NCBI RefSeq assembly: GCF_001874145.1
Contig: NZ_MPCX01000002.1
Span: forward strand, 124,001-188,000
Source of the DNA: Lacinutrix sp. MedPE-SW
GTDB lineage: Bacteria > Bacteroidota > Bacteroidia > Flavobacteriales > Flavobacteriaceae
DNA length: 64,000 nucleotides
Direction: 5' to 3'
Positions 1 through 64,000 of this stretch are shown in pieces; position 1 is the stretch's first letter; the number at the start of each line of letters is the position of its first letter. The notes under the pieces were generated by a model. That model did not search any database. It was not told where the DNA came from and saw nothing but the letters and a program-made list of their open reading frames with translations. Position numbers and translations under genes: made by a program.

Positions 1-690
1 TCTAAGTATAAATTAAGCATTAATTTTAAGCAAATTATTATATTTTCTGGACTTATATTCAGTATTTTTTATTTTATTATAATTATGTCTATACTAAGAA
101 ATTATGGTGGTTTTAAAGCTGATAATTTTCTCGAGGCAACAACATATGTTGATGATTATATAAAATCTAAAAATTTTGTTGCTGGGTTTATGAATAATTT
201 AGAAATTTCTTCTACATATCTGCATTCTAACAATGTTATAGAATATATTAAAAAAGATAAAATAGACTTTGCATTGGGAGAAACAATTATAAAACCACTT
301 TTTATAATACTACCAAGAAAGTATTTTGTTTTTAAACCGCGTAGTGCAATTGATATATATACAACTAAACATGATGATAAATTTAGAAATCGTGGAGGAT
401 CATTTCCTGTTAGTGTACAATCAGAACTTTATTTAAACTTCGGGTATTTAAGTTATATTTTCGCCCTTATATTTTTTACTTTTTTTAATGGTGTCTATAA
501 AAATGTATTAAACTTAATAAAAGAAAATAGAATATTAAATTATGTTTATTTATTATATACCTATGAAATATTCTTAGCTCTAATTAGAGGATCTGGTTTA
601 GATATATTTACAGTTTATACTATAATTTTTATAATATTTTTCTTCATCTACAAGTTGTTTTTAAAACTTAGTTATGTATTTATTAAGTAA
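1..690 (+). CDS. Oligosaccharide repeat-unit polymerase (Wzy-like), 5' end outside the window
   Basis: The reading frame is open from base 1, so the ATG at base 85 is probably internal and the gene starts upstream of the window. The visible 229 residues begin with a hydrophobic segment, followed by a polar loop and three C-terminal membrane segments. The loop ends in GGSFPVSVQSELYLNFGYLS; a GG.P.S....LY.NFGY pattern in a periplasmic loop is typical of repeat-unit polymerases, which join lipid-linked oligosaccharide units in the inner membrane. The next gene overlaps it by 17 nt, so the two are probably translated together. Sequence identity within this family is low, so polymerase is a family-level call. 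Confidence 0.65.
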   Translation, partial: SKYKLSINFKQIIIFSGLIFSIFYFIIIMSILRNYGGFKADNFLEATTYVDDYIKSKNFVAGFMNNLEISSTYLHSNNVIEYIKKDKIDFALGETIIKPLFIILPRKYFVFKPRSAIDIYTTKHDDKFRNRGGSFPVSVQSELYLNFGYLSYIFALIFFTFFNGVYKNVLNLIKENRILNYVYLLYTYEIFLALIRGSGLDIFTVYTIIFIIFFFIYKLFLKLSYVFIK

Positions 691-1822
691 AAAAATATTA
701 AAAAACTCAAATACGCTTTTGCTAGCTTTATTTGGTTTTTTTTTGCCGCTTAGCCTTTTTTTTAATGGTAACACTATTGTTATGATATTGCTACTATTAA
801 ATGTTGGTTACGACTTGCTAAAAAGAAAGAGTTTTATTTTTGATAAAAGCATCTTCCTTTTGGTTTACTTCTTAATACTATGCTTGACCTTTTTTTATAG
901 TGAAGAACTAAATTTAGGTGTTAAAATGATAGTTAAGAGTCTTCCGTTTTTATTAATACCTTTAGGTTTATTGACAACATCAAAAGTATCTAATAGACAA
1001 CTAAACATATTGTCTATAGGTTTTTTTTTAGGGAATATAACAACCATAATAATTTCATTTATTTATGGAGTAGTAGTTTTTAAAAACAATCCATTACCTT
1101 TAAAAAATGGTTTTTCATACTTTACAAGCTACGTAGATATTCATCCGTCATATTTTTCAATTTTTATTCTCTATTCTGTATTACTTTTATTTTGGAATAA
1201 TAGAAATAATAAAGATTTTACAAATTTTAAAAAATTAATAATTTTCATATCGTTAATAGCTATTCAATTGTATTTAAAGAGTAGGGCAGGATTATTAGCT
1301 ACTACAATTATATTTTTAGTTTATAGTTTTTTACATTTAAAAAAAAGAGGCTTATATTTAATTTTATTAATTCCAATTGTTTTAATAACTGTATTTAAAA
1401 AAGACGATTTTTTAAATAGAAATACTTCTGGATCAATTGAAGATAGAGTGAGGATATGGGAAAGCTCAATAGAGGTTATTGAAAACAATTTACTTTTAGG
1501 AGTTGGGATTGGCGATTATCAATTTGAATTAGATAAACAATATTATTTAAATTCTTTTGATCATGGAATTAATGATAGATTAAACTGTCATAATCAATAT
1601 TTACAAACCTTTGTAACATCTGGAATATTAGGAATTTTATCACTATTAAGTGTTTTTACAGCTTTGTTATATCGTGCAATAAAAAATAAAAATGAAATTA
1701 TTTTATATTTTTTAATTTCAGTTTCAATTTTAATGTTTTTTGATTCTGTTTTAGTGAGGCAACATGGTATATTATTTTTCACCTTTTTCTCAACAATCTT
1801 ACTTAAATATAAAAGCGAATGA
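674..1822 (+). CDS. O-antigen ligase family membrane protein (WaaL/Wzy_C-like)
   Basis: A 382-residue protein with about ten hydrophobic segments. The motif SRAGLLATTIIF near residue 203 and a large loop ending in CHNQYLQTFVTSGILGILSL near residue 305 match the Wzy_C/O-antigen ligase family, where the R and H residues matter for glycan transfer. It would act in the inner membrane, either moving finished glycan from undecaprenyl pyrophosphate to an acceptor or polymerising repeat units. The start overlaps the preceding polymerase-like gene by 17 nt and the stop overlaps the next ATG as ATGA. The gene contains several T8-T9 runs but the frame is intact. Ligase and polymerase cannot be told apart from the sequence alone. 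Confidence 0.7.
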   Translation: MYLLSKKILKNSNTLLLALFGFFLPLSLFFNGNTIVMILLLLNVGYDLLKRKSFIFDKSIFLLVYFLILCLTFFYSEELNLGVKMIVKSLPFLLIPLGLLTTSKVSNRQLNILSIGFFLGNITTIIISFIYGVVVFKNNPLPLKNGFSYFTSYVDIHPSYFSIFILYSVLLLFWNNRNNKDFTNFKKLIIFISLIAIQLYLKSRAGLLATTIIFLVYSFLHLKKRGLYLILLIPIVLITVFKKDDFLNRNTSGSIEDRVRIWESSIEVIENNLLLGVGIGDYQFELDKQYYLNSFDHGINDRLNCHNQYLQTFVTSGILGILSLLSVFTALLYRAIKNKNEIILYFLISVSILMFFDSVLVRQHGILFFTFFSTILLKYKSE

Positions 1823-2781
1823 AAAAAAATATTTTTTTATATTTAAGTATATTTTGTTTTACTATAGTTAATTCGCAAATTGATTTGAACCGTTGTAACG
1901 TAAAACAGAAACAGAGCTTTACTGTTAACAATATTCAATTTACAGATTCACTATTTATCCAGCAATCGTATACAATTAGTACATTATATGTTTCTAGAAA
2001 TGATGGTTCTGGAAAAATAACAACAATAAATGGCTCTCCTTTAGGCATAAAATATGCTTTAGTAAATGATGCCCAATCTTATATAGCTATTGTAGATTAT
2101 AATAATTCATTTAAAATAATTGATTACCCATTAAATACAATAGTTAAAGAGATACAAATTAACGCAGCCACTATCACCTCTGCCGTATGGTATAAAGACG
2201 TTTTAATTTTTGGGCTTAAAAATGGTATAATTCAATTACATTCAATTAAAGATAAAAGTGTAAGGTCTTACAAAATACATGAAGCAGCTATAGTTAAATT
2301 AAAAACATATAATAGTAATATATTATCAATTTCACATGATAATTATCTTAAAGAGATAAGTATCAATCAGGAAGGAAAGGTAATAAATGAAGTTTACTTG
2401 TCAAAAATTCCAACAGCTCTTGCAATTAATCCTACAAATAATAAAATAGCAATAGGAACTTTTGAAGGAGACATTTTAATTTTAGATTCTAAAAAATTTA
2501 ATATAGAAAAAGAATTTAAAATTCATAAAAACCTTATTACAAAAATTAAGTTTTTTGATGAGCTAAGATTAATAACTTCATCGTTTGATAAAAAAATTAA
2601 AATTTTAAACATTGAATCATTTAACACCAAGACTCTATTTAGTTCTAAAGATTATGTAATGAATTTTGATTTCAATACCAAAAAACTTATCTACTCAGTT
2701 AGAGATGGTGAATTGGTATTTTTAAATTTAGAATGTAATGATAATAAAGGTTTACTTAATTTATTTAGCACGTTTAAATAA
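1819..2781 (+). CDS. Exported WD40-like beta-propeller protein
   Basis: A 320-residue protein with a typical Sec signal peptide, MKKNIFLYLSIFCFTIVNSQ, so it is probably periplasmic or surface-exposed. The rest consists of WD40-like blades of about 40 residues. Examples are LALSINPTNNKIAIG-type strands followed by GDILILD, and LRLITSSFDKKIKILNI near residues 250-270. The start overlaps the stop of the upstream ligase-like gene as ATGA, which ties it to the polysaccharide operon. No catalytic residues are evident; a binding or scaffold role is inferred from the fold only. A WD40 protein is not a standard component of such loci. Confidence 0.6.
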   Translation: MKKNIFLYLSIFCFTIVNSQIDLNRCNVKQKQSFTVNNIQFTDSLFIQQSYTISTLYVSRNDGSGKITTINGSPLGIKYALVNDAQSYIAIVDYNNSFKIIDYPLNTIVKEIQINAATITSAVWYKDVLIFGLKNGIIQLHSIKDKSVRSYKIHEAAIVKLKTYNSNILSISHDNYLKEISINQEGKVINEVYLSKIPTALAINPTNNKIAIGTFEGDILILDSKKFNIEKEFKIHKNLITKIKFFDELRLITSSFDKKIKILNIESFNTKTLFSSKDYVMNFDFNTKKLIYSVRDGELVFLNLECNDNKGLLNLFSTFK

Positions 2782-2795
2782 CTAAAAATAAAAAC

Positions 2796-4085
2796 TTGAA
2801 AAAACCAATAGAAAAAATTTTAAAAAATAAACTAATATCAGATTCTTTTTGGGCTCTTATGGGCAATGTTATTTTTAAAGGTTTATCGCTATTAGGAGGC
2901 ATACTAGTAGCTAGACTTTTAGGAAAAAGTGTGTTTGGAGAATTTAGTATTATTAAAACCACATTTATATCAGTTGCATTTATAACTACATTGGGTTTTG
3001 GTTATACTACAACAAAGTTCGTAGCAGATTATAAAAAAAAACACCCTCAAAAACTTTATGCGATATTTAAATTTACTCAAAAAACAATTTTAATTTTAAC
3101 AATAATTGCTTTTTTAATAGTTATTCTATTTTCTAAAAATATAGCTGCTTTAATTTTAGAAAACGAATCAATGTATCTCTATGTTAGATTAGTGGCAATT
3201 TTAATTGTTTTAAACAGTTTAAACTTTTTATATGTAGGTTACTTATCTGGATTAGGTTTATTTAAAAAAATGGCTAAGATTAACGTATATATAGGAGTAA
3301 TTACTTTTATTCTAAGTGTTAGTCTTACATATTTTTTTAGTCTAATAGGAGCTTTAATTGCTTTAGTTATAGCTCAATCAATAAATGTATTTGCAAATTA
3401 TAATTTAATTTCTAAAAACATTCAAATAAATAAAACTGAAAAAGATAAAATTCTTAATAAAAAAATCCTACTATACTCTTTACCAATTGCTATACAAGAA
3501 ACAGTATATGCAATTATGTCGTGGTTGATAAATTTTTTAATAATACTATATGTTTCATTTGGAGAATTAGGTATGTATACAGCGGCAATTCAATTAAATG
3601 CCATAATTTTGTTTATACCAGGAATATTAAGAAATGTAGTGCTTTCTCATTTGTCTAAAAATTCTGACAATGAAAACTCTCATAAAACCGTACTTAATAC
3701 AATTTTAATTATCAATATACTAGCAACTTTAATCCCATGTATATTAGTTTTTATATTTAGTGATTTTGTCTCTAGTTTTTATGGAAGTACCTATCAAGGC
3801 CTTTCAGATTTAATTGAAATTTCAATTTTCACAACAGTTTTTGTAAGTATTAGTAACGTATATGTACAAGCTTATATGTCAAAAAATATGAATTGGACAA
3901 TGTTGTTCTTTAGAATAATTCGTGACGCTGGAATTGTTCTTTTATTTATATATTTAATTAATGAAAATAAGCCTGGAGCATCGTCTATGATTTACTCAAA
4001 GCTAATCCTTAGTGCTATATTTATGATAATTATGGTGCTTTTTTATAAGTTTAAATCGAGATCAATTACAAATGAGAGAACTTAA
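2796..4085 (+). CDS. Polysaccharide flippase, Wzx/MATE-like (PST family)
   Basis: A 429-residue protein with about twelve membrane segments. The N-terminal pattern (FWALMGNVIFKGLSLLGGIL, then ARLLGKSVFGEFSIIKT) is characteristic of Wzx/RfbX oligosaccharide flippases, which move undecaprenyl-linked repeat units across the inner membrane. The start is TTG at 2796: it lies 14 nt after the previous stop, and the next in-frame Met (residue 22) is already inside the first membrane segment. It overlaps the next gene by 14 nt. With the flanking polymerase- and ligase-like genes it indicates a Wzy-dependent pathway. Confidence 0.85.
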   Translation: MKKPIEKILKNKLISDSFWALMGNVIFKGLSLLGGILVARLLGKSVFGEFSIIKTTFISVAFITTLGFGYTTTKFVADYKKKHPQKLYAIFKFTQKTILILTIIAFLIVILFSKNIAALILENESMYLYVRLVAILIVLNSLNFLYVGYLSGLGLFKKMAKINVYIGVITFILSVSLTYFFSLIGALIALVIAQSINVFANYNLISKNIQINKTEKDKILNKKILLYSLPIAIQETVYAIMSWLINFLIILYVSFGELGMYTAAIQLNAIILFIPGILRNVVLSHLSKNSDNENSHKTVLNTILIINILATLIPCILVFIFSDFVSSFYGSTYQGLSDLIEISIFTTVFVSISNVYVQAYMSKNMNWTMLFFRIIRDAGIVLLFIYLINENKPGASSMIYSKLILSAIFMIIMVLFYKFKSRSITNERT

Positions 4086-5274
4086 ACAAAACTTATTAAT
4101 TAAAATTGCAATTTGTTCTTTTTATATAGTCATACTTTTTGATTTTATAACAAAAGTGCTATTAATATATTCTAATGACACATTCTCTAAGTTTAGTTTT
4201 ATTCCTAAAGTAGTAATCTTATGTACTATGCTATTTGTTTGTTTCTATTTAGGTACTAAGCAAAAAATTAAATTTATTATTTTATATACTCTAATGTTTT
4301 TTTTTGCAGTATTAGCATATTTAAACCTATACTTAGATTTTCAATTAAAAACGCTTTACAAACAACTTTATAGCCTTCTTTTATATTCATATCCATTTAT
4401 TTTGGTTAGCTTCTTTAATGTTATTGGCAAAAATAATAGGAGAGCAATTATATTATCTCTAGAAAAGCATATTTTAATAATAGGAGTAATAAGTAGTATC
4501 TTAATTTTTATAGGTCTAATTACTAAAATTGAACTTTTCAGGTCATATAGTTTCTCAAACAGATTTGGATATAATGGAATTTTTTTAAAAACTTCAGAAG
4601 CTAGTTATTTTTATATTTGTTTATTATTATTATGCCTATACTTATTTAACAATAAGTATAAATTACTTTTTATTATTTCAACATTACTTAGTTCTTTATT
4701 AGTGGGAACCAAAGTTGTTTGGTTAAGTATTTTTTTAATAATTCTTATTTATTCATTTAAAAAATATAAAAAAACAACTGCAATATTTTTACTTATACCT
4801 ATTACTGTATATTTTAACTTTAGACAAAAAATAGACTCTTATTTAATAGAATTATGGCCAAGAGGAGAAATTTTATATAACGAAAACGGTATTATAACAA
4901 TCTTAACTTCTACAAGAGACATATTGTTAGAAAGAACAATTCTTTTTTCAAAAGAAAATTGGTCTTTCATAAACTATCTTTTTGGAGGTAATAAGTATTG
5001 GCTACATAAAGTAGAATTTGAATTTATAGATTTGTTTTTTTTATTTGGAATATTTGGAATAATAATATTTTACCTTTTCTTAAAAAATAGATTTATAAAT
5101 AGATTACAAGGGAGTTTTAGTAAGTATACGTTAATTATTATTTTAATTTGTGCTTTCTTTGCAGGGAATTTTTTTAAAAGCTTTTTAAGCTTTACTGTGT
5201 TTTATTTAGTTTTTGAGATAATAATTTTAAAAGAAAAAAAACTATTGTACGATAAAACATCAAAAATTAAATAA
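4072..5274 (+). CDS. O-antigen polymerase/ligase-like membrane protein
   Basis: A 400-residue protein with about ten hydrophobic segments. After the central membrane block comes a loop with TSTRDILLERTILF and then an acidic stretch (KVEFEFIDLFFLFGIFG). This layout is seen in Wzy/O-antigen polymerases and colanic-acid-type WcaD proteins. It lies between a flippase and a GT4 gene and overlaps the flippase by 14 nt, as expected for a polymerase. With the truncated gene at the window start it would be the second polymerase candidate of the locus, so the exact role is uncertain. Confidence 0.55.
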   Translation: MRELKQNLLIKIAICSFYIVILFDFITKVLLIYSNDTFSKFSFIPKVVILCTMLFVCFYLGTKQKIKFIILYTLMFFFAVLAYLNLYLDFQLKTLYKQLYSLLLYSYPFILVSFFNVIGKNNRRAIILSLEKHILIIGVISSILIFIGLITKIELFRSYSFSNRFGYNGIFLKTSEASYFYICLLLLCLYLFNNKYKLLFIISTLLSSLLVGTKVVWLSIFLIILIYSFKKYKKTTAIFLLIPITVYFNFRQKIDSYLIELWPRGEILYNENGIITILTSTRDILLERTILFSKENWSFINYLFGGNKYWLHKVEFEFIDLFFLFGIFGIIIFYLFLKNRFINRLQGSFSKYTLIIILICAFFAGNFFKSFLSFTVFYLVFEIIILKEKKLLYDKTSKIK

Positions 5275-5279
5275 TATTT

Positions 5280-6353
5280 ATGAGCAAGAAAATTTTATTT
5301 ATAACACAAAAACTCAAACACTATAGAGTACCAATACTAAATTTAATTTCTTCTAATGAAAATATAGATTTAACTGTTGCTCATTCAGGGAAAAAAACTA
5401 TTCAAAAAAATATAAATTTCAAAGAATTAATTATACCCCAAAAAAAAATTGGACCCTTCTATTTACAAGGAGATAATTTTGTGAAACTTTGTAATTCATT
5501 CGATGTTGTTGTAGTGATGTGTTATTTACAAAACATTTCCTATATGCAATTACAATTTTTAAAGAACAGGAAATTTAAACTAATATATTGGGGAATTGGA
5601 GTTAAAGCATCTCAAAACAGTAAATTCGATTCTCCAACTATCTTAAATTATTTTAGATATTTTATTGCAAGAAAGGCAGACGCGATGATTTTTTATTCAG
5701 ATTATGCTAAAAACAAGCATGTAGCAAGAAAAATAAATCCGAATAAACTATTTGTTATGCAAAATACTATTGAAGTTCAAGAACAAATTAATACAGAAGT
5801 TGATAAAAACTGTATTTTGTTTGTAGGAACATTAAATAAATCTAAAAAAATATTTTTATTATTTGAAGCATATAAGGAAGCATTAATACTCTATAAAGAT
5901 TTACCTTTGTTAAAAATTGTCGGTGACGGCGAAGATTATCTAGAAGCCAAAAAATGGGTTGTAGATAATAATTTAGAAAATAAAATTATTTTATATGGAG
6001 CAATTTATGAACAAATTGAACTCGAAAAACTATTTAAATCAGCGTTAGCCACAATATCTCCAGGACAAGCTGGATTATCAGTTCTGTCTAGTTTTGCATA
6101 TGGTGCACCATTTATAACTAGCTCTAATGCAATTACAGGAGGAGAAAGATTGAATATAAAAAATAATTATAATGGATTGCTTTTTGAAAATGACAATGAG
6201 TTAAAAGAGATACTAATTGATATTCATAATAATCCAGAAAAATATATAGAATTAGGTAAAAATGCAAAAGAGTTTTACTTAAAATATAGAACACCAGAAA
6301 ACATGGCTAATTCTTTTATAGATGCCGTAAAATATGTAATACAAAAACAATGA
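5280..6353 (+). CDS. Glycosyltransferase family 4
   Basis: A 357-residue GT-B fold enzyme. The N-terminal half starts [20 protein letters not shown]. The C-terminal half has the donor-site strand [13 protein letters not shown], then [12 protein letters not shown], and the nucleotide-sugar region [20 protein letters not shown] with [17 protein letters not shown]. This matches GT4 (CapM/RfaB-like) enzymes, which add one sugar to a lipid-linked intermediate on the cytoplasmic face. It starts 5 nt after the upstream polymerase-like gene and ends in an ATGA overlap with the acyltransferase. Donor and linkage cannot be read from sequence. Confidence 0.8.
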
Positions 6354-6994
6354 AATCATATTTAAAGTCTTTTATTTCTCCTAAAAAAATCTTTTACAAA
6401 AACATTTCATTTTTAGCTTATTGGTCTAATGATTCAACTTTTTCAAAACATTCTGAGATAAGAAGATTTGCAAAATTAAAAAGCTGTAAAATAGGGAAGT
6501 ATAGTAGAGTAAACCCTAATAGTAAATTCTCTAATGTTACAGTTGGTAATTTCACAGCTATTGGTAGAGATACAACAATTGGCTTAGGTAAACACCCATT
6601 AAATTATGTTTCTACTCAAAATATTTTTTATAAAAAAAATAATATGAATAATCAATGGGTGAAAAATATAGATTTTCCTGCAGAGAGAACTTATATTGGT
6701 AATGACGTGTGGATAGGTGTAGAAGCAATGATTTTAGATGGTGTGGTTATTGGAGATGGAGCAGTAATTGGAGCAAGATCTGTAGTGACTAAAGATATAC
6801 CTCCGTATGCTATTGCAGTAGGAAGTCCTGCTAAAGTTATAAAGTATAGGTTAGAAAAAGAAGTAATAGAAAGATTATTAGAAATAAAATGGTGGGATTT
6901 TACAGACGAAAAAATTTCTGAAAAAGTAGAGTTTTTTAGAGAAAAAGAAGTAACAATTGATGTTCTAAATAAATACTTTCCTAAAGAAAAATAA
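6350..6994 (+). CDS. Left-handed beta-helix acyltransferase (CatB/LbH family)
   Basis: A 214-residue hexapeptide-repeat protein. Repeats such as [20 protein letters not shown] and [17 protein letters not shown] run through residues 115-160, followed by the usual closing motif [12 protein letters not shown]. Family members transfer acetyl or other acyl groups from CoA to sugars. It has an ATGA overlap with the upstream GT4 gene, so it probably decorates the same repeat unit. The active-site histidine may be in [11 protein letters not shown] near residue 80. Substrate unknown. Confidence 0.8.
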
Positions 6995-7001
6995 ATTTAA
7001 T

Positions 7002-9116
7002 ATGAAGCAAATCCTTCAATCCTTTAAAACAGGTAGTACAGAGTTAACTGATGTCCCAGCACCAAAAGTAAAAAGAGGACAAGTACTAATACAAACCACA
7101 AGAAGTTTAGTGTCTTTAGGTACAGAACGAATGTTAGTTGAGTTTGGAAAAGCATCTCTTATACAAAAAGCAAGACAACAGCCAGATAAGGTAAAAATGG
7201 TTTTAGATAAAATTAAAGCTGAAGGCCTTATGCCAACTTTAGAAACTGTTTTTAACAAATTAGAACAACCACTACCTTTAGGGTATTGTAATGTAGGAAA
7301 AGTCATAGCTGTTGGTGAAGGTGTTTCAGGATTTAAGGTAGGTGACAGAGTCGCTTCAAATGGACAACATGCAGAATTTGTATGTATTCCACAAAACTTA
7401 GTAGCACACATACCAGATAGTTTAACAGATGAAGAAGCAGCATTTACTGTTATAGGAGCAATTGGTTTACAAGGAATACGTTTAATTAACCCAACAATGG
7501 GAGAAACCATTGTGGTTATAGGTCTAGGATTAATAGGTTTATTAACAGCCGAAATGTTAATAGCTAATGGCTGTAAAGTAATAGGTTATGACTTAGACGA
7601 TTCTAAAGTTGAGATGGCAAAATCTAAGGGCGTTATTGCTTTTAACCCAACTAAAGGTAATGATCCAGTTAAATTTGTTTTTGAAAACACAAACAATGTT
7701 GGAGCAGATGGTGTAATTATAACCGCTTCTGCTAAAACAAACGATATTATTTCTCAAGCTGCCAACATGAGTAGACAGCGAGGTAGAATTGTTTTAGTTG
7801 GTGTTATTGGTTTAAATATTTCTAGAGCAGACTTTTATGAAAAAGAATTAAGTTTTCAAGTTTCTTGTTCTTATGGGCCAGGAAGATATGATGATGATTA
7901 CGAACAAAAAGGAATAGATTATCCATTGCCATTTGTACGTTGGACAGAAAAAAGAAACTTCGAAACTGTATTACAACTTATAGAAACAGGTAAGTTACAA
8001 GTTAAAGAGCTTGTTTCTGATGTGACACCATTAGAAGAGTTCAATAAAATTTACGGTAATATTGGGCAATCAAAATCTATTGCTTCTATAATTAAGTATA
8101 ACGAAAATAATGTTCCAGATCACAGCATCACTGTTAATAAAAAGGAGTTAGAAGTAAATAAAGGTGTTATAGCATTAGTAGGTGCAGGAAATTTTACTAA
8201 AATGACCTTGTTACCAGCCTTAAAAGGAACAGATGCGCAAATAAAACACATTGTGTCTTCAGGTGGTGTTAACGGTACTGCTCTTGCAGAAAAGCACAAC
8301 ATTGCACAAAGTACAACAGATTACAATTTGGTTTTAGATGATGAAGATGTAAATTTAGTAATGATAACTACAAGGCATAATTTACATGCTAACATGGTAA
8401 TTAAAGCTCTAAATAAAGGAAAACATGTATTTGTAGAAAAACCTTTAGCTTTAAATGCAGAAGAACTACAAAACATTGAAGAAGCTTATAAAGATAGTAA
8501 GGGTACTTTAATGATAGGTTTTAACCGTCGTTTTTCTCCACATACACAAAAAATGAAATCTATAATTGGAGATGCACCAATGAATATTATAGCTACCATG
8601 AATGCTGGTGCAATACCTCCAAATGTTTGGGTACATGACATGGCAGTTGGTGGCGGAAGAATTATTGGTGAAGCATGCCACTATTTAGACCTAATAGTAT
8701 ATTTAACAGGAAGTAAAATTAAAGCGGTTTGTATGAATGCTTTAGGAGAGAATCCAGAAGAGAATACAGATAACGCTTCTATTTTAGTAAAATTAGAAAA
8801 CGGCTCAACAGGTGTCGTTAATTATTTTGCAAATGGTGCAAAATCTTACTCTAAGGAACGTTTAGAGGTTTATTCTCAAGAGAAAACGATAACTATGGAT
8901 AACTTTATTAAAACTACTGGTTATGGTACTAAAGGGTTCTCTAAATTAAAAACGAAGTTAGATAAAGGTCATAAAAATCAATTTTCAACTATTTTAAGTG
9001 AATTAAAAAAAGGAAGTGTAGAGCTTATACCTTATAGTGAGTTAATTAACGTTACCAAAGCAAGTTTTGCAGCTATTGAAAGCTTAAAAGAAGGACAGTG
9101 GGTTGAGGTAAAATAA
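7002..9116 (+). CDS. Bi-domain oxidoreductase: zinc-type alcohol dehydrogenase fused to Gfo/Idh/MocA
   Basis: A single 704-residue protein carrying two NAD(P)-dependent enzymes. Residues 1 to about 360 are a medium-chain dehydrogenase-like domain with the Rossmann motif VVIGLGLIGLLTAEML near residue 170. Residues from about 388 on are Gfo/Idh/MocA-like, with GVIALVGAGNFTKMTLLPAL and the EKP motif in HVFVEKPLALN near residue 478. Canonical zinc-binding cysteines of alcohol dehydrogenases are not obvious in the first domain. Known members of this fused family occur next to heparinase-like proteins in exopolysaccharide loci, as here. A role in sugar oxidation or epimerisation is inferred; the substrate is unknown. 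Confidence 0.8.
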   Translation: MKQILQSFKTGSTELTDVPAPKVKRGQVLIQTTRSLVSLGTERMLVEFGKASLIQKARQQPDKVKMVLDKIKAEGLMPTLETVFNKLEQPLPLGYCNVGKVIAVGEGVSGFKVGDRVASNGQHAEFVCIPQNLVAHIPDSLTDEEAAFTVIGAIGLQGIRLINPTMGETIVVIGLGLIGLLTAEMLIANGCKVIGYDLDDSKVEMAKSKGVIAFNPTKGNDPVKFVFENTNNVGADGVIITASAKTNDIISQAANMSRQRGRIVLVGVIGLNISRADFYEKELSFQVSCSYGPGRYDDDYEQKGIDYPLPFVRWTEKRNFETVLQLIETGKLQVKELVSDVTPLEEFNKIYGNIGQSKSIASIIKYNENNVPDHSITVNKKELEVNKGVIALVGAGNFTKMTLLPALKGTDAQIKHIVSSGGVNGTALAEKHNIAQSTTDYNLVLDDEDVNLVMITTRHNLHANMVIKALNKGKHVFVEKPLALNAEELQNIEEAYKDSKGTLMIGFNRRFSPHTQKMKSIIGDAPMNIIATMNAGAIPPNVWVHDMAVGGGRIIGEACHYLDLIVYLTGSKIKAVCMNALGENPEENTDNASILVKLENGSTGVVNYFANGAKSYSKERLEVYSQEKTITMDNFIKTTGYGTKGFSKLKTKLDKGHKNQFSTILSELKKGSVELIPYSELINVTKASFAAIESLKEGQWVEVK

Positions 9117-9140
9117 CTTTTACTGGTTTAAAATTTTAAT

Positions 9141-11024
9141 ATGATTCAAAAAATAAAATTAGTTTTCAACTTGTTGAAAAACATGGGATTGCGTTATGTT
9201 TTGTTTAGAATCTATTATGCGATTTCAACAAAATTAGGATGGCAAAAAAAAACGTTTCCTATAAATCCAGATTTTAAATCATTTATAACTCTAAAAGAGT
9301 GGAAAAACAATTTGTCTCCTTTTTTTTTCTACGGAAAAGACATCCATAACCTTCCAAAGGTTAGAGATGAGAAATTAAAAGCTACTTTTCAAAAGATTGA
9401 AAACGGAACCTTTACTTTTTTTAGTAAACAAGAATTAACCTTAGGGAAAAACTACGACTGGATAACAAATCCAATAACAAATCATAAGTATGATATTTCT
9501 AAGCATTGGAGTGAAATACAAGATATTTCACTGGAAGCTGGAGATATAAAATTTGTTTGGGAGAAAGCAAGATTTTCGTTTTTATATGATGTTATTAGGT
9601 ATGATTATCACTTTAATGAAGATCAGTCACAACTGGTTTTTAATGAAATTAAAGACTTTATATCTAAGAACCCTATAAATCAAGGTCCAAACTATAAATG
9701 TAGCCAAGAAATAAGCTTAAGAGTTCTAAATTGGACATTTGCACTCTATTATTATAAAGATTCAGAACATTTAACCGAAACACTGTATCAAGAAATAATG
9801 AATTCAATATACTGGCAATTGCACCATGTATATAATAATATTCATTTTTCAAGAATTGCAGTACGCAACAACCATGCTATAACAGAAACCTTAATGTTAT
9901 ATCTATCTGCCAAACTCTTCCCATTCATGGCAGATACAAAAAAGTGGAGCATAAAAGGAAAAAAGTGGTTTGAACAGGAAGTGGAATATCAAATATATAA
10001 AGATGGTACATTTCTTCAATATTCTATGAATTATCATCGTGTAACGGTGCAATTATTAACATGGGCAATTCAATTGTCTAAATTAAATAACGAGAAATTT
10101 AATCCTGTTGTTTATGATAGAGCAGAAAAGTCATTACGTTTTTTAGAAACTTGTTTAGACCCAATTTCTGGAAAATTACCAAACTATGGGTCTAACGATG
10201 GTGCATTGTTTTTTAAGCTAACAAATGATGATTATAGAAATTACAAATCACAATTAGACGATTTACGTTTAGCTTTAGGTAAGAATTGTTATTATAAGTC
10301 CGAAAGTAGTTTTTGGTATGGTTTTAAAAACCAAAAACAAGCACATAATATTAAAATTCCAGAAATAAATACTTTTGATAAAGGAGGATATTACATTATT
10401 CAAGATCAAGATGTAAAAACATTTATACGTTGTGGAAAATATAAAGATAGGCCTGCACAGTCAGACAATTTGCATTTAGATATTTGGGTAAATGGTAATA
10501 ATATTCTAAGAGATTCTGGTTCTTATAAATACAATACAGAAAAAGAATTTATAAATTTCTTTAATGGTTGCGAAGGCCATAATACTGTAGGAATTGAAGG
10601 CGAGAACCAAATGCAAAAAGGCAGTCGTTTTATATGGTATAATTGGGTTAAATATGCTAAGGCAACCTTAATTAAAAAAGAGAATAACTATATATTTAAC
10701 GGTGAAATTAAGGCTTTTAAAAACTTAGGAAACAATATTTTTCATAATCGAACTGTAATTAAACACGTTGGTGAAAATCAATGGGAAGTTATAGATAATA
10801 TTAAAAATGCTACAAATAAAACCATTTATCAATATTGGCAAATAAATCCAGATTTTCAAGACACTTTAAAAATAGAGGCTTTCGATGCAGATGACCTGAA
10901 AATAGAGCCTTTAATAGAAGAAAAATGGTTTTCTGGTTATTATGGTGTGAAAGAAAAGTCAATAAGGTTTACTTTTGCAACCAATAAAGGAAGTTTTAAA
11001 ACCACAATTAAAATAGATAAATAA
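9141..11024 (+). CDS. Heparinase II/III family (alginate lyase-like) protein
   Basis: A 627-residue protein. An alpha/alpha-toroid occupies roughly residues 50-370 (motifs RNNHAITETLML and LQYSMNYHRVTVQLL). The C-terminal beta-sandwich holds SDNLHLDIWVNGNNILRDSG and NGCEGHNTVGIEG. The conserved N, H and Y residues resemble those of polysaccharide lyases acting on uronate polymers. The N-terminus lacks a clear signal peptide, which is odd for a lyase expected in the periplasm. It lies 24 nt after the bi-domain oxidoreductase and 3 nt before a GT4, a recurring trio in exopolysaccharide clusters. It may trim or edit polymer, or act on a cytoplasmic intermediate. Confidence 0.75.
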   Translation: MIQKIKLVFNLLKNMGLRYVLFRIYYAISTKLGWQKKTFPINPDFKSFITLKEWKNNLSPFFFYGKDIHNLPKVRDEKLKATFQKIENGTFTFFSKQELTLGKNYDWITNPITNHKYDISKHWSEIQDISLEAGDIKFVWEKARFSFLYDVIRYDYHFNEDQSQLVFNEIKDFISKNPINQGPNYKCSQEISLRVLNWTFALYYYKDSEHLTETLYQEIMNSIYWQLHHVYNNIHFSRIAVRNNHAITETLMLYLSAKLFPFMADTKKWSIKGKKWFEQEVEYQIYKDGTFLQYSMNYHRVTVQLLTWAIQLSKLNNEKFNPVVYDRAEKSLRFLETCLDPISGKLPNYGSNDGALFFKLTNDDYRNYKSQLDDLRLALGKNCYYKSESSFWYGFKNQKQAHNIKIPEINTFDKGGYYIIQDQDVKTFIRCGKYKDRPAQSDNLHLDIWVNGNNILRDSGSYKYNTEKEFINFFNGCEGHNTVGIEGENQMQKGSRFIWYNWVKYAKATLIKKENNYIFNGEIKAFKNLGNNIFHNRTVIKHVGENQWEVIDNIKNATNKTIYQYWQINPDFQDTLKIEAFDADDLKIEPLIEEKWFSGYYGVKEKSIRFTFATNKGSFKTTIKIDK

Positions 11025-11027
11025 TAT

Positions 11028-12272
11028 ATGCGCATTCTTTTAATTCATCATGCATTTTTAGAAAAAAATGATGGCGGTGGTTCTCGTTTTAATGAAATGA
11101 CTCAGGTTTGGGCAAGCCAAGGGCATGAAGTAAGTGTTTTAGGTGGGATGGTTCATTATGCAACTGGTGAGAAAAATGCAAGATATAAAGGGAAATATTT
11201 CCATACAGATAAACAATTTTATAAGGGTGTAGATGTTTATAGATGCCACGTTTCAGAAAGCTATAACGTAAATTTTATAGGAAGACTTTGGGCTTATTTT
11301 TCATTTGTATTTTCCAGTATTTATGCTGGTTTATTTAAGGTTAGTGGTAAGTTTGATATAATTGTGGTTACATCACCGCCACTTTTTGTTGGGATTACTG
11401 CCTACGTATTATCACTTTTAAAAAGAACACCATTTGTCTTTGAAATTAGAGATTTATGGCCAGAATCCGCAATTGATACAGGTGTATTACAAAATAAAAC
11501 GATTATTAAATTTGCTTATTGGTTTGAAAATTTTATATACAAAAGAGCTAAGCTAATAAATGTATTAACTCCAGCATTTAGGGACACCTTAATTGCAAAG
11601 AAAAAAGTGCCTGAAGAAAAAATTATATTCATTCCAAATGCTGCAGATTTTACTTTAGCAGAAACTATTCAAAGAGATTTTGATGCAGATGCATTTAAAA
11701 ATGAATTGAAATTAAAAGGTAAGTTTATTATTACATACGTTGGTGCTCATGGTGTTGCAAATCATTTAATTCAATTGGTTGATGCTGCAGAAAAGTTAAC
11801 AGATACCAACGTTGTTTTTCAATTAATTGGTTCTGGTATGCAAAAAGAAATGCTTCAAAAAGAAGTATTAAAAAGGAAACTAAACAACGTTATATTTAGA
11901 GATCCAGTATCAAAAGCGGAGGTTTTTAAATATATAATAGCTTCAGATTTAGGGGCATCTGTTCTAAAAAGAGTAGACACTTTTAAAACCATATATTCAA
12001 ATAAAACCTTTGATTATATGTCTTGTAAAAAACCAGTCTTATTAGCAATTGAAGGTGTATCGAAACAATTAGTAAATGATGCAAAGTGTGGCATATGCGT
12101 AGAGCCAGAAAACGCAGATGATATTGCAAGTAAAATTAAAAATTACATTACTAATATTGAAGACTATAAATCTTATGGAGAAAACGGATACAATTATGCG
12201 AAGCTTCATTTTGAAAGAAAGCAATTAGCTTTAGATTACTTAGAAAACTTGATTAAAGTAGCAAAAAAATAG
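11028..12272 (+). CDS. Glycosyltransferase family 4, WbuB-like
   Basis: A 414-residue GT-B enzyme. The N-terminal domain begins MRILLIHHAFLEKNDGGGSR and contains FVFEIRDLWPESAIDTGVL, a motif typical of WbuB-type (fucosamine or related) transferases. The C-terminal donor domain has IITYVGAHGVANHLIQLVDA, FQLIGSGMQKEML and a late E-rich region. It follows the heparinase-like gene by 3 nt and precedes a phosphoglycosyl transferase by 4 nt. This suggests it adds the second sugar to the unit primed by that enzyme. The donor is not readable from the sequence. Confidence 0.8.
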   Translation: MRILLIHHAFLEKNDGGGSRFNEMTQVWASQGHEVSVLGGMVHYATGEKNARYKGKYFHTDKQFYKGVDVYRCHVSESYNVNFIGRLWAYFSFVFSSIYAGLFKVSGKFDIIVVTSPPLFVGITAYVLSLLKRTPFVFEIRDLWPESAIDTGVLQNKTIIKFAYWFENFIYKRAKLINVLTPAFRDTLIAKKKVPEEKIIFIPNAADFTLAETIQRDFDADAFKNELKLKGKFIITYVGAHGVANHLIQLVDAAEKLTDTNVVFQLIGSGMQKEMLQKEVLKRKLNNVIFRDPVSKAEVFKYIIASDLGASVLKRVDTFKTIYSNKTFDYMSCKKPVLLAIEGVSKQLVNDAKCGICVEPENADDIASKIKNYITNIEDYKSYGENGYNYAKLHFERKQLALDYLENLIKVAKK

Positions 12273-12276
12273 ACTC

Positions 12277-12882
12277 ATGTATAAAGCTATTATCAAACCG
12301 TTATTAGATTTCTTTTCAGCATTATTTATACTAATAATGATATCTCCAATCTTTATAATTTTATTGATTTTGTTATTCATTAATAATAATGGCAAGCCAT
12401 TTTTTACACAACCAAGAGGAGGAAAAAATAATAAAGTATTCAGGGTTATTAAGTTTAAAACAATGAATGACAAAAAAGATGCTAATGGGGAATTGTTACC
12501 AGATAATATTAGGTTAACTAAAGTAGGAAGTTTTGTAAGAAATAAATCTTTAGACGAATTGCCTCAACTTTTAAACGTTTTGAAAGGTGAAATGAGCCTA
12601 GTAGGACCAAGACCTTTTATGTCTGAGTATCTTGAAATATATACAGACTATCAAAAAAGAAGACATGAAGTAAAACCAGGAATCACTGGATGGGCACAAG
12701 TCAATGGAAGAAATAGCATTAGTTGGCAACAAAAATTTGAATTAGATATCTGGTATGTTGATAGACAACACTTTTTGTTAGATATTAAAATACTTTTTCT
12801 AACTTTGCTTAAAATTATAAAACCTACAGATGTTAATCAAGAAGGAGAAGCAACTATGGTTAAATTTAATGGTAAAAATTAA
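12277..12882 (+). CDS. Short phosphoglycosyl transferase (PglC-like sugar transferase)
   Basis: A 201-residue monotopic sugar-phosphate transferase. It has one N-terminal hydrophobic re-entrant segment and then the family motifs FRVIKFKTM, SLDELPQLLNVLKGEMSLVG, PRP and KPGITGWAQVNGRN. The DE in LDELPQ is the catalytic dyad. Such enzymes load the first sugar phosphate onto undecaprenyl phosphate and so start repeat-unit synthesis. The compact form is the PglC type, usually specific for bacillosamine-like or related N-acetylated sugars. It is the first of three priming transferases in this locus. Confidence 0.88.
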   Translation: MYKAIIKPLLDFFSALFILIMISPIFIILLILLFINNNGKPFFTQPRGGKNNKVFRVIKFKTMNDKKDANGELLPDNIRLTKVGSFVRNKSLDELPQLLNVLKGEMSLVGPRPFMSEYLEIYTDYQKRRHEVKPGITGWAQVNGRNSISWQQKFELDIWYVDRQHFLLDIKILFLTLLKIIKPTDVNQEGEATMVKFNGKN

Positions 12883-12887
12883 ACATA

Positions 12888-13664
12888 ATGGAATTTATAA
12901 CAGACGTAAAATTAAGAACTAATGATCCTGTCGAGGCGGCCAAAGTTGTTAAAGCAGCATTAGCAAAATATAAAGTAATTAAAGTTATTCCAGAATGGTA
13001 TTTAGGAGACCTAAGAGCGTTCTACGATGTTTTTGTAGATGGTTTAGGAGATCCAATAAATATTGGTGAAGATTTTACAAAAGGAGGCGAGCAAACACAC
13101 GAAAAGTGGTTGGAAATTAGGTATGATGCAGATATACCAGATTTAGCAGCCTATAGACATAGTAAAAATGCACAACCACTACATACAGATGAGTCTTATA
13201 TCTCAGATCCAGCAGATGTTATGATGTTTTATGGTATAAATAAAGCAGTTAAAGGTGGTGCTACTACATTTATTGATAGTAAAGTATTAATAAAATATAT
13301 GGAAGAAAATGCTCCAGATTTATTACAGCGTCTAAAAGCTACAGACGTTAGGTATAAAAAAGCAAATGAGGAACGCACAGAAAAGATAATAGATTTAAAA
13401 GCAGATGGAGAAATCCATTTTAATTTTAATTACTACTGTATAGATAAAGATGAAACAGAAGAAAATAAAGCGTTAAACAAGGAGTTTTTTGATTTTCTTC
13501 AAAATTACATTGCACATTCTCACATGGTAGAACAAGTAACATTAAATCCTGGTGAAGCTGTATTATGGTGGGACGAGTTAGTGTTACATGGTCGTACCTC
13601 TTATGAGGTTGAAAAAACAAACGATAGATTTATCTGGAAAACAGGTTTTAAGTGGAGGGATTAA
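12888..13664 (+). CDS. TauD/TfdA-family Fe(II)/2-oxoglutarate dioxygenase
   Basis: A 258-residue protein with the iron-binding facial triad visible: H99 and D101 in QPLHTDESY, and H234 in DELVLHGRTSYE. R247 in NDRFIW is the likely 2-oxoglutarate anchor. Family members hydroxylate or oxidatively cleave small molecules with iron and 2-oxoglutarate. Its place between a priming transferase (5 nt upstream) and an aldo-keto-like gene (13-nt overlap) suggests oxidation of a sugar nucleotide or modification of a sugar in the repeat unit. This would be unusual for a polysaccharide locus. Substrate not identified. Confidence 0.8.
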   Translation: MEFITDVKLRTNDPVEAAKVVKAALAKYKVIKVIPEWYLGDLRAFYDVFVDGLGDPINIGEDFTKGGEQTHEKWLEIRYDADIPDLAAYRHSKNAQPLHTDESYISDPADVMMFYGINKAVKGGATTFIDSKVLIKYMEENAPDLLQRLKATDVRYKKANEERTEKIIDLKADGEIHFNFNYYCIDKDETEENKALNKEFFDFLQNYIAHSHMVEQVTLNPGEAVLWWDELVLHGRTSYEVEKTNDRFIWKTGFKWRD

Positions 13665-14392
13665 AAGCCAATTTGGGTTTAAGTAACATTACATTAGGTA
13701 CTATGCGGTTTTTTGATAAATCGTTAAGCTCAAATGAAGTTACAAGTCTAATTGAAGAAGCTTATAGTATTGGAATAAATACTCATCATTCATCCTCAGA
13801 ATACAGTTCTTATAGTCTATATACAGCGGCTTTAAAAAAAGCTAGTTGTGCAAAAAATGTAAAACATATTGTTAAGATGTCTGCACCTCATTTTGAGGAT
13901 AATATTTTTTCATCTAAACTATTTGAAAATAGAGTAGATAACGCATTAAAAGTTTTAAATATCGAGCAAATAGATGTTTTGCAATGGTTATTACGCTCTA
14001 AACCTATAAATGATCAAGACAGATTAAATACACTTTTTAAATTTAAAGATGAAATTGAAGATCTTTTATTAAAATTAAAGCAAAAAGGTAAAATAAAGTC
14101 TGTTTTTAGTTTCCCTTACTCTGTTCCTTTTGCCGAAAAAGTAGAAAAACTAAATGAGATAGATGGCATCATATCATATTTAAATAAAGAAGAACAAGAC
14201 TATTCAAAGTTTGCAACAAAAAAACCTTTTATAGCTATAAGACCTTTTTTTGCAGGCGCACTATTAAAGGATTCAAAAAATATTAATGAAAGGATTAAAA
14301 GTTGTTTAGACTTTATTCAAACAAATAAAACAGTAATATCTACTGTTGTTGGTATTAATTCTATACAACAATTAGAAGCTTTTAAAAACTAA
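13652..14392 (+). CDS. Aldo/keto reductase-like protein with degenerate active site
   Basis: A 246-residue protein starting with GTG inside the dioxygenase gene (13-nt overlap). The fold is recognisable from LSNITLGTMRF, the helix LIEEAYSIGINTHHSSSEY, and AIRPFFAGALLKD. In typical members the second motif reads D-T-A-x-x-Y; here the Asp position appears to be His (THHSSSEY), although the Tyr is kept. The usual catalytic His after the DVLQ strand appears to be Leu (DVLQWLL). A Lys is present in HIVKMS. It is also shorter than the usual 300-330 residues. It may have a non-redox or altered role coupled to the dioxygenase. Confidence 0.6.
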   Translation: MEGLKANLGLSNITLGTMRFFDKSLSSNEVTSLIEEAYSIGINTHHSSSEYSSYSLYTAALKKASCAKNVKHIVKMSAPHFEDNIFSSKLFENRVDNALKVLNIEQIDVLQWLLRSKPINDQDRLNTLFKFKDEIEDLLLKLKQKGKIKSVFSFPYSVPFAEKVEKLNEIDGIISYLNKEEQDYSKFATKKPFIAIRPFFAGALLKDSKNINERIKSCLDFIQTNKTVISTVVGINSIQQLEAFKN

Positions 14393-14396
14393 AACA

Positions 14397-15005
14397 ATGC
14401 TTATGTTTTTATATGGTGCTGGTGGTCACGCAAAAGTTATAATAGACATTATTTTATTTTCAACAGAATATAAAATTGAAGGTATTTTTGATGATTCTCC
14501 ATCTAGTAAATCCATTTATAATATACCAATAGTAAAATCACTATCAGAAAACATTTCCAATCCCCAAGTAATTATTAGTGTAGGTAATAATAAAATTAGA
14601 AAGAAAATAACCCAAAACTTAGTAGCTACATATTTAAAAGCAATTCACTCTAAGTCCATTATCTCTAAGCTAGATGTGGAAATTGGGGAAGGTACAGTTG
14701 TAATGGCTAATGCGGTAATTAATCCCAATTCAAAAATTGGTAACCATTGTATAATAAATACTGCTGCTGTTATAGAACACGATTGTAAAATTGCAGATTA
14801 TGTACATATTTCTCCTAATGCAGCATTAGCAGGTAATGTAATAGTAGGAGAAGGAACTCATATAGGTTTAGGAGCAAATGTAATACCAGGAATAAAAATT
14901 GGTAAATGGTGTGTTATTGGTGCAGGTTCAACAGTAATAGAAGATATCCCAGATTTTTCAGTTGTAGTTGGTTCTCCTGCAAAATTTATTAAAACCAATA
15001 AATAA
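14397..15005 (+). CDS. NeuD/PglD-family sugar O/N-acetyltransferase
   Basis: A 202-residue protein with the two-part NeuD/PglD design. The N-terminal nucleotide-sugar-binding Rossmann-like part contains FLYGAGGHAKVIIDI. The C-terminal left-handed beta-helix contains INTAAVIEHDCKIADYVHIS, with the expected catalytic His in IEHD. It closes with VGSPAKFIKT. PglD-type enzymes acetylate the 4-amino group of UDP-4-amino-sugars. The gene for a DegT aminotransferase lies one gene downstream, which supports this role. The start is ATG at 14397; an ATG at 14403 is equally possible. Confidence 0.85.
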   Translation: MLMFLYGAGGHAKVIIDIILFSTEYKIEGIFDDSPSSKSIYNIPIVKSLSENISNPQVIISVGNNKIRKKITQNLVATYLKAIHSKSIISKLDVEIGEGTVVMANAVINPNSKIGNHCIINTAAVIEHDCKIADYVHISPNAALAGNVIVGEGTHIGLGANVIPGIKIGKWCVIGAGSTVIEDIPDFSVVVGSPAKFIKTNK

Positions 15006-15021
15006 TAAACTATATATAAAA

Positions 15022-15621
15022 GTGCTAAGTGATACTCAAAAAATAATAAAACGAACTTTTGATTTTACTTTAGCTGTAAGCATACTTTTATTTATATGGT
15101 GGTTTATATTATTACTTGCAATAATTAGTTCTATAGACACAAAAAAATCAGGAATATTTATTCAAGAGAGAATAGGATATAAAGGTTTACCCTTTAAAAT
15201 TTATAAAATTAGAACAATGAAATCTTCTAATGAAATTGAACTCTCTAATATAACTACTAAAAATGATAAAAGAATAACAAAAATAGGTAGAAAAATTAGG
15301 CATTATAAATTAGATGAATTACCTCAAATTATAAATGTAATTATTGGCAATATGAGCTTTGTAGGACCAAGACCAGATTTTAAAGGGTATGCAGATAATT
15401 TGAAAGGTGATGATAGAATATTATTAACAGTAAAGCCAGGTATAACTGGTCCGGCATCTATTTATTTTAAAAATGAAGAAGATTTATTAGAAAATCAATC
15501 AAACCCAGTAAACTATAATGATAATGTAATTTGGCCTAAAAAAGTTGAATTAAATAAAGATTATATTAAAAACTATTCTTTTATTAATGATATTACATAT
15601 ATATATAAAACAATAATTTAA
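15022..15621 (+). CDS. Short phosphoglycosyl transferase, second copy
   Basis: A 199-residue protein from the GTG at 15022. Starting further upstream would require a non-standard codon inside the acetyltransferase gene. Motifs are FKIYKIRTMKS, KLDELPQIINVIIGNMSFVG and VKPGITGPASIYF; the DE dyad is intact. One N-terminal hydrophobic segment precedes them (about residues 15-35). It lies between the PglD-like and PglE-like genes, so it is the best candidate to transfer a diacetamido-trideoxy sugar phosphate to undecaprenyl phosphate. The GPASIYF ending differs from the GWAQVNG of the first copy, so the substrates may differ. Confidence 0.83.
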   Translation: MLSDTQKIIKRTFDFTLAVSILLFIWWFILLLAIISSIDTKKSGIFIQERIGYKGLPFKIYKIRTMKSSNEIELSNITTKNDKRITKIGRKIRHYKLDELPQIINVIIGNMSFVGPRPDFKGYADNLKGDDRILLTVKPGITGPASIYFKNEEDLLENQSNPVNYNDNVIWPKKVELNKDYIKNYSFINDITYIYKTII

Positions 15622-15626
15622 ATCTA

Positions 15627-16754
15627 ATGAACTCAAAAATATGGCTATCCTCACCACATATGGGAGGCAATGAGCAAACGTACATAAAGGAAGCTTTCGA
15701 CACAAATTGGATAGCACCATTAGGACCTAATGTTTCGGGTTTTGAAAATGATTTAGAAAGCTATTTAAATCAAAATGTTCATGTTGCCTGTTTAGCTTCA
15801 GGAACATCTGCAATACATTTAGCATTAGTACAATTAGGAGTTACTATTGGCGATGAGGTTATTTGTCAAAGCATGACGTTTTCAGCTTCGGCAAACCCAA
15901 TAAAGTATCAAGGTGCAAACCCTATATTTGTTGATAGTGAAATTGATACTTGGAATATGTGTCCAATTCACCTTGAAGCAGCTATAAAAGACAGAGTAGC
16001 TAACGGTACAAAACCTAAAGCAATTATCATAGTACATTTATACGGCATGCCAGCTAAAATTAGCGAGCTTAGAGCAATTGCAAATAAGTATGAAATTCCT
16101 ATTGTTGAAGATGCTGCAGAGGCTTTAGGCTCAACCTATAAAGGTGTTAAATGCGGAACCTTTGGTGATTATTCAATATTATCTTTTAACGGAAATAAAA
16201 TAATTACAACCTCTGGTGGAGGCGCAATGGTATGCAACACAAAAGAAAAAAAAGAAAATACAATTTTTTTAGCCACTCAAGCTAGAGACCAAGCACCACA
16301 CTACGAGCATTCTCAAATTGGTTTTAATTATAGAATGAGTAATATTTGTGCAGGCATTGGCCGTGGGCAAATGGAGGTTTTAGACAAGCATATAGCACTT
16401 AGACAAAACATGAATGTATTTTATAAAAATTTATTTAATGATATAGATGGTATTAATGTATTTCAGGAATATAATAAAGACATTGTATCTAATCACTGGT
16501 TAAGCTGTATTGTATTTAGTGATAAAGCACCATTTTCAAAAGATGAATTTTATAACAAAATGTTAGAAGATAATATAGAAACACGTCCGTTATGGAAACC
16601 AATGCATTTACAGCCAATATTTAAAAATGCACCGTATTATGGTGCTAAAGTAAGTGAAACGTTGTTTAAAAATGGTCTTTGTTTACCAAGTGGTTCTAAT
16701 CTTTCAGATGCTGATAGAGTAAGAATAACCAATGTGGTTAAAAACCTAATTTAG
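15627..16754 (+). CDS. DegT/DnrJ/EryC1-family PLP aminotransferase (PglE-like)
   Basis: A 375-residue sugar aminotransferase. The PLP lysine is K191 in SFNGNKIITTSGGGA. D162 in IVEDAAEALGS should bind the pyridine nitrogen, and CLASGTSAIHLAL forms the phosphate-binding site. Enzymes of this group transaminate UDP-4-keto-6-deoxy-sugars. With the 4,6-dehydratase next door (72 nt downstream) and the acetyltransferase upstream, it completes a dehydratase-aminotransferase-acetyltransferase set such as PglF-PglE-PglD. The product (bacillosamine or an isomer) cannot be told from sequence alone. Confidence 0.88.
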   Translation: MNSKIWLSSPHMGGNEQTYIKEAFDTNWIAPLGPNVSGFENDLESYLNQNVHVACLASGTSAIHLALVQLGVTIGDEVICQSMTFSASANPIKYQGANPIFVDSEIDTWNMCPIHLEAAIKDRVANGTKPKAIIIVHLYGMPAKISELRAIANKYEIPIVEDAAEALGSTYKGVKCGTFGDYSILSFNGNKIITTSGGGAMVCNTKEKKENTIFLATQARDQAPHYEHSQIGFNYRMSNICAGIGRGQMEVLDKHIALRQNMNVFYKNLFNDIDGINVFQEYNKDIVSNHWLSCIVFSDKAPFSKDEFYNKMLEDNIETRPLWKPMHLQPIFKNAPYYGAKVSETLFKNGLCLPSGSNLSDADRVRITNVVKNLI

Positions 16755-16826
16755 GTAAATTTAATATTGTAAAACGCTGGTATATTATTATATTGTAACA
16801 ACTATACTCTTTATTTAATAGCTTTG

Positions 16827-18788
16827 ATGTATAAAAAATTAAAACAAGCCATTTATCAAGTTTTAGAATCTAGTCGTAAAAAGATAGATTTTAAAAATAT
16901 AAACTATTTGCCTAGATGGGCAATTTTATGTTTTGATATTGTTATACTACTAATGGCATTAGTCAACACAAAATTAATTGTTGGCATATTACAAAACGTA
17001 AAATACTATTCTTTTGTTCCAAATAAAACAGAGTTAATTGTAATAACTATTAATGTATTGTTCTTTATTTTATTTAGAACATATGCAGGATTAATAAGGC
17101 ATTCTACATTTATAGATGCTGTAAAGTTTTTTTTAGCTTCTTCAGCAACATTAATAACTGCCTTTATAATACATTATACATATCTTTTAATAACAAAAGA
17201 ACAGCTATTTTTAATACCAGAAATATTAGTATACTCAATCACCTCTTTTTGTGGTTTATTTTTATTTAGAATTTTAGTAAAACAAGTTTTTGAGGTATAC
17301 TTAACTTATCAATACGAAGAAAAGCAACTTAACGTATTGGTGTATGGTACAAACGAAAATGCAATAGCAATTGCAAGTGCACTAAAATCTGAAAAGCCGT
17401 CAAGATATAAGGTACTAGGTTTTGTAGATAAAGACGGAAAAAATAAAAGTAAAGAAATTCTTGGCCTGCCAATAATATACATTCAAAGAAAAATAGCTAC
17501 AACGTTAAGAGCTTATGGCGCACAAGCCCTAATTATAGCAGATAATAACTTAACAAAGGAGGAAAGTATAGAGATTGTTGATAGCTGCTTAGAATATAAT
17601 TTTAAAGTATTTAGAGCACCATTAATTTCAGATATAGAACAAAATACGAGTCTATCTAATCAAATTGAAAAAATTCAAATTGAAGATATCTTAGAAAGAG
17701 ATCCTATAAAATTAGATAATAAACTAGTAGCAAAAGAAATTTATAATAAGTGTATACTAGTAACTGGTGGAGCAGGTTCTATTGGAAGTGAAATTGTAAG
17801 ACAAGTAGCAAACTATCAACCTAAAAAATTATTAATTTTAGATAATGCCGAAACACCGCTATATAGAATTCAACATGAAATAAAATACAATTTCCCTGAT
17901 ATTGTTTTTGAAGCTATTATTGCAGATGTTAGAAATAGGGCTGTAATTGAAGAAGTTTTTAAAGAGCACAATCCTAACGTTGTATATCATGCAGCAGCCT
18001 ATAAACACGTACCGTTAATGGAAAGGCATCCACAAGAAGCTGTAATGGTTAATGTAATGGGTTCAAAAAACATTGCTGATTTAGCAAACGAATACAAAGC
18101 AGAAAAATTTGTAATGGTCTCTACAGACAAAGCTGTAAACCCTAGTAATGTAATGGGAGCATCAAAACGTATTGCAGAAATTTACGTACAAGCCTTACAA
18201 CGTAAACTGCAAAAAAAGAATAAATCTAAAACCCAATATGTTACTACTAGATTTGGTAATGTATTAGGATCAAACGGGTCTGTTGTACCGCTATTTAAAA
18301 GACAAATTGAAGAAGGTGGACCACTAACCATAACGCACCCAGATATTATTCGTTATTTCATGACCATTCCAGAAGCATGCCAATTAGTAATTGAAGCTGG
18401 AGCTATGGGTAACGGAGGAGAGATTTTTATTTTCGATATGGGAGAAGCTGTAAAGATTATCGATTTAGCAAAAAAAATAATAAGATTAGCAGGCTTCACA
18501 CCATACAAAGAAATAGATATAAAAGTAATAGGCTTAAGGCCAGGAGAAAAGCTCTACGAAGAATTGCTTAATGATAAATCTGAAACACTTCCAACATACA
18601 ACGAAAAAATCATGATTGCTAAAATTGGCAGCCATGACTATAGTTTAGTTAATAAAATGATTTTAGAACTGGTAGAAACTGCTAAAGAAGGAACCAAAAA
18701 TGAAATCGTTATAAAAATGAAAGACATCGTGCCAGAGTTTTTAAGTATGAATTCCTCATTTGAAAGATTAGACAAGAAAATAGTTTAA
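16827..18788 (+). CDS. Membrane-anchored nucleoside-diphosphate sugar 4,6-dehydratase (PglF/CapD/WbpM-like)
   Basis: A 653-residue protein from the ATG at 16827. About four N-terminal membrane segments (residues 30-150) precede a first Rossmann fold (LNVLVYGTNENAIAIASAL). The catalytic SDR domain begins with ILVTGGAGSIGSEIVRQVAN near residue 310. The motifs DNAETPLYRIQHE, YHAAAYKHVPLME and STDKAVNPSNVMGASKRIAE are diagnostic for inverting or retaining UDP-GlcNAc 4,6-dehydratases. It would supply UDP-4-keto-6-deoxy sugar to the aminotransferase just upstream. A PglF-like retaining reaction is inferred from the neighbours. Confidence 0.88.
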   Translation: MYKKLKQAIYQVLESSRKKIDFKNINYLPRWAILCFDIVILLMALVNTKLIVGILQNVKYYSFVPNKTELIVITINVLFFILFRTYAGLIRHSTFIDAVKFFLASSATLITAFIIHYTYLLITKEQLFLIPEILVYSITSFCGLFLFRILVKQVFEVYLTYQYEEKQLNVLVYGTNENAIAIASALKSEKPSRYKVLGFVDKDGKNKSKEILGLPIIYIQRKIATTLRAYGAQALIIADNNLTKEESIEIVDSCLEYNFKVFRAPLISDIEQNTSLSNQIEKIQIEDILERDPIKLDNKLVAKEIYNKCILVTGGAGSIGSEIVRQVANYQPKKLLILDNAETPLYRIQHEIKYNFPDIVFEAIIADVRNRAVIEEVFKEHNPNVVYHAAAYKHVPLMERHPQEAVMVNVMGSKNIADLANEYKAEKFVMVSTDKAVNPSNVMGASKRIAEIYVQALQRKLQKKNKSKTQYVTTRFGNVLGSNGSVVPLFKRQIEEGGPLTITHPDIIRYFMTIPEACQLVIEAGAMGNGGEIFIFDMGEAVKIIDLAKKIIRLAGFTPYKEIDIKVIGLRPGEKLYEELLNDKSETLPTYNEKIMIAKIGSHDYSLVNKMILELVETAKEGTKNEIVIKMKDIVPEFLSMNSSFERLDKKIV

Positions 18789-18845
18789 CTTTATACCCAT
18801 ATTAAACTACTTTTAATAAAGTCACTAAGCTTCTAACAAAATTTA

Positions 18846-20144
18846 ATGAAAATAGCAGTAATAGGAACAGGATATGTAGGTTTAGTAACCGGAACATGTT
18901 TAGCTGAGACAGGAAATGAGGTACTATGTATCGATATAGATAAAGATAAAGTAAACCAAATGCAGCAAGGGCATGTACCTATTTATGAGCCACATTTGGA
19001 TGTTTTATTTGAAAGAAATATAAAATCTAACCGTTTAAAATTTTCTACTAGTCTAGAAGAAGGTTTAGAGCACGGTGAAATAGTTTTCTTAGCTTTACCA
19101 ACACCAGAAGACGAAGATGGGTCTGCAGACCTAAAATATATATTAGGCGTCGCAAAAGAAATAGGTAAGCTAATAAAAAATTACAAAGTAATAGTTGACA
19201 AAAGTACCGTGCCTGTTGGTACTTCAGAAAAAGTAAAAAATGCAATTTCACAAAATGCAACAGTAGACTTTGATGTGGTATCAAATCCTGAGTTTTTAAG
19301 AGAAGGTTTTGCAGTGGACGATTTTTTAAAACCAGAACGTATAATAGTGGGAGCCAGTAGTGATAGAGCAATAAAACTAATGGAAAAGCTTTATAAACCT
19401 TACGTAAGGTCTGGAAACCCAATAATTGTAATGGATGAAAAATCTGCAGAACTTACCAAATACGCCTCTAATGCGTTTTTAGCAGCCAAAATTACCTTTA
19501 TGAACGAGATAGCTAACTTTTGTGAAAAAGTTGGTGCAGATGTGGATAAAGTTAGAATTGGAATGGGAACAGACTCTAGAATAGGTAAGCGTTTTCTTTT
19601 TCCAGGTATAGGTTATGGCGGTTCTTGTTTTCCTAAAGATGTAAAAGCACTCCATAAATCTGGAAAAGACAATAACTACAATTTTCAAATTTTAGATGCA
19701 GTAATAAATGTAAATGCAAGACAAAAATTAATTTTAATACCTAAAATCGAAACGTATTTTAATAATAATTTACAGAATAAAAATATTGCCATTTGGGGAT
19801 TGGCGTTTAAACCTGAAACAGACGATATTCGTGAAGCGCCAGCACTTTATACAATTGACGCGTTACTAGAATTAGGATGTAATATTACAGCCTTCGACCC
19901 AGAAGCAATGCCTAACGTAAAAAGAAAAATTGGCGATAAAATAAAGTATGCAGATTCCATGTACGATGCCTTAGAAAATGCAGATGCCTTAGTAATATGT
20001 ACAGAGTGGAGCATTTTTAGAACACCAGATTTTAACCAAATAAATAAAAATATGAATGGAAAAATTATTTTTGATGGTAGAAATCTTTACGACGTAAAAG
20101 ATGTAGAAAACGAAGGTTTTAAGTATATTTCAATAGGAAGATAA
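18846..20144 (+). CDS. ugd: UDP-glucose 6-dehydrogenase
   Basis: A 432-residue enzyme with the NAD-binding start MKIAVIGTGYVGLVTGTCLA, the central SNPEFLREGFAVDDFLKPER, and the catalytic cysteine in GIGYGGSCFPKDVKALHKSG. Length and motifs fit Ugd/TuaD, which oxidises UDP-glucose twice to UDP-glucuronate. The stop is followed directly by the GTG start of a UDP-glucuronate decarboxylase, so the two form a UDP-glucuronate to UDP-xylose branch. Uronate in the polymer would also fit the heparinase-like gene upstream. Confidence 0.92.
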   Translation: MKIAVIGTGYVGLVTGTCLAETGNEVLCIDIDKDKVNQMQQGHVPIYEPHLDVLFERNIKSNRLKFSTSLEEGLEHGEIVFLALPTPEDEDGSADLKYILGVAKEIGKLIKNYKVIVDKSTVPVGTSEKVKNAISQNATVDFDVVSNPEFLREGFAVDDFLKPERIIVGASSDRAIKLMEKLYKPYVRSGNPIIVMDEKSAELTKYASNAFLAAKITFMNEIANFCEKVGADVDKVRIGMGTDSRIGKRFLFPGIGYGGSCFPKDVKALHKSGKDNNYNFQILDAVINVNARQKLILIPKIETYFNNNLQNKNIAIWGLAFKPETDDIREAPALYTIDALLELGCNITAFDPEAMPNVKRKIGDKIKYADSMYDALENADALVICTEWSIFRTPDFNQINKNMNGKIIFDGRNLYDVKDVENEGFKYISIGR

Positions 20145-21134
20145 GTGAACAAAACAGTATTAATAACAGGTGCAGCAGGATTTTTAGGGTCACATTTATG
20201 CGATCGCTTTCTAAAAGAAGGTTATAATGTTATTGGTATGGATAACTTTATAACTGGAGACAAAAAAAACTTAGCACATTTAAAAAACAACTCTAAGTTT
20301 AGCTTTATAAAACATGATGTAACAGAGTTTATTAAAATTGAAACCAGTCTAGATTATATTCTTCATTTTGCGTCGCCAGCAAGCCCAATAGATTATTTAA
20401 AAATACCAATACAAACATTAAAAGTTGGTTCTTTAGGTACGCATAACTTATTAGGTTTAGCAAAAGCTAAAAATGCAAGAATTTTAATAGCATCAACATC
20501 AGAAATTTATGGAGATCCATTAGTACACCCACAAACCGAAGACTATTACGGTAATGTTAACACTATAGGCCCAAGAGGAGTTTATGATGAAGCGAAACGT
20601 TTTCAAGAATCTATTACAATGGCATATCACCGTTTCCATGGCTTAGAAACGCGCATTGTTAGAATTTTTAACACCTATGGCCCAAGAATGAGACTTAACG
20701 ATGGTAGAGTAATACCTGCTTTTATGGGTCAGGCATTACGAGGAGAAGATTTAACAATATTTGGCGATGGTTCACAAACACGTTCGTTTTGTTATGTAGA
20801 TGATCAAGTCGAAGGTATATACAGGTTACTTTTAAGTGATTATGCATTACCAGTAAATATTGGAAATCCTCACGAAATTAGTATTAAAGACTTTGCAGAA
20901 GAAATAATAAAACTTACTGGTACAACTCAAAAGGTTGTTTATAAAGAATTACCAATAAACGACCCTCTACAAAGACAACCAGATATTACATTAGCAAAAA
21001 ATATTTTAAATTGGCAGCCAAAAATTAATAGAGAAGAAGGCATGAAAATTACCTTTAATTACTTTAAAAATTTAAACAAAGAAGAATTATATAAAAGTGA
21101 ACATAAAGATTTTTCTAGCTTTAATTCAAAATAG
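20145..21134 (+). CDS. UDP-glucuronate decarboxylase (UDP-xylose synthase-like)
   Basis: A 329-residue short-chain dehydrogenase starting with GTG, immediately after the ugd stop codon. It has [39 protein letters not shown], the catalytic pair in [11 protein letters not shown], and [18 protein letters not shown]. The GDP.VHPQ.E.Y and P.G.YDEAKR patterns are those of UDP-xylose synthases rather than of epimerases. The enzyme oxidises, decarboxylates and reduces UDP-glucuronate to UDP-xylose. The end-to-end arrangement with ugd supports it. Alternative: a UDP-glucuronate epimerase, less likely. Confidence 0.88.
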
Positions 21135-21137
21135 CAA

Positions 21138-22535
21138 ATGGAATATAAACGCGGTAGATATTCTTGGTTATTAAGGCCATTTTTAATGGTTTTTGACATA
21201 GCTGTTATAAATATTTTAGCGTTTTATTATTTTAATTTTAATGAAGAAAACCTATACTTTTTCTCTTCTGCTTTATTTAATAATAAACATTTATTATATA
21301 TAATATATTCAATTTTTTGTTGGATGATTACATCATCTTTTATAAGCTTTTATAAAGTATATAGGTATACAAAAGCACTTAATATATTATCTTTATTAGC
21401 AAAACAATTCTTTCTTTATAGTATAATTGTTTATGCATTTATAGGTTTTTTTAGGAGTATTAATATTCAAGCCTTTGTAACTTTAAAATACTTGCTTTAT
21501 GTGTTTTCACTAATAGCTTTAGCTAAACTTTTAAGCTATTATATATTAAAATCATACCGTTCGTATTTAAAAGGTAACCTAAGAAACGTAGTTATTATTG
21601 GTAAAAACTCAGGAGCAAAGGAATTAGAGTCTATATTTAATAGCAAAAAACAATTAGGCTATAATTTATTAGCAACTTTCAACACAAAAAAAAGTAATTT
21701 TTTAGACGAAAGTTTCACATATCTTGAAAACCATAAAAATGTTGATGAAATTTATTGTTCAATAGATGATTTAACAGAAAACCAAGTAAATAAGTATGTT
21801 AAATACGCCAATATAAACCACTGTAACATTAAGTTTATACCTAATACTAAAAAACTTTTTAGTAATAAACTTAAAACAGATTATTATAATTATTTACCTG
21901 TTCTATCAATGCCTGTAGTCGCATTAAATCAAGATGTAAATAAGTTTTTAAAACGGTGTTTCGATGTCCTTTTTTCTGCTTTTATAATTGTTTTCATATT
22001 ATCTTGGGTATATATAATATTATTTATATTAATTAAGTTAGAATCTAAAGGACCTGTAATATACAAGCACAAACGAAATGGCTTAAATTATAAAGAGTTT
22101 TATTGTTTTAAATTTAGGTCACTAAAAACATTAAAAGAGGTAAAAGGTACTTATGTAAAAGAAAACGATACAAGGGTAACAAATATTGGTAAATTTATTA
22201 GAAGAACAAGTATAGATGAGTTGCCTCAGTTTGTAAATGTATTATTGGGAGATATGTCTGTTGTTGGTCCAAGACCACATATGTTAAGTTATACTGAAGA
22301 TTATTCTAAAAAAATAGATAAGTACAACTTTATTTTTAGACATAATGTAAAACCTGGTATTACAGGCCTTGCCCAAGTTACGGGCTATCGTGGAGAAATT
22401 AAAAATGATGAAGATATTATTAATAGAGTGAAATTTGATATTTTTTATATTGAAAACTGGTCACTTTTTTTAGATATAAAAATTATTTTTCAAACTATAG
22501 TAAATATTGTAAAAGGACAAAAACAAGCCTATTAA
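21138..22535 (+). CDS. Long polyprenyl glycosylphosphotransferase (WcaJ-like)
   Basis: A 465-residue protein, the third priming transferase of the locus. Four or five N-terminal membrane segments (about residues 12-135) lead into a cytosolic Rossmann-like part (NVVIIGKNSGAKELESIF) and another membrane segment near residue 280. The catalytic C-terminal domain carries FYCFKFRSLK, SIDELPQFVNVLLGDMSVVG and VKPGITGLAQVTGYRGE. WcaJ-type enzymes usually load glucose-1-phosphate or galactose-1-phosphate. It lies 3 nt after the UDP-xylose synthase gene and one base before a GT2. Having three such enzymes suggests more than one polymer, or divergent specificities. Confidence 0.88.
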   Translation: MEYKRGRYSWLLRPFLMVFDIAVINILAFYYFNFNEENLYFFSSALFNNKHLLYIIYSIFCWMITSSFISFYKVYRYTKALNILSLLAKQFFLYSIIVYAFIGFFRSINIQAFVTLKYLLYVFSLIALAKLLSYYILKSYRSYLKGNLRNVVIIGKNSGAKELESIFNSKKQLGYNLLATFNTKKSNFLDESFTYLENHKNVDEIYCSIDDLTENQVNKYVKYANINHCNIKFIPNTKKLFSNKLKTDYYNYLPVLSMPVVALNQDVNKFLKRCFDVLFSAFIIVFILSWVYIILFILIKLESKGPVIYKHKRNGLNYKEFYCFKFRSLKTLKEVKGTYVKENDTRVTNIGKFIRRTSIDELPQFVNVLLGDMSVVGPRPHMLSYTEDYSKKIDKYNFIFRHNVKPGITGLAQVTGYRGEIKNDEDIINRVKFDIFYIENWSLFLDIKIIFQTIVNIVKGQKQAY

Positions 22536-22536
22536 T

Positions 22537-23316
22537 TTGAAACCTCTTGTTTCTATAATAACACCAATGTATAATTCTGAAGTTTTTATTTCAGAAACCA
22601 TAAATAGTGTATTAAATCAATCTTACAACAATTGGGAACTAATTTTAATAGACGACTGCTCAACCGATAATACTATAGCTGTAGCAAGTACCTTTCAGTT
22701 AAAAAACAAAAACATACACCTTTTAAAAAACACTAAAAACGCTGGCGCTGCAATATCTCGAAACAAAGGAATTAATGCAGCAAATGGCGATTATATAGCT
22801 TTTTTAGATGCAGACGATTTGTGGAAACCAATAAAATTAGAAACCCAAATTCGTTTTATGCAAACCCATAATTGCGATGTTTGCTATAGTAGCTACGAAC
22901 AAATTAACGACAACGGAAAGCCTTTAAACAAGTTTGTTAAAGCCTTGCCAACATTAAGTTATTCACGTCTTTTAAAAAGCAACTACATTGGTAATCTTAC
23001 AGGAATATACAACGCTAAAGTATTAGGCAAAATTAATGCTCCAAACCTTAGAAAACGCCAAGATTGGCTTTTGTGGTTAAAAGCTGTTGAGGTTTCTGGT
23101 AAACCTGCTCAGGGTATTCAAGAGTCTCTAGCCTATTATAGAGTAAGAAAAAATGCTATGTCTTCTAATAAACCTGAATTATTAAAACATAATTATAGAG
23201 TATACAGAAAAGGTTTAAAATTTCCAGTTATAAAATCGCTATACTATATGTTTCAGTTTCTAATTGAGCATTTCTTTGTAAAGTCTAAACTAATAACAAC
23301 TATACATAAGAAGTAA
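22537..23316 (+). CDS. Glycosyltransferase family 2
   Basis: A 259-residue GT-A enzyme. It begins PLVSIITPMYNSEVFISETI, then ELILIDDCSTDNT and the DXD-type metal site in YIAFLDADDLWK. The acceptor region includes RKRQDWLLWLKAVE. The start is TTG at 22537, two bases after the stop of the WcaJ-like gene. It would add a sugar to the lipid-linked unit. The 3' end overlaps the minus-strand CapK-like gene by 17 nt, which marks the end of the + strand polysaccharide operon. Confidence 0.83.
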   Translation: MKPLVSIITPMYNSEVFISETINSVLNQSYNNWELILIDDCSTDNTIAVASTFQLKNKNIHLLKNTKNAGAAISRNKGINAANGDYIAFLDADDLWKPIKLETQIRFMQTHNCDVCYSSYEQINDNGKPLNKFVKALPTLSYSRLLKSNYIGNLTGIYNAKVLGKINAPNLRKRQDWLLWLKAVEVSGKPAQGIQESLAYYRVRKNAMSSNKPELLKHNYRVYRKGLKFPVIKSLYYMFQFLIEHFFVKSKLITTIHKK

Positions 23317-24607
23317 ACTGTTTTAGTTTACCACTTTTAGATCGCTTTAGTTCTTTTTTTATTTCAAAAACAACATTTAAATCAGGCTCTAAATATTTTA
23401 AAAATGCCTCTTCAATTTCAAGCTTTTTTTGTTTTGTTAGTTCATGCTTGGCTACGTAACTTACTTTAAAAGTATCTATTTTTTGCTGGTCTATTATAAA
23501 TTCTTTTACTGTAGAATTGTCTTCAATAATAGTTTTGGTAACATAATAAAAAGTTAGTCCAGCAGCTTTTTTACCACTAGGTAAAGTGGCAATATCACTA
23601 GTTCTTCCAACAAGTTTTTCTAAAATAGGTTTTTGTAATGTGCTTTTTTTAGAGAGCATTCCAATATCTCCCAAATCGTATCTAATAAACGGGTGTGCTT
23701 TATTATAGAGAGCTGTAACGACAACGCGACCTATTTCGCCATAAGGTAAAATATTGTTTTGTTCGTCTAATATTTCAACATATAAATCTTCATTATTTAC
23801 TTGCCATTCATCATCTGGGTTTTGAAATGCAATTAAACCTAATTCGGCAGAGCCATATTCGTTTACAACAGGTATTCCAAATTGCTTTTCAAGTAAGTCT
23901 CTATCGTTTTCAAAAAGCATTTCAGAGGTTACAATACACACTTTCAAATTAGGACAAACTGTTTTTAAAACAATGTTTTTTTCTTGTAAAAATTTAGCAA
24001 ATTGTACAATTGCACTAGTATAACCGTTTATATAATCAAAACGTGTTTTGCTAAATTTGATTAGATTTTTTTCTAGTTGTTTATTACTTAAATCAAATAC
24101 AGAAAACCGAAATCTATTGGCTAAAAAATCTTTTAAACGTTCTTTATAATAGCCTTTTTTATTTAATGGAATACCATAAAAACGGGCTTGTTTTGATGTA
24201 TTTAAATCTAGGTTAAACCATGAATAACGGTGTTTAAAAACAGACCAAGTTAAAGCATGAGAAAATTTATCTTTTGCAAAAATAAATGGCGTTCCAGAAG
24301 ATCCCGAAGTTTTACTAACGTGGCAGATGTTTTTTGTATATCCAGAAGACAATCTATTATCTAGCGGCTGCTGTAAATCTGTTTTTGTTAATACAGGTAA
24401 CGAGTTCCAATTATCAACATTAGTATTTTTAGTAATGCTATTATAGAAACTATTGTGCTCTAAATGATATTTTACAATAGTCTTTTTTTGTAGCTCTATA
24501 TGGTTTAATAATTCAGTTTCATTTAATTGTTTTATCTCATTAAAAGTGCGGTTGGCTTCCTTTATAGGGAAACCATTATATTTTAAGCTGAGGTCAAATA
24601 AATTCAA
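23300..24607 (-). CDS. CapK/PaaK-like AMP-forming ligase family protein
   Basis: A 435-residue protein of the phenylacetate-CoA-ligase-like (CapK) group. Recognisable parts are the P-loop KTSGSSGTPFIFAKD near residue 100, the NEYGSAELGLIAFQN motif near 245, and RYDLGDIG. Such proteins adenylate carboxylic acids, but CapK homologues in capsule loci have no settled reaction. The start is TTG at 24607; there is no nearby ATG. It is on the opposite strand to the polysaccharide operon, overlaps the GT2 gene tail to tail by 17 nt, and diverges from purD across 64 nt. Confidence 0.7.
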   Translation of the reverse strand: MNLFDLSLKYNGFPIKEANRTFNEIKQLNETELLNHIELQKKTIVKYHLEHNSFYNSITKNTNVDNWNSLPVLTKTDLQQPLDNRLSSGYTKNICHVSKTSGSSGTPFIFAKDKFSHALTWSVFKHRYSWFNLDLNTSKQARFYGIPLNKKGYYKERLKDFLANRFRFSVFDLSNKQLEKNLIKFSKTRFDYINGYTSAIVQFAKFLQEKNIVLKTVCPNLKVCIVTSEMLFENDRDLLEKQFGIPVVNEYGSAELGLIAFQNPDDEWQVNNEDLYVEILDEQNNILPYGEIGRVVVTALYNKAHPFIRYDLGDIGMLSKKSTLQKPILEKLVGRTSDIATLPSGKKAAGLTFYYVTKTIIEDNSTVKEFIIDQQKIDTFKVSYVAKHELTKQKKLEIEEAFLKYLEPDLNVVFEIKKELKRSKSGKLKQFTSYV

Positions 24608-24646
24608 AAGAAAAAATTATAAATATGTTTTTGTAAAGTAAATAAT

Positions 24647-24654
24647 TATTTTTG
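24647..24654 (+). promoter_or_regulatory. Probable purD promoter -7 element
   Basis: TATTTTTG fits the Bacteroidota -7 consensus TAnnTTTG and lies 17 nt before the purD ATG. No good -33 TTG at the usual distance is visible, so it is a partial match. Confidence 0.5.
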
Positions 24655-24671
24655 CCAAAACAACTACAACA

Positions 24672-25946
24672 ATGAACATTTTAGTACTAGGATCTGGCGG
24701 AAGAGAACACACAATTGCATGGAAGCTTGCACAAAGCGATAACTGTAGAAATTTATTCGTTGCACCAGGAAACTCTGGAACTGCATCTATAGCAACAAAT
24801 GTGCCTGTAAATGTAACAGACTTTAAAGCGATTAAAGAAATAGTTTTAAATAATAACATTACAATGGTAGTTGTTGGGCCAGAAGATCCACTAGTTCAAG
24901 GTATTCACGATTTCTTTTTAGATGACGAAGCGCTAAAAAATGTAGCAGTAATTGGACCACAAAAAGCAGCAGCAGAATTAGAAGGTAGTAAAGAGTTTGC
25001 AAAAGAATTTTTATACAAACACAATATACCAACAGCTGCTTATAAAAGCTTTAATGCTAAAACCGTAGAAGATGGCTATACTTTTTTAGAAACTTTAAAA
25101 CCACCTTATGTACTTAAAGCAGATGGTTTAGCAGCAGGAAAAGGAGTAGTAATACTTGAGAATTTAAACGAAGCTAAAGCCGAGTTAAAAGCAATGCTAG
25201 TAGATGCTAAATTTGGAAACGCAAGTACAAAAGTAGTTATCGAAGAGTTTTTAGACGGTATAGAACTAAGTTGTTTTGTTTTAACAGATGGTAAAAACTA
25301 TAAAATTTTACCAACAGCTAAAGATTATAAAAGAATTGGTGAAGGCGATACAGGTTTAAATACTGGTGGAATGGGCGCTATTTCTCCTGTACCTTTTGCA
25401 GATGGTACTTTTATGGCAAAAATAAAAGATCGTATTGTAGAGCCAACAATTAAAGGGTTGCAAAAAGATAACCTTCCATATAAAGGCTTTGTTTTTATTG
25501 GTTTAATAAAAGTAGGAAAGGAGCCTTATGTTATAGAATATAATGTGCGTTTAGGTGACCCTGAAACCGAAGTTGTTTTACCGCGTTTAAAAAACGATTT
25601 AGTAGAAGTATTTCAAGCAGTCGCAAACCAAACGTTAGATACTGTTACAATTGAAATAGATGAGCGTGCAGCGACAACTATTATGTTAGTTTCTGGTGGT
25701 TATCCTGAAGCTTATGAGAAAGGAAAAGAAATTTCTGGATTAGATGCTATAGAAGGTTCTATAGTGTTTCATGCTGGAGCACAAGAAAAAGATGGTAAAA
25801 TTGTAACCTCTGGAGGTCGCGTAATGGCAGTTACAAGTTATGGTGAAACCTATAAAGAAGCCATAAAAAAATCTTATCAAAATATAGAAAAACTACATTT
25901 TGATAAGATGAATTACCGAAACGATATTGGTTTCGATTTAGATTAA
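24672..25946 (+). CDS. purD: Phosphoribosylamine-glycine ligase (GAR synthetase)
   Basis: A 424-residue enzyme of full length. It begins MNILVLGSGGREHTIAWKLA, the PurD N-terminal signature, and contains the ATP-grasp elements YVLKADGLAAGKGVVI and VIEEFLDGIELSCFVL. The C-terminal part includes YNVRLGDPETEVVLPRLKND, the PurD pattern. It joins glycine to 5-phosphoribosylamine in the second step of purine synthesis in the cytoplasm. It is convergent with the small membrane-protein gene that ends 2 nt beyond its stop. Confidence 0.97.
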   Translation: MNILVLGSGGREHTIAWKLAQSDNCRNLFVAPGNSGTASIATNVPVNVTDFKAIKEIVLNNNITMVVVGPEDPLVQGIHDFFLDDEALKNVAVIGPQKAAAELEGSKEFAKEFLYKHNIPTAAYKSFNAKTVEDGYTFLETLKPPYVLKADGLAAGKGVVILENLNEAKAELKAMLVDAKFGNASTKVVIEEFLDGIELSCFVLTDGKNYKILPTAKDYKRIGEGDTGLNTGGMGAISPVPFADGTFMAKIKDRIVEPTIKGLQKDNLPYKGFVFIGLIKVGKEPYVIEYNVRLGDPETEVVLPRLKNDLVEVFQAVANQTLDTVTIEIDERAATTIMLVSGGYPEAYEKGKEISGLDAIEGSIVFHAGAQEKDGKIVTSGGRVMAVTSYGETYKEAIKKSYQNIEKLHFDKMNYRNDIGFDLD

Positions 25947-25948
25947 TT

Positions 25949-26176
25949 TTATAAAAAAGAATGAGAAGATATAGATTTGTCTTCCTCATTATTGGCATTA
26001 AATTTCTTTAATTGTAATATCCAGTATACCATAGCTACAGTACCAATTAACATAAAAAACCAGTTAATACCATTAGCTAAAAACCAATTTTCTAGCTCTA
26101 AAGCTCTTAATCCATCAAGTGGAGCAAAGGCAACATTTACAAAAAAGTCTTGAATGGCGTAGAATATATCTTTCAT
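25949..26176 (-). CDS. Small membrane protein (DUF6341-like)
   Basis: A 75-residue protein with one hydrophobic segment in the middle (NWFFMLIGTVAMVYWILQL) and a charged, partly acidic C-terminus. From memory, a small family named DUF6341 occupies the same position between purD and a DUF6427 gene in flavobacteria; this rests on gene order and the N-terminal pattern KDIFYAIQDFFVNVAFAP. The function is unknown. It is divergent from the next gene and convergent with purD. Confidence 0.65.
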   Translation of the reverse strand: MKDIFYAIQDFFVNVAFAPLDGLRALELENWFLANGINWFFMLIGTVAMVYWILQLKKFNANNEEDKSISSHSFL

Positions 26177-26258
26177 TTTAATATTTTTTAATTGTAAACC
26201 TAGTATAAAACTCGGTTTAGAGTAGTAAATTTATTAAGCAAAAATACAAAAACCTATA

Positions 26259-27179
26259 ATGATAACAAGTATTTTTAGTAAATCTAAGCCAATTAATTTT
26301 TTAATTGTTTTTTTAATTTCTGCATTAGCATTATTTATTGCTATTAATAAGTATGCTAAAGATGAGATACATTTAAATAATTATAGCGTGTTAGCTATTG
26401 CTCTTGTCTGTGTTTTTTTATCTGCGTTATTAATAGATTTTATTGTTGCAAAAAACACACTATCTAAAAAACAAAACTTAGAACCTTTATTGTTTTGTTT
26501 ATTTTTATTAGCTGTGCCTCAGGTGTTTTTAAGTTATAAGGTTGTGCTTTCTAATTTTATAATTCTTTTAGCATTAAGAAGAATTTTAAGTTTAAGGTCT
26601 CAAAAAAATATTGAAAAAAAGGTTTTTGACACTTCAGTTTTAATAGCTTTAGCAAGTATCTTTCATTTTTGGGCTATACTTTTTTTACCATTAATTTATA
26701 TCGCTATGTTATTATACTCGATAACTAATTTAAAAAAATGGGCAATTCCATTAATTGCTGTGTTTTCGGTAATAGTTCTAGCGATTACTTATTCTCTATT
26801 AGTAAATAATAATTTCTTTTCGGCACTACATATTAATCCGGCCATTAGTTTAAATTTAAACGCTTACAACTCAACACAATTTATTGTTGTAATAACAATG
26901 CTTTTATCCTTTGGTATATGGTCTTCGTTATTCTTTTTAAATGCAATTAAAAAAAAGAAAAAAACCTTTCGTCCATCGTATAAAATTGTATTTTTTAGTT
27001 GTTTAATTTCACTAATTATTGCCGTAATAACACCAATTAAAACGGGTGGTGAATTTTTGTTTTTATTCGCACCGTTAAGTATAATTATTTCAAATTATAT
27101 AGAAATAATAGAAGAAAAATGGTTTAAAGAACTCTTTTTTATATTATTAGTTGCTATTCCAATATTTTTATTGTTGTAG
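26259..27179 (+). CDS. Polytopic membrane protein (DUF6427-like)
   Basis: A 306-residue protein with about nine hydrophobic segments and a short basic loop (RRILSLRSQKNIEKK near residue 110). It matches the size and position of the flavobacterial DUF6427 family between purD and upp. No enzyme motif is visible. The last 12 nt overlap the end of upp on the opposite strand. Function unknown. Confidence 0.65.
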   Translation: MITSIFSKSKPINFLIVFLISALALFIAINKYAKDEIHLNNYSVLAIALVCVFLSALLIDFIVAKNTLSKKQNLEPLLFCLFLLAVPQVFLSYKVVLSNFIILLALRRILSLRSQKNIEKKVFDTSVLIALASIFHFWAILFLPLIYIAMLLYSITNLKKWAIPLIAVFSVIVLAITYSLLVNNNFFSALHINPAISLNLNAYNSTQFIVVITMLLSFGIWSSLFFLNAIKKKKKTFRPSYKIVFFSCLISLIIAVITPIKTGGEFLFLFAPLSIIISNYIEIIEEKWFKELFFILLVAIPIFLLL

Positions 27180-27827
27180 TTTTTGGCCAAAAGCTAAATC
27201 TCCTGCATCACCTAAACCAGGTACTATATAACCTTTATTATTTAACTTTTCATCTACAGCAGCAATCCATAAATGGGTATTGTCTGGAAAATGTTTGTTA
27301 GCAAAATCAATACCTTCTTGGGCACCAATAACAGCAGCTAGATGTATTTCTTTTGGTGTACCAAAAGGTTTTAAAGCTTCAAAAGTTGCAAGTAGTGATT
27401 GTCCAGTAGCAATCATTGGGTCTGCTAAAATAAGTGTCTTACCCTCAAGATCTGGACAAGCCAAATATTCTACAATAATTTCAAAACTTTCTGGGTTTTG
27501 TAAATGATGGCGGTAAGCAGAAATAAACGCATTTTCTGCAGTATCAAAATAATTTAGTAAACCATTGTGTAAAGGCACTCCAGCTCTTAAAATAGAACAC
27601 AAAACAACTTCATTGTTATAAACTTCAACATTAGTTTTTGCCAAAGGCGTTTCTATTGTTTTGCTAGTGTAAGTAAGAGATTTACTCATTTCATAACCTA
27701 AAATTTCACCAATACGCTCAATATTTCTTCTAAAGCGCATACTGTCTTTTTGGATATTTACATCTCGAATCTCAGCAATAAATATGTTTAAAATAGAGTT
27801 TTCCTTCGTTAAATTATGTATCTGCAT
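27168..27827 (-). CDS. upp: Uracil phosphoribosyltransferase
   Basis: A 219-residue enzyme. The PRPP-binding motif is present as TLILADPMIATGQSLLATFE, and the uracil-binding end as GYIVPGLGDAGDLAFGQKL. SILRAGVPLHNGLLNYFD also fits. It converts uracil and PRPP to UMP in pyrimidine salvage. It is transcribed away from the DUF4254 gene across a 75-nt gap and overlaps the DUF6427-like gene tail to tail. Confidence 0.95.
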   Translation of the reverse strand: MQIHNLTKENSILNIFIAEIRDVNIQKDSMRFRRNIERIGEILGYEMSKSLTYTSKTIETPLAKTNVEVYNNEVVLCSILRAGVPLHNGLLNYFDTAENAFISAYRHHLQNPESFEIIVEYLACPDLEGKTLILADPMIATGQSLLATFEALKPFGTPKEIHLAAVIGAQEGIDFANKHFPDNTHLWIAAVDEKLNNKGYIVPGLGDAGDLAFGQKLQQ

Positions 27828-27874
27828 TGTGTTTAAACTATATAATGTAAATGGTAAAGTTAAATATTTATACG

Positions 27875-27882
27875 TAGTTTTG
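27875..27882 (+). promoter_or_regulatory. Probable promoter -7 element of the DUF4254 gene
   Basis: TAGTTTTG matches the flavobacterial TAnnTTTG -7 consensus and lies 20 nt before the ATG at 27903, in the divergent gap between upp and this gene. Confidence 0.5.
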
Positions 27883-27902
27883 CCTAAATTAAAATAAACC
27901 TT

Positions 27903-28511
27903 ATGTTTTCAAGTAAAGCTAATGCGATTTTTCAAGAAGTAATTGAAAAATATCACGAAATAAATACAGTAGATCAACCATTTGTAAATAAGTATGATGA
28001 AAAATCTAACTTATTAGAACACCTTTTATATAGAAAATGCTGGATTGATACTGTACAATGGCATTATGAAGATATTATACGTGACCCAAAAATAGATCCT
28101 GTTGCAGCATTAAAATTAAAGCGCCAAATAGATGCTTCTAACCAAGATAGAACAGATATGGTTGAGTATATTGATAGCTATTTTTTAGAAAAATATAAAG
28201 ACGTTACTCCAAAAAGTGATGCCACTATTAATACCGAAAGTCCTGCTTGGGGAGTTGACAGATTATCTATTTTAGCCTTAAAAGTCTACCATATGGAAGA
28301 AGAAGCAACTCGTGAAGATGCTACAGATGCCCATAAAAGTGCTTGCCAAGCCAAATTAAATATTTTACTTGAGCAACGTGTAGACTTATCTACAGCTATC
28401 GATACTTTACTAAACGATATTAGTAATGGCGATAAATACATGAAAGTGTATAAGCAAATGAAAATGTATAATGACGATGAGCTTAATCCTGTATTAAGAG
28501 GGCAAAAATAA
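27903..28511 (+). CDS. DUF4254 family protein
   Basis: A 202-residue soluble protein rich in charged helices. Recognisable stretches are LLEHLLYRKCWIDTVQWHYE, ALKLKRQIDASNQDRTD and WGVDRLSILALKVYHMEEE, which I recall as the DUF4254 family. Members often sit beside a GT9 gene, as here (40 nt downstream), so a link to lipopolysaccharide synthesis is possible. Its molecular function is not known to me. Confidence 0.75.
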   Translation: MFSSKANAIFQEVIEKYHEINTVDQPFVNKYDEKSNLLEHLLYRKCWIDTVQWHYEDIIRDPKIDPVAALKLKRQIDASNQDRTDMVEYIDSYFLEKYKDVTPKSDATINTESPAWGVDRLSILALKVYHMEEEATREDATDAHKSACQAKLNILLEQRVDLSTAIDTLLNDISNGDKYMKVYKQMKMYNDDELNPVLRGQK

Positions 28512-28550
28512 TTTGCTTTTAGCAGCTTGATTAGTTCGTAATTTTTTTAA

Positions 28551-29570
28551 ATGCCAAAACCTAAGCATATTCTGGTTATTAGACTCTCTGCAATGGGAGA
28601 TGTAGCCATGTCTGTACCTGTATTACGTGCTTTTAGTAAACAATATCCAGACATAAAACTTACCGTTTTAACACGTGCGTTTTTTAAACCTTTTTTTAGA
28701 GATTTAAAAAACGTATCTGTTTTTGAGGCAGATTTAAAAGGAAGACATAAAGGTGTATTAGGACTTTATAAACTTTCAAAAGAATTAAAAGTTACTGGTG
28801 TAGTTCAAGTTGCAGATTTACACAATGTACTTAGAACACATATTTTAAAGATCTTTTTCTTCGGAAAAACATTTAAACAAATAGATAAGGGCCGAAACGA
28901 TAAAAAAGCATTGGTAGAAGGTAAAGTTTTTAAGCAGTTAAAAACAACTCACGAACGCTATGCAGATGTATTTAGAGGTTTGGGTTATTCATTATCATTA
29001 GAAAATCCAGACTTTCCAAAGCAATCTACATTATCTGAATATATTCAAGAAATTATTGGTTCAGATAATAAAAATTGGATTGGTATTGCGCCATTTGCTC
29101 AATATGAATCTAAAATGTATCCTTTAGATTTAATGGAATGTGTTATTGCTTCATTGTCTAAAAAACACAAAATAATCTTGTTTGGTGGTGGCAAAAAAGA
29201 AATTAAAGTTCTTAATGGGTTTCAAAATAAGTACAGTAATGTAGTTAACCTTGCAGGAAAGTTAAACCTTAGTCAAGAACTAGATGTTATTTCTAATCTT
29301 GATGTTATGTTGGCAATGGATTCTGGTAATGCTCATATAGCTGCAATGCTAGGTATAAAGGTAATTACAGTATGGAATGTTACACATCCTTATGCTGGTT
29401 TTATGCCATATAATCAACCCAAAGAGTATGCTATAACTGCAAATAGAGAACAATTTCCATTAATACCAACTTCTATTTATGGCAACAAGTATCCAGAAAA
29501 GTATAAGGACGCAGCAAGGACAATTGCTCCAGAAACTATAATAAATACTTTAGAAAGTATATTAAAATAA
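28551..29570 (+). CDS. Glycosyltransferase family 9 (heptosyltransferase-like)
   Basis: A 339-residue GT-B enzyme. The N-terminus KHILVIRLSAMGDVAMSVPV is the ADP-heptose:LPS heptosyltransferase signature. The C-terminal part has WIGIAPFAQYESKMYPLDLM, HKIILFGGGKKEIKVL and the conserved LDVMLAMDSGNAHIAAMLG with VITVWNVTHPYAGF. It would add a sugar, perhaps heptose, to the inner lipopolysaccharide core. The stop codon is the last base of a strong stem-loop (29570-29596). Confidence 0.87.
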   Translation: MPKPKHILVIRLSAMGDVAMSVPVLRAFSKQYPDIKLTVLTRAFFKPFFRDLKNVSVFEADLKGRHKGVLGLYKLSKELKVTGVVQVADLHNVLRTHILKIFFFGKTFKQIDKGRNDKKALVEGKVFKQLKTTHERYADVFRGLGYSLSLENPDFPKQSTLSEYIQEIIGSDNKNWIGIAPFAQYESKMYPLDLMECVIASLSKKHKIILFGGGKKEIKVLNGFQNKYSNVVNLAGKLNLSQELDVISNLDVMLAMDSGNAHIAAMLGIKVITVWNVTHPYAGFMPYNQPKEYAITANREQFPLIPTSIYGNKYPEKYKDAARTIAPETIINTLESILK

Positions 29571-29596
29571 AATGCCTCATTAAAAAATGAGGCATT
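29570..29596. terminator. Bidirectional stem-loop terminator
   Basis: Perfect 12-bp stem with arms AAATGCCTCATT and AATGAGGCATTT and a 3-nt loop. It lies directly after the GT9 stop codon and downstream of the minus-strand PaaE-like gene. The A-rich sequence before the left arm would give a U-rich tail on the minus strand; on the + strand the tail is short. Confidence 0.75.
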
Positions 29597-29780
29597 TGCT
29601 TGTTACAACAATTATCGTTATCCCTTAAACTAACAAAATCTTTATGTTATAAACTATACTCAAATATAGCTTTGGGTAGTGTTTTTTATATTTTTAAAAA
29701 CTTGAAAACAAATTCCATTCGTTTAACGGTAATTTTTTTCGCTAAAAAGCAGGTTTTGTTACAATTTGATTAAATCTGTA

Positions 29781-30833
29781 TTAAACGTCATCATAATCAA
29801 CAACAATCTTAGAACTTGTAGGCTGCGCTTGGCATGTTAATATTAAGCCTTCAGCAACTTCATTGTCTGTTAAAATATTGTTTTGTCTCATAGTTGCTGT
29901 TCCTTCTGTAACTCTAGCAATACAACTACTACAAATACCACCTTGACAAGAGTATGGCGCATCTAAGTCTTTTTCTAGAGCAGCTTCTAAAATGGTTTGC
30001 TTTTGTGACATAACAAAAGATTCTTCTTCATCGTCAACTAAAACTGTAATATTAGTTTCACCAGTATTTATTGTGCTAATTACTGGTTCTGGAGTAGAAA
30101 CTTTAAAAAGTTCAAAGAATATCGAATCTTCGGTAATATTATTTTCAGCTAAAACATCTTTTACTGTGTGTATCATTGCTTCTGGACCACAAAGGTAAAA
30201 AGCATCAATAACAGTGTGTTTATATTTATTTTTTACTATAAGGTTTACAGTGCTTTTTTCAATGCGTCCAAATAAAGCATCTGGTTCTTGAGATTGGCTA
30301 AAAACAAATTGTACATCAAAACGTGCTTTATATTCATGGTGTAGTTTTAATAACTCGTCTAAAAACATGGTGTCATTAGTCGTTTTATTACCGTAAACTA
30401 ATACAAAAGTACTGTTTGGTTCTTCTTCTAAAACCGTTTTAGCTATACTTAAAACAGGAGTTATACCACTACCAGCTGCAAAAGCTGCAATAGTTCTGGT
30501 TTTAGTGGCATCTGGATTAAAAATAAAACGGCCTTGAGGTTCTGCAACCTCTAGTGTGTCTCCAATTTTTAAATCGTTATTTGCAAATTTTGAAAATGTA
30601 CCGTTTTCAACCGCTTTAACAGCAACAGTTATTTCGCCACTTTTTGGAGACGAACATAAAGAGTAATCTCTTCGTACTTCGGTACTATTTATTTTCGCCT
30701 TCAATGTTATGTACTGTCCAGCAATAAAATTAAATTGATGTTTTAAATTCTCTGGTATAGAAAAAGTTAAACTAACAGCATCTTTAGTTAGCTGTTGTAT
30801 ATTTTTTATTGATAATTTATGAAATTGAGCCAT
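29781..30833 (-). CDS. PaaE/Hcr-like ferredoxin-NAD(P)H reductase with 2Fe-2S domain
   Basis: A 350-residue reductase with three parts. An N-terminal FAD-binding barrel has the RxYS-like motif VRRDYSLCSSP. The NAD(P)-binding fold contains AAFAAGSGITPVLSIAKTVL and YLCGPEAMIHTV. The C-terminal plant-type ferredoxin domain has the iron-sulfur ligands in CQGGICSSC plus a later TCQAQP. It would pass electrons from NAD(P)H to an oxygenase or other acceptor. PaaE (phenylacetyl-CoA epoxidase reductase) is the closest known type, but no paaABCD genes lie nearby, so the partner is unknown. Confidence 0.83.
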   Translation of the reverse strand: MAQFHKLSIKNIQQLTKDAVSLTFSIPENLKHQFNFIAGQYITLKAKINSTEVRRDYSLCSSPKSGEITVAVKAVENGTFSKFANNDLKIGDTLEVAEPQGRFIFNPDATKTRTIAAFAAGSGITPVLSIAKTVLEEEPNSTFVLVYGNKTTNDTMFLDELLKLHHEYKARFDVQFVFSQSQEPDALFGRIEKSTVNLIVKNKYKHTVIDAFYLCGPEAMIHTVKDVLAENNITEDSIFFELFKVSTPEPVISTINTGETNITVLVDDEEESFVMSQKQTILEAALEKDLDAPYSCQGGICSSCIARVTEGTATMRQNNILTDNEVAEGLILTCQAQPTSSKIVVDYDDV

Positions 30834-30897
30834 CGCTTATTTTTTTTGTAAAAATAGTGAAGCTAAAAGAGTTTATAAATCAATTAAGGAAAAAATA

Positions 30898-30933
30898 ATA
30901 CATAAGCATTTTATGCATAAGAAATTTATGTAT
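30898..30933. promoter_or_regulatory. Concentric palindrome, likely PadR operator
   Basis: Outer arms ATACATAA (30898-30905) and TTATGTAT (30926-30933) are exact inverted repeats. Their centre coincides with the perfect 10-bp palindrome TTATGCATAA at 30911-30920. The right outer arm runs into the TATATTTG element at 30931-30938 just upstream of padR. Autoregulation by the PadR-like protein is inferred. Confidence 0.6.
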
Positions 30934-30938
30934 ATTTG
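30931..30938 (+). promoter_or_regulatory. Probable padR promoter -7 element
   Basis: TATATTTG matches TAnnTTTG and ends 4 nt before the chosen padR ATG at 30943. This implies a very short leader and makes the upstream ATG at 30913 unlikely to be transcribed. Confidence 0.5.
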
Positions 30939-30942
30939 TTTT

Positions 30943-31275
30943 ATGAGTAATTCTAAATTATATAAAGGTAGTTTAACTACAATTATTTTAAAGCTTTTAA
31001 ACGAAAATGATAAAATGTATGGTTATGAGATTACCCAAAAGGTAAAAGCGTTAACTAAAGGCCAACTTAAAATTACAGAAGGCGCATTGTATCCTGCTTT
31101 GCATAAATTAGAAGCAGAAGGTTTACTAAGTGTTGAGGTAAAAAAAGTAGATAACCGTTTACGTAAATACTACAAAATAACAGAAAACGGAGAAAAGGAA
31201 ACTACCAACAAATTAGATGAATTAGCAGAGTATATAAAAACAATGCAAGCTTTGGTGAACCCAAAATTAGCCTAA
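30943..31275 (+). CDS. PadR-family transcriptional regulator
   Basis: A 110-residue winged-helix protein from the ATG at 30943. The longer frame from 30913 lies across the promoter and operator and is rejected. The PadR core is clear: LKLLNENDKMYGYEITQKVK, then KITEGALYPALHKLEAEGLL and RKYYKITENGEKE. PadR repressors typically control adjacent transport genes. Here the stop is 4 nt before a membrane protein gene, followed by a permease and an ABC ATPase, so it is probably the local repressor, released by a drug-like or envelope signal. Confidence 0.88.
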   Translation: MSNSKLYKGSLTTIILKLLNENDKMYGYEITQKVKALTKGQLKITEGALYPALHKLEAEGLLSVEVKKVDNRLRKYYKITENGEKETTNKLDELAEYIKTMQALVNPKLA

Positions 31276-31279
31276 TTAC

Positions 31280-31972
31280 ATGCAAAAAATAAATAATGAA
31301 CAAATTGAAGAATTGTATGCTTTTACAAGAAATCACTTTGTAGAGTATTACGATTTACAAACCGAATTAGTAGACCATTTGGCTAACGATATTGAAGCTA
31401 TGTGGGAAAAACAACCAGAACTTAATTTTGAAGACGCCAAAAATGCAGCTTTTAAAAAATTTGGAGTGTTTGGTTTTTTAGAGCCTATAGAGCAAAAACA
31501 AAAAGCTATGGGTAGACGTTATAGAGGTTTTTTATGGAACGAGTTTAAAGCCTGGTTTACCTTACCAAAAGTGGTATTTACACTCTTAATTTTTGTGATT
31601 TTTTACGCAGCATTTTCTTCTGTTTATGTAAAGTATTTTTCTATTACTTTTTATTTAGGTATAGCTATTTGGAGTATATACAGAACCATACAGTTAAATA
31701 GAATTTTTAGACGCAGAAAAGAAAAGTCTAATAAAAAATGGATGATGGAAGAGATGATATTTAAACAAGCAGGAGGAACACTTTTAGTTTTTATGTCTCA
31801 AATACATACATTTTATAACCTATCAGAAAGTTTTACTCTTAATGCATATACCGTTGCTGGTTTAGCCACAGTATTTACTATTCTATTTTTGGTAAGCTAT
31901 ATAAGTTTTCAGTTACTACCAGAAAAGGCCGAAGAACTTTTAAATAAAACGTATCCAGAATATGCTTTGTAA
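31280..31972 (+). CDS. PadR-associated membrane protein (HAAS/DUF1700-like)
   Basis: A 230-residue protein. Residues 1-75 are soluble and helical (YYDLQTELVDHLANDIEAMW, EDAKNAAFKKFG), like the HAAS/DUF1700 domains commonly paired with PadR regulators. About four membrane segments follow. It starts 4 nt after padR. It may sense or transmit an envelope signal to the regulator or the exporter; this is inferred from context only. Confidence 0.65.
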   Translation: MQKINNEQIEELYAFTRNHFVEYYDLQTELVDHLANDIEAMWEKQPELNFEDAKNAAFKKFGVFGFLEPIEQKQKAMGRRYRGFLWNEFKAWFTLPKVVFTLLIFVIFYAAFSSVYVKYFSITFYLGIAIWSIYRTIQLNRIFRRRKEKSNKKWMMEEMIFKQAGGTLLVFMSQIHTFYNLSESFTLNAYTVAGLATVFTILFLVSYISFQLLPEKAEELLNKTYPEYAL

Positions 31973-32019
31973 CAAAAAGGCATTTAAACATACTTATAGG
32001 CTAAACTAAACCAAAAACT

Positions 32020-33498
32020 ATGTTTAAAAAATTTATTAGTCTGGAGTGGAAACAGTTTTTTCGCTCTGCAAATTTTGGAAAAAGTATAGGCATTAAAATA
32101 TTTATGGGCTTCCTAGCCTTATATTTTATTGTTGTTTTTCTAGTTATGGGCTTTGCTTTGTATCCAGGACTTAAAGAACTCTATCCAGATGGCGATCCAT
32201 TTATAATAGTAAATAGTTTTATTTTCTTTTGGGTTTTGGCCGATTTAATGATTAGATTTTTCTTTCAAAAATTACCGGTAATGAGTGTAAAACCATTGTT
32301 AACCTTACCAATAAACCGCAGTAAAATTGTAAATTATGTTTTAGGAAAATCGGTAATTTCATTTATGAATTTCCTGCCGTTTTTTGCTATAATTCCTTTT
32401 AGTATTGTTCTTTTATTTAATGATTATAATTCTGGAGTTGTAGTAACATGGGTGTTAATAATGCTATTAATAATACTCATTAATAATTTTTTTAATTTTA
32501 TTATTGAAAGTTATTCGTCTGAAACCGAACTTTCCTTTCTGCCAATAATTGTTTTAGTTGGTGGTTTATATGCTTTAAATTTTTTCGAAATTATAAATAT
32601 AGCCGATGCTCTAGGAAATGGCATTTTAGTAATAACCGAAAACCCAATTTTTTTACTTGTACTAATACTTGTTTTAATAGGCTTATATTTTTTTAATTTT
32701 AAAATTCTTAGAAAAAAATTATTTCTAGACGCTTCGTTAAAAACAAATATTAAGGAAGTAAAAACGTCTAATATGGGATGGACAAAACGCTTTGGAGACA
32801 TTGCACCATTCATGCAATTAGATATTAAATTAATTTTGAGAAACAAACGTTCAAAATCATCGGTATGGATGTTAGTTATGGGACTTTTATATGGTTTATT
32901 TTTCTATCCGCAACCAATATATCAAGACATGCCAGTGGTTTTTGGTTTCGTGGGAATATTTGTAACAGGAATCTTTTTAATAAATTTTGGTCAATTTATC
33001 CCAGCTTGGGACAGTAGCTATTATAAAATGCTAATGAGCCAAAATTTAAAGTACGAGCAATATTTAAAATCTAAATACACTTTAATGGTTATGAGTGTTT
33101 TTATAATGTTTGTATTAAGTATTCCTTATGTATATTTTGGATGGAAAATTTTAGCAGCACATTTTGCAGCAGCCATTTATAATGTAGGTGTAAATTCTTA
33201 TGTAATTTTAATAGGAGGCTCTTACAACCGTAAAAAAATTAATTTAAATGAGCGCGCAGCATTTAATTTTCAAGGTACAGGCGCAGTACAATGGCTAATT
33301 GGTATTCCATTAATGTTATTTCCTGTAGCTATATTTTCAATATTTTATTTCACTATAAATTTCGAAACAGGTTTAATTGCTTTAGCAGGATTAGGATTAA
33401 CAGGTATAATATTTCATCAAAAACTAATGAAATTTATTACCAAAAAATATCTAGCCTCTAAATACGAAATGATAAGCGCTTTCGATCAAGAAAACTAA
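32020..33498 (+). CDS. ABC exporter permease-like membrane protein (DUF5687-like)
   Basis: A 492-residue protein with about twelve hydrophobic segments. Two soluble regions interrupt them (NIKEVKTSNMGWTKRFGDIA near 245 and YKMLMSQNLKYEQYLKSKYT near 340). The pattern of a large Bacteroidota permease followed 24 nt later by an ABC ATPase gene fits DUF5687, as I recall it. It would form the membrane half of an exporter under PadR control. The substrate is unknown. Confidence 0.72.
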   Translation: MFKKFISLEWKQFFRSANFGKSIGIKIFMGFLALYFIVVFLVMGFALYPGLKELYPDGDPFIIVNSFIFFWVLADLMIRFFFQKLPVMSVKPLLTLPINRSKIVNYVLGKSVISFMNFLPFFAIIPFSIVLLFNDYNSGVVVTWVLIMLLIILINNFFNFIIESYSSETELSFLPIIVLVGGLYALNFFEIINIADALGNGILVITENPIFLLVLILVLIGLYFFNFKILRKKLFLDASLKTNIKEVKTSNMGWTKRFGDIAPFMQLDIKLILRNKRSKSSVWMLVMGLLYGLFFYPQPIYQDMPVVFGFVGIFVTGIFLINFGQFIPAWDSSYYKMLMSQNLKYEQYLKSKYTLMVMSVFIMFVLSIPYVYFGWKILAAHFAAAIYNVGVNSYVILIGGSYNRKKINLNERAAFNFQGTGAVQWLIGIPLMLFPVAIFSIFYFTINFETGLIALAGLGLTGIIFHQKLMKFITKKYLASKYEMISAFDQEN

Positions 33499-33522
33499 CC
33501 AACACCACTAAAATTAAAGATT

Positions 33523-34230
33523 ATGATAACGACATCAAACCTTTCAAAAACATATAATAACAATACCGTTTTAAAAATTGATAATTTAGAAATACCTAAA
33601 GGACAAAGTTTTGGTCTTGTAGGAAATAACGGAGCAGGAAAAACAACATATTTTAGTTTGCTACTAGATTTAATAAAACCTACTACAGGACATATTAAAA
33701 ATAACGATGTGTTAGTAAGTGAAAGTGAAGATTGGAAACCATTTACTTCTGCCTTTATAGACGAAAGTTTTTTAATAGGTTACCTAACTGCCGAAGAGTA
33801 TTTTTATTTCATAGGAGAACTTCGTGGTCAAAACAAACAAGATGTAGATAATTTGGTTGGTGAGTTTAAAGATTTCTTTCATGGCGAAATTCTTCAGCAA
33901 AAAAAATACCTTAGAGATTTAAGTAAAGGAAACCAAAAGAAAGCAGGAATTGTTGCAGCCTTAATAGGTAATCCAGAAGTTATAATTCTTGATGAACCTT
34001 TTGCAAACCTAGACCCAACAACACAAATTAGGTTAAAAGTTATAATTAAAGATTTAGCAGAAAAGCGAGGCGTTACCGTTTTAATTTCTAGTCATGATTT
34101 ATTACATGTAACAGATGTTTGTGAGCGTATTGTAGTGTTAGAAAAAGGAGAAGTAGTTAAAGATTTAGCAACAAGTGAAGCGACTTTAAAAGAACTTGAA
34201 GCGCATTTTACTGGTAGTGTTGAGGTTTAA
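33523..34230 (+). CDS. ABC transporter ATP-binding protein
   Basis: A 235-residue ATPase. The Walker A motif is GNNGAGKTTYF near residue 33, the signature LSKGNQKKAGIVAAL near 128, and Walker B VIILDEPFANLDP near 150. The H-loop is SSHDLLH. It pairs with the permease-like gene 24 nt upstream. Its last codons (VEV, then stop) lie inside the first copy of a 108-bp direct repeat, so the native 3' end of this gene may have been altered by that repeat. Confidence 0.92.
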   Translation: MITTSNLSKTYNNNTVLKIDNLEIPKGQSFGLVGNNGAGKTTYFSLLLDLIKPTTGHIKNNDVLVSESEDWKPFTSAFIDESFLIGYLTAEEYFYFIGELRGQNKQDVDNLVGEFKDFFHGEILQQKKYLRDLSKGNQKKAGIVAALIGNPEVIILDEPFANLDPTTQIRLKVIIKDLAEKRGVTVLISSHDLLHVTDVCERIVVLEKGEVVKDLATSEATLKELEAHFTGSVEV

Positions 34231-34326
34231 TTATTTTATTTACGGTTTTCCCGTAATAAATTTTTTCCCCAATAATACCTCTGGAGATTTTGTTACTTTT
34301 ATAAATCAATACACGCCATAAATATG
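34219..34326 (+). repeat. Direct repeat copy A, 108 bp
   Basis: Runs from the last codons of the ABC ATPase gene through its stop and an A/T-rich leader, ending exactly on the ATG at 34324. Copy B at 35093-35200 has the same length and differs at 5 of 108 positions by my alignment. A small inverted repeat (TACGG, CCGTA) lies just after the stop. Confidence 0.9.
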
Positions 34327-35104
34327 ATTTATAAATTCTTTATTAATAAAAGAGGTTGGTCACTATCCACAATGTGAAAATGCTTTATGGAATGGCCCAC
34401 GTTTTGACAATGACTCGTTCGCTTTTAATGGTAAGTTTGGACCTTTAAAAGGAAATCCTGCGCTTCCACAACCAACTCTTCATAAAAAAGCCAATTTAAC
34501 TGATTATTTGTCTGCTATGGATAATAATAGGTATTTAACAATATCTCCAAGTTTATATGTTTTTTTAAAACCTTTTTTAAATACACATCAAACATGGGAT
34601 ATAAAAGTTTCTAATGATGTTTATAAATTTGATAGAGGAAAAAGTGAGTATCTTTTTAAAGCGGGTGCAAAACAAAAATTACATGATTATAAAATTTTAC
34701 ACATATCTTATCCTAAAAGAAATTTTATAAACTTTGAAAAAAGTGTCTTTTTTACTGATATAAAAGATAATTATTTGAAAAACATGAATATGGAAGGAAT
34801 TTCTGAGTCTTACATAGAGAATCCAACTCATAAAAAAATAGAAATTACTTCTGATAATGACTATAGATCGCTGATTGAAAAAATGAAGCATATTAAGCCT
34901 AAATCAGTTGTCATCCCTAGAAAAATAGTTTGTAATTTAAATTATAATAAAGATGAGATATTTAGACTTATAACACCTATAAATAATATGTCTGGCTATT
35001 ATGTTTCCGCAGAATTAAAAAAGAAGATCGAAGAAATAGGGTTTACAGGCATGGAATTTAAATTATTAAAAAATTTAAATCCAAGCATCAAGGTTGAGGT
35101 GTAA
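34324..35104 (+). pseudogene. Immunity-protein-like gene broken by one extra base
   Basis: From the ATG that ends repeat A the frame runs only 17 codons. If one A is removed from the AAAA at 34348-34351, the frame becomes MIYKFFINKEVGHYPQ and continues without a stop to 35104, about 259 residues. The body contains NPALPQPTLH, SPSLYVFLKPF near the middle and the C-terminal pattern SGYYVSAELKKKIEEIGFTG. That ending resembles Imm11/Imm43-like immunity proteins of polymorphic toxin systems, a weak match. A sequencing error, a phase-variable run or a true pseudogene are all possible. Without the correction, only a remnant starting at TTG 34508 or ATG 34517 could be translated. Confidence 0.6.
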
Positions 35105-35200
35105 TTATTTTATTTGCGGTTTTCCCGTAATAATTTTTTTTCCAAATAATACCTCTGGAGATTTTGTTACTTTTATAAATCAATACACGCCATAAATATG
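35093..35200 (+). repeat. Direct repeat copy B, 108 bp
   Basis: Starts in the last codons of the broken immunity-like gene (again encoding VEV then stop) and ends exactly on the ATG at 35198 of the next gene. It lies 874 bp downstream of copy A. Both copies therefore cover stop codon, leader and start codon. Confidence 0.9.
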
Positions 35201-35680
35201 GACAAATACAAGAAAAATAAAACTCCAATAATGGAAAAAAACAAAATAAATATATTCCAAAGTAAGTATTTAGACTTATTTACCGATTTTGGATATGGAG
35301 TAAATTCATTAAGTGATATTTTACAAAGCTTAGGATATAATATTGAGAATCTTAATTCTTCTTCAGGAAAAACAGAAGCTATTGATGCAATAGGCCAACT
35401 TTTAGAAAAAGAAATTATTTACGTTTTACATTGGGGGAAACACCATAATATTATAAAAAATTTAGATTTAAACTATAAACAAACTTTAATATTTATAAAT
35501 GAAATATGGTTTGAAAATGCAAACTATTCTGATTTTTTAGATATGGTAACTTTTAAATATACCGATTGGTATTATAACAAATTAAAAGAAGCTGGAATAG
35601 ATGTTAACACAGATTGGGGGTTGTTTGGCAAAGAATTTGTCCCAAATATAGAAGAATGGATTAAAGAGAAAAGACCGTAA
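35198..35680 (+). CDS. Uncharacterised soluble protein behind repeat B
   Basis: A 160-residue protein with no signal peptide or membrane segment. It starts at the ATG that closes repeat B; ATG 35231 (residue 12) is an alternative. It is acidic and aromatic-rich, with ALHWGKHHNI-like and TDWYYNKLKEAGIDVNTDWG stretches near its middle and end. I do not recognise the family. Its position directly behind an immunity-like gene with the same leader suggests it could also be an immunity or accessory protein, but that is inference. Confidence 0.6.
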   Translation: MDKYKKNKTPIMEKNKINIFQSKYLDLFTDFGYGVNSLSDILQSLGYNIENLNSSSGKTEAIDAIGQLLEKEIIYVLHWGKHHNIIKNLDLNYKQTLIFINEIWFENANYSDFLDMVTFKYTDWYYNKLKEAGIDVNTDWGLFGKEFVPNIEEWIKEKRP

Positions 35681-35685
35681 ATAAA

Positions 35686-36222
35686 ATGAAAGTAAAAAGT
35701 ATATTTTGCATTATAATATTGATTATTAATTCATCATGTTTTTCTCAAAATAATAGAATTGAGAATAAGTTAATGGAGTGCTATTATCAATCCTTTCAAG
35801 ACAATGGAATTGAAATTAAAAAGCTAATTCATGATTATGAAAACCTTTTAATTAATGAAGGTTTCTTAAAAGATAATAGTGCAAAAAGTTATATAACTTT
35901 TTTACAGAATTTTTCAAATCAAAACATATATACTCCATCAAAATTTTTTTGTGTTGAATCCCAAAATATAAAAAAATTGAATGAAGTTAATTACTTAGAA
36001 TGTAGAAAATTAGTACTAGAAGACTTTAAACATACCAATACTTCAAAATTAGAAAGTATCGAAAAAGCTGTTATAAATAATTCTAATCCACAAAATGTAG
36101 TTAAAGACATGCTAAAAGTATTAACTAAAGAAGATTTTGAAATTGAATATTATAAGAGACAAGCTTTTTTAGTTTTTTGTTTAATTGATACTGAAGCTGG
36201 TCTTAAAAAAAGAGATGATTAA
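35686..36222 (+). CDS. Uncharacterised exported protein
   Basis: A 178-residue protein, 5 nt after the previous gene. The N-terminus MKVKSIFCIIILIINSSCFS is a signal peptide. SSCFSQ could be read by signal peptidase I (after FSQ) or as a weak lipobox ending at the Cys. The mature part is helical and charged, with two further Cys residues (FFCVESQ, YLECRKL). No family recognised. It probably belongs to the same accessory islet, since the next gene is a conserved housekeeping gene (sprE). Confidence 0.6.
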   Translation: MKVKSIFCIIILIINSSCFSQNNRIENKLMECYYQSFQDNGIEIKKLIHDYENLLINEGFLKDNSAKSYITFLQNFSNQNIYTPSKFFCVESQNIKKLNEVNYLECRKLVLEDFKHTNTSKLESIEKAVINNSNPQNVVKDMLKVLTKEDFEIEYYKRQAFLVFCLIDTEAGLKKRDD

Positions 36223-36381
36223 AGTATAAATTGATAAATTGTAATATACAGTCTTAGTCTATTTTTAAGCATTTTCTCTTGTTTTCTACCAAAAACACAA
36301 AAAGATGCTTATTTTTACGTGCTTATCTATGTATATAACAATATTCTTAATAGATTATAGTTATGTATTAGACTAAAAATC

Positions 36382-38940
36382 ATGACGTTGAAAATACCTA
36401 AAAAACTCATAGTACTTGCAGTATTTACTGCTTTAATAGCAACAAGTTGCTCAAGAAAAAACGATAGTTTTCTTAACAGGAGCTACCATGCTATAGGTGC
36501 AAAATATAATAAACTTTATAACGGCAATAATGCCTTAGCAAAAGGCCAGCAAACACTTAACGACGGTTACCAAGACAACTATTGGGAAATTTTGCCAATA
36601 GAGCGTATGCAAGTCACCGAAGAGATTACATTACCTGGACAAACAAAAAATGCCGATTTTGAGCGTGCCGAAGAAAAAGCAGTAAAAGCCATTCAAAAAA
36701 ATGGTATGAATATTCAAGGTAAAGAACGAAACCCACAAATAGATGAAGCGTATTTACTATTAGGAAAAGCACGTTATTTCGACCAGCGTTTTATTCCAGC
36801 TTTAGAAGCGTTTAACTACATATTATATAAATACCCAGCAAGTAGTAATATAAATCAAGCAAAAGTTTGGCGAGAAAAAACAAACATGCGCTTAGAAAAC
36901 GATGAGCTGGCAATAGTTAATTTAAAACGTTTATTAGAAGAAGAAGAACTTGAAGATCAAGATTTGGCAGATGTAACTTCTACATTAGCACAAGCATACA
37001 TAAATTTAAAATCTTTAGATAGCGCATTAACACAAATAAAAATAGCCTCTCAAGAAACAAAAAAAGCGTTCGAAAAAGGAAGATATAACTTTATAAAAGG
37101 TCAATTATATAATGCATTGCAAGAAAAAGACAGTGCAAATATGGCTTTTGATGAAGTTATAGATTTAAACCGAAGCATTCCTCGTAAATATCTAATTAAC
37201 GCATACATTGAAAAAACGAAGAATTTTGATTACGAAAACGGTAACAAATTAGAGTTTCAAGAATTACTTACGCGTTTAGAAGAAGAAAGAGAAAACAGGC
37301 CGTTTTTAGATAAAATTTATCATCAAATTGCGCAGTATCACTTAAAAACGAATAATGACTCTTTAGCAACAATTTACTACAATAAGTCACTGCGTACCAA
37401 TTCGCCAGATAAAATTTTGGTAGCAAAAAACTACGAGACGCTTGGTGATATGAATTTCGATAAAAACAACTATAAAACGGCTGGAGCATATTACGATAGT
37501 ACAATGACGCGTATGGTTTTAAATAGTAAACCATATAGAGTTATAAAACGAAAAAGAGAAAATTTAGACGATGTTATTTATTACGAAGATGTAGCACAAA
37601 AAAACGATAGTATATTAAGAATTGTTGCCATGCCAAAAGCAGAACGCTTAGCTTATTTTAACAACTATATAGCAAAACTAAAAGCCGAAGCAGAAGCAGA
37701 AAAAGAACGTATAGCAATAGAAACTCAAAAAGCTGGATTAGCAACTAATAACGCGGGTGATACAAATAATAGTAATTTTATAAAGCCAGCAAGTGGTTTG
37801 CCACAAGGTTCATCGTTTTACTTTTATAACGATCAAACAGTTGCATACGGTAAAAATGAATTTACTCGTATTTGGGGAGATAGAGAATTAAAAGATAATT
37901 GGCGTTGGTCTAGCACAAAATCTGCAGTGGCGATAGAAAATGCCTCAAATACTTTTCAAGCAGACGTAGCACAAGATGAATTATTTGATGTTAAAACCTA
38001 TTTAGATAAACTTCCAAGTAGTGATGCCGAGATAAAAGATATTGTAAAAGAACGTGATTATGCATATTACCAATTAGGCTTAATTTATAAAGAAAAATTT
38101 AAAGAATATGAGCTTTCAAAAGGTAAATTTCAAGCACTTTTAAATAACAAACCAGAAGAACGCTTAGTGCTACCTTCTAAGTACAATTTATTAAAAATGT
38201 ACGAGATTTTAGGTAGAGAAGCCGAAGTTAATATACTTAAAAACGAAATCATAACTAATTATCCAAACTCTAGATATGCTAGTATATTAAGTAATCCAGA
38301 TCTAGCTTTAGCGAAAGATGAAAACAGTCCAGATAGTGTTTATGAAGCAATTTACAGTAAATTTGAAAATCAAAAATTTTCTCAAGTAATTATAGAAACC
38401 GAAAAAAATATTAAAGCTTTTGAAGGTGATGCCATTGTACCAAAACTTGCATTATTAAAAGCATCTGCAATTGGGCGTTTATATGGTTTTGAACAATATG
38501 TAAAAGCAATAAGTAATGTTGCAATTGCCTATGCTAATACAACAGAAGGTTTACAAGCACAGATGATTTTAGATAAATCTATAGAAAACTTGAGAAATCC
38601 AGATTTTTTAGATGACTCTGCTGCTACGAGCGCAAAAGTAGTATATCAATTTACTAACGCAACACCAGAGCAACTAAAGGCATATAAAGAAATAGTAGAT
38701 AAAGCGGCAACAAAAATGAATTATAACCGCTTATCTACATCAATAGATATTTATAGTCCAGAAAAAACGTTTGTAGTCGTTCATGGTTTACGAAGCATAG
38801 AAAGTGCAAAAGGATTTACATCTTTGTTTGAAGAAGAGGAACAATCAAAGTTATCTAAACCATTTTTTGGAATATCTTCAGAGAATTACAGGATTCTTCA
38901 AATTCACAAAAACTTAGAATCGTATTTAACAAACCAATAA
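36382..38940 (+). CDS. sprE: SprE/PorW, type IX secretion and gliding lipoprotein
   Basis: An 852-residue lipoprotein with the lipobox LIATSC (Cys23), so it is anchored in the envelope. The mature N-terminus (FLNRSYHAIGAKYNKLYNGN) and the TPR-like helical pairs along residues 110-450 and 540-720 match SprE/PorW. SprE/PorW supports the type IX secretion system and gliding in flavobacteria. The neighbours, bactofilin and then the atp operon, are also those expected for this locus. Its C-terminal half ends in a domain with FVVVHGLRSIESAKGF. Confidence 0.88.
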   Translation: MTLKIPKKLIVLAVFTALIATSCSRKNDSFLNRSYHAIGAKYNKLYNGNNALAKGQQTLNDGYQDNYWEILPIERMQVTEEITLPGQTKNADFERAEEKAVKAIQKNGMNIQGKERNPQIDEAYLLLGKARYFDQRFIPALEAFNYILYKYPASSNINQAKVWREKTNMRLENDELAIVNLKRLLEEEELEDQDLADVTSTLAQAYINLKSLDSALTQIKIASQETKKAFEKGRYNFIKGQLYNALQEKDSANMAFDEVIDLNRSIPRKYLINAYIEKTKNFDYENGNKLEFQELLTRLEEERENRPFLDKIYHQIAQYHLKTNNDSLATIYYNKSLRTNSPDKILVAKNYETLGDMNFDKNNYKTAGAYYDSTMTRMVLNSKPYRVIKRKRENLDDVIYYEDVAQKNDSILRIVAMPKAERLAYFNNYIAKLKAEAEAEKERIAIETQKAGLATNNAGDTNNSNFIKPASGLPQGSSFYFYNDQTVAYGKNEFTRIWGDRELKDNWRWSSTKSAVAIENASNTFQADVAQDELFDVKTYLDKLPSSDAEIKDIVKERDYAYYQLGLIYKEKFKEYELSKGKFQALLNNKPEERLVLPSKYNLLKMYEILGREAEVNILKNEIITNYPNSRYASILSNPDLALAKDENSPDSVYEAIYSKFENQKFSQVIIETEKNIKAFEGDAIVPKLALLKASAIGRLYGFEQYVKAISNVAIAYANTTEGLQAQMILDKSIENLRNPDFLDDSAATSAKVVYQFTNATPEQLKAYKEIVDKAATKMNYNRLSTSIDIYSPEKTFVVVHGLRSIESAKGFTSLFEEEEQSKLSKPFFGISSENYRILQIHKNLESYLTNQ

Positions 38941-38951
38941 AGAAAAGCATT

Positions 38952-39356
38952 ATGTTTTCTGATAATAAAAAAATGAAAAACGAAAATAACAACACATCAA
39001 TACAAAATTTAATAGCAAAAGGAACCAAAATAGTTGGGTCTTTTGTAAGCGAAGGAGATATTAGAATAGATGGCGTTATAGAAGGTGATGTAAAAACACC
39101 AGGAAAAGTAGTAGTAGGTAAAACAGGTGAGATAAAAGGATCTTTAGAAAGTAGTAATGCTTATTTTGAAGGTAAGTTTTCTGGAAACCTAAACCTAACA
39201 GGAACATTAACTTTAAAGTCTACAGCTTTTATAGAAGGAGATGTAGTAACACAAAAATTAGCGGTAGAACCAGGAGCAACTTTTAATGTTTCATGTGTTA
39301 TGAAAACAACTGTAAAAGATATAAAAGGTGGATCGAAAACCCAAAAAACAGCTTAG
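38952..39356 (+). CDS. Bactofilin (polymer-forming cytoskeletal protein)
   Basis: A 134-residue protein with the bactofilin beta-helix core: KGTKIVGSFVSEGDIRIDGV, EGDVKTPGKVVVGKTGEIKG and IEGDVVTQKLAVEPGATFN. Bactofilins polymerise without nucleotides and organise cell-envelope processes. It starts 11 nt after sprE. An internal ATG at 38973 could also start it. The 3' end overlaps the AtpI-like gene by 29 nt. Confidence 0.9.
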   Translation: MFSDNKKMKNENNNTSIQNLIAKGTKIVGSFVSEGDIRIDGVIEGDVKTPGKVVVGKTGEIKGSLESSNAYFEGKFSGNLNLTGTLTLKSTAFIEGDVVTQKLAVEPGATFNVSCVMKTTVKDIKGGSKTQKTA

Positions 39357-39549
39357 TCCCTATATCAGGTTTACAACTGTTGCTTTTCAAATGGGTGCCA
39401 TAATTTGGTTAGGCAACTTGCTTGGCGAATGGTTAGACACAAAATATCAAACGACGTACTGGGAAAACACAATAACGTTATTTGCTGTTTTTGCTGCAAT
39501 GTACCTTGTTATAAGTCAAGTTTTGAAAATTTCTAAAGACAATGATTAA
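39328..39549 (+). CDS. AtpI/AtpZ-family protein
   Basis: A 73-residue protein starting at GTG inside the bactofilin gene. It has two hydrophobic segments, FTTVAFQMGAIIWLGNLLGE and ITLFAVFAAMYLVISQVLKI, separated by a short acidic loop (WLDTKYQTTYWEN). This is the AtpI/AtpZ hairpin, which assists ATP synthase assembly or ion handling. Its place upstream of atpB supports this. It overlaps the next gene by 8 nt. Confidence 0.8.
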   Translation: MDRKPKKQLSPYIRFTTVAFQMGAIIWLGNLLGEWLDTKYQTTYWENTITLFAVFAAMYLVISQVLKISKDND

Positions 39550-39931
39550 AAAAATTTTAATTTATTTTTTTTCATTTTCTATTTTATTTGGTTTGGCTTT
39601 TACAATTCAAAATCAAATAATTACTACCTTTAAAATAGAATTAGGTTTTTCTGTTTTAGCAATTTATAGTTTCCATAGCATTGCTTCTTTTTTAATTTGT
39701 GCTACTATTTTAATACTATCAAAAGCTCCAAAATGGCAACCACAGTTAGGTTTTGTTTATATATTTTCTTTTGTACTTAAGTTTTTATTTTTTGCAGCAG
39801 TATTTAAAGAGTCTATTTTTAAAGCAGAAAATTTATCGAAAACCGAAAGCTTAAACCTCCTAATTCCACTAGGTATTTTTCTATTTTTAGAGGTCTATTT
39901 TATAGCAAAAATTTTAAACCAGAAAGACTAG
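39542..39931 (+). CDS. Small polytopic membrane protein upstream of atpB (DUF6168-like)
   Basis: A 129-residue protein with four hydrophobic segments and few charges. It sits where flavobacteria often carry a DUF6168-type gene between AtpI and atpB, a possible counterpart of the classical AtpI protein. No motif shows a function. It overlaps the AtpZ-like gene by 8 nt. Confidence 0.62.
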   Translation: MIKKILIYFFSFSILFGLAFTIQNQIITTFKIELGFSVLAIYSFHSIASFLICATILILSKAPKWQPQLGFVYIFSFVLKFLFFAAVFKESIFKAENLSKTESLNLLIPLGIFLFLEVYFIAKILNQKD

Positions 39932-39976
39932 AAAAAGTTATTCTCGAAAAATTAATTTTATTTTCAAATAATTACA

Positions 39977-39984
39977 TACCTTTG
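39977..39984 (+). promoter_or_regulatory. Probable atpB operon promoter -7 element
   Basis: TACCTTTG is a good match to the TAnnTTTG consensus and lies 40 nt before the atpB ATG. No TTG at the ideal distance upstream was found. It gives the atp genes a start site separate from sprE. Confidence 0.6.
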
Positions 39985-40024
39985 CACGGAATTTAAAAAC
40001 ACGGTTTTTTTGATTTTTTTAACA

Positions 40025-41215
40025 ATGAAGGTAGCTAAACAAACTTTTAAATTTTTCGTCATTATCACAATGCTCTTTGCAAGTGCATCTGCAATGGCTA
40101 AAACACCTGTTACAGAAGGTAATAATAATGGTGGTCAAGTAGATACAAAAACAGAGATAGATGGTTATATACTGCATCACCTTCAAGATGCACATGACTT
40201 TACATTGTTTTCTTACACGAATGATAATGGAGAGCGTAAGCACTTCGGTTTTCCTTTACCGGTAATCTTATGGACTTCAAAAGGACTAGTTACATTTATG
40301 TCTTCAGAGTTTCACCATAATGATGATGGACATGTAATTGTAGAGAAAAATGGTTTAAAGTTTGCGAAAATTCATTCAAAAATTTACGAATTAGATGGTG
40401 CTGCAACTGCAGTAGCTTTCGATGAGGAGCATCATGCAACAAATGCACATAAAGTTTTAGACTTATCTATAACTAAAAGTGTACTTGGTGTGTTGTTAGT
40501 TGGTTTATTAATGTTGTTTGTATTCTCTAGATTAGGGAAACAATATAAAAACAAACAAATACCAACTGGTTTTGGTAGAGTTTTAGAGCCGTTAGTAATA
40601 TATGTTAGAGACGAGATTGTGAGACCTAACATTGGAGAAAAACACTATAGAAAATTTACAGGTTACTTGTTAACAGTGTTCTTTTTTATATGGATATTAA
40701 ACTTATTAGGTTTAACACCATTAGGATTTAACGTTACAGGACAATTAGCTGTTACAGCTTGTTTAGCTATATTTACACTTATAATATATTCTGTAAGTGG
40801 TAATAAAGATTACTGGATGCACATTTTCTGGATGCCAGGAGTGCCAATTTTAATTCGTCCAGTATTAGCTGTTATTGAGTTAGCAAGTGCATTAATAATA
40901 AAGCCATTTTCATTATTAGTACGTTTATTTGCAAACATTTCTGCAGGTCATATTGTAGTAATGAGTTTAATTGCAATAATGTATAACTTAAGAGAGTCGT
41001 TTGGTGTGGTTGGTTCTACATCTTTAGCAATATTATTATCGTTTTTTATAACATTAATAGAAGTATTAGTTGCATTCTTACAGGCTTATATATTTACAAT
41101 GCTTTCAGCATTATTTATAGGTATGGCAGTTGCAGAGCACGACCACGATCATGAACATGATGCAGAAGGTCACGAAATCGCAGACACAGAAGATGTAAGG
41201 TCAGATTTCATTTAA
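40025..41215 (+). CDS. atpB: F-type ATP synthase subunit a
   Basis: A 396-residue protein from the ATG at 40025; the in-frame TTG at 40010 is less likely. The N-terminus resembles a signal peptide (FFVIITMLFASASAMAK) and is followed by about 120 polar residues. About six membrane segments then include the conserved arginine helix PFSLLVRLFANISAGH. The long N-terminal extension is common in Bacteroidota. The C-terminus is rich in His and Asp (EHDHDHEHDAEGH). It forms the proton channel with the c ring. Confidence 0.95.
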   Translation: MKVAKQTFKFFVIITMLFASASAMAKTPVTEGNNNGGQVDTKTEIDGYILHHLQDAHDFTLFSYTNDNGERKHFGFPLPVILWTSKGLVTFMSSEFHHNDDGHVIVEKNGLKFAKIHSKIYELDGAATAVAFDEEHHATNAHKVLDLSITKSVLGVLLVGLLMLFVFSRLGKQYKNKQIPTGFGRVLEPLVIYVRDEIVRPNIGEKHYRKFTGYLLTVFFFIWILNLLGLTPLGFNVTGQLAVTACLAIFTLIIYSVSGNKDYWMHIFWMPGVPILIRPVLAVIELASALIIKPFSLLVRLFANISAGHIVVMSLIAIMYNLRESFGVVGSTSLAILLSFFITLIEVLVAFLQAYIFTMLSALFIGMAVAEHDHDHEHDAEGHEIADTEDVRSDFI

Positions 41216-41254
41216 CAAAGAGTTTTTTTAATTTAACTATATAATTTATTTACT

Positions 41255-41443
41255 ATGTACAATTTAATTGGAGGTGGTTTAATCGTAATCGGAGCAGGTT
41301 TAGGTCTTGGTCAAATTGGTGGAAAAGCAATGGAAGGTATTGCACGTCAACCAGAAGCAGCAGGAAAAATTCAAACAGCGATGATTATTGTTGCAGCACT
41401 ATTAGAAGGTTTAGCATTTGGAGCTTTATTCTTAGCGAAATAA
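41255..41443 (+). CDS. atpE: F-type ATP synthase subunit c
   Basis: A 62-residue hairpin protein with two hydrophobic helices and the polar loop [13 protein letters not shown]. The ion-binding carboxylate is E51 in [10 protein letters not shown]. The residue after it is Gly rather than Ser/Thr, which fits proton rather than sodium coupling. It is followed by a strong stem-loop before atpF. Confidence 0.95.
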
Positions 41444-41467
41444 GAAAAAGTATCAAATCAAACTTAC

Positions 41468-41509
41468 AAAAACACTATCCTGTAACGGTTGGTTGCAGGA
41501 CGTGTTTTT
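41468..41509 (+). terminator. Stem-loop between atpE and atpF (attenuator or processing signal)
   Basis: Outer arms AAAAACAC (41468-41475) and GTGTTTTT (41502-41509) enclose CCTGTAAC (41479-41486) and GTTGCAGG (41492-41499), with one G-U pair. The right side ends in a U-run, as in an intrinsic terminator. Partial termination here would raise subunit c relative to downstream subunits. Confidence 0.65.
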
Positions 41510-41543
41510 AAAATTAAAACAAAACACTTAATTATTTAATAAG

Positions 41544-42044
41544 ATGGATAAATTATTAAACGATTTTTCACCAGGACTATTTGTAGTACAAACAGTATTA
41601 CTACTATTATTAATTTTCTTAATGGTGAAGTTTGCATGGAAACCAATTCTTAACTCTCTTAATGAAAGAGAAGAAGGTATTCAAGGTGCTTTAGATGCAG
41701 CAGAGAATGCTAAAAAAGAAATGGCTAACTTACAGGCAGATAATCAAAAATTATTACAAGAAGCGCGTTTAGAAAGAGAAACAATGCTTAAAGAAGCGCG
41801 TGAACTTAAAAGTAAGATGATTGCAGATGCAGAAGCAGAAGCTCAATCACAAGCTAATAAAATGATTGCACAAGCTCAAGAAGCTATCGCAAGTGAAAAG
41901 AAAGCAGCAATGGCAGAGTTAAAAAGTCACGTTGCAGGATTATCTCTTGATATTGCAGAAAAAGTAGTACGTCAAGAATTATCTAATAAAGACAAGCAAT
42001 TAGAATTAGTTGAGTCTATGTTAGGTGAAGCAAAACTTAACTAA
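41544..42044 (+). CDS. atpF: F-type ATP synthase subunit b
   Basis: A 166-residue protein with one N-terminal membrane helix (LFVVQTVLLLLLIFLMVKFA). A long, charged coiled coil rich in Ala, Glu and Lys then runs to the C-terminus. This is the peripheral stalk subunit. It lies downstream of the c-subunit stem-loop and 77 nt before atpH. Confidence 0.95.
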   Translation: MDKLLNDFSPGLFVVQTVLLLLLIFLMVKFAWKPILNSLNEREEGIQGALDAAENAKKEMANLQADNQKLLQEARLERETMLKEARELKSKMIADAEAEAQSQANKMIAQAQEAIASEKKAAMAELKSHVAGLSLDIAEKVVRQELSNKDKQLELVESMLGEAKLN

Positions 42045-42101
42045 TTATTATATTTATAGTTTTAAACTTAAATATAAAGCAAGTATAATTTAAAAAGATT
42101 T

Positions 42102-42113
42102 CCACTGTAGTGG
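42102..42113 (+). promoter_or_regulatory. Leader hairpin 8 nt before atpH ATG
   Basis: CCAC, loop TGTA, GTGG. The spacer GCATAAAT leads to the ATG at 42122. The same geometry occurs upstream of three other genes in this window. Confidence 0.55.
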
Positions 42114-42121
42114 GCATAAAT

Positions 42122-42652
42122 ATGGCAAGAGCAGCAATACGTTACGCAAAAGCAGTATTAAGCATAGCAAATGATCAAAACACGGCAGAAGCTGTAAATA
42201 AAGACATGACGCTAATTGCTAATACTATTGCCGAAAACAAAGATTTAAGCAACATGCTTTTAAGTCCTGTTATTACTCCTTCAATAAAAAAATCGGCTTT
42301 ATTAGAGATTTTTAAAGGAATTAATACAGTAACTTCTAATTTAATCGATACACTTATTACAAATAAGCGAATAGATATAATTAGTAATGTGGCATCAAAA
42401 TATACAGAGTTATATGATGCATCAAAAGGCATTCAAGTAGCAACAGTAACAACAGCTGTAGCTTTAACAGATGATTTGAAAGCTAAAGTATTAAACAAAG
42501 CAAAAGAATTAACTGGAAAAGACGTTACAGTAAACAGTATTATAGATGAAAGCATTTTAGGTGGTTTCATTTTAAGAGTGGGAGATATACAGTACAACGC
42601 TAGTATCTCTAATAAACTCGACAAATTAAAAAGAGAATTCACAATAAATTAA
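42122..42652 (+). CDS. atpH: F-type ATP synthase subunit delta
   Basis: A 176-residue protein. The ATG at 42122 gives MARAAIRYAKAVLSIANDQN, the usual delta-subunit start; the in-frame GTG at 42110 would fall inside a hairpin. The C-terminal ending LGGFILRVGDIQYNASISNK is typical of OSCP/delta. It links the peripheral stalk to the F1 head. Confidence 0.93.
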   Translation: MARAAIRYAKAVLSIANDQNTAEAVNKDMTLIANTIAENKDLSNMLLSPVITPSIKKSALLEIFKGINTVTSNLIDTLITNKRIDIISNVASKYTELYDASKGIQVATVTTAVALTDDLKAKVLNKAKELTGKDVTVNSIIDESILGGFILRVGDIQYNASISNKLDKLKREFTIN

Positions 42653-42666
42653 AAATGTTAATCGGG

Positions 42667-42682
42667 CACTTAATTTTAAGTG
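42667..42682 (+). promoter_or_regulatory. Inverted repeat between atpH and atpA
   Basis: CACTTAA and TTAAGTG with a 2-nt loop, 29 nt before the atpA ATG. It has no strong U-run, so it may be an RNA-processing or stability element rather than a terminator. Confidence 0.45.
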
Positions 42683-42711
42683 AACGTTTAATATCTAATA
42701 TCTAAATAAAG

Positions 42712-44292
42712 ATGGCAGAAGTAAAACCAGCTGAAATATCAGCAATCTTAAAACAACAACTTTCAGGTTTTGAAGCAAGTGCTTCATTAGACGAAGTAGG
42801 AACAGTATTAACTGTAGGTGATGGTATTGTACGTGCTTACGGATTAGCAAATGCTCAATACGGAGAATTAGTAGAATTCGATGGTGGTGCAGAAGGAATT
42901 GTATTAAACTTAGAAGAAGATAACGTAGGTATCGTACTTTTAGGTGGATCTACAGGTGTTAAAGAAGGTTCAACTGTAAAACGTACTTCTCGTATTGCCT
43001 CTGTAAAAGTAGGTGAAGGTATTGTAGGTCGTGTTGTAGATACTTTAGGTAACCCAATAGATGGTAAAGGACCAATTGCTGGAGATACTTACGAGATGCC
43101 ATTAGAGCGTAAAGCTCCTGGTGTAATTTACAGAGAACCAGTAACAGAACCATTACAAACAGGTATTAAAGCTATTGATGCTATGATTCCAGTTGGTAGA
43201 GGACAACGTGAGTTAGTTATTGGTGACCGTCAAACAGGTAAAACTACTGTTTGTATTGATGCTATCTTAAATCAAAAAGAATTTTACGATGCTGGTAATC
43301 CAGTATATTGTATATATGTTGCTGTAGGTCAAAAGGCTTCAACAGTAGCAAACATTGCTAAAACTTTAGAAGAAAAAGGAGCTTTAGCTTACACAACAAT
43401 AGTAGCTGCAAATGCAAGTGATCCTGCTGCAATGCAAGTTTATGCACCAATGACTGGAGCATCTATTGGAGAGTACTTTAGAGATACTGGTAGACCAGCT
43501 TTAATTGTATTTGATGATTTATCAAAACAAGCCGTTGCATACCGTGAAGTATCTTTATTATTAAGACGTCCACCAGGACGTGAGGCATATCCTGGAGATG
43601 TATTTTACTTACACTCTAGATTATTAGAGCGTTCTGCAAAAATCATTAACGATGATTCTATTGCTAAAGAAATGAACGATTTACCAGAGACTTTAAAACC
43701 TATGGTAAAAGGTGGAGGATCTTTAACAGCTTTACCAATTATTGAAACACAAGCAGGAGACGTTTCGGCATATATACCAACAAACGTAATTTCTATTACA
43801 GACGGACAAATTTTCTTAGATGGAGATTTATTTAACTCTGGTGTACGTCCAGCAATTAACGTAGGTATTTCTGTATCTCGTGTTGGTGGTAATGCACAAA
43901 TTAAATCTATGAAAAAAGTATCTGGTACTTTAAAATTAGACCAGGCACAATTCCGTGAATTAGAAGCTTTCGCTAAGTTTGGATCAGATTTAGATGCTGT
44001 TACTTTAAACGTAATTGAAAAAGGAAAACGTAACGTAGAGATTTTAAAGCAAGGACAAAACGATCCTTATACTGTAGAAGATCAAGTTGCAATTATATAC
44101 GCTGGTTCTAAAAACTTATTAAAAGATGTACCAGTAAATAAAGTAAAAGAATTTGAAAGAGACTTTATCGAATTCTTAAACGCTAAACATAGAGGTGTTT
44201 TAGATACTTTAAAAGCAGGAAAATTAACTGATGAAGTTACAGATACTTTAGTAAGTGTATCTAAAGACTTATCAGCTAAATATAGAGCATAA
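42712..44292 (+). CDS. atpA: F-type ATP synthase subunit alpha
   Basis: A 526-residue protein with the P-loop [11 protein letters not shown] near residue 172, the DELSEED-region equivalents and [20 protein letters not shown] near residue 283. It is full length and is followed by atpG. The atpD (beta) and atpC (epsilon) genes are not in the window; in Bacteroidota they usually form a separate operon. Confidence 0.97.
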
Positions 44293-44302
44293 AACAATTA
44301 AT

Positions 44303-44341
44303 AATTTAAAGTTATAAGCTTTTAGCTTATAACTTTAAATT
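44303..44341 (+). promoter_or_regulatory. Long stem-loop between atpA and atpG
   Basis: Perfect 17-bp stem: left arm 44303-44319 starts AATTTAAAG, right arm 44325-44341 ends CTTTAAATT, with a 5-nt loop. There is no clean U-run after it. It is followed by a purine-rich leader containing ACTCTAGGAGT. It is a candidate mRNA-processing or partial termination site. Confidence 0.55.
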
Positions 44342-44411
44342 TTAATAATTAAATAATTGTCACTCTAGGAGTCAAGCAAAGCGAGAACCAAGAGTCTTTA
44401 TAATATAGAGA

Positions 44412-45275
44412 ATGGCGAATCTAAAAGAAATACGTAATAGAATATCTTCAGTGTCTTCAACGATGCAGATTACCAGTGCCATGAAAATGGTATCTGCTGC
44501 AAAGTTAAAAAAGGCTCAAGACGCTATTACTGCAATGCGTCCTTATTCAGATAAATTAACAGAGCTTTTACAAAGCTTAAGTGCTACTTTAGATGAAGAT
44601 GCTGGAAGCAAATTTTCAACGCAACGAGAAGTAAATAATGTTTTAATTGTAGCTATAAGTTCTAATAGAGGTCTTGCAGGTGCATTTAACTCTAACATTA
44701 TTAAGCAAACACAAAATTTGGTTGATAATGTATATGCAGGAAAAAACGTATCGGTTTTAGCAATAGGAAAGAAAATTAATGATGCTTTTTCTAAACAAGG
44801 TATTGTTATAGATAACAAAAGCGATATATACGACGACTTATCTTTTAATAATGTGGCAGCTATTGCTGAAACTTTAATGGATAAATTTGTTGATGGTGAG
44901 TTTGACAAAATTGAAATTGTATACAATAAGTTTAAAAATGCCGCTACTCAAATAGTAATGACAGAGCAGTTTTTGCCTATCATGCCTATTGAAGGAAGTG
45001 AAGCAAATGTAAATGCAGATTATATATTTGAACCGTCTAAAGTTGAAATAATAGAAGAGTTAATACCTAAGTCTTTAAAAACCCAATTATATAAAGGTAT
45101 TAGAGACTCTTTCGCTTCAGAGCATGGTGCACGTATGACGGCTATGCACAAAGCAACAGATAACGCTACAGAGCTTAGAGACCAGCTTAAATTAACTTAT
45201 AACAAAGCACGTCAAGCTGCAATTACTAACGAAATACTTGAGATTGTTGGGGGAGCAGAAGCATTAAATAACTAA
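44412..45275 (+). CDS. atpG: F-type ATP synthase subunit gamma
   Basis: A 287-residue protein. The N-terminus NLKEIRNRISSVSSTMQITS and AMKMVSAAKLKKAQ form the first rotor helix, and the C-terminal helix has YNKARQAAITNEILEIVGGA. SSNRGLAGAFNSNI is the central conserved part. It is the rotor shaft of F1. It ends the gene cluster, with an intrinsic terminator 42 nt downstream. Confidence 0.95.
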   Translation: MANLKEIRNRISSVSSTMQITSAMKMVSAAKLKKAQDAITAMRPYSDKLTELLQSLSATLDEDAGSKFSTQREVNNVLIVAISSNRGLAGAFNSNIIKQTQNLVDNVYAGKNVSVLAIGKKINDAFSKQGIVIDNKSDIYDDLSFNNVAAIAETLMDKFVDGEFDKIEIVYNKFKNAATQIVMTEQFLPIMPIEGSEANVNADYIFEPSKVEIIEELIPKSLKTQLYKGIRDSFASEHGARMTAMHKATDNATELRDQLKLTYNKARQAAITNEILEIVGGAEALNN

Positions 45276-45316
45276 AATAGAACTCTAAGTATTATTAAGA
45301 GTTTATAATATATATT

Positions 45317-45344
45317 AAACCTTATTCAATTTTGAATAAGGTTT
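45317..45344 (+). terminator. Intrinsic terminator of the atp operon
   Basis: Stem AAACCTTATTCAA with TTGAATAAGGTTT, 2-nt loop, followed by more T residues. It lies 42 nt after atpG. Confidence 0.85.
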
Positions 45345-45393
45345 TTTTATGCATTAAATTTTCATTTTCTATATTTAGAGAATACAATTTATT

Positions 45394-45909
45394 ATGAAAT
45401 TACTTCAAACAGTTATTATTGCTTTAATAAGTTTAACATTAGTACAGTGTAAAAATTCACAAGCAACAACCCAAAGTGATAAAAGCGGTAAAGTTATTCT
45501 AGAACCTAACCCAGAAATAAGTGTAACAAAACCATACTTTCAAAAATGGAGTGCAGGACAAGAATCTTCAGGTTCTGGTTACACATTGTATTTTCCTAAT
45601 TTAATAAATAGAAATAATTATAAGCTTGAAAATGTTTACTTTAGAGGTTTGATAGGTGAAATTAAAATTGGTAAAGCCTTATATTTTTCAAAGTTAAATA
45701 GTAAGAAGCCAGACGTTATAATGTCTGGTAATACTAATAAAGAGTACGGTAATACTTTACCCAATAAAACAAAAGTTTTGCCGTTTACTTTAAAAAGTAA
45801 CGAATGTGTAATTAGTTATAGAGCCAACAAAGAAATAAAATATTTTAAAATTGAAAACTTAACCGAAAAGCCTGGTGAGTTCTTCCCAAGCGCACCACCA
45901 AAACACTAA
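45394..45909 (+). CDS. Lipoprotein, first of a tandem paralogous pair
   Basis: A 171-residue protein with the lipobox LVQC (Cys20), so a lipoprotein. The mature part shares clear blocks with the following gene: KPYFQ.W, G..LY.PNL..R..YKLENVYFRG and NECVISYRANKEIKYFKIENL near the end. I do not recognise a named family. It is 40 nt from its paralogue and probably co-transcribed. Confidence 0.68.
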   Translation: MKLLQTVIIALISLTLVQCKNSQATTQSDKSGKVILEPNPEISVTKPYFQKWSAGQESSGSGYTLYFPNLINRNNYKLENVYFRGLIGEIKIGKALYFSKLNSKKPDVIMSGNTNKEYGNTLPNKTKVLPFTLKSNECVISYRANKEIKYFKIENLTEKPGEFFPSAPPKH

Positions 45910-45949
45910 TTATATTTAAAAAATCAACCAAATCACTACCTACTTAATC

Positions 45950-46435
45950 ATGAAAATTTTTAAACTAACATTAACACTACTACTTGTTGTTACATTAAAT
46001 TTTAGTTGCTCTTCTACTAAACGAGCACATAAATTACCAGTAGAAAAAGAAACAACATTAGCCTTTACAAAACCTTATTTTCAAGTTTGGAATGCTGCAA
46101 TTAAATATGGAAGTCGCGGCGCTAAGTTATATTTGCCAAATTTGCAGAGCAGAACAAACGCTAAAATAGATAAAGTTTATTTTAGAGGTATGTATGGCAC
46201 TTTAGAAAAAGGACGCTCTTTATTTACAGCAATTGTAACAAAACCGGTTTTAAATGATGGTTCTCCAAACCCAAATGTTGAGCAAATTGAATTTCCATTC
46301 GATTTAAGACCAGACGAATGTGTAGTAAGTTATATTGAAGAAGGAAAAACTAAATATTTTTTAATTTCAGGATTAGCAGAAAGAGAAGGTATTTATTATC
46401 CAGATGGTCCACCAACTGTAGTAACTAGAGAATAA
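45950..46435 (+). CDS. Lipoprotein, second of a tandem paralogous pair
   Basis: A 161-residue protein with a signal sequence ending in NFSC (Cys20). It shares KPYFQVWNA, LYLPNLQSRTNAKI, KVYFRGMYG and DECVVSYIEEGKTKYFLISG with the upstream gene, so the two arose by duplication. The C-terminus YYPDGPPTV is also shared in part (FFPSAPP). The function is unknown; an envelope role is inferred from the lipoprotein signal. Confidence 0.68.
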   Translation: MKIFKLTLTLLLVVTLNFSCSSTKRAHKLPVEKETTLAFTKPYFQVWNAAIKYGSRGAKLYLPNLQSRTNAKIDKVYFRGMYGTLEKGRSLFTAIVTKPVLNDGSPNPNVEQIEFPFDLRPDECVVSYIEEGKTKYFLISGLAEREGIYYPDGPPTVVTRE

Positions 46436-46527
46436 TACTATTTTAGTAATAGAATAGAGTTAATAGCTTTCAAACTTTGTTGGCTGTACTAAAATCAATA
46501 CATTTAGGGTTATAATAAATTAGTACA

Positions 46528-47988
46528 TTGAGCGGATTTAAATCTCTTTTTAAACAAACATTCATTTACGGCTTAGCAACAGTGTTGCCTAGAATGTTAA
46601 GCTTTATATTAGTACCGCTTTATACAGATCCTGCAGTTTTATCTACTGCAGAATATGGTCGAGTTTCTTTTATATTCGCATACTTTGTATTATTTAATGT
46701 TATTCTGGCGTATGGTATGGAAACCGCATTTTTCAGGTTTTTTAATAAAAACGATAACCCGGAAAATGTAACAAATACATCTGCAACATCAATAATTTTA
46801 AGCTCGTTTAGCTTATTAGGTATAGCCTTTTTATTTAGAAATCAAATCGCTTCACTTGTAAACATTGAGCTTAAATATCTTAATCTAGTTTTTTTAGTTT
46901 TACTATTAGATGCTTTAGTAATTATACCGTTTGCATGGTTAAGAGCAACTGCAAAGCCTATGCGATATGCAGTTATAAAAATTTTAAATGTAGCTGTAAA
47001 CTTAGGTTTAAATGTTTTTCTATTACTCTACTTAAAAGACTTAGCACAAAACAACAATGTATTTATTAGCATTTATAAGCCAGATTTTGAAATTAGCTAT
47101 ATATTTATTTCTAATGTAATAGCTAGTGGTATTACACTTTTAATTTTACTACCATTTTATACTAAAATCAAGTTTCGTATTGATGCCGTTTTATGGAAAA
47201 AAATGATGAAATACGCCATGCCCGTTTTAATTGCTGGTATAGCTTATTCTATAAACGAAACTTTTGATCGTATTCTACTTGAACAATTGTTACCAGAAAA
47301 TATAGCCGATGAGCAAATTGGCATGTATTCGGCTTGTTACAAACTAGCTTTGTTTATGACGCTGTTTGCAACAGCATTTAGATTAGGAATAGAACCATAC
47401 TTTTTTAGCCACTCTAAAACCAAAAACCCTCAAAAAAATTACGCTAAAATTTTAGAGTTTTTTGTAGCATTTGGTTCTGTTATTTTTTTAAGCGTTGTAA
47501 TATTTGCAGATGTTTTAAAACCATACATAATTAGAAGTGAAGATTATTATCAAGCCATGTGGATTGTTCCTTTTATACTTTTAGCCAACTTTTGCTTAGG
47601 TATTTATCACAACTTATCTGTTTGGTATAAAATAACAGATCGTACAAAGTATGGTGCTTACATTTCGGTGTTTGGAGCAATAGTCACACTATTATTAAAT
47701 TACATATTAATTCCAATAATTGGTTATAAAGGCTCTGCTATAGCAACGCTTTCAGCTTATTTAATAATGATGTTACTATCATTTTATTATGGAAAAAAGT
47801 ACTATCCAATTCCATATAATTTAAAAAAGATTGTACTATACTTTAGTGTGTCAACATTATTTTCAATGGTTTACTTCTATAATTTTAGAGGTAATTATTT
47901 TATAGGAATTGGAGCATTAATTGTATTTTTAGGCATTGTTTTTCAGCTTGAAAAAAAAGAAGTAAAACAAATATTAAAAAGCAAATAA
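46528..47988 (+). CDS. Polysaccharide flippase-like membrane protein (Wzx/MVF family)
   Basis: A 486-residue protein with about fourteen membrane segments. The start is TTG at 46528 (leader AGTACATTGAGC). N-terminal FIYGLATVLPRMLSFILVPL and later AIAGIAYSINETFDRILLEQ-like stretches are typical of lipid-linked oligosaccharide flippases. It is separate from the main polysaccharide locus and close to dut and an NDP-sugar nucleotidyltransferase. It may serve another glycan such as a glycolipid or O-antigen. Confidence 0.82.
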   Translation: MSGFKSLFKQTFIYGLATVLPRMLSFILVPLYTDPAVLSTAEYGRVSFIFAYFVLFNVILAYGMETAFFRFFNKNDNPENVTNTSATSIILSSFSLLGIAFLFRNQIASLVNIELKYLNLVFLVLLLDALVIIPFAWLRATAKPMRYAVIKILNVAVNLGLNVFLLLYLKDLAQNNNVFISIYKPDFEISYIFISNVIASGITLLILLPFYTKIKFRIDAVLWKKMMKYAMPVLIAGIAYSINETFDRILLEQLLPENIADEQIGMYSACYKLALFMTLFATAFRLGIEPYFFSHSKTKNPQKNYAKILEFFVAFGSVIFLSVVIFADVLKPYIIRSEDYYQAMWIVPFILLANFCLGIYHNLSVWYKITDRTKYGAYISVFGAIVTLLLNYILIPIIGYKGSAIATLSAYLIMMLLSFYYGKKYYPIPYNLKKIVLYFSVSTLFSMVYFYNFRGNYFIGIGALIVFLGIVFQLEKKEVKQILKSK

Positions 47989-48057
47989 AAGTCTTTTAAG
48001 CTTGTAATGAGAGTACTATAAAAATTTAAGGCTTTAGTTTAACAAACAAATTTTAGA

Positions 48058-48492
48058 ATGCAAATTAAAATAATAAACAAATCAGCTCACGCTTTACCGC
48101 ATTACGAAACTAATGCATCTGCAGGAATGGATTTAAGAGCAAACTTAAACGAAAGTATTGTTTTAAAACCTATGGAACGTACTATTGTTCCAACAGGCTT
48201 GTTTTTAGAGCTGCCAGTTGGTAGTGAAGCACAAGTAAGGCCAAGAAGTGGTTTAGCAGCAAAAAAAGGCATTACAGTACTTAATGCACCAGGAACGGTT
48301 GATGCAGATTATAGAGGAGAAGTTGGTGTGATTTTAATAAACCTATCAACTCAGGATTTTACAATAGAGAATGGCGAACGTATTGCTCAATTGGTAATAG
48401 CAAAACATGAACGAGCAGAATGGGAGCAAGTTGAAATACTTTCTCAAACTAAGCGTGGCGAAGGTGGTTTTGGGAGCACAGGAGTAAAATAA
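48058..48492 (+). CDS. dut: dUTP diphosphatase
   Basis: A 144-residue trimeric dUTPase. All five motifs are visible: [51 protein letters not shown] and the glycine-rich end GEGGFGSTG. It removes dUTP and supplies dUMP for thymidylate. Confidence 0.96.
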
Positions 48493-48526
48493 TAAATTAA
48501 GATTTTAGTATAACAATTAAAACATA

Positions 48527-48540
48527 CCTGCTTTAGCAGG
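48527..48540 (+). promoter_or_regulatory. Leader hairpin 7 nt before the nucleotidyltransferase ATG
   Basis: CCTGC, loop TTTA, GCAGG. The spacer CACAAAT leads to the ATG at 48548. The geometry matches the atpH leader. Confidence 0.55.
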
Positions 48541-48547
48541 CACAAAT

Positions 48548-49567
48548 ATGAAAATAATAGTACCAATGGCAGGACGAGGTTCTCGTTTACGCCCACATAG
48601 TTTAACAGTACCAAAACCATTAATTCCAGTTGCAGGTCAACCTATTGTACATCGTTTAGTAAAAGATATAGCAAAGGTTTTAAACCAACCAATAGAAGAG
48701 ATAGCTTTTGTATTAGGTGATCCAGCATGGTTTGGTGATGATGTTGTAGAAAGTTTAAAAGCATTAGCAGAAAGCTTAGGTGCAAAAGCCTCAATTTATC
48801 GTCAAGACCAACCATTAGGAACTGGTCACGCTATAATGTGTGCAAAAGAATCCTTATCTGGACCAGCAGTAATTGCCTATGCAGATACTTTAATTCGTGC
48901 AGATTTTAATTTAGATCCAGATGCAGATGCTGTAATTTGGGTAAAACAAGTTGAAAAGCCAGAAGCTTATGGAGTTGTTAAACTAAATGACAAAAAAGAA
49001 ATTGTAGAATTAGTTGAAAAACCAGAACAATTTGTAAGCGATTTAGCAGTAATTGGCATCTATTATTTTAAAGAAGTATCTGTATTAAAAGCTGAACTTC
49101 AAAAAGTACTAGATAATAATATTATTAATGGTGGTGAATACCAAATTAACGATGGTATAAAAGGCATGATGGCTAATGGAAAAGTTTTTAAAACAGGTGA
49201 AGTTAGCGAATGGATGGACTGTGGAAATAAAACTGTAACCTTAGAAACTAACCAACGCATGCTTGGCTTTTTACAGGCAGATGGCGAAGAGCAATTAGTG
49301 TCATCTACAGTAAAAAAGGATAATGCAACTATTATAGAGCCATGTTATATTGGTGAAAATGTGGTGTTAACCAATACCACAATTGGGCCTAACGTTTCTA
49401 TAGGGAATAATTGTGTTATTGAAAACTCAACCGTTAAAAATAGTTTAATTCAAAACGAAACCACAATAAAAAATGCTAATTTAGATGAAGCTATGATTGG
49501 TAACCACGTAAAATATGATGGTAAATTTACCAAAATTAGTATAGGAGATTATTCTGTTTTGGAATAA
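48548..49567 (+). CDS. NDP-sugar nucleotidyltransferase with beta-helix tail
   Basis: A 339-residue protein. The nucleotidyltransferase core begins KIIVPMAGRGSRLRPHSLTV with PKPLIPVAGQPIV; the acceptor region includes EKPEAYGVVKL and VIGIYYFKE. From about residue 250 a left-handed beta-helix follows (ENVVLTNTTIGPNVSIGNNC). It makes an NDP-sugar from a sugar-1-phosphate and NTP; glucose-1-phosphate is the commonest substrate. The exact sugar is not certain. Confidence 0.85.
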   Translation: MKIIVPMAGRGSRLRPHSLTVPKPLIPVAGQPIVHRLVKDIAKVLNQPIEEIAFVLGDPAWFGDDVVESLKALAESLGAKASIYRQDQPLGTGHAIMCAKESLSGPAVIAYADTLIRADFNLDPDADAVIWVKQVEKPEAYGVVKLNDKKEIVELVEKPEQFVSDLAVIGIYYFKEVSVLKAELQKVLDNNIINGGEYQINDGIKGMMANGKVFKTGEVSEWMDCGNKTVTLETNQRMLGFLQADGEEQLVSSTVKKDNATIIEPCYIGENVVLTNTTIGPNVSIGNNCVIENSTVKNSLIQNETTIKNANLDEAMIGNHVKYDGKFTKISIGDYSVLE

Positions 49568-49586
49568 CTATTGATACCTATTTAGC

Positions 49587-49889
49587 ATGTATATAGTTCT
49601 TTATTCATTTGTAATTAAACCCGCAAAAGAACAAAAATTCTTAATTGCTTGGAAAGAATTAACTGCGTTAATTATAAAATACGAAGGCGGTTTAGGATCT
49701 AGGTTACATTTAGAAAAACCATTAAATTATATAGCTTACGCACAATGGCCAAATAAAGAAACATTTACAAACGCAGGAGATAATTTACCAGAAACAGCAG
49801 AAAAACTGCGAAACATAATGAAGGAATCTTGCGAAACAATTAAAGTTTTAAATAAACTTGAAGTAGTAGAAGATTTACTATTAAAATAA
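49587..49889 (+). CDS. Small antibiotic-biosynthesis-monooxygenase-like protein
   Basis: A 100-residue protein. MYIVLYSFVIKPAKEQKFLI and WKELTALIIKYEGGLGSRLH followed by LNYIAYAQWPNKETF fit the dimeric ferredoxin-like ABM fold. The role is unknown; family members include small oxygenases and heme- or flavin-related proteins. It starts 19 nt after the nucleotidyltransferase. Confidence 0.62.
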   Translation: MYIVLYSFVIKPAKEQKFLIAWKELTALIIKYEGGLGSRLHLEKPLNYIAYAQWPNKETFTNAGDNLPETAEKLRNIMKESCETIKVLNKLEVVEDLLLK

Positions 49890-49890
49890 C

Positions 49891-51258
49891 ATGATTAACA
49901 AACACTTTAAAATATTACTTTTTATCCTCGGAATATATCTATTACCGCAATACAATGCTGCGCAAGTAGATTTTAATAATGTACCGCAAGACGATTTAGG
50001 TAATGTAAAGAGTGAATTTCAGGATTTGTTTTACGAAGCATTAAAGCAAAAAGGCATTGAAAATTATGATAAAGCTGTAGTTGCATTACAAAAATGTTTA
50101 GAAATCGATGACTCAGAGTCTATATTATATTTTGAATTAGGAAAAAATTACAATAAACTTAAAAATTTTGGTGCAGCAGAAGATGCTTTAAAAAAGGCAG
50201 TAAGTAAAGATCCTGATAATGAATGGTATTTAGACGAACTTTATGAAGCTTATGCACAGCAAAAAGACTATGACAAAGCAATAAAAACAGTAAAGCAACT
50301 TGTTAAATTTCATCCAGATTATAAAGAAGATTTAGCTTCAATTTATGTTAGAACAAAAGACTATAAAAGCGCTTTAAAAGTACTAGATGAATTAGATGAA
50401 GAACTAGGAATTTCAGATTCTAGAGACCGTTTAAGAAATCAAATTTATAATGCTACCGGAAGAAAAAAAGCACAAATTAGAAATCTTGAAGATCGAGTAG
50501 ATAAAAATCCAGATGCCGAAAAAAACTATTTGGCATTAATTTTCCGCTACAGCGAAAACAACGATAAGGAAAAAGCTTTTGAAACAGCAAAAAAGCTTTT
50601 AGAAATAAATCCAGAATCTCAATTAGTGCATTTGGCATTGTACAAATTTTATCTTGATGATAATCAGGCAGAAAAAGCAATAGAATCTATGCGTATTGTG
50701 CTTAATAGCAGGCAAATTAATGGAGAACCAAAATTAAAGGTTTTAGCAGATTTTATTCAGTTTGTAAGTAAAAACCCTAAATACGAATCAGATTTAGTAG
50801 ATATAACATCATCTGTACCAGAAATAACTACAGATGTAAAAACACTAACAGAAGTAGCACAATATTATTTACTAAAAAACGAAAGAAAAAAAGCTTTAGA
50901 ATATTATAAAAAAGCTCAAAATATAGAGCCTAATAACTTTACAATATTGCGTAATATATTATTACTTCATATAGATTTAAAAGAATATAAATTAGCCGAA
51001 GAAAAAAGTGACGAAGCTTTAGAGCGTTATCCATCTCAGCCAGTTTTATATTTATTAAATGGAGTGGCGTTAAATAATTTAAAACAACCTCAAGACGCTA
51101 TAAATAGTCTAGAAACAGGATTAGATTATATTATAGATAACACTAAAATGGAAGTAGATTTTTATAAGCAACTTGGTAAAGCTTATACCGCTTTAAACAA
51201 TTTTACAAAAGCAAAAACGTTTAACGATAAAGCAGCAAAGCTAGAACTCGCAAACTAA
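49891..51258 (+). CDS. Exported TPR protein
   Basis: A 455-residue protein with a signal peptide (ILLFILGIYLLPQYNAAQ). Tetratricopeptide repeats cover most of the rest, for example SILYFELGKNYNKLKNFGAA and KALEYYKKAQNIEPNNF. It starts one base after the ABM-like gene, and the next gene begins at its stop. It is probably periplasmic and may help assemble an envelope complex together with the DUF4292 and EnvC-like proteins. Confidence 0.8.
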   Translation: MINKHFKILLFILGIYLLPQYNAAQVDFNNVPQDDLGNVKSEFQDLFYEALKQKGIENYDKAVVALQKCLEIDDSESILYFELGKNYNKLKNFGAAEDALKKAVSKDPDNEWYLDELYEAYAQQKDYDKAIKTVKQLVKFHPDYKEDLASIYVRTKDYKSALKVLDELDEELGISDSRDRLRNQIYNATGRKKAQIRNLEDRVDKNPDAEKNYLALIFRYSENNDKEKAFETAKKLLEINPESQLVHLALYKFYLDDNQAEKAIESMRIVLNSRQINGEPKLKVLADFIQFVSKNPKYESDLVDITSSVPEITTDVKTLTEVAQYYLLKNERKKALEYYKKAQNIEPNNFTILRNILLLHIDLKEYKLAEEKSDEALERYPSQPVLYLLNGVALNNLKQPQDAINSLETGLDYIIDNTKMEVDFYKQLGKAYTALNNFTKAKTFNDKAAKLELAN

Positions 51259-52035
51259 ATGAACATAAAAAATAACGCTTTATATATTTTAATATTAATT
51301 ACAACATTGTTTTTTAGTTGTAAATCATCTAAAACAGTAACAGCAAATGGCGAATTGAACGCTAATGCTTCAGCTAAAAACATTATTAAAAATATAGATA
51401 AAAACGCTTCGTCTTTTAAAACGCTTAGCGGCCGTTTAAAAATAGAAAGCATTCAGGAATCAAAATCACAATCTTACACAGTGTCATTACGTATGGAAAA
51501 AGACAAGGTGATTTGGTTAAGTAAATTAGGTATTGTTAGAGCAATTATTACTCCAAATAGAGTTGCTTTTTATAATAAATTAGATGGTACTTATTTTGAT
51601 GGAGACTTTTCGTATTTAAGCAATTTATTAGGTACAGATTTAGACTTTAACAAAGTACAAAACATGATAATTGGTGAGCCAATATTTAAAGTTAATACTA
51701 AAGAATATGAAGCTTCGGTTTTTAATAAATCGTATTTATTACAACCAAAGCAACAACAAGATTTATTCGAGTTGTTTTTACTTATAAATCCATCACATTT
51801 TAAAATGGATTCTCAACAAATAGCACAACCAAAAGAAGCTCGTGTTTTAGAAATTAATTACGATAACTATCAAGAAGTCGATAAAGAAATTTTACCAGAA
51901 AACATTAAAATTATTGCAGTAGAAAATGATGAGCAACTACTTATTAACCTAGAATTGAAAAACTTATCTTTAGATGAAACACTACGTTTTCCTTTTACAA
52001 TTCCTTCAGGTTATAAAGCTATAGAATTAAAATAA
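51259..52035 (+). CDS. DUF4292-like lipoprotein (LolA-fold type)
   Basis: A 258-residue protein with lipobox LFFSC (Cys21). The mature part (SFKTLSGRLKIESIQESKSQ, then VIWLSKLGIVRAIITPNRV) matches the DUF4292/LolA-like group, which carries lipids or lipoproteins. It starts directly after the TPR gene stop and overlaps the next ATG by one base (TAATG). Confidence 0.75.
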   Translation: MNIKNNALYILILITTLFFSCKSSKTVTANGELNANASAKNIIKNIDKNASSFKTLSGRLKIESIQESKSQSYTVSLRMEKDKVIWLSKLGIVRAIITPNRVAFYNKLDGTYFDGDFSYLSNLLGTDLDFNKVQNMIIGEPIFKVNTKEYEASVFNKSYLLQPKQQQDLFELFLLINPSHFKMDSQQIAQPKEARVLEINYDNYQEVDKEILPENIKIIAVENDEQLLINLELKNLSLDETLRFPFTIPSGYKAIELK

Positions 52036-53258
52036 TGTTTAAAAAAAACCTTTATATATTTTTAGGACTTTGCTTATTTAGCATCATGTTTTCTTTTGCA
52101 CAAAGTAGCAAGCAAAAAGAATTAGAAAACCGTAGACTAGAATTAACAAGAGAAATTAATAAAATAAACGAACTGTTAGATTCTAATAAATCTAAGCAAA
52201 AATCTCAGATTACTGTTATAGAAGATTTAAACTATAAAGTAAGCGTACGTGAAAACCTTATAAAGGTCACAAACCAACAAGCAAATTTATTAACACGAGA
52301 GATTAATAATAACCAAAAAGAAATCTCTGCAAATAGAGAAGAGCTTAAAGTTTTAAAAGACAATTATGCGAGTATGATTAGAAAATCGTACAAAAACAAA
52401 AACAAAAGTAGTCGTGTAATGTTTTTGTTATCCTCAAGTAATTTTAAGCAGGCCTACAAACGTATACAGTATTTAAATCAATACGCAGATTACCAGAAAA
52501 AGCAAGGAGAAAATATTAGAACAAAAACAGAAGCTTTACAAAAAAGCAATCAAGAATTATTAAAGAAAAAGGAAGCAAAAAACAAACTTATTGCCGAAAA
52601 TAAAATCGCTCAAAAAGCCTTAGAAAAAGAACGAAAAGAGCATGAGTCGATTATGAATGTTATTAAAAAGGATTTAAATAAATACGCTTCTCAAATAAAA
52701 GAAAAACAGCGTGAAGCTAAAAAAATAGATCGTGCTATAGATAAAATAATTAGAGATGCTATAGCAAAATCGAACAAATCTAAGAGTAAAGCAGCAGCAT
52801 CGTCTAAAGGTTTTGCACTTACTGCAGAAGCTAAAGCGCTTGCTAAAGACTTTTTAAGTAATAAAGGTAAATTACCTTGGCCAGTTGAAAAAGGTATTGT
52901 AAAGGTGCGTTATGGGCGTCAACCATCGCCAATAGATAGAACTGTAACAATTAATAGTAACGGTGTAAGAATTTCTACCGAAAAAAATGCTAAAGTACGT
53001 GCTGTGTTTGCAGGAGAAGTAATGAGTGTTATTAAACAAAAACGAAGCAATCCAACCGTATTAATAAAACACGGTAATTACATTACAGTATATAAGAACT
53101 TAGGAAAACTATCTGTTAAACAAGGCGATAAAGTCTCTACAAAACAAGAAATTGGTGAAGTTTTTACAAATCCTGCTACTGGAGAAACGGTATTAAGATT
53201 TAGTGTTTATAAAGATAATTCAACAGAGAATCCTTCAAGTTGGATATTTAAGATGTAA
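52035..53258 (+). CDS. EnvC-like murein hydrolase activator (degenerate M23)
   Basis: A 407-residue protein with a signal peptide (SIMFSFAQ), a long coiled coil (about residues 25-250) and a C-terminal LytM/M23-type domain. The domain has VFAGEVMSVIKQKRSNPTVL and HGNYITVYKNLGKLS, but the usual HxH zinc site is absent: LRFSVYK stands where LHFE-like motifs are expected. This pattern is seen in EnvC, which activates amidases at division rather than cutting peptidoglycan itself. It is the last gene of a TPR-DUF4292-EnvC set. Confidence 0.85.
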   Translation: MFKKNLYIFLGLCLFSIMFSFAQSSKQKELENRRLELTREINKINELLDSNKSKQKSQITVIEDLNYKVSVRENLIKVTNQQANLLTREINNNQKEISANREELKVLKDNYASMIRKSYKNKNKSSRVMFLLSSSNFKQAYKRIQYLNQYADYQKKQGENIRTKTEALQKSNQELLKKKEAKNKLIAENKIAQKALEKERKEHESIMNVIKKDLNKYASQIKEKQREAKKIDRAIDKIIRDAIAKSNKSKSKAAASSKGFALTAEAKALAKDFLSNKGKLPWPVEKGIVKVRYGRQPSPIDRTVTINSNGVRISTEKNAKVRAVFAGEVMSVIKQKRSNPTVLIKHGNYITVYKNLGKLSVKQGDKVSTKQEIGEVFTNPATGETVLRFSVYKDNSTENPSSWIFKM

Positions 53259-53290
53259 AAAAAATTCCTGCGATAGCAGGAATTTTTTTT
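53257..53290. terminator. Bidirectional intrinsic terminator
   Basis: 15-bp stem formed by A8-TTCCTGC and GCAGGAA-T8 with loop GATA, just after the EnvC-like stop and before the end of the minus-strand thioesterase gene. A- and T-runs on both sides allow termination in both directions. Confidence 0.85.
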
Positions 53291-53311
53291 ACATCTTTTA
53301 GTGTTCTATGC

Positions 53312-53821
53312 TTATTCAAACAAAGCTTTTAGCTCTGTAGCATCATCTGGTTTCATTTTACCAGCTAATACTAAGCTTAATTGTTTACGTCTTAAAGCTG
53401 CTTCAAAACGTTCAATTTCTAATTTGGTTTCAGGTATTAATTCTGGTACACGTACAGGTCTTCCTGTTTCATCGACAGCAACAAACGTATAAATAGCTTC
53501 ATTAGCTTTATCTTTAATTCCAGACTCTCTATCTTCAATCCAAACATCTATATAAATTTCCATAGAGCTTTTAAAAGCACGAGAAACTTTGGCATCTACC
53601 GTTACAACACTTCCTAATGGGATAGCGCGATTAAAAGCTACGTGATTTACAGATGCTGTTACAACAATTCTACGAGAATGACGACGCGCACTAATTCCTG
53701 CCGCACGATCCATTCTTGCTAACAATTCTCCACCAAATAAGTTATTAATTGGGTTGGTTTCACCAGGTAAAACCATATCTGTCATTATTGTTCTAGACTC
53801 TTTTGCTGTTTTTGCTTCCAT
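53312..53821 (-). CDS. Acyl-CoA thioesterase, hotdog fold
   Basis: A 169-residue YciA/BACH-type thioesterase: PGETNPINNLFGGELLARMD is the hotdog active region, followed by ASVNHVAFNRAIPLGSVVTV. It hydrolyses acyl-CoA. A leader hairpin lies 7 nt before its start codon. Confidence 0.87.
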   Translation of the reverse strand: MEAKTAKESRTIMTDMVLPGETNPINNLFGGELLARMDRAAGISARRHSRRIVVTASVNHVAFNRAIPLGSVVTVDAKVSRAFKSSMEIYIDVWIEDRESGIKDKANEAIYTFVAVDETGRPVRVPELIPETKLEIERFEAALRRKQLSLVLAGKMKPDDATELKALFE

Positions 53822-53828
53822 AATATAT

Positions 53829-53842
53829 CCTACACGTGTAGG
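53829..53842 (-). promoter_or_regulatory. Leader palindrome 7 nt before thioesterase ATG
   Basis: CCTACACGTGTAGG is a perfect 14-bp palindrome; on the minus strand the spacer ATATATT leads to the start codon at 53821. The geometry matches the hairpins before atpH, trpS and the nucleotidyltransferase gene. Confidence 0.5.
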
Positions 53843-53933
53843 AATTTGTTTTAATCTATTCGCATTTAAAAATGCAAAGGTAAGCCGATTTAGATTTTTC
53901 AGCAGTAAGTTTTAGGAAATATTAAGAATATAT

Positions 53934-54872
53934 TTAGTCTAACTTCTTAACTAATAACCAAGCATCACGATTACTATTCTGGCGAATAGTGTTTAGAGCT
54001 TTCATTGCCTCATCTCTATTAGCAAAGCTATTATAAGCTACTTGATGTAAACCGTATTGGTTAACACCTATTTTTCTAGCTTTAAAACCTTCAGCAATTA
54101 ATTGTTCTACTTTTTTGTCAGAATTTGCTTCAACTCTATAAGCACCAGCAACAAGGTGATAATTTCCGCTTTGCTTAGTAACATTTAATTTTATTGCAGG
54201 TAAGGGATTGCTAATAACAAAAGTAGCTTCTTGTACTTCGTTATCTAATGCTAAATTAGCTTCTTCTTGAGCAATTTCATTATGTGCAGCAACACCATCT
54301 ACATAGTATTTAGAAGCACCAAAACCTGTGATAGTTAAAGCAATTAATGCAATAGCAGCATATTTAAAGTACGGTCTTGCTTTTCTTTTTTCTTGAGAAA
54401 CGGTAATAGGTACAACGTTTTCAATAGTTTCTACTTCTTCTTTATAAACTTCACGCGAAATTTTTGGAGAAGTATACTGTGCTAAGCCAAAAGCATCTGT
54501 TAAATAATTTAAATGATAGCTTGGGCTAAATTCTATTTTGCCTTCAGTATTTAATTTTAAGTCACCAATGTTTTTAAAGGCAAGTGTCTCACCTTGGGTT
54601 AAACAAGACTTTAAAGACTTTACACGTTTTTCAATTTTTAACGAAGCGGCTTCAAAAGGAATTTTCTCTACATCTGCTATATAACTTACTAATAAACCAT
54701 CATTAGTTTGTATCTGCTCGTTAAAAGCTAAGCTCTTTTTTGGCGGATAAAACGCATTGGTAGTTTCGTGTACAGTTGCTGGTACGCGTTGCGATAAAAA
54801 GGCTCCAAAGTTAGGCACAGTAACGCATTCGTAACGGTATAGTAAATCGCTTATGTAGTGTTCTAATTGCAT
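53934..54872 (-). CDS. HU-CCDC81 and SPOR domain protein
   Basis: A 312-residue protein. The N-terminal part (QLEHYISDLLYRYECVTVPN with FGAFLSQRVPATV) fits the HU-CCDC81 domain. One membrane helix lies near residue 180 (YAAIALIALTITGFG). The C-terminal SPOR domain contains NYHLVAGAYRVEANSDKKVE. SPOR domains bind denuded peptidoglycan at division sites. It is transcribed divergently from dprA. Confidence 0.85.
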   Translation of the reverse strand: MQLEHYISDLLYRYECVTVPNFGAFLSQRVPATVHETTNAFYPPKKSLAFNEQIQTNDGLLVSYIADVEKIPFEAASLKIEKRVKSLKSCLTQGETLAFKNIGDLKLNTEGKIEFSPSYHLNYLTDAFGLAQYTSPKISREVYKEEVETIENVVPITVSQEKRKARPYFKYAAIALIALTITGFGASKYYVDGVAAHNEIAQEEANLALDNEVQEATFVISNPLPAIKLNVTKQSGNYHLVAGAYRVEANSDKKVEQLIAEGFKARKIGVNQYGLHQVAYNSFANRDEAMKALNTIRQNSNRDAWLLVKKLD

Positions 54873-54976
54873 AAAACAAAGTTATAAATTTTTAGAAACG
54901 AACAAAAGCTTGCTTGTATTAGTTATTAACACCAATAAAATTCTTTTCTTGTAGTCTTAAAACCAGCACAATAAAA

Positions 54977-56080
54977 ATGACAGAAAATGAATTGCTCTAT
55001 GCTTTAGCCTTGCAAAATGTACCAAAAATTGGAGATACTATTGCAAAAAAACTTATTGCGCACTGCGGTTCGCCAGAAGCCGTATTAAAAGAAAAGAAGC
55101 AAAACCTATTAAAAATTGACGGTATTGGTCATGTTACAATTAAAGATTTATTTGCCAATAACCATTTAGAAGCGGCAGAAGCCGAATTACGTTTTATTAA
55201 AACCGAAGGCATAAAAGCACATTATTTTACTTCTGAAGCATATCCTGAAAAATTAAAACATTGTATAGATAGTCCAATTTTATTATTTGAAAGCGGAAAC
55301 ATTAACTTAAATAATAGACATATTATTAGTATTGTTGGTGCTAGAAAAATTACAACTTCTGGCATTGCTTTTTGTGAAAAACTAGTTGAAGCTTTAGCGG
55401 TTTATAATCCTATTATAGTATCTGGTTATGCTTATGGTACAGATATTACTGCACATAAAGCTGCAATAGATAATAAGTTACAAACTATTGCATGTTTAGC
55501 ACATGGATTAAACCAAATATACCCTAAAGCACACAAAAAATATATGGCTGCGGTAGAAAATAATGGTGGTTTTTATACAGATTTTTGGAGTACAGATGCT
55601 TTTGACCGGAACAATTTTTTAAAACGAAACCGTATAATTGCAGGTATTAGTGAAGCAACAATAGTTATAGAAAGTGCCGAAAAAGGTGGTAGTTTGGTAA
55701 CTGCAGATATTGCTAATTCTTATAATCGTGATGTTTTTGCAGTTCCTGGTCGTACTACAGATTCTCAAAGTGTTGGTTGTAATAATTTAATAAAGCAGCA
55801 AAAAGCACATTTATTATCTACACCTTTAGATGTACCATATTTGCTAAATTGGCAATTGGAAGATAAACAAAAACCTGTTGTACAAAAACAATTGTTTGTA
55901 GAGCTTGATGCTAACGAAAAAGTAATTTATAATTATTTAAAAGATAACGACAAGCAAATGCTTGACGTTATCGCTTTAAACTGTAACATGCCAACTTATA
56001 AACTTGCTGGAATATTATTAAATATGGAGTTAAAAGGTATTGTTAGGCCTTTACCAGGGAAACTGTTTGAAGTTATTTAG
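54977..56080 (+). CDS. dprA: DNA-processing protein DprA
   Basis: A 367-residue protein. Helical N-terminal region with IGDTIAKKLIAHCGSPEAVL, then the Rossmann-like DprA core with SIVGARKITTSGIAFCEKLV, VSGYAYGTDITAHKAAIDN and GGSLVTADIANSYNRDVFAV-PGR. A C-terminal winged helix follows (NMPTYKLAGILLNMELKGIV). DprA loads RecA on incoming single-stranded DNA during natural transformation. Confidence 0.95.
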   Translation: MTENELLYALALQNVPKIGDTIAKKLIAHCGSPEAVLKEKKQNLLKIDGIGHVTIKDLFANNHLEAAEAELRFIKTEGIKAHYFTSEAYPEKLKHCIDSPILLFESGNINLNNRHIISIVGARKITTSGIAFCEKLVEALAVYNPIIVSGYAYGTDITAHKAAIDNKLQTIACLAHGLNQIYPKAHKKYMAAVENNGGFYTDFWSTDAFDRNNFLKRNRIIAGISEATIVIESAEKGGSLVTADIANSYNRDVFAVPGRTTDSQSVGCNNLIKQQKAHLLSTPLDVPYLLNWQLEDKQKPVVQKQLFVELDANEKVIYNYLKDNDKQMLDVIALNCNMPTYKLAGILLNMELKGIVRPLPGKLFEVI

Positions 56081-56098
56081 TAATTACATAGTGAAATA

Positions 56099-57067
56099 CT
56101 AATAACCAACTTTTTTACGAACACGTTTTAAAACAGCATCTGCAACAACTCTAGCTTTTTCAGCACCTTTGGCTAAAGCTTCATCTATTTTATCAAGGTT
56201 GTTCATGTAATAGTTGTAACGTTCGCGCTCTGTTTCAAAAGTTTTTAAAATTAGCTCAAATAAAGCTTGTTTGGCATGACCATAACCATAATTACCATTT
56301 TCGTAGTTGGCTTTCATGGTTTCAATTTCGCTTTCAGAAGCCATTAAACTATAAATTGCAAAACAATTGCAAGAAGCCCAATCTTTAGGTTCTTCTAATG
56401 GCGTACTATCTGTTTCAATAGTCATTATTTGTTTTCTTAACTTTTTCTCAGGAAGAAATATATTAATAGTATTGCCTTTACTTTTACTCATTTTAGCACC
56501 ATCGGTTCCAGGAATAAGCATGGTTTGCTCTTGTATTTTAGCTTCAGGTATTACAAAAGTGTCACCCATTTTAGTATGAAAACGAGAAGCAACATCACGT
56601 GTCATTTCTATATGTTGCAATTGGTCTTTACCAACAGGAATAATTTCTGCATCATATAATAATATATCTGCAGCCATTAACATTGGGTAAGTAAATAAAC
56701 CGGCGTTTACATCGTCTAACCTATCTGCTTTGTCTTTAAAACTATGCGCTAAAGTTAAGCGTTGATACGGAAAAAAACAGCTTAAATACCAGGTTAACTC
56801 TGTTGTTTGTGGTATGTCGCTTTGTCTATAAAATACAGTGTTTTCAATATCTAAACCTAAGGCTAGCCAAGTTGCTGCTGTAGAATAGGTGTTATTTCGT
56901 AATGTTTCTCCATCTTTTATTTGTGTTAGCGAGTGCATATCTGCAATAAATAAAAAAGACTCGTTTGAAGCGTCGTTTGCTAATGCCATTGCAGGTATTA
57001 ATGCGCCTAAAATATTTCCTAAATGTGGAGTTCCTGTACTTTGTATTCCTGTAAGTATTCTTGCCAT
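56099..57067 (-). CDS. trpS: Tryptophanyl-tRNA synthetase
   Basis: A 322-residue class I synthetase of the short bacterial type. It has the HIGH-like motif GTPHLGNILGALIP near the N-terminus and KMSKS in GAKMSKSKGNTI near residue 195. It charges tRNA-Trp. A leader hairpin precedes it by 8 nt, and it converges with dprA. Confidence 0.96.
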   Translation of the reverse strand: MARILTGIQSTGTPHLGNILGALIPAMALANDASNESFLFIADMHSLTQIKDGETLRNNTYSTAATWLALGLDIENTVFYRQSDIPQTTELTWYLSCFFPYQRLTLAHSFKDKADRLDDVNAGLFTYPMLMAADILLYDAEIIPVGKDQLQHIEMTRDVASRFHTKMGDTFVIPEAKIQEQTMLIPGTDGAKMSKSKGNTINIFLPEKKLRKQIMTIETDSTPLEEPKDWASCNCFAIYSLMASESEIETMKANYENGNYGYGHAKQALFELILKTFETERERYNYYMNNLDKIDEALAKGAEKARVVADAVLKRVRKKVGY

Positions 57068-57075
57068 GGTAATTT

Positions 57076-57087
57076 CCGCGTATGCGG
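57076..57087 (-). promoter_or_regulatory. Leader hairpin 8 nt before trpS ATG
   Basis: On the minus strand: CCGC, loop ATAC, GCGG, then the spacer AAATTACC and the ATG at 57067. The geometry is shared with atpH, the nucleotidyltransferase and the thioesterase gene. Confidence 0.55.
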
Positions 57088-57198
57088 TAAACTTTTAAAA
57101 TATTAAATGTGAATTATTTAAAATTCGATGTAATTTTATTCTTAAAAAACAAAGGTAATTTTTTTATGTCACGAGTTCAATAAATTTAATTAGTTTTG

Positions 57199-57945
57199 AT
57201 GCTTATGATTATTTTTAAATATATTTTTTGGCTTTTATATCGTATTTGGTTCTACATATTAGTAGCGCTGCCAATATTAATACTATTTCCTTTTTTATTA
57301 CTTTCTATTTTAAAAGAATCATGGTATCCATATTTTTTTAAACTAGCACGCATTTGGGCTAGATTTATATTAATAGGTATGGGTTTTAATACTAAGATTA
57401 CCCGAGAGCAGCATACAAATAAAAGTGATAGTTATATGTTTATTGCTAACCATACTTCTATGGCAGATATTATGTTAATGCTTGTGGTAACTAAAAACCC
57501 ATTTGTATTTGTTGGTAAAGCCGAGTTGGCAAAAATACCTTTGTTTGGTTTTTTTTACAAGCGTACTTGTATTTTGGTAGATAGAAGTAGCCCGGAAAGT
57601 AGAAAACGTGTGTTTTTAAGAGCTAAAAAGCGATTAAAAGATGGCTTGAGTATTTGTATTTTTCCTGAAGGTTTAGTACCTGAAGAAGATATTTTGTTAA
57701 CCGATTTTAAAGATGGCGCGTTTCGCTTAGCTATAAATCATCAAATACCAATTGTACCTATCACTTTTGCCGATAATAAAAAACGTTTTTCTTACACCTT
57801 TTTTAGTGGTGGACCAGGAAAAATGAGAGCACACATACATCAATTTATAGACACAAAAGGTTTAACTATTGAAGATACTGTGAGTATTAGAACACAAGCA
57901 CGAAATGTGATTTATAATCAATTATTAGCTTTTGGAGCTAAATAA
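57199..57945 (+). CDS. PlsC-like 1-acylglycerol-3-phosphate acyltransferase
   Basis: A 248-residue protein from the ATG at 57199 (57205 also possible; the TTG at 57196 is unlikely). Two N-terminal membrane segments precede the acyltransferase motif NHTSMADI (NHxxxxD), then a second motif in FPEGLVP. It makes phosphatidic acid from lysophosphatidate, or acylates a related lipid. It stands alone between trpS and a terminator. Confidence 0.85.
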   Translation: MLMIIFKYIFWLLYRIWFYILVALPILILFPFLLLSILKESWYPYFFKLARIWARFILIGMGFNTKITREQHTNKSDSYMFIANHTSMADIMLMLVVTKNPFVFVGKAELAKIPLFGFFYKRTCILVDRSSPESRKRVFLRAKKRLKDGLSICIFPEGLVPEEDILLTDFKDGAFRLAINHQIPIVPITFADNKKRFSYTFFSGGPGKMRAHIHQFIDTKGLTIEDTVSIRTQARNVIYNQLLAFGAK

Positions 57946-57978
57946 AAAAGCCACTCTTGGCACAGAGCAGCTTTTTTT
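57944..57978 (+). terminator. Intrinsic terminator after the PlsC-like gene
   Basis: Arms AAAAAAGC and GCTTTTTTT with an inner CTCT/AGAG pairing, directly after the stop codon. Confidence 0.75.
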
Positions 57979-58051
57979 AATTATTGGGTTTTTAATTTAA
58001 AAAAAATACCGGATTTAAGCATAACCAACTAAAAAACTTAAAACTTAAAAC

Positions 58052-59686
58052 TTAAAATTTATAACTAAAACCAGTATAAACACCAATAATGTATGGTTTA
58101 AAATTGCCAGAAGTTTCACTAAAGGCATTCATTTGATACTTGAAAGTAGGTTCTAAATTAAATTTAAACGTATTACTAAATTTGTAATCTATACCTAAAC
58201 CTATATTTGCACTGTAACTAACATTATTAATATTGTTCGCCTCTCCTAACTTTCGTTTTTGGTTATCAATTTCTGAAACGACTTCATTTTCACTCAAGAA
58301 AAAAGCACTTGCGCCACCAATAACATTAACACCTAATTTTTTGTTTACTACGGCATATTCTAACTCTAAAGGAACCTCATAGTAGCTTATGCGTTGACTT
58401 AATGCTACATTTAAATTATCATTTACTAGATTACTAACTTGAAGTACATTTAAATTATCTGTACTTAAAACCGAAAACGTTTGGCCTTGATAATCTGGCA
58501 CAAAGTTTATATTCCTTAAAGCAGCGTTATTTGGAGAGTTTGATACGGCATTATAAACTATAACATTTGCAGTGTCGTAACTTAAATTAAGTTTGTTAAT
58601 ACCAGAACGTACTTTAAGTTTTTGGTTAACATTATAGCCTACTTTTACACCGTAACTTGTATTTACTTCTCCGTTTTTAGGATTGTCTATAAATTGCTCA
58701 TCTATATGAGAGCCTTTGCCTAAAGTATTATAATAAACAGGCGCAATATTAGCGTTAACACTCCACCTGTTTACTTGGGTTTCTTCTTCTTTTTCAATAA
58801 GATTTTCAACCTTTGCAATAGCATCTTCAATTGTATTTGTAGAGTCTTGCTTTTCTGTGGTATCTTCTATGTTGTTTTCTGAATTGTTTACAACAACATC
58901 ATTTGTGTTTTTTAATGCTTTTAAAGGATTATTTATAACGTCGTTTTTCAATATTTTGTCTTTAGTTGTATAAGTATTACTAGCCTCTTTATTTATGGCG
59001 CTTCTATCTGTAATAGTATTATTAGCAATTGTTTCTTTGTTTAAATATTGATTATAAGTGTCTTGTTCTGCTTTATTTCCAGATGCTATAAATTGATTAG
59101 TGAAATTCTGGTTATTATTTGAAGCAACCGTATTATTAGAACTATTATTTGTATTTTTTTTAGTATTTCTATTTAAAACAGAACTATTATGTGTTGTACT
59201 ATTAGCGACTTTATTTCTAAAGTTGTTTGAGGTGTTTGCTGTATTTAAATTGTTTGTTTTTTTATTACTGTTAGTATTTAATAGTTTGTTTTGGGAAGTA
59301 GTAGTGGCAACAGTTGTATTGTTTCCTGGTGTAAGTTGCGGTGTGTTATTTGTTGTGCCGTTTTTTGTACCGTTAAGAGTGTTGTTTAAATTAGTGTTTT
59401 TTGTTGTAGCTTTATTATTTGTGGTTGTTTTGTTGTTTTCTGTATTTGTGTCTACAACGGTATTAGTTTGTGGTGAGTTGGTATAAATGGTACTTCCAAT
59501 TGCAAAAAACAACAATAATAAAGCCGCAACACTTGCATAGCGCAACCATAATGGCACTAAAGTGGTTTTACGTTTAGGTTGTTTAATTTCACTTTCTATA
59601 TTGGCCCAAACATTGGCTTTGGGTTTTACTTCAAAGTCTTTAAACTTTTCTTGAAAAAGCCTATCTATATGTTTTTTATCACTCAT
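58052..59686 (-). CDS. Anti-sigma-like / outer-membrane-barrel-like protein with Asn/Thr-rich linker
   Basis: A 544-residue protein starting 2 nt after the ECF sigma gene. Residues 1-50 are cytoplasmic (LFQEKFKDFEVKPKANVWAN), followed by one membrane helix (YASVAALLLLFFAIGSTIY). A very long Asn/Thr/Lys-rich region (about 75-250) follows, and then a beta-rich C-terminal half with short periplasmic turns, resembling outer-membrane beta-barrels. Such sigma-linked proteins are common in flavobacteria. Sigma-factor binding by the N-terminus is inferred. A 7-base CTTAAAA repeat (x3) covers the stop codon. Confidence 0.7.
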   Translation of the reverse strand: MSDKKHIDRLFQEKFKDFEVKPKANVWANIESEIKQPKRKTTLVPLWLRYASVAALLLLFFAIGSTIYTNSPQTNTVVDTNTENNKTTTNNKATTKNTNLNNTLNGTKNGTTNNTPQLTPGNNTTVATTTSQNKLLNTNSNKKTNNLNTANTSNNFRNKVANSTTHNSSVLNRNTKKNTNNSSNNTVASNNNQNFTNQFIASGNKAEQDTYNQYLNKETIANNTITDRSAINKEASNTYTTKDKILKNDVINNPLKALKNTNDVVVNNSENNIEDTTEKQDSTNTIEDAIAKVENLIEKEEETQVNRWSVNANIAPVYYNTLGKGSHIDEQFIDNPKNGEVNTSYGVKVGYNVNQKLKVRSGINKLNLSYDTANVIVYNAVSNSPNNAALRNINFVPDYQGQTFSVLSTDNLNVLQVSNLVNDNLNVALSQRISYYEVPLELEYAVVNKKLGVNVIGGASAFFLSENEVVSEIDNQKRKLGEANNINNVSYSANIGLGIDYKFSNTFKFNLEPTFKYQMNAFSETSGNFKPYIIGVYTGFSYKF

Positions 59687-59688
59687 AA

Positions 59689-60234
59689 TTATAAAGATTG
59701 AGACTGTTGTCCCATTTTATAGTCTGTAATTTTTGTTTTTAAAATCTGTCTAGCACGAGCTAAATTAGATTTTGAGGTTCCTGTGGTTATATTTAATAAT
59801 TCTGCCACATCATTATGCGAATAACCATCTAGAACATAAAGGTTAAATACTAGGCGATAACGATCTGGTAATTCTTGAATTATTTTTAACAAATAATCTA
59901 AAGAGACATCATCATTATTTTCTATTGCTACGCCTTCGTCTTCAATATTTTCTTCGTTTATAATTTCAAAAACATTTTCATGTCGATAACGCTGTAATGC
60001 AGTATTTATAGTTATTCTTTTTAACCAACCTTCAAAAGAACCTTTGTTTTTATATTGATCTATTTTTTTAAATATGGTAACAAATGCGTCTTGTAAATTA
60101 TCTTCGGCTTCGGCATAGTTACGTGAATACTTTAAGCATAGAGAAAACAGTTTACCCGAAAAGAGTTTATATAGTTCACTTTGTGCTTTAGTATTATTTT
60201 TCTTACAGTTATATATGAGTTGATCTAAACTCAA
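59689..60234 (-). CDS. ECF-type RNA polymerase sigma factor
   Basis: A 181-residue sigma factor. Region 2 contains CLKYSRNYAEAEDNLQDAFV and GSFEGWLKRITINTALQRYR; region 4 has LPDRYRLVFNLYVLDGYSHN and TTGTSKSNLARARQIL. The start is TTG at 60234. It lies between a lipoprotein gene (23 nt upstream) and the barrel-like gene, so the three are probably one envelope-stress operon. Target genes are not visible. Confidence 0.88.
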   Translation of the reverse strand: MSLDQLIYNCKKNNTKAQSELYKLFSGKLFSLCLKYSRNYAEAEDNLQDAFVTIFKKIDQYKNKGSFEGWLKRITINTALQRYRHENVFEIINEENIEDEGVAIENNDDVSLDYLLKIIQELPDRYRLVFNLYVLDGYSHNDVAELLNITTGTSKSNLARARQILKTKITDYKMGQQSQSL

Positions 60235-60257
60235 ATTTATATCACGTATTAGTTTAT

Positions 60258-60665
60258 TTATTCTACAACAGGTACTTCAATTGTTAAATATTCATCTTGT
60301 GCATTTTCATCTGTTCCTTGCCAAAATTTAAAAACATAAGAGCCTAACTCTGTAGGTAAAAAATCGAACGAAACCTCTTCTTCAGTATTTAATTCGCTAC
60401 AATCATTAGTATCTACTATAGCACTAATTATTGCAACAGTTCTTTCATTACCGTTTTTTAAATAATAAAGTGTTTTAAACGAATGACAAGTTGTAGGTTT
60501 TATATAAGTTAAGTTTATTTCGTAGGTTACGCCAACCTGAAATTCTTCTGGTACTATAGCACTTTCTATAGGTAACAGCTCTTGATATGTATTTGGTGTA
60601 TCGTCGCTAATATCACATGAAAATGCAATTAGGGCGATAAGACAAATTAGAATTTTTTTAATCAT
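60258..60665 (-). CDS. Uncharacterised lipoprotein
   Basis: A 135-residue protein with the lipobox IAFSC (Cys17) and an acidic beta-rich mature part (ELLPIESAIVPEEFQVGVTY near residue 30). No family recognised. It is the first gene of the sigma-factor unit; a 13-base inverted repeat lies 18 nt upstream of its start. Confidence 0.62.
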   Translation of the reverse strand: MIKKILICLIALIAFSCDISDDTPNTYQELLPIESAIVPEEFQVGVTYEINLTYIKPTTCHSFKTLYYLKNGNERTVAIISAIVDTNDCSELNTEEEVSFDFLPTELGSYVFKFWQGTDENAQDEYLTIEVPVVE

Positions 60666-60683
60666 TTATTAAAATATATATAC

Positions 60684-60696
60684 GTGTATTATACAC
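60684..60696. promoter_or_regulatory. Inverted repeat upstream of the lipoprotein-sigma unit
   Basis: GTGTAT and ATACAC are exact inverted arms around one base, 18 nt before the lipoprotein ATG. It is a candidate operator or transcription-start element for the sigma unit. Confidence 0.4.
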
Positions 60697-60738
60697 CTTA
60701 GATGGTAAAAAGATAAAAAGGTTGCGTATAAAAACAAA

Positions 60739-60763
60739 AAAATCCCGAATAGATCGGGATTTT
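60739..60763 (-). terminator. Intrinsic terminator of recA
   Basis: Stem AAAATCCCGA and TCGGGATTTT with a 5-nt loop. On the minus strand it is followed by T-residues, 19 nt after the recA stop. Confidence 0.85.
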
Positions 60764-60781
60764 ATATAATTATAATAAAGA

Positions 60782-61786
60782 TTATAAATCTTCTTTAATG
60801 GCTTTTTTAATTTTTTGTTCAAGCTCATCAAACAATTCTGGATTGTCCTTTATAATGGCTTTTACAGCGTCTCTACCTTGCCCTAATTTCGTGTCTTCGT
60901 AGCTAAACCAAGAACCGCTTTTCTTCACAATTTCTTTTTCTACTGCTACATCTAAAATTTCTCCTACTTTACTAACACCTTCGCCGTACATAATGTCAAA
61001 CTCTGCTAATTTAAATGGTGGAGCAACTTTGTTTTTAACAACTTTAACTCTGGTTTTATTTCCTCTTACTTCACCATCTGTACTTTTTATTTGTGTAGAT
61101 CTTCTAATATCTAAACGTACCGAAGCGTAAAATTTTAGAGCATTACCACCAGTTGTAGTTTCTGGGTTTCCAAACATTACGCCAATTTTTTCACGTAATT
61201 GGTTAATAAATATTACCGTACAATTGGTTTTACTAATAGAAGCTGTAAGTTTTCTTAGTGCTTGAGACATTAATCGTGCATGAAGTCCCATTTTACTGTC
61301 TCCCATTTCACCTTCAATTTCACTTTTAGGTGTTAATGCAGCAACCGAGTCAACTACAACAATATCAATAGCTCCAGAACGAATTAAATTATCTGCAATT
61401 TCTAATGCTTGCTCACCATTATCTGGTTGAGAAATAATTAAATTGTCTATATCTACGCCTAACTTTTCTGCATAAAAACGATCAAAAGCATGCTCGGCAT
61501 CAATAAATGCAGCAATACCTCCAGCTTTTTGCGCTTCGGCAATAGCATGTAATGTTAATGTTGTTTTACCAGATGATTCTGGACCATATATTTCTATTAC
61601 TCTACCTCTTGGATAACCACCAACACCTAAAGCAATATCTAAACCTAATGAACCAGAAGGAATCGCTTCTACATCTACAACAGCAGCATCACTCATTTTC
61701 ATTACTGTCCCTTTTCCGTAAGCTTTATCTAGTTTGTCTAAGGTAAGCTTTAATGCCTTTAATTTGGCGTCTTTTTCATTGCTCAT
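60782..61786 (-). CDS. recA: Recombinase RecA
   Basis: A 334-residue protein from the ATG at 61786; the in-frame GTG 16 codons upstream lies in the probable promoter. The P-loop is [13 protein letters not shown], then [20 protein letters not shown], the L2/DNA-binding core. RecA drives strand exchange and the SOS response. It is oriented away from the small lipopeptide unit. Confidence 0.96.
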
Positions 61787-61968
61787 AGTCTTCTTTTTTT
61801 CTATTCGTCGTGCTAAAATACTACTTTTTTTCACTTTTTTTTATTTTCTCACGCAACCTTTTAAACAAATTGACATCTAAGTAATAAAGAGGGGAAATTT
61901 TAGCTATGAAAAAGAAAAATTAAATCCGCTTTTTTTATAAATCATGTTCAAATTAAAGTGTTATTAGC
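61787..61968 (-). other. Upstream region of recA without a clear gene
   Basis: An AT-rich gap between recA (minus) and a possible small + strand unit. On the minus strand TAGTATTTTAG near 61812-61822 resembles a weak promoter element for recA. No SOS-box-like palindrome or RNA gene is evident. Confidence 0.4.
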
Positions 61969-62061
61969 ATGAGATTTTTAAAAAAAATATTAACATCAAA
62001 AGCATTAGGCGTTTCAGTCTCTGTTTTAATAAACAGCAGCTGTAAAGCCGATGGAGGTTAA
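61969..62061 (+). CDS. Possible 30-residue lipopeptide
   Basis: Open frame of 30 codons, starting MRFLKKILTSKALGVSVSVL. A basic start is followed by a hydrophobic stretch and then a Cys near the end (INSSCKADGG). This resembles a signal peptide with a lipobox-like site leaving a mature peptide of only six residues, CKADGG. It is followed at 62113-62148 by a strong terminator, so the region is probably a transcription unit of its own. Whether it is translated is not shown; no family recognised. Confidence 0.4.
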   Translation: MRFLKKILTSKALGVSVSVLINSSCKADGG

Positions 62062-62112
62062 CTCGTTTAGTTTTTTTAGAAATAAAAAAAATTAATAACG
62101 AGTTAGTCTATT

Positions 62113-62148
62113 AAAAGTCCTTTGTAAAGTACAAAGGACTTTTTTTTA
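62113..62148 (+). terminator. Intrinsic terminator of the small unit before trhO
   Basis: 14-bp stem (left arm AAAAGTCCTTTGTA, right arm TACAAAGGACTTTT), 3-nt loop, then five further T residues. There is no annotated gene upstream on the + strand except the possible 30-residue frame. Confidence 0.85.
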
Positions 62149-62189
62149 TATTTATTTTAAAGCAATAAACACTCTAAATGTCTTCAAAC

Positions 62190-62219
62190 TTGTTAAGTTG
62201 ATATAAAACAATACCTTTG
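62190..62219 (+). promoter_or_regulatory. trhO promoter (TTG-N19-TAnnTTTG)
   Basis: TTG at 62190-62192 and TACCTTTG at 62212-62219 are separated by 19 nt, the Bacteroidota primary-sigma spacing. The trhO ATG follows 36 nt later. Confidence 0.78.
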
Positions 62220-62255
62220 CAAAAAAATTCTTTAACTTTTTAAAATTAGTATAGC

Positions 62256-63323
62256 ATGCAACTGTACAATAAACTAAGTGCCAAAGAAAGAGCTGCGTTA
62301 ATAGAAAACGCAGGTAAAGAGCGTTTAACATTATCTTTCTACCAATATGCGAAAATTGGCAATCCGCAAATATTACGAGACCATTTATTTTTAACATGGG
62401 ATGCATTAGACGTTTTAGGGCGTATTTACATTGCAACCGAAGGTATTAATGCACAATTATCCTTACCAGCCGATAGGTTTAACGAGTTTAAAGCGCATTT
62501 AGATACTATTGAGTTTTTAAAAGACATTAGGTTAAATATCGCTGTAGAGCAAGATAACATGTCTTTTTTAAAGCTTAAAGTAAAAGTTAGAAACAAAATT
62601 GTTGCAGATGGTTTAGAGGATGATTCTTTTGATGTTACAAATAAAGGAACGCATGTAGCAGCACAAAAATTTAACCAACTTATAGAAGACGAAAACACCG
62701 TTTTAGTAGATATGAGAAATCACTACGAAAGCGAAATAGGTCATTTTAAAAATGCTGTAACTCCAGATGTTGATACCTTTCGTGAATCTTTAGATATTAT
62801 TGAAGACGATTTAAAAGAACATAAAGAAGATAAAAACCTAGTAATGTATTGCACTGGTGGTATACGTTGCGAAAAAGCAAGTGCATATTTTAAGCATAAA
62901 GGTTTTAAAAATGTATACCAGTTAGAAGGTGGTATTATAGAATATACTAGGCAAGTAAAAGAAGAGCAACTTGAAAATAAATTTTTAGGAAAAAACTTTG
63001 TTTTCGATGAGCGTCGTGCCGAAAAAATTAGTGACCATGTTATAGCTAATTGTCACCAATGTGGCAAACCATGCGATACACACGTAAATTGTGCTAATGA
63101 AGCTTGTCACTTACTATTTATACAATGTGAAACGTGTAAAACCGAGATGGACAATTGCTGCTCTACAACTTGTAAAGAAATTAATGCTTTACCATACGAA
63201 GAGCAAAAAGCACTAAGAAAAGGACAAGGTAATAGCAACGATATATTTAAAAAAGGTAGAGCAGATCACTTACCATATAAAAAAGATTTGCGTAATATAT
63301 TTGAAACCTTAAAAAAGAAATAA
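62256..63323 (+). CDS. trhO: tRNA uridine hydroxylase, rhodanese-type (TrhO/YceA)
   Basis: A 355-residue protein. The N-terminal UPF0176-type domain has IATEGINAQLSLPADRFNEF, and the central rhodanese domain carries the catalytic Cys199 in MYCTGGIRCEKAS. A C-terminal Cys-rich region (NCHQCGKPC and later CETC, CCS) could bind zinc. TrhO hydroxylates U34 of certain tRNAs. It is a monocistronic gene with its own promoter and terminator. Confidence 0.92.
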   Translation: MQLYNKLSAKERAALIENAGKERLTLSFYQYAKIGNPQILRDHLFLTWDALDVLGRIYIATEGINAQLSLPADRFNEFKAHLDTIEFLKDIRLNIAVEQDNMSFLKLKVKVRNKIVADGLEDDSFDVTNKGTHVAAQKFNQLIEDENTVLVDMRNHYESEIGHFKNAVTPDVDTFRESLDIIEDDLKEHKEDKNLVMYCTGGIRCEKASAYFKHKGFKNVYQLEGGIIEYTRQVKEEQLENKFLGKNFVFDERRAEKISDHVIANCHQCGKPCDTHVNCANEACHLLFIQCETCKTEMDNCCSTTCKEINALPYEEQKALRKGQGNSNDIFKKGRADHLPYKKDLRNIFETLKKK

Positions 63324-63330
63324 TCACACA

Positions 63331-63363
63331 AAAAAAGCCTAAGAAATTATCTTAGGCTTTTTT
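63331..63363 (+). terminator. Intrinsic terminator of trhO
   Basis: 14-bp stem (AAAAAAGCCTAAGA with TCTTAGGCTTTTTT) and a 5-nt loop, 8 nt after the stop codon. Confidence 0.9.
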
Positions 63364-63528
63364 ATATTTCACAGTCTTCTAAATAATCTTATCTTTACCG
63401 TTAGATTTTATTTTTAGCCGAAGCAAAATTTCTTCAATAAAAAAATAAAACATTATTAATCGTCTTCTGGTGTTTCTAAAGCATTATAGCTACAACATAA
63501 AACATTCAGAATCAATATATCTACATAT

Positions 63529-64000
63529 ATGGCTTGTGCAAGTTGCTCAACTAAAGACGGCCAACCTAAAGGCTGCAAAAATAACGGTACCTGTGGTACA
63601 GACAGTTGTAATAAACTCACTGTCTTCGATTGGCTATCTAACATGTCTGTTCCTAACGGAGAAAAACCTTTCGATTTTGTTGAGGTTCGTTTTAAAAACG
63701 GAAGAAAAGACTACTATAAAAACACAGAAAATTTATCGCTTACAATAGGTGAGATTGTTGCAACACAAGCACAATCTGGGCATGATATTGGTATGGTTAC
63801 ACTAACCGGAGAATTGGTTAGAGTGCAAATGAAAAGAAAAAAAATAGCGCCAAAACCAGACGAAGTATTAAAAATTTATAGAAAAGCATCACAAAGAGAT
63901 ATAGATATTTGGAGTGAAGCTCGTGATAAAGAAGAGCCAATGAAGGTTAAAGCAAGACAATTTGCTATAGACCTAAAATTACAAATGAAAATCTCCGATA
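63529..64000 (+). CDS. ricT: PSP1/RicT-like protein, 3' end outside the window
   Basis: Open from the ATG at 63529 to the window edge, 157 codons. The N-terminus has a cluster of cysteines (CASC, CKNNGTCGTDSC) before the PSP1 domain, which begins FVEVRFKNGRKDYYKNTENL. RicT of Bacillus belongs to an iron-sulfur-containing complex for RNA maturation. In flavobacteria a RicT-like gene is often followed by gldH, which cannot be tested here. It is preceded by a 165-nt gap after the trhO terminator with no clear gene. Confidence 0.8.
   Translation, partial: MACASCSTKDGQPKGCKNNGTCGTDSCNKLTVFDWLSNMSVPNGEKPFDFVEVRFKNGRKDYYKNTENLSLTIGEIVATQAQSGHDIGMVTLTGELVRVQMKRKKIAPKPDEVLKIYRKASQRDIDIWSEARDKEEPMKVKARQFAIDLKLQMKISD

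What the first reader, a model, noticed from the sequence alone, without database searches (positions are those of the whole stretch)
34219..35200. Two 108-bp repeats that each run from a stop codon to the next start codon
Copies A (34219-34326) and B (35093-35200) are the same length and differ at only 5 positions in my alignment. Each begins in the last codons of an upstream gene (both end VEV-stop) and ends exactly on the ATG of the following gene. This is what a gene-plus-leader cassette would look like. Recombination between the copies would delete the intervening gene and place the next gene directly behind the ABC transporter. It could be a small exchangeable immunity or accessory locus.
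Basis: partly seen in the sequence, partly recalled or inferred. Interest (0 to 1): 0.78.

Follow-up and report, generated by a model that had tools for sequence, protein, structure and literature searches.

The report
Orphan immunity genes with toxin scars
Two nearly identical 108-base stretches in a marine bacterium look like the leftover start and end of a lost antibacterial toxin gene, each now sitting in front of an immunity-like gene of the kind that protects against such toxins; a readable example of a known way in which bacteria keep shields after losing the weapons.

Summary
The repeat is real: 108 bp, 5 substitutions, two copies in a 3.04-Mb genome. It is not best read as a mobile leader. 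It lies in a ~2-kb island between an ABC-transporter gene and a TPR gene. No match to the island's genes was found at this junction in 84 distinct relatives, including one whose flanking proteins are 93-99.6% identical. The genes resemble immunity genes: immA is distantly Imm11-like and frameshifted near its start, with relatives behind AHH-nuclease toxins; one immB relative overlaps a lipoprotein-like, presumed toxin, gene. No AHH or tox2 domain was found in the genome. Each repeat reads as a toxin promoter (TACGGTTTTCCCGTA) fused to the toxin's last ~17 codons (moderate support). The left edge is a 9-bp identity, GTTGAGGTG, shared by the ABC and immA 3' ends. Reading: a toxin-deletion scar duplicated at microhomology, then trimmed. 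Known kind, unusually readable. No strain-level exchange was shown.

The parts
33523..34230 (+). Native ABC-transporter ATPase gene; its last codons GTT GAG GTT TAA open copy A
   Evidence: PF00005 E=3.5e-21; G010 orthologue 99.6% identical, ending GTTGAGGTGTAA
34219..34326 (+). Repeat copy A
34231..34267 (+). Putative toxin-gene promoter remnant holding TACGGTTTTCCCGTA (34241-34255)
   Evidence: same kind of motif 77-135 bp upstream of 3 of 9 toxin or presumed toxin genes examined; 4 of the 5 motif sites in 336,618 bp of fetched loci lie there
34268..34321 (+). Putative 3' remnant of an AHH-type toxin gene (PNNTSGDFVTFINQYTP, stop); the stop codon starts 5 bases before the immA ATG
   Evidence: the two repeat copies rank 4 and 5 of 2312 stop-ended peptides against five tails found before Imm11-like genes; weaker or negative
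34324..35104 (+). immA: distant Imm11-like immunity gene; start codon and long frame do not agree (frameshift near the 5' end)
   Evidence: homologues; 5 of 7 alignment members match Pfam Imm11, the window member does not
35093..35101 (+). GTTGAGGTG: 9-bp identity between the immA 3' end (VEV of KVEV) and the ABC 3' end; left edge of copy B
   Evidence: homologues end KVEVIY (L076), KIEVINK (L078), RIEVIY (L223); G010 ABC ends GTTGAGGTGTAA
35093..35200 (+). Repeat copy B (same promoter remnant, motif 35115-35129, and same toxin tail 35142-35195)
35196..35231 (+). Last 11 codons and stop of a second presumed toxin gene (tox2): IWTNTRKIKLQ, stop
   Evidence: 8 of 11 identical to the remnant IWTKTRSIKFQ* in front of an immB homologue (L081); the 10-residue part scores 40, next best of 65,102 window 10-mers 27
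35231..35680 (+). immB: immunity-like gene of an unnamed family; homologues start about here, the mechanical ORF starts at 35198
35686..36222 (+). Small secreted-protein-like gene (my reading of its N-terminus), no convincing family match, not found at this junction in relatives
34231..36270 (.). Whole island; in G010 53 bp stand in its place
36382..38940 (+). Native downstream TPR gene (called sprE in my scripts; the name is recalled, not from a call)
   Evidence: weak TPR matches; found beyond the ABC gene in 89 loci of 84 distinct genomes

Best explanation
The locus is a small orphan-immunity island left by two polymorphic-toxin modules. Module 1 was promoter - AHH-nuclease toxin - immA. 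An internal deletion removed the toxin and joined its promoter to its last ~17 codons, so that the promoter now sits in front of immA. The segment between GTTGAGGTG at the ABC 3' end and GTTGAGGTG at the immA 3' end (874 bp) was then doubled through this 9-bp identity, by unequal exchange or by illegitimate recombination of incoming DNA anchored in the ABC gene. In the second unit the body of immA and nearly all of a second toxin gene (tox2) were lost at a 5-bp identity, ATATG, which set the promoter-plus-tail scar directly before the tox2 tail and immB. Shown: the repeat, the empty site in relatives, the match of the tox2 tail, homology of both genes to genes found behind toxin or presumed toxin genes, no AHH or tox2 domain found in the genome. 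Moderately supported: identity of the tox1 tail and of the promoter. Inferred: order of events, that tox2 is a toxin, expression of the immunity genes from the scar, protection against neighbours' toxins.
For: Empty site: G010 has 53 bp in place of 34231-36270; none of 100 loci has a match to immA, immB or the third gene; 84 distinct genomes have 54-1203 bp between the two genes (median 134) against about 2150 here. immA relatives: 20 of 397 family genomes incl. own; AHH-positive ORFs directly upstream in 7 of 18 loci fetched (L075, L078, L208-L212), and an AHH match in a fragmented toxin region before an Imm11-like gene in same-genus L223. immB relatives: of 4 loci fetched, one overlaps a 591-aa lipoprotein-like ORF and one follows a remnant with a related tail. 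tox2 tail 8/11 identical, unmatched elsewhere in the window. tox1 tail rank 4-5 of 2312. Motif upstream of toxin genes. Own genome: 0 AHH and 0 tox2-domain matches. immA C-terminal KVEV resembles homologue ends.
Against: The tox1 tail is short. An HMM of 12 tails did not put it in its top 10; of nine matrix variants one ranked it 2nd of 50,014 and the others 15th to 2596th; pairwise shuffle tests gave fractions of 0.03 to 0.97 over 13 tails; the tail set was chosen after seeing the match. The motif stands at 10 other places in the genome, with 6 for the reversed control pattern on the same strand, and was missing from 6 of 9 toxin promoters. The window immA does not match Imm11, and of nine more homologues two match it, below cut-off. 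immB has no named family, and the presumed tox2 of L082 has no Pfam match. Two AHH toxin loci in same-genus G011 have neither an immA- or immB-like gene nor the motif. The order of events rests on one genome, and the left edge at GTTGAGGTG could also reflect import of a ready-made array.
Confidence: 0.7

Rival explanations
1. A genuine exchangeable cassette system: leader plus gene units inserted at a fixed site by a dedicated recombinase, as in integrons.
For: Identical block before two unrelated genes; insertion at a clean stop codon; only these copies in the genome.
Against: No recombinase among the 8 proteins of the region scanned with Pfam (the rest of the window was not scanned) and no tRNA within 28-42 kb; block edges coincide with short identities to flanking genes; no relative measured has these genes here.
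Confidence: 0.07
2. A conserved regulatory leader (RNA element or promoter) duplicated because it is needed in front of each gene, unrelated to a toxin gene.
For: The palindromic motif recurs in this genome, often between genes; copies kept 95% identical.
Against: No Rfam match; no RNA fold beyond shuffles (z -0.54); the 108 bp gave no match in 12 of 12 same-genus genomes and only a 38-base match in plasmids; the second half resembles toxin tails.
Confidence: 0.13
3. A ready-made immunity array from another bacterium, already with repeated scars, was joined to the ABC gene end at GTTGAGGTG; the duplication did not happen here. (This shares the scar reading and overlaps with the best explanation.)
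For: Tandem immunity arrays with toxin tails between genes exist elsewhere (L203: four Imm11-like genes, toxin tails before two of them).
Against: No donor with this block found in the places searched (searches used one exact word each); it needs the same microhomology as well.
Confidence: 0.25

Closest known systems
Orphan immunity arrays of Vibrio cholerae T6SS clusters (PMC5361080; passages and section 13 read)
   Same: Immunity genes kept after displacement of the toxin; the 3' end of a displaced effector shifted back in the array; homology-facilitated illegitimate recombination proposed
   Different: Here no active toxin heads the array, the host gene is an ABC transporter, and a toxin promoter seems to have been kept and duplicated with the tail; the authors argue against duplication for their arrays
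Orphan cdiA-CT/cdiI modules (PMC3150448; passages read)
   Same: Detached toxin 3' fragments without start codons in front of immunity genes
   Different: Those fragments generally encode a toxin region from a VENN motif on; here only ~11-17 codons remain
Imm11 / Tox-AHH polymorphic toxin systems (PMC3482391; table passages read)
   Same: Homologues of immA match Imm11 and stand behind AHH nucleases, the pairing listed there for Bacteroidetes, with Imm11 in heterogeneous poly-immunity loci
   Different: The window gene is too divergent to match Imm11 itself and its start is frameshifted

Membership tests
Imm11 immunity family (PF07791) | Profile match above the curated cut-off | tested here: not met
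   Window immA: no Imm11 match at E up to 1. 5 of 7 members of its alignment match at E up to 0.01; of three homologues scanned all are listed and one exceeds the cut-off (25.9 vs 22.1 bits); of nine more two match, both below cut-off
Imm11 immunity family (PF07791) | Encoded directly behind a Tox-AHH toxin in relatives | tested here: met
   AHH above cut-off in the ORF directly upstream in 7 of 18 loci fetched; in the other 11 loci none was shown, and only L077's upstream ORF was scanned
Orphan immunity locus | Immunity genes without the cognate toxin in the genome | tested here: met
   G000: 0 AHH matches, 0 tox2-domain matches (single 77-residue query), E up to 0.01; genome 99.99% complete
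Orphan immunity locus | Toxin 3' remnants in front of the immunity genes | tested here: met
   tox2 tail strong; tox1 tail moderate
Orphan immunity locus | The immunity proteins neutralise the toxins | not testable with these tools
   needs bench work
Integron-type cassette array | Integrase and attachment sites | tested here: inconclusive
   no integrase among 8 Pfam-scanned proteins of the region; the rest of the window and attachment sites were not examined

The most novel reading that the evidence does not exclude
The promoter-plus-toxin-tail scar is kept by selection as an expression unit: it places orphan immunity genes under the lost toxin's own control, so that the shield is made when toxins are in play, and the scar's 9-bp edge lets the unit duplicate and swap immunity genes within a population.
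Probability: 0.15. Interest if true: 0.6.

Novelty: new member of a known kind. Interest (0 to 1): 0.42.

Why it matters
How orphan immunity arrays grow is often modelled from end products. Here scars, edges and an empty sister site survive together, so a sequence of deletion, duplication at microhomology and trimming can be proposed base by base. If right, it suggests that a toxin's promoter can outlive the toxin and keep its immunity gene expressed. It also warns that 'leader repeats' before start codons may be toxin remnants.

Tried and rejected
RNA leader or riboswitch: no Rfam match, no fold beyond shuffles. Mobile leader elsewhere: 2 copies in the own genome only; 0 of 12 same-genus genomes, and the two matches among the other relatives (G053, G017) cover only 27-34 bases around the motif; 0 of genome contigs for one exact 20-mer, a weak test since a single exact word was used; plasmids gave one 38-base match; viral contigs gave 4 exact 18-mer matches that I did not study further. 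tRNA-linked island: no tRNA within 28-42 kb. Second half of the repeat from tox2 instead of tox1: rank 754 of 2312, no support. HMM of toxin tails: did not rank the repeat in its top 10. Solved structures: nothing useful for either family. immB in plasmids and viral contigs, and the tox2 domain in plasmids: none. The two AHH toxin loci of same-genus G011 (L221, L222) have no immA- or immB-like gene and no motif. L203 carries a 108-nt direct repeat of its own around its array, GC-rich and unlike ours; I take the equal length for coincidence. No structure prediction was run.

Full report
Observation. All five differences lie in the first half; the last 56 bases are identical. Behind copy A the ATG frame closes after 17 codons and the long frame lies one base over. 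Behind copy B the ATG is in frame, but the alignment with homologues supports a start 33 bases later.

Setting. The window lies in a flavobacterium. Four of its same-genus genomes have contigs equal in length to named contigs labelled Lacinutrix, and their sequence at this locus is identical, so the genus is inferred. The island stands between an ABC ATPase gene and a long TPR gene. 89 held both genes; 5 pairs were the same genome twice, leaving 84 distinct ones, with 54-1203 bp between the genes, median 134, 71 below 300 and 13 at 300 or more, against about 2150 here. None of the 100 had a tblastn match (E up to 1e-3) to any of the three island genes. The nearest, G010 (DUF5687 98%, ABC 99.6%, TPR 93% identical), has 53 bp in place of window 34231-36270. 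Some other relatives carry unrelated single ORFs here (G011, L160), so the junction tolerates insertion. Island GC is 0.251 against 0.29-0.31 in the flanks.

What the genes are. immA had no convincing family match, but weak relatives (5 of 397 family genomes incl. own) gave an alignment that found 20 of 397 incl. own. I fetched 18 loci from 17 of the 19 other genomes. In 7 loci the ORF directly upstream carries the AHH nuclease domain above the Pfam cut-off (L075, L078, L208-L212), several with lipoprotein-like N-termini (my reading of the sequences), one with RHS repeats. In L076 and L077 a toxin tail directly precedes the gene; the larger ORF further upstream in L077 matched DUF4056, not AHH. 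L203 holds four such genes in a row, with toxin tails before two of them. In the remaining 8 loci no toxin was identified; their neighbours were not scanned with Pfam. Five of seven alignment members match Imm11, the window gene does not, and of nine more distant members two match, below cut-off. Same-genus L223 has an AHH match in a region of fragmented frames followed by an Imm11-like gene, with a TACGG..CCGTA site 135 bp before the first, lipoprotein-like frame; that this frame is the start of the same toxin gene is inferred. immB has relatives in 5 other family genomes by profile, one of them weak; of four loci fetched, one (L082) overlaps the end of a 591-aa lipoprotein-like ORF that has no Pfam match, one (L081) follows a remnant with a related end, and two showed no such neighbour. 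That tox2 is a toxin is thus inferred from layout. The own genome has no AHH and no tox2-domain match, so both genes look like orphans.

What the repeat is. Directly before immB, bases 35196-35231 read IWTNTRKIKLQ-stop; the remnant before the immB homologue of L081 ends IWTKTRSIKFQ-stop. The ten-residue part scores 40; the next best of 65,102 ten-residue words in six frames of the window scores 27. The stop overlaps the homologue-supported immB start by one base. This is strong. The second half of the repeat reads PNNTSGDFVTFINQYTP-stop, the stop codon starting five bases before the ATG of immA, where relatives have toxin tails ending such as NPAKNLGEIADLINYP-stop or LTPGQLADLIVYP-stop. Among 2312 stop-ended peptides of the window the two copies rank 4 and 5 against five such tails; the position was fixed by the model but the tail set was chosen after seeing the match. 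Other tests were weaker: second of 50,014 with one matrix, 15th to 2596th with eight others, pairwise shuffle fractions 0.03-0.97, absent from the top 10 of an HMM. The first half holds TACGGTTTTCCCGTA (TGCGG in copy B). In 336,618 bp of fetched loci this kind of pattern occurs at 5 places: two before the toxin-like gene of L077, one before the AHH toxin of L208, one before the lipoprotein-like frame of L223, all 77-135 bp upstream, and one inside a gene (L080). Six of nine toxin promoters lack it, and the motif has 10 other places in this genome, against 6 for the reversed control. So the block is best read as toxin promoter joined to toxin tail, with the tail and promoter identities moderately supported.

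How the copies arose. The first nine bases of the repeat are coding on both sides: the ABC gene ends GTTGAGGTG in G010 and GTTGAGGTT here, and relatives of immA end in KVEVIY, KIEVINK or RIEVIY. This 9-bp identity explains the left edge and the 874-bp spacing as a duplication or an illegitimate join. At the right edge ATATG belongs both to the immA start (copy A) and to the tox2 tail (ATA TGG, copy B). A deletion at this 5-bp identity explains why identity stops at an ATG. The order of these steps is inference, as is the alternative that a ready-made array was imported.

Known or new. Orphan immunity genes with displaced toxin ends are described in V. cholerae, where homology-facilitated illegitimate recombination is proposed (PMC5361080, passages and section 13 read), and as orphan cdiA-CT/cdiI pairs (PMC3150448, passages read). 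Imm11 with AHH in Bacteroidetes, and in poly-immunity loci, is in PMC3482391 (passages read). In the listings I saw no title or abstract start describing a duplicated promoter-plus-tail scar; this covers one open-access library and only the papers listed. Other papers in those listings were not read.

Noticed in passing
own genome, L031-L041: The palindrome TACGG..CCGTA occurs at 11 places in the genome (22 rows on both strands, against 12 for the reversed control), one of them copy A and many of them between genes; some share their intergenic region with a second word like TTTTCGATGAAATACAC. Possibly a flavobacterial regulator site.
   Followed up: partly
34324-35104: immA is frameshifted near its 5' end although the remaining 257 codons are open; assembly error or recent loss cannot be told apart.
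   Followed up: partly
34219-34326 versus 35093-35200: All five differences are in the first 52 bases, none in the last 56 (Fisher p 0.023, post hoc); unexplained.
   Followed up: no
L203 6428-6535 and 10975-11082: An array of four Imm11-like genes in another flavobacterium is flanked by its own GC-rich 97% direct repeat of 108 bases.
   Followed up: partly
L080 (G257): Relatives of both immA and immB, neither behind a recognised toxin, lie about 5 kb apart in a different genus.
   Followed up: no
L204 (G068): Three neighbouring tandem Imm11-like copies with long repeats lie beside several leucine-rich-repeat-like genes.
   Followed up: no
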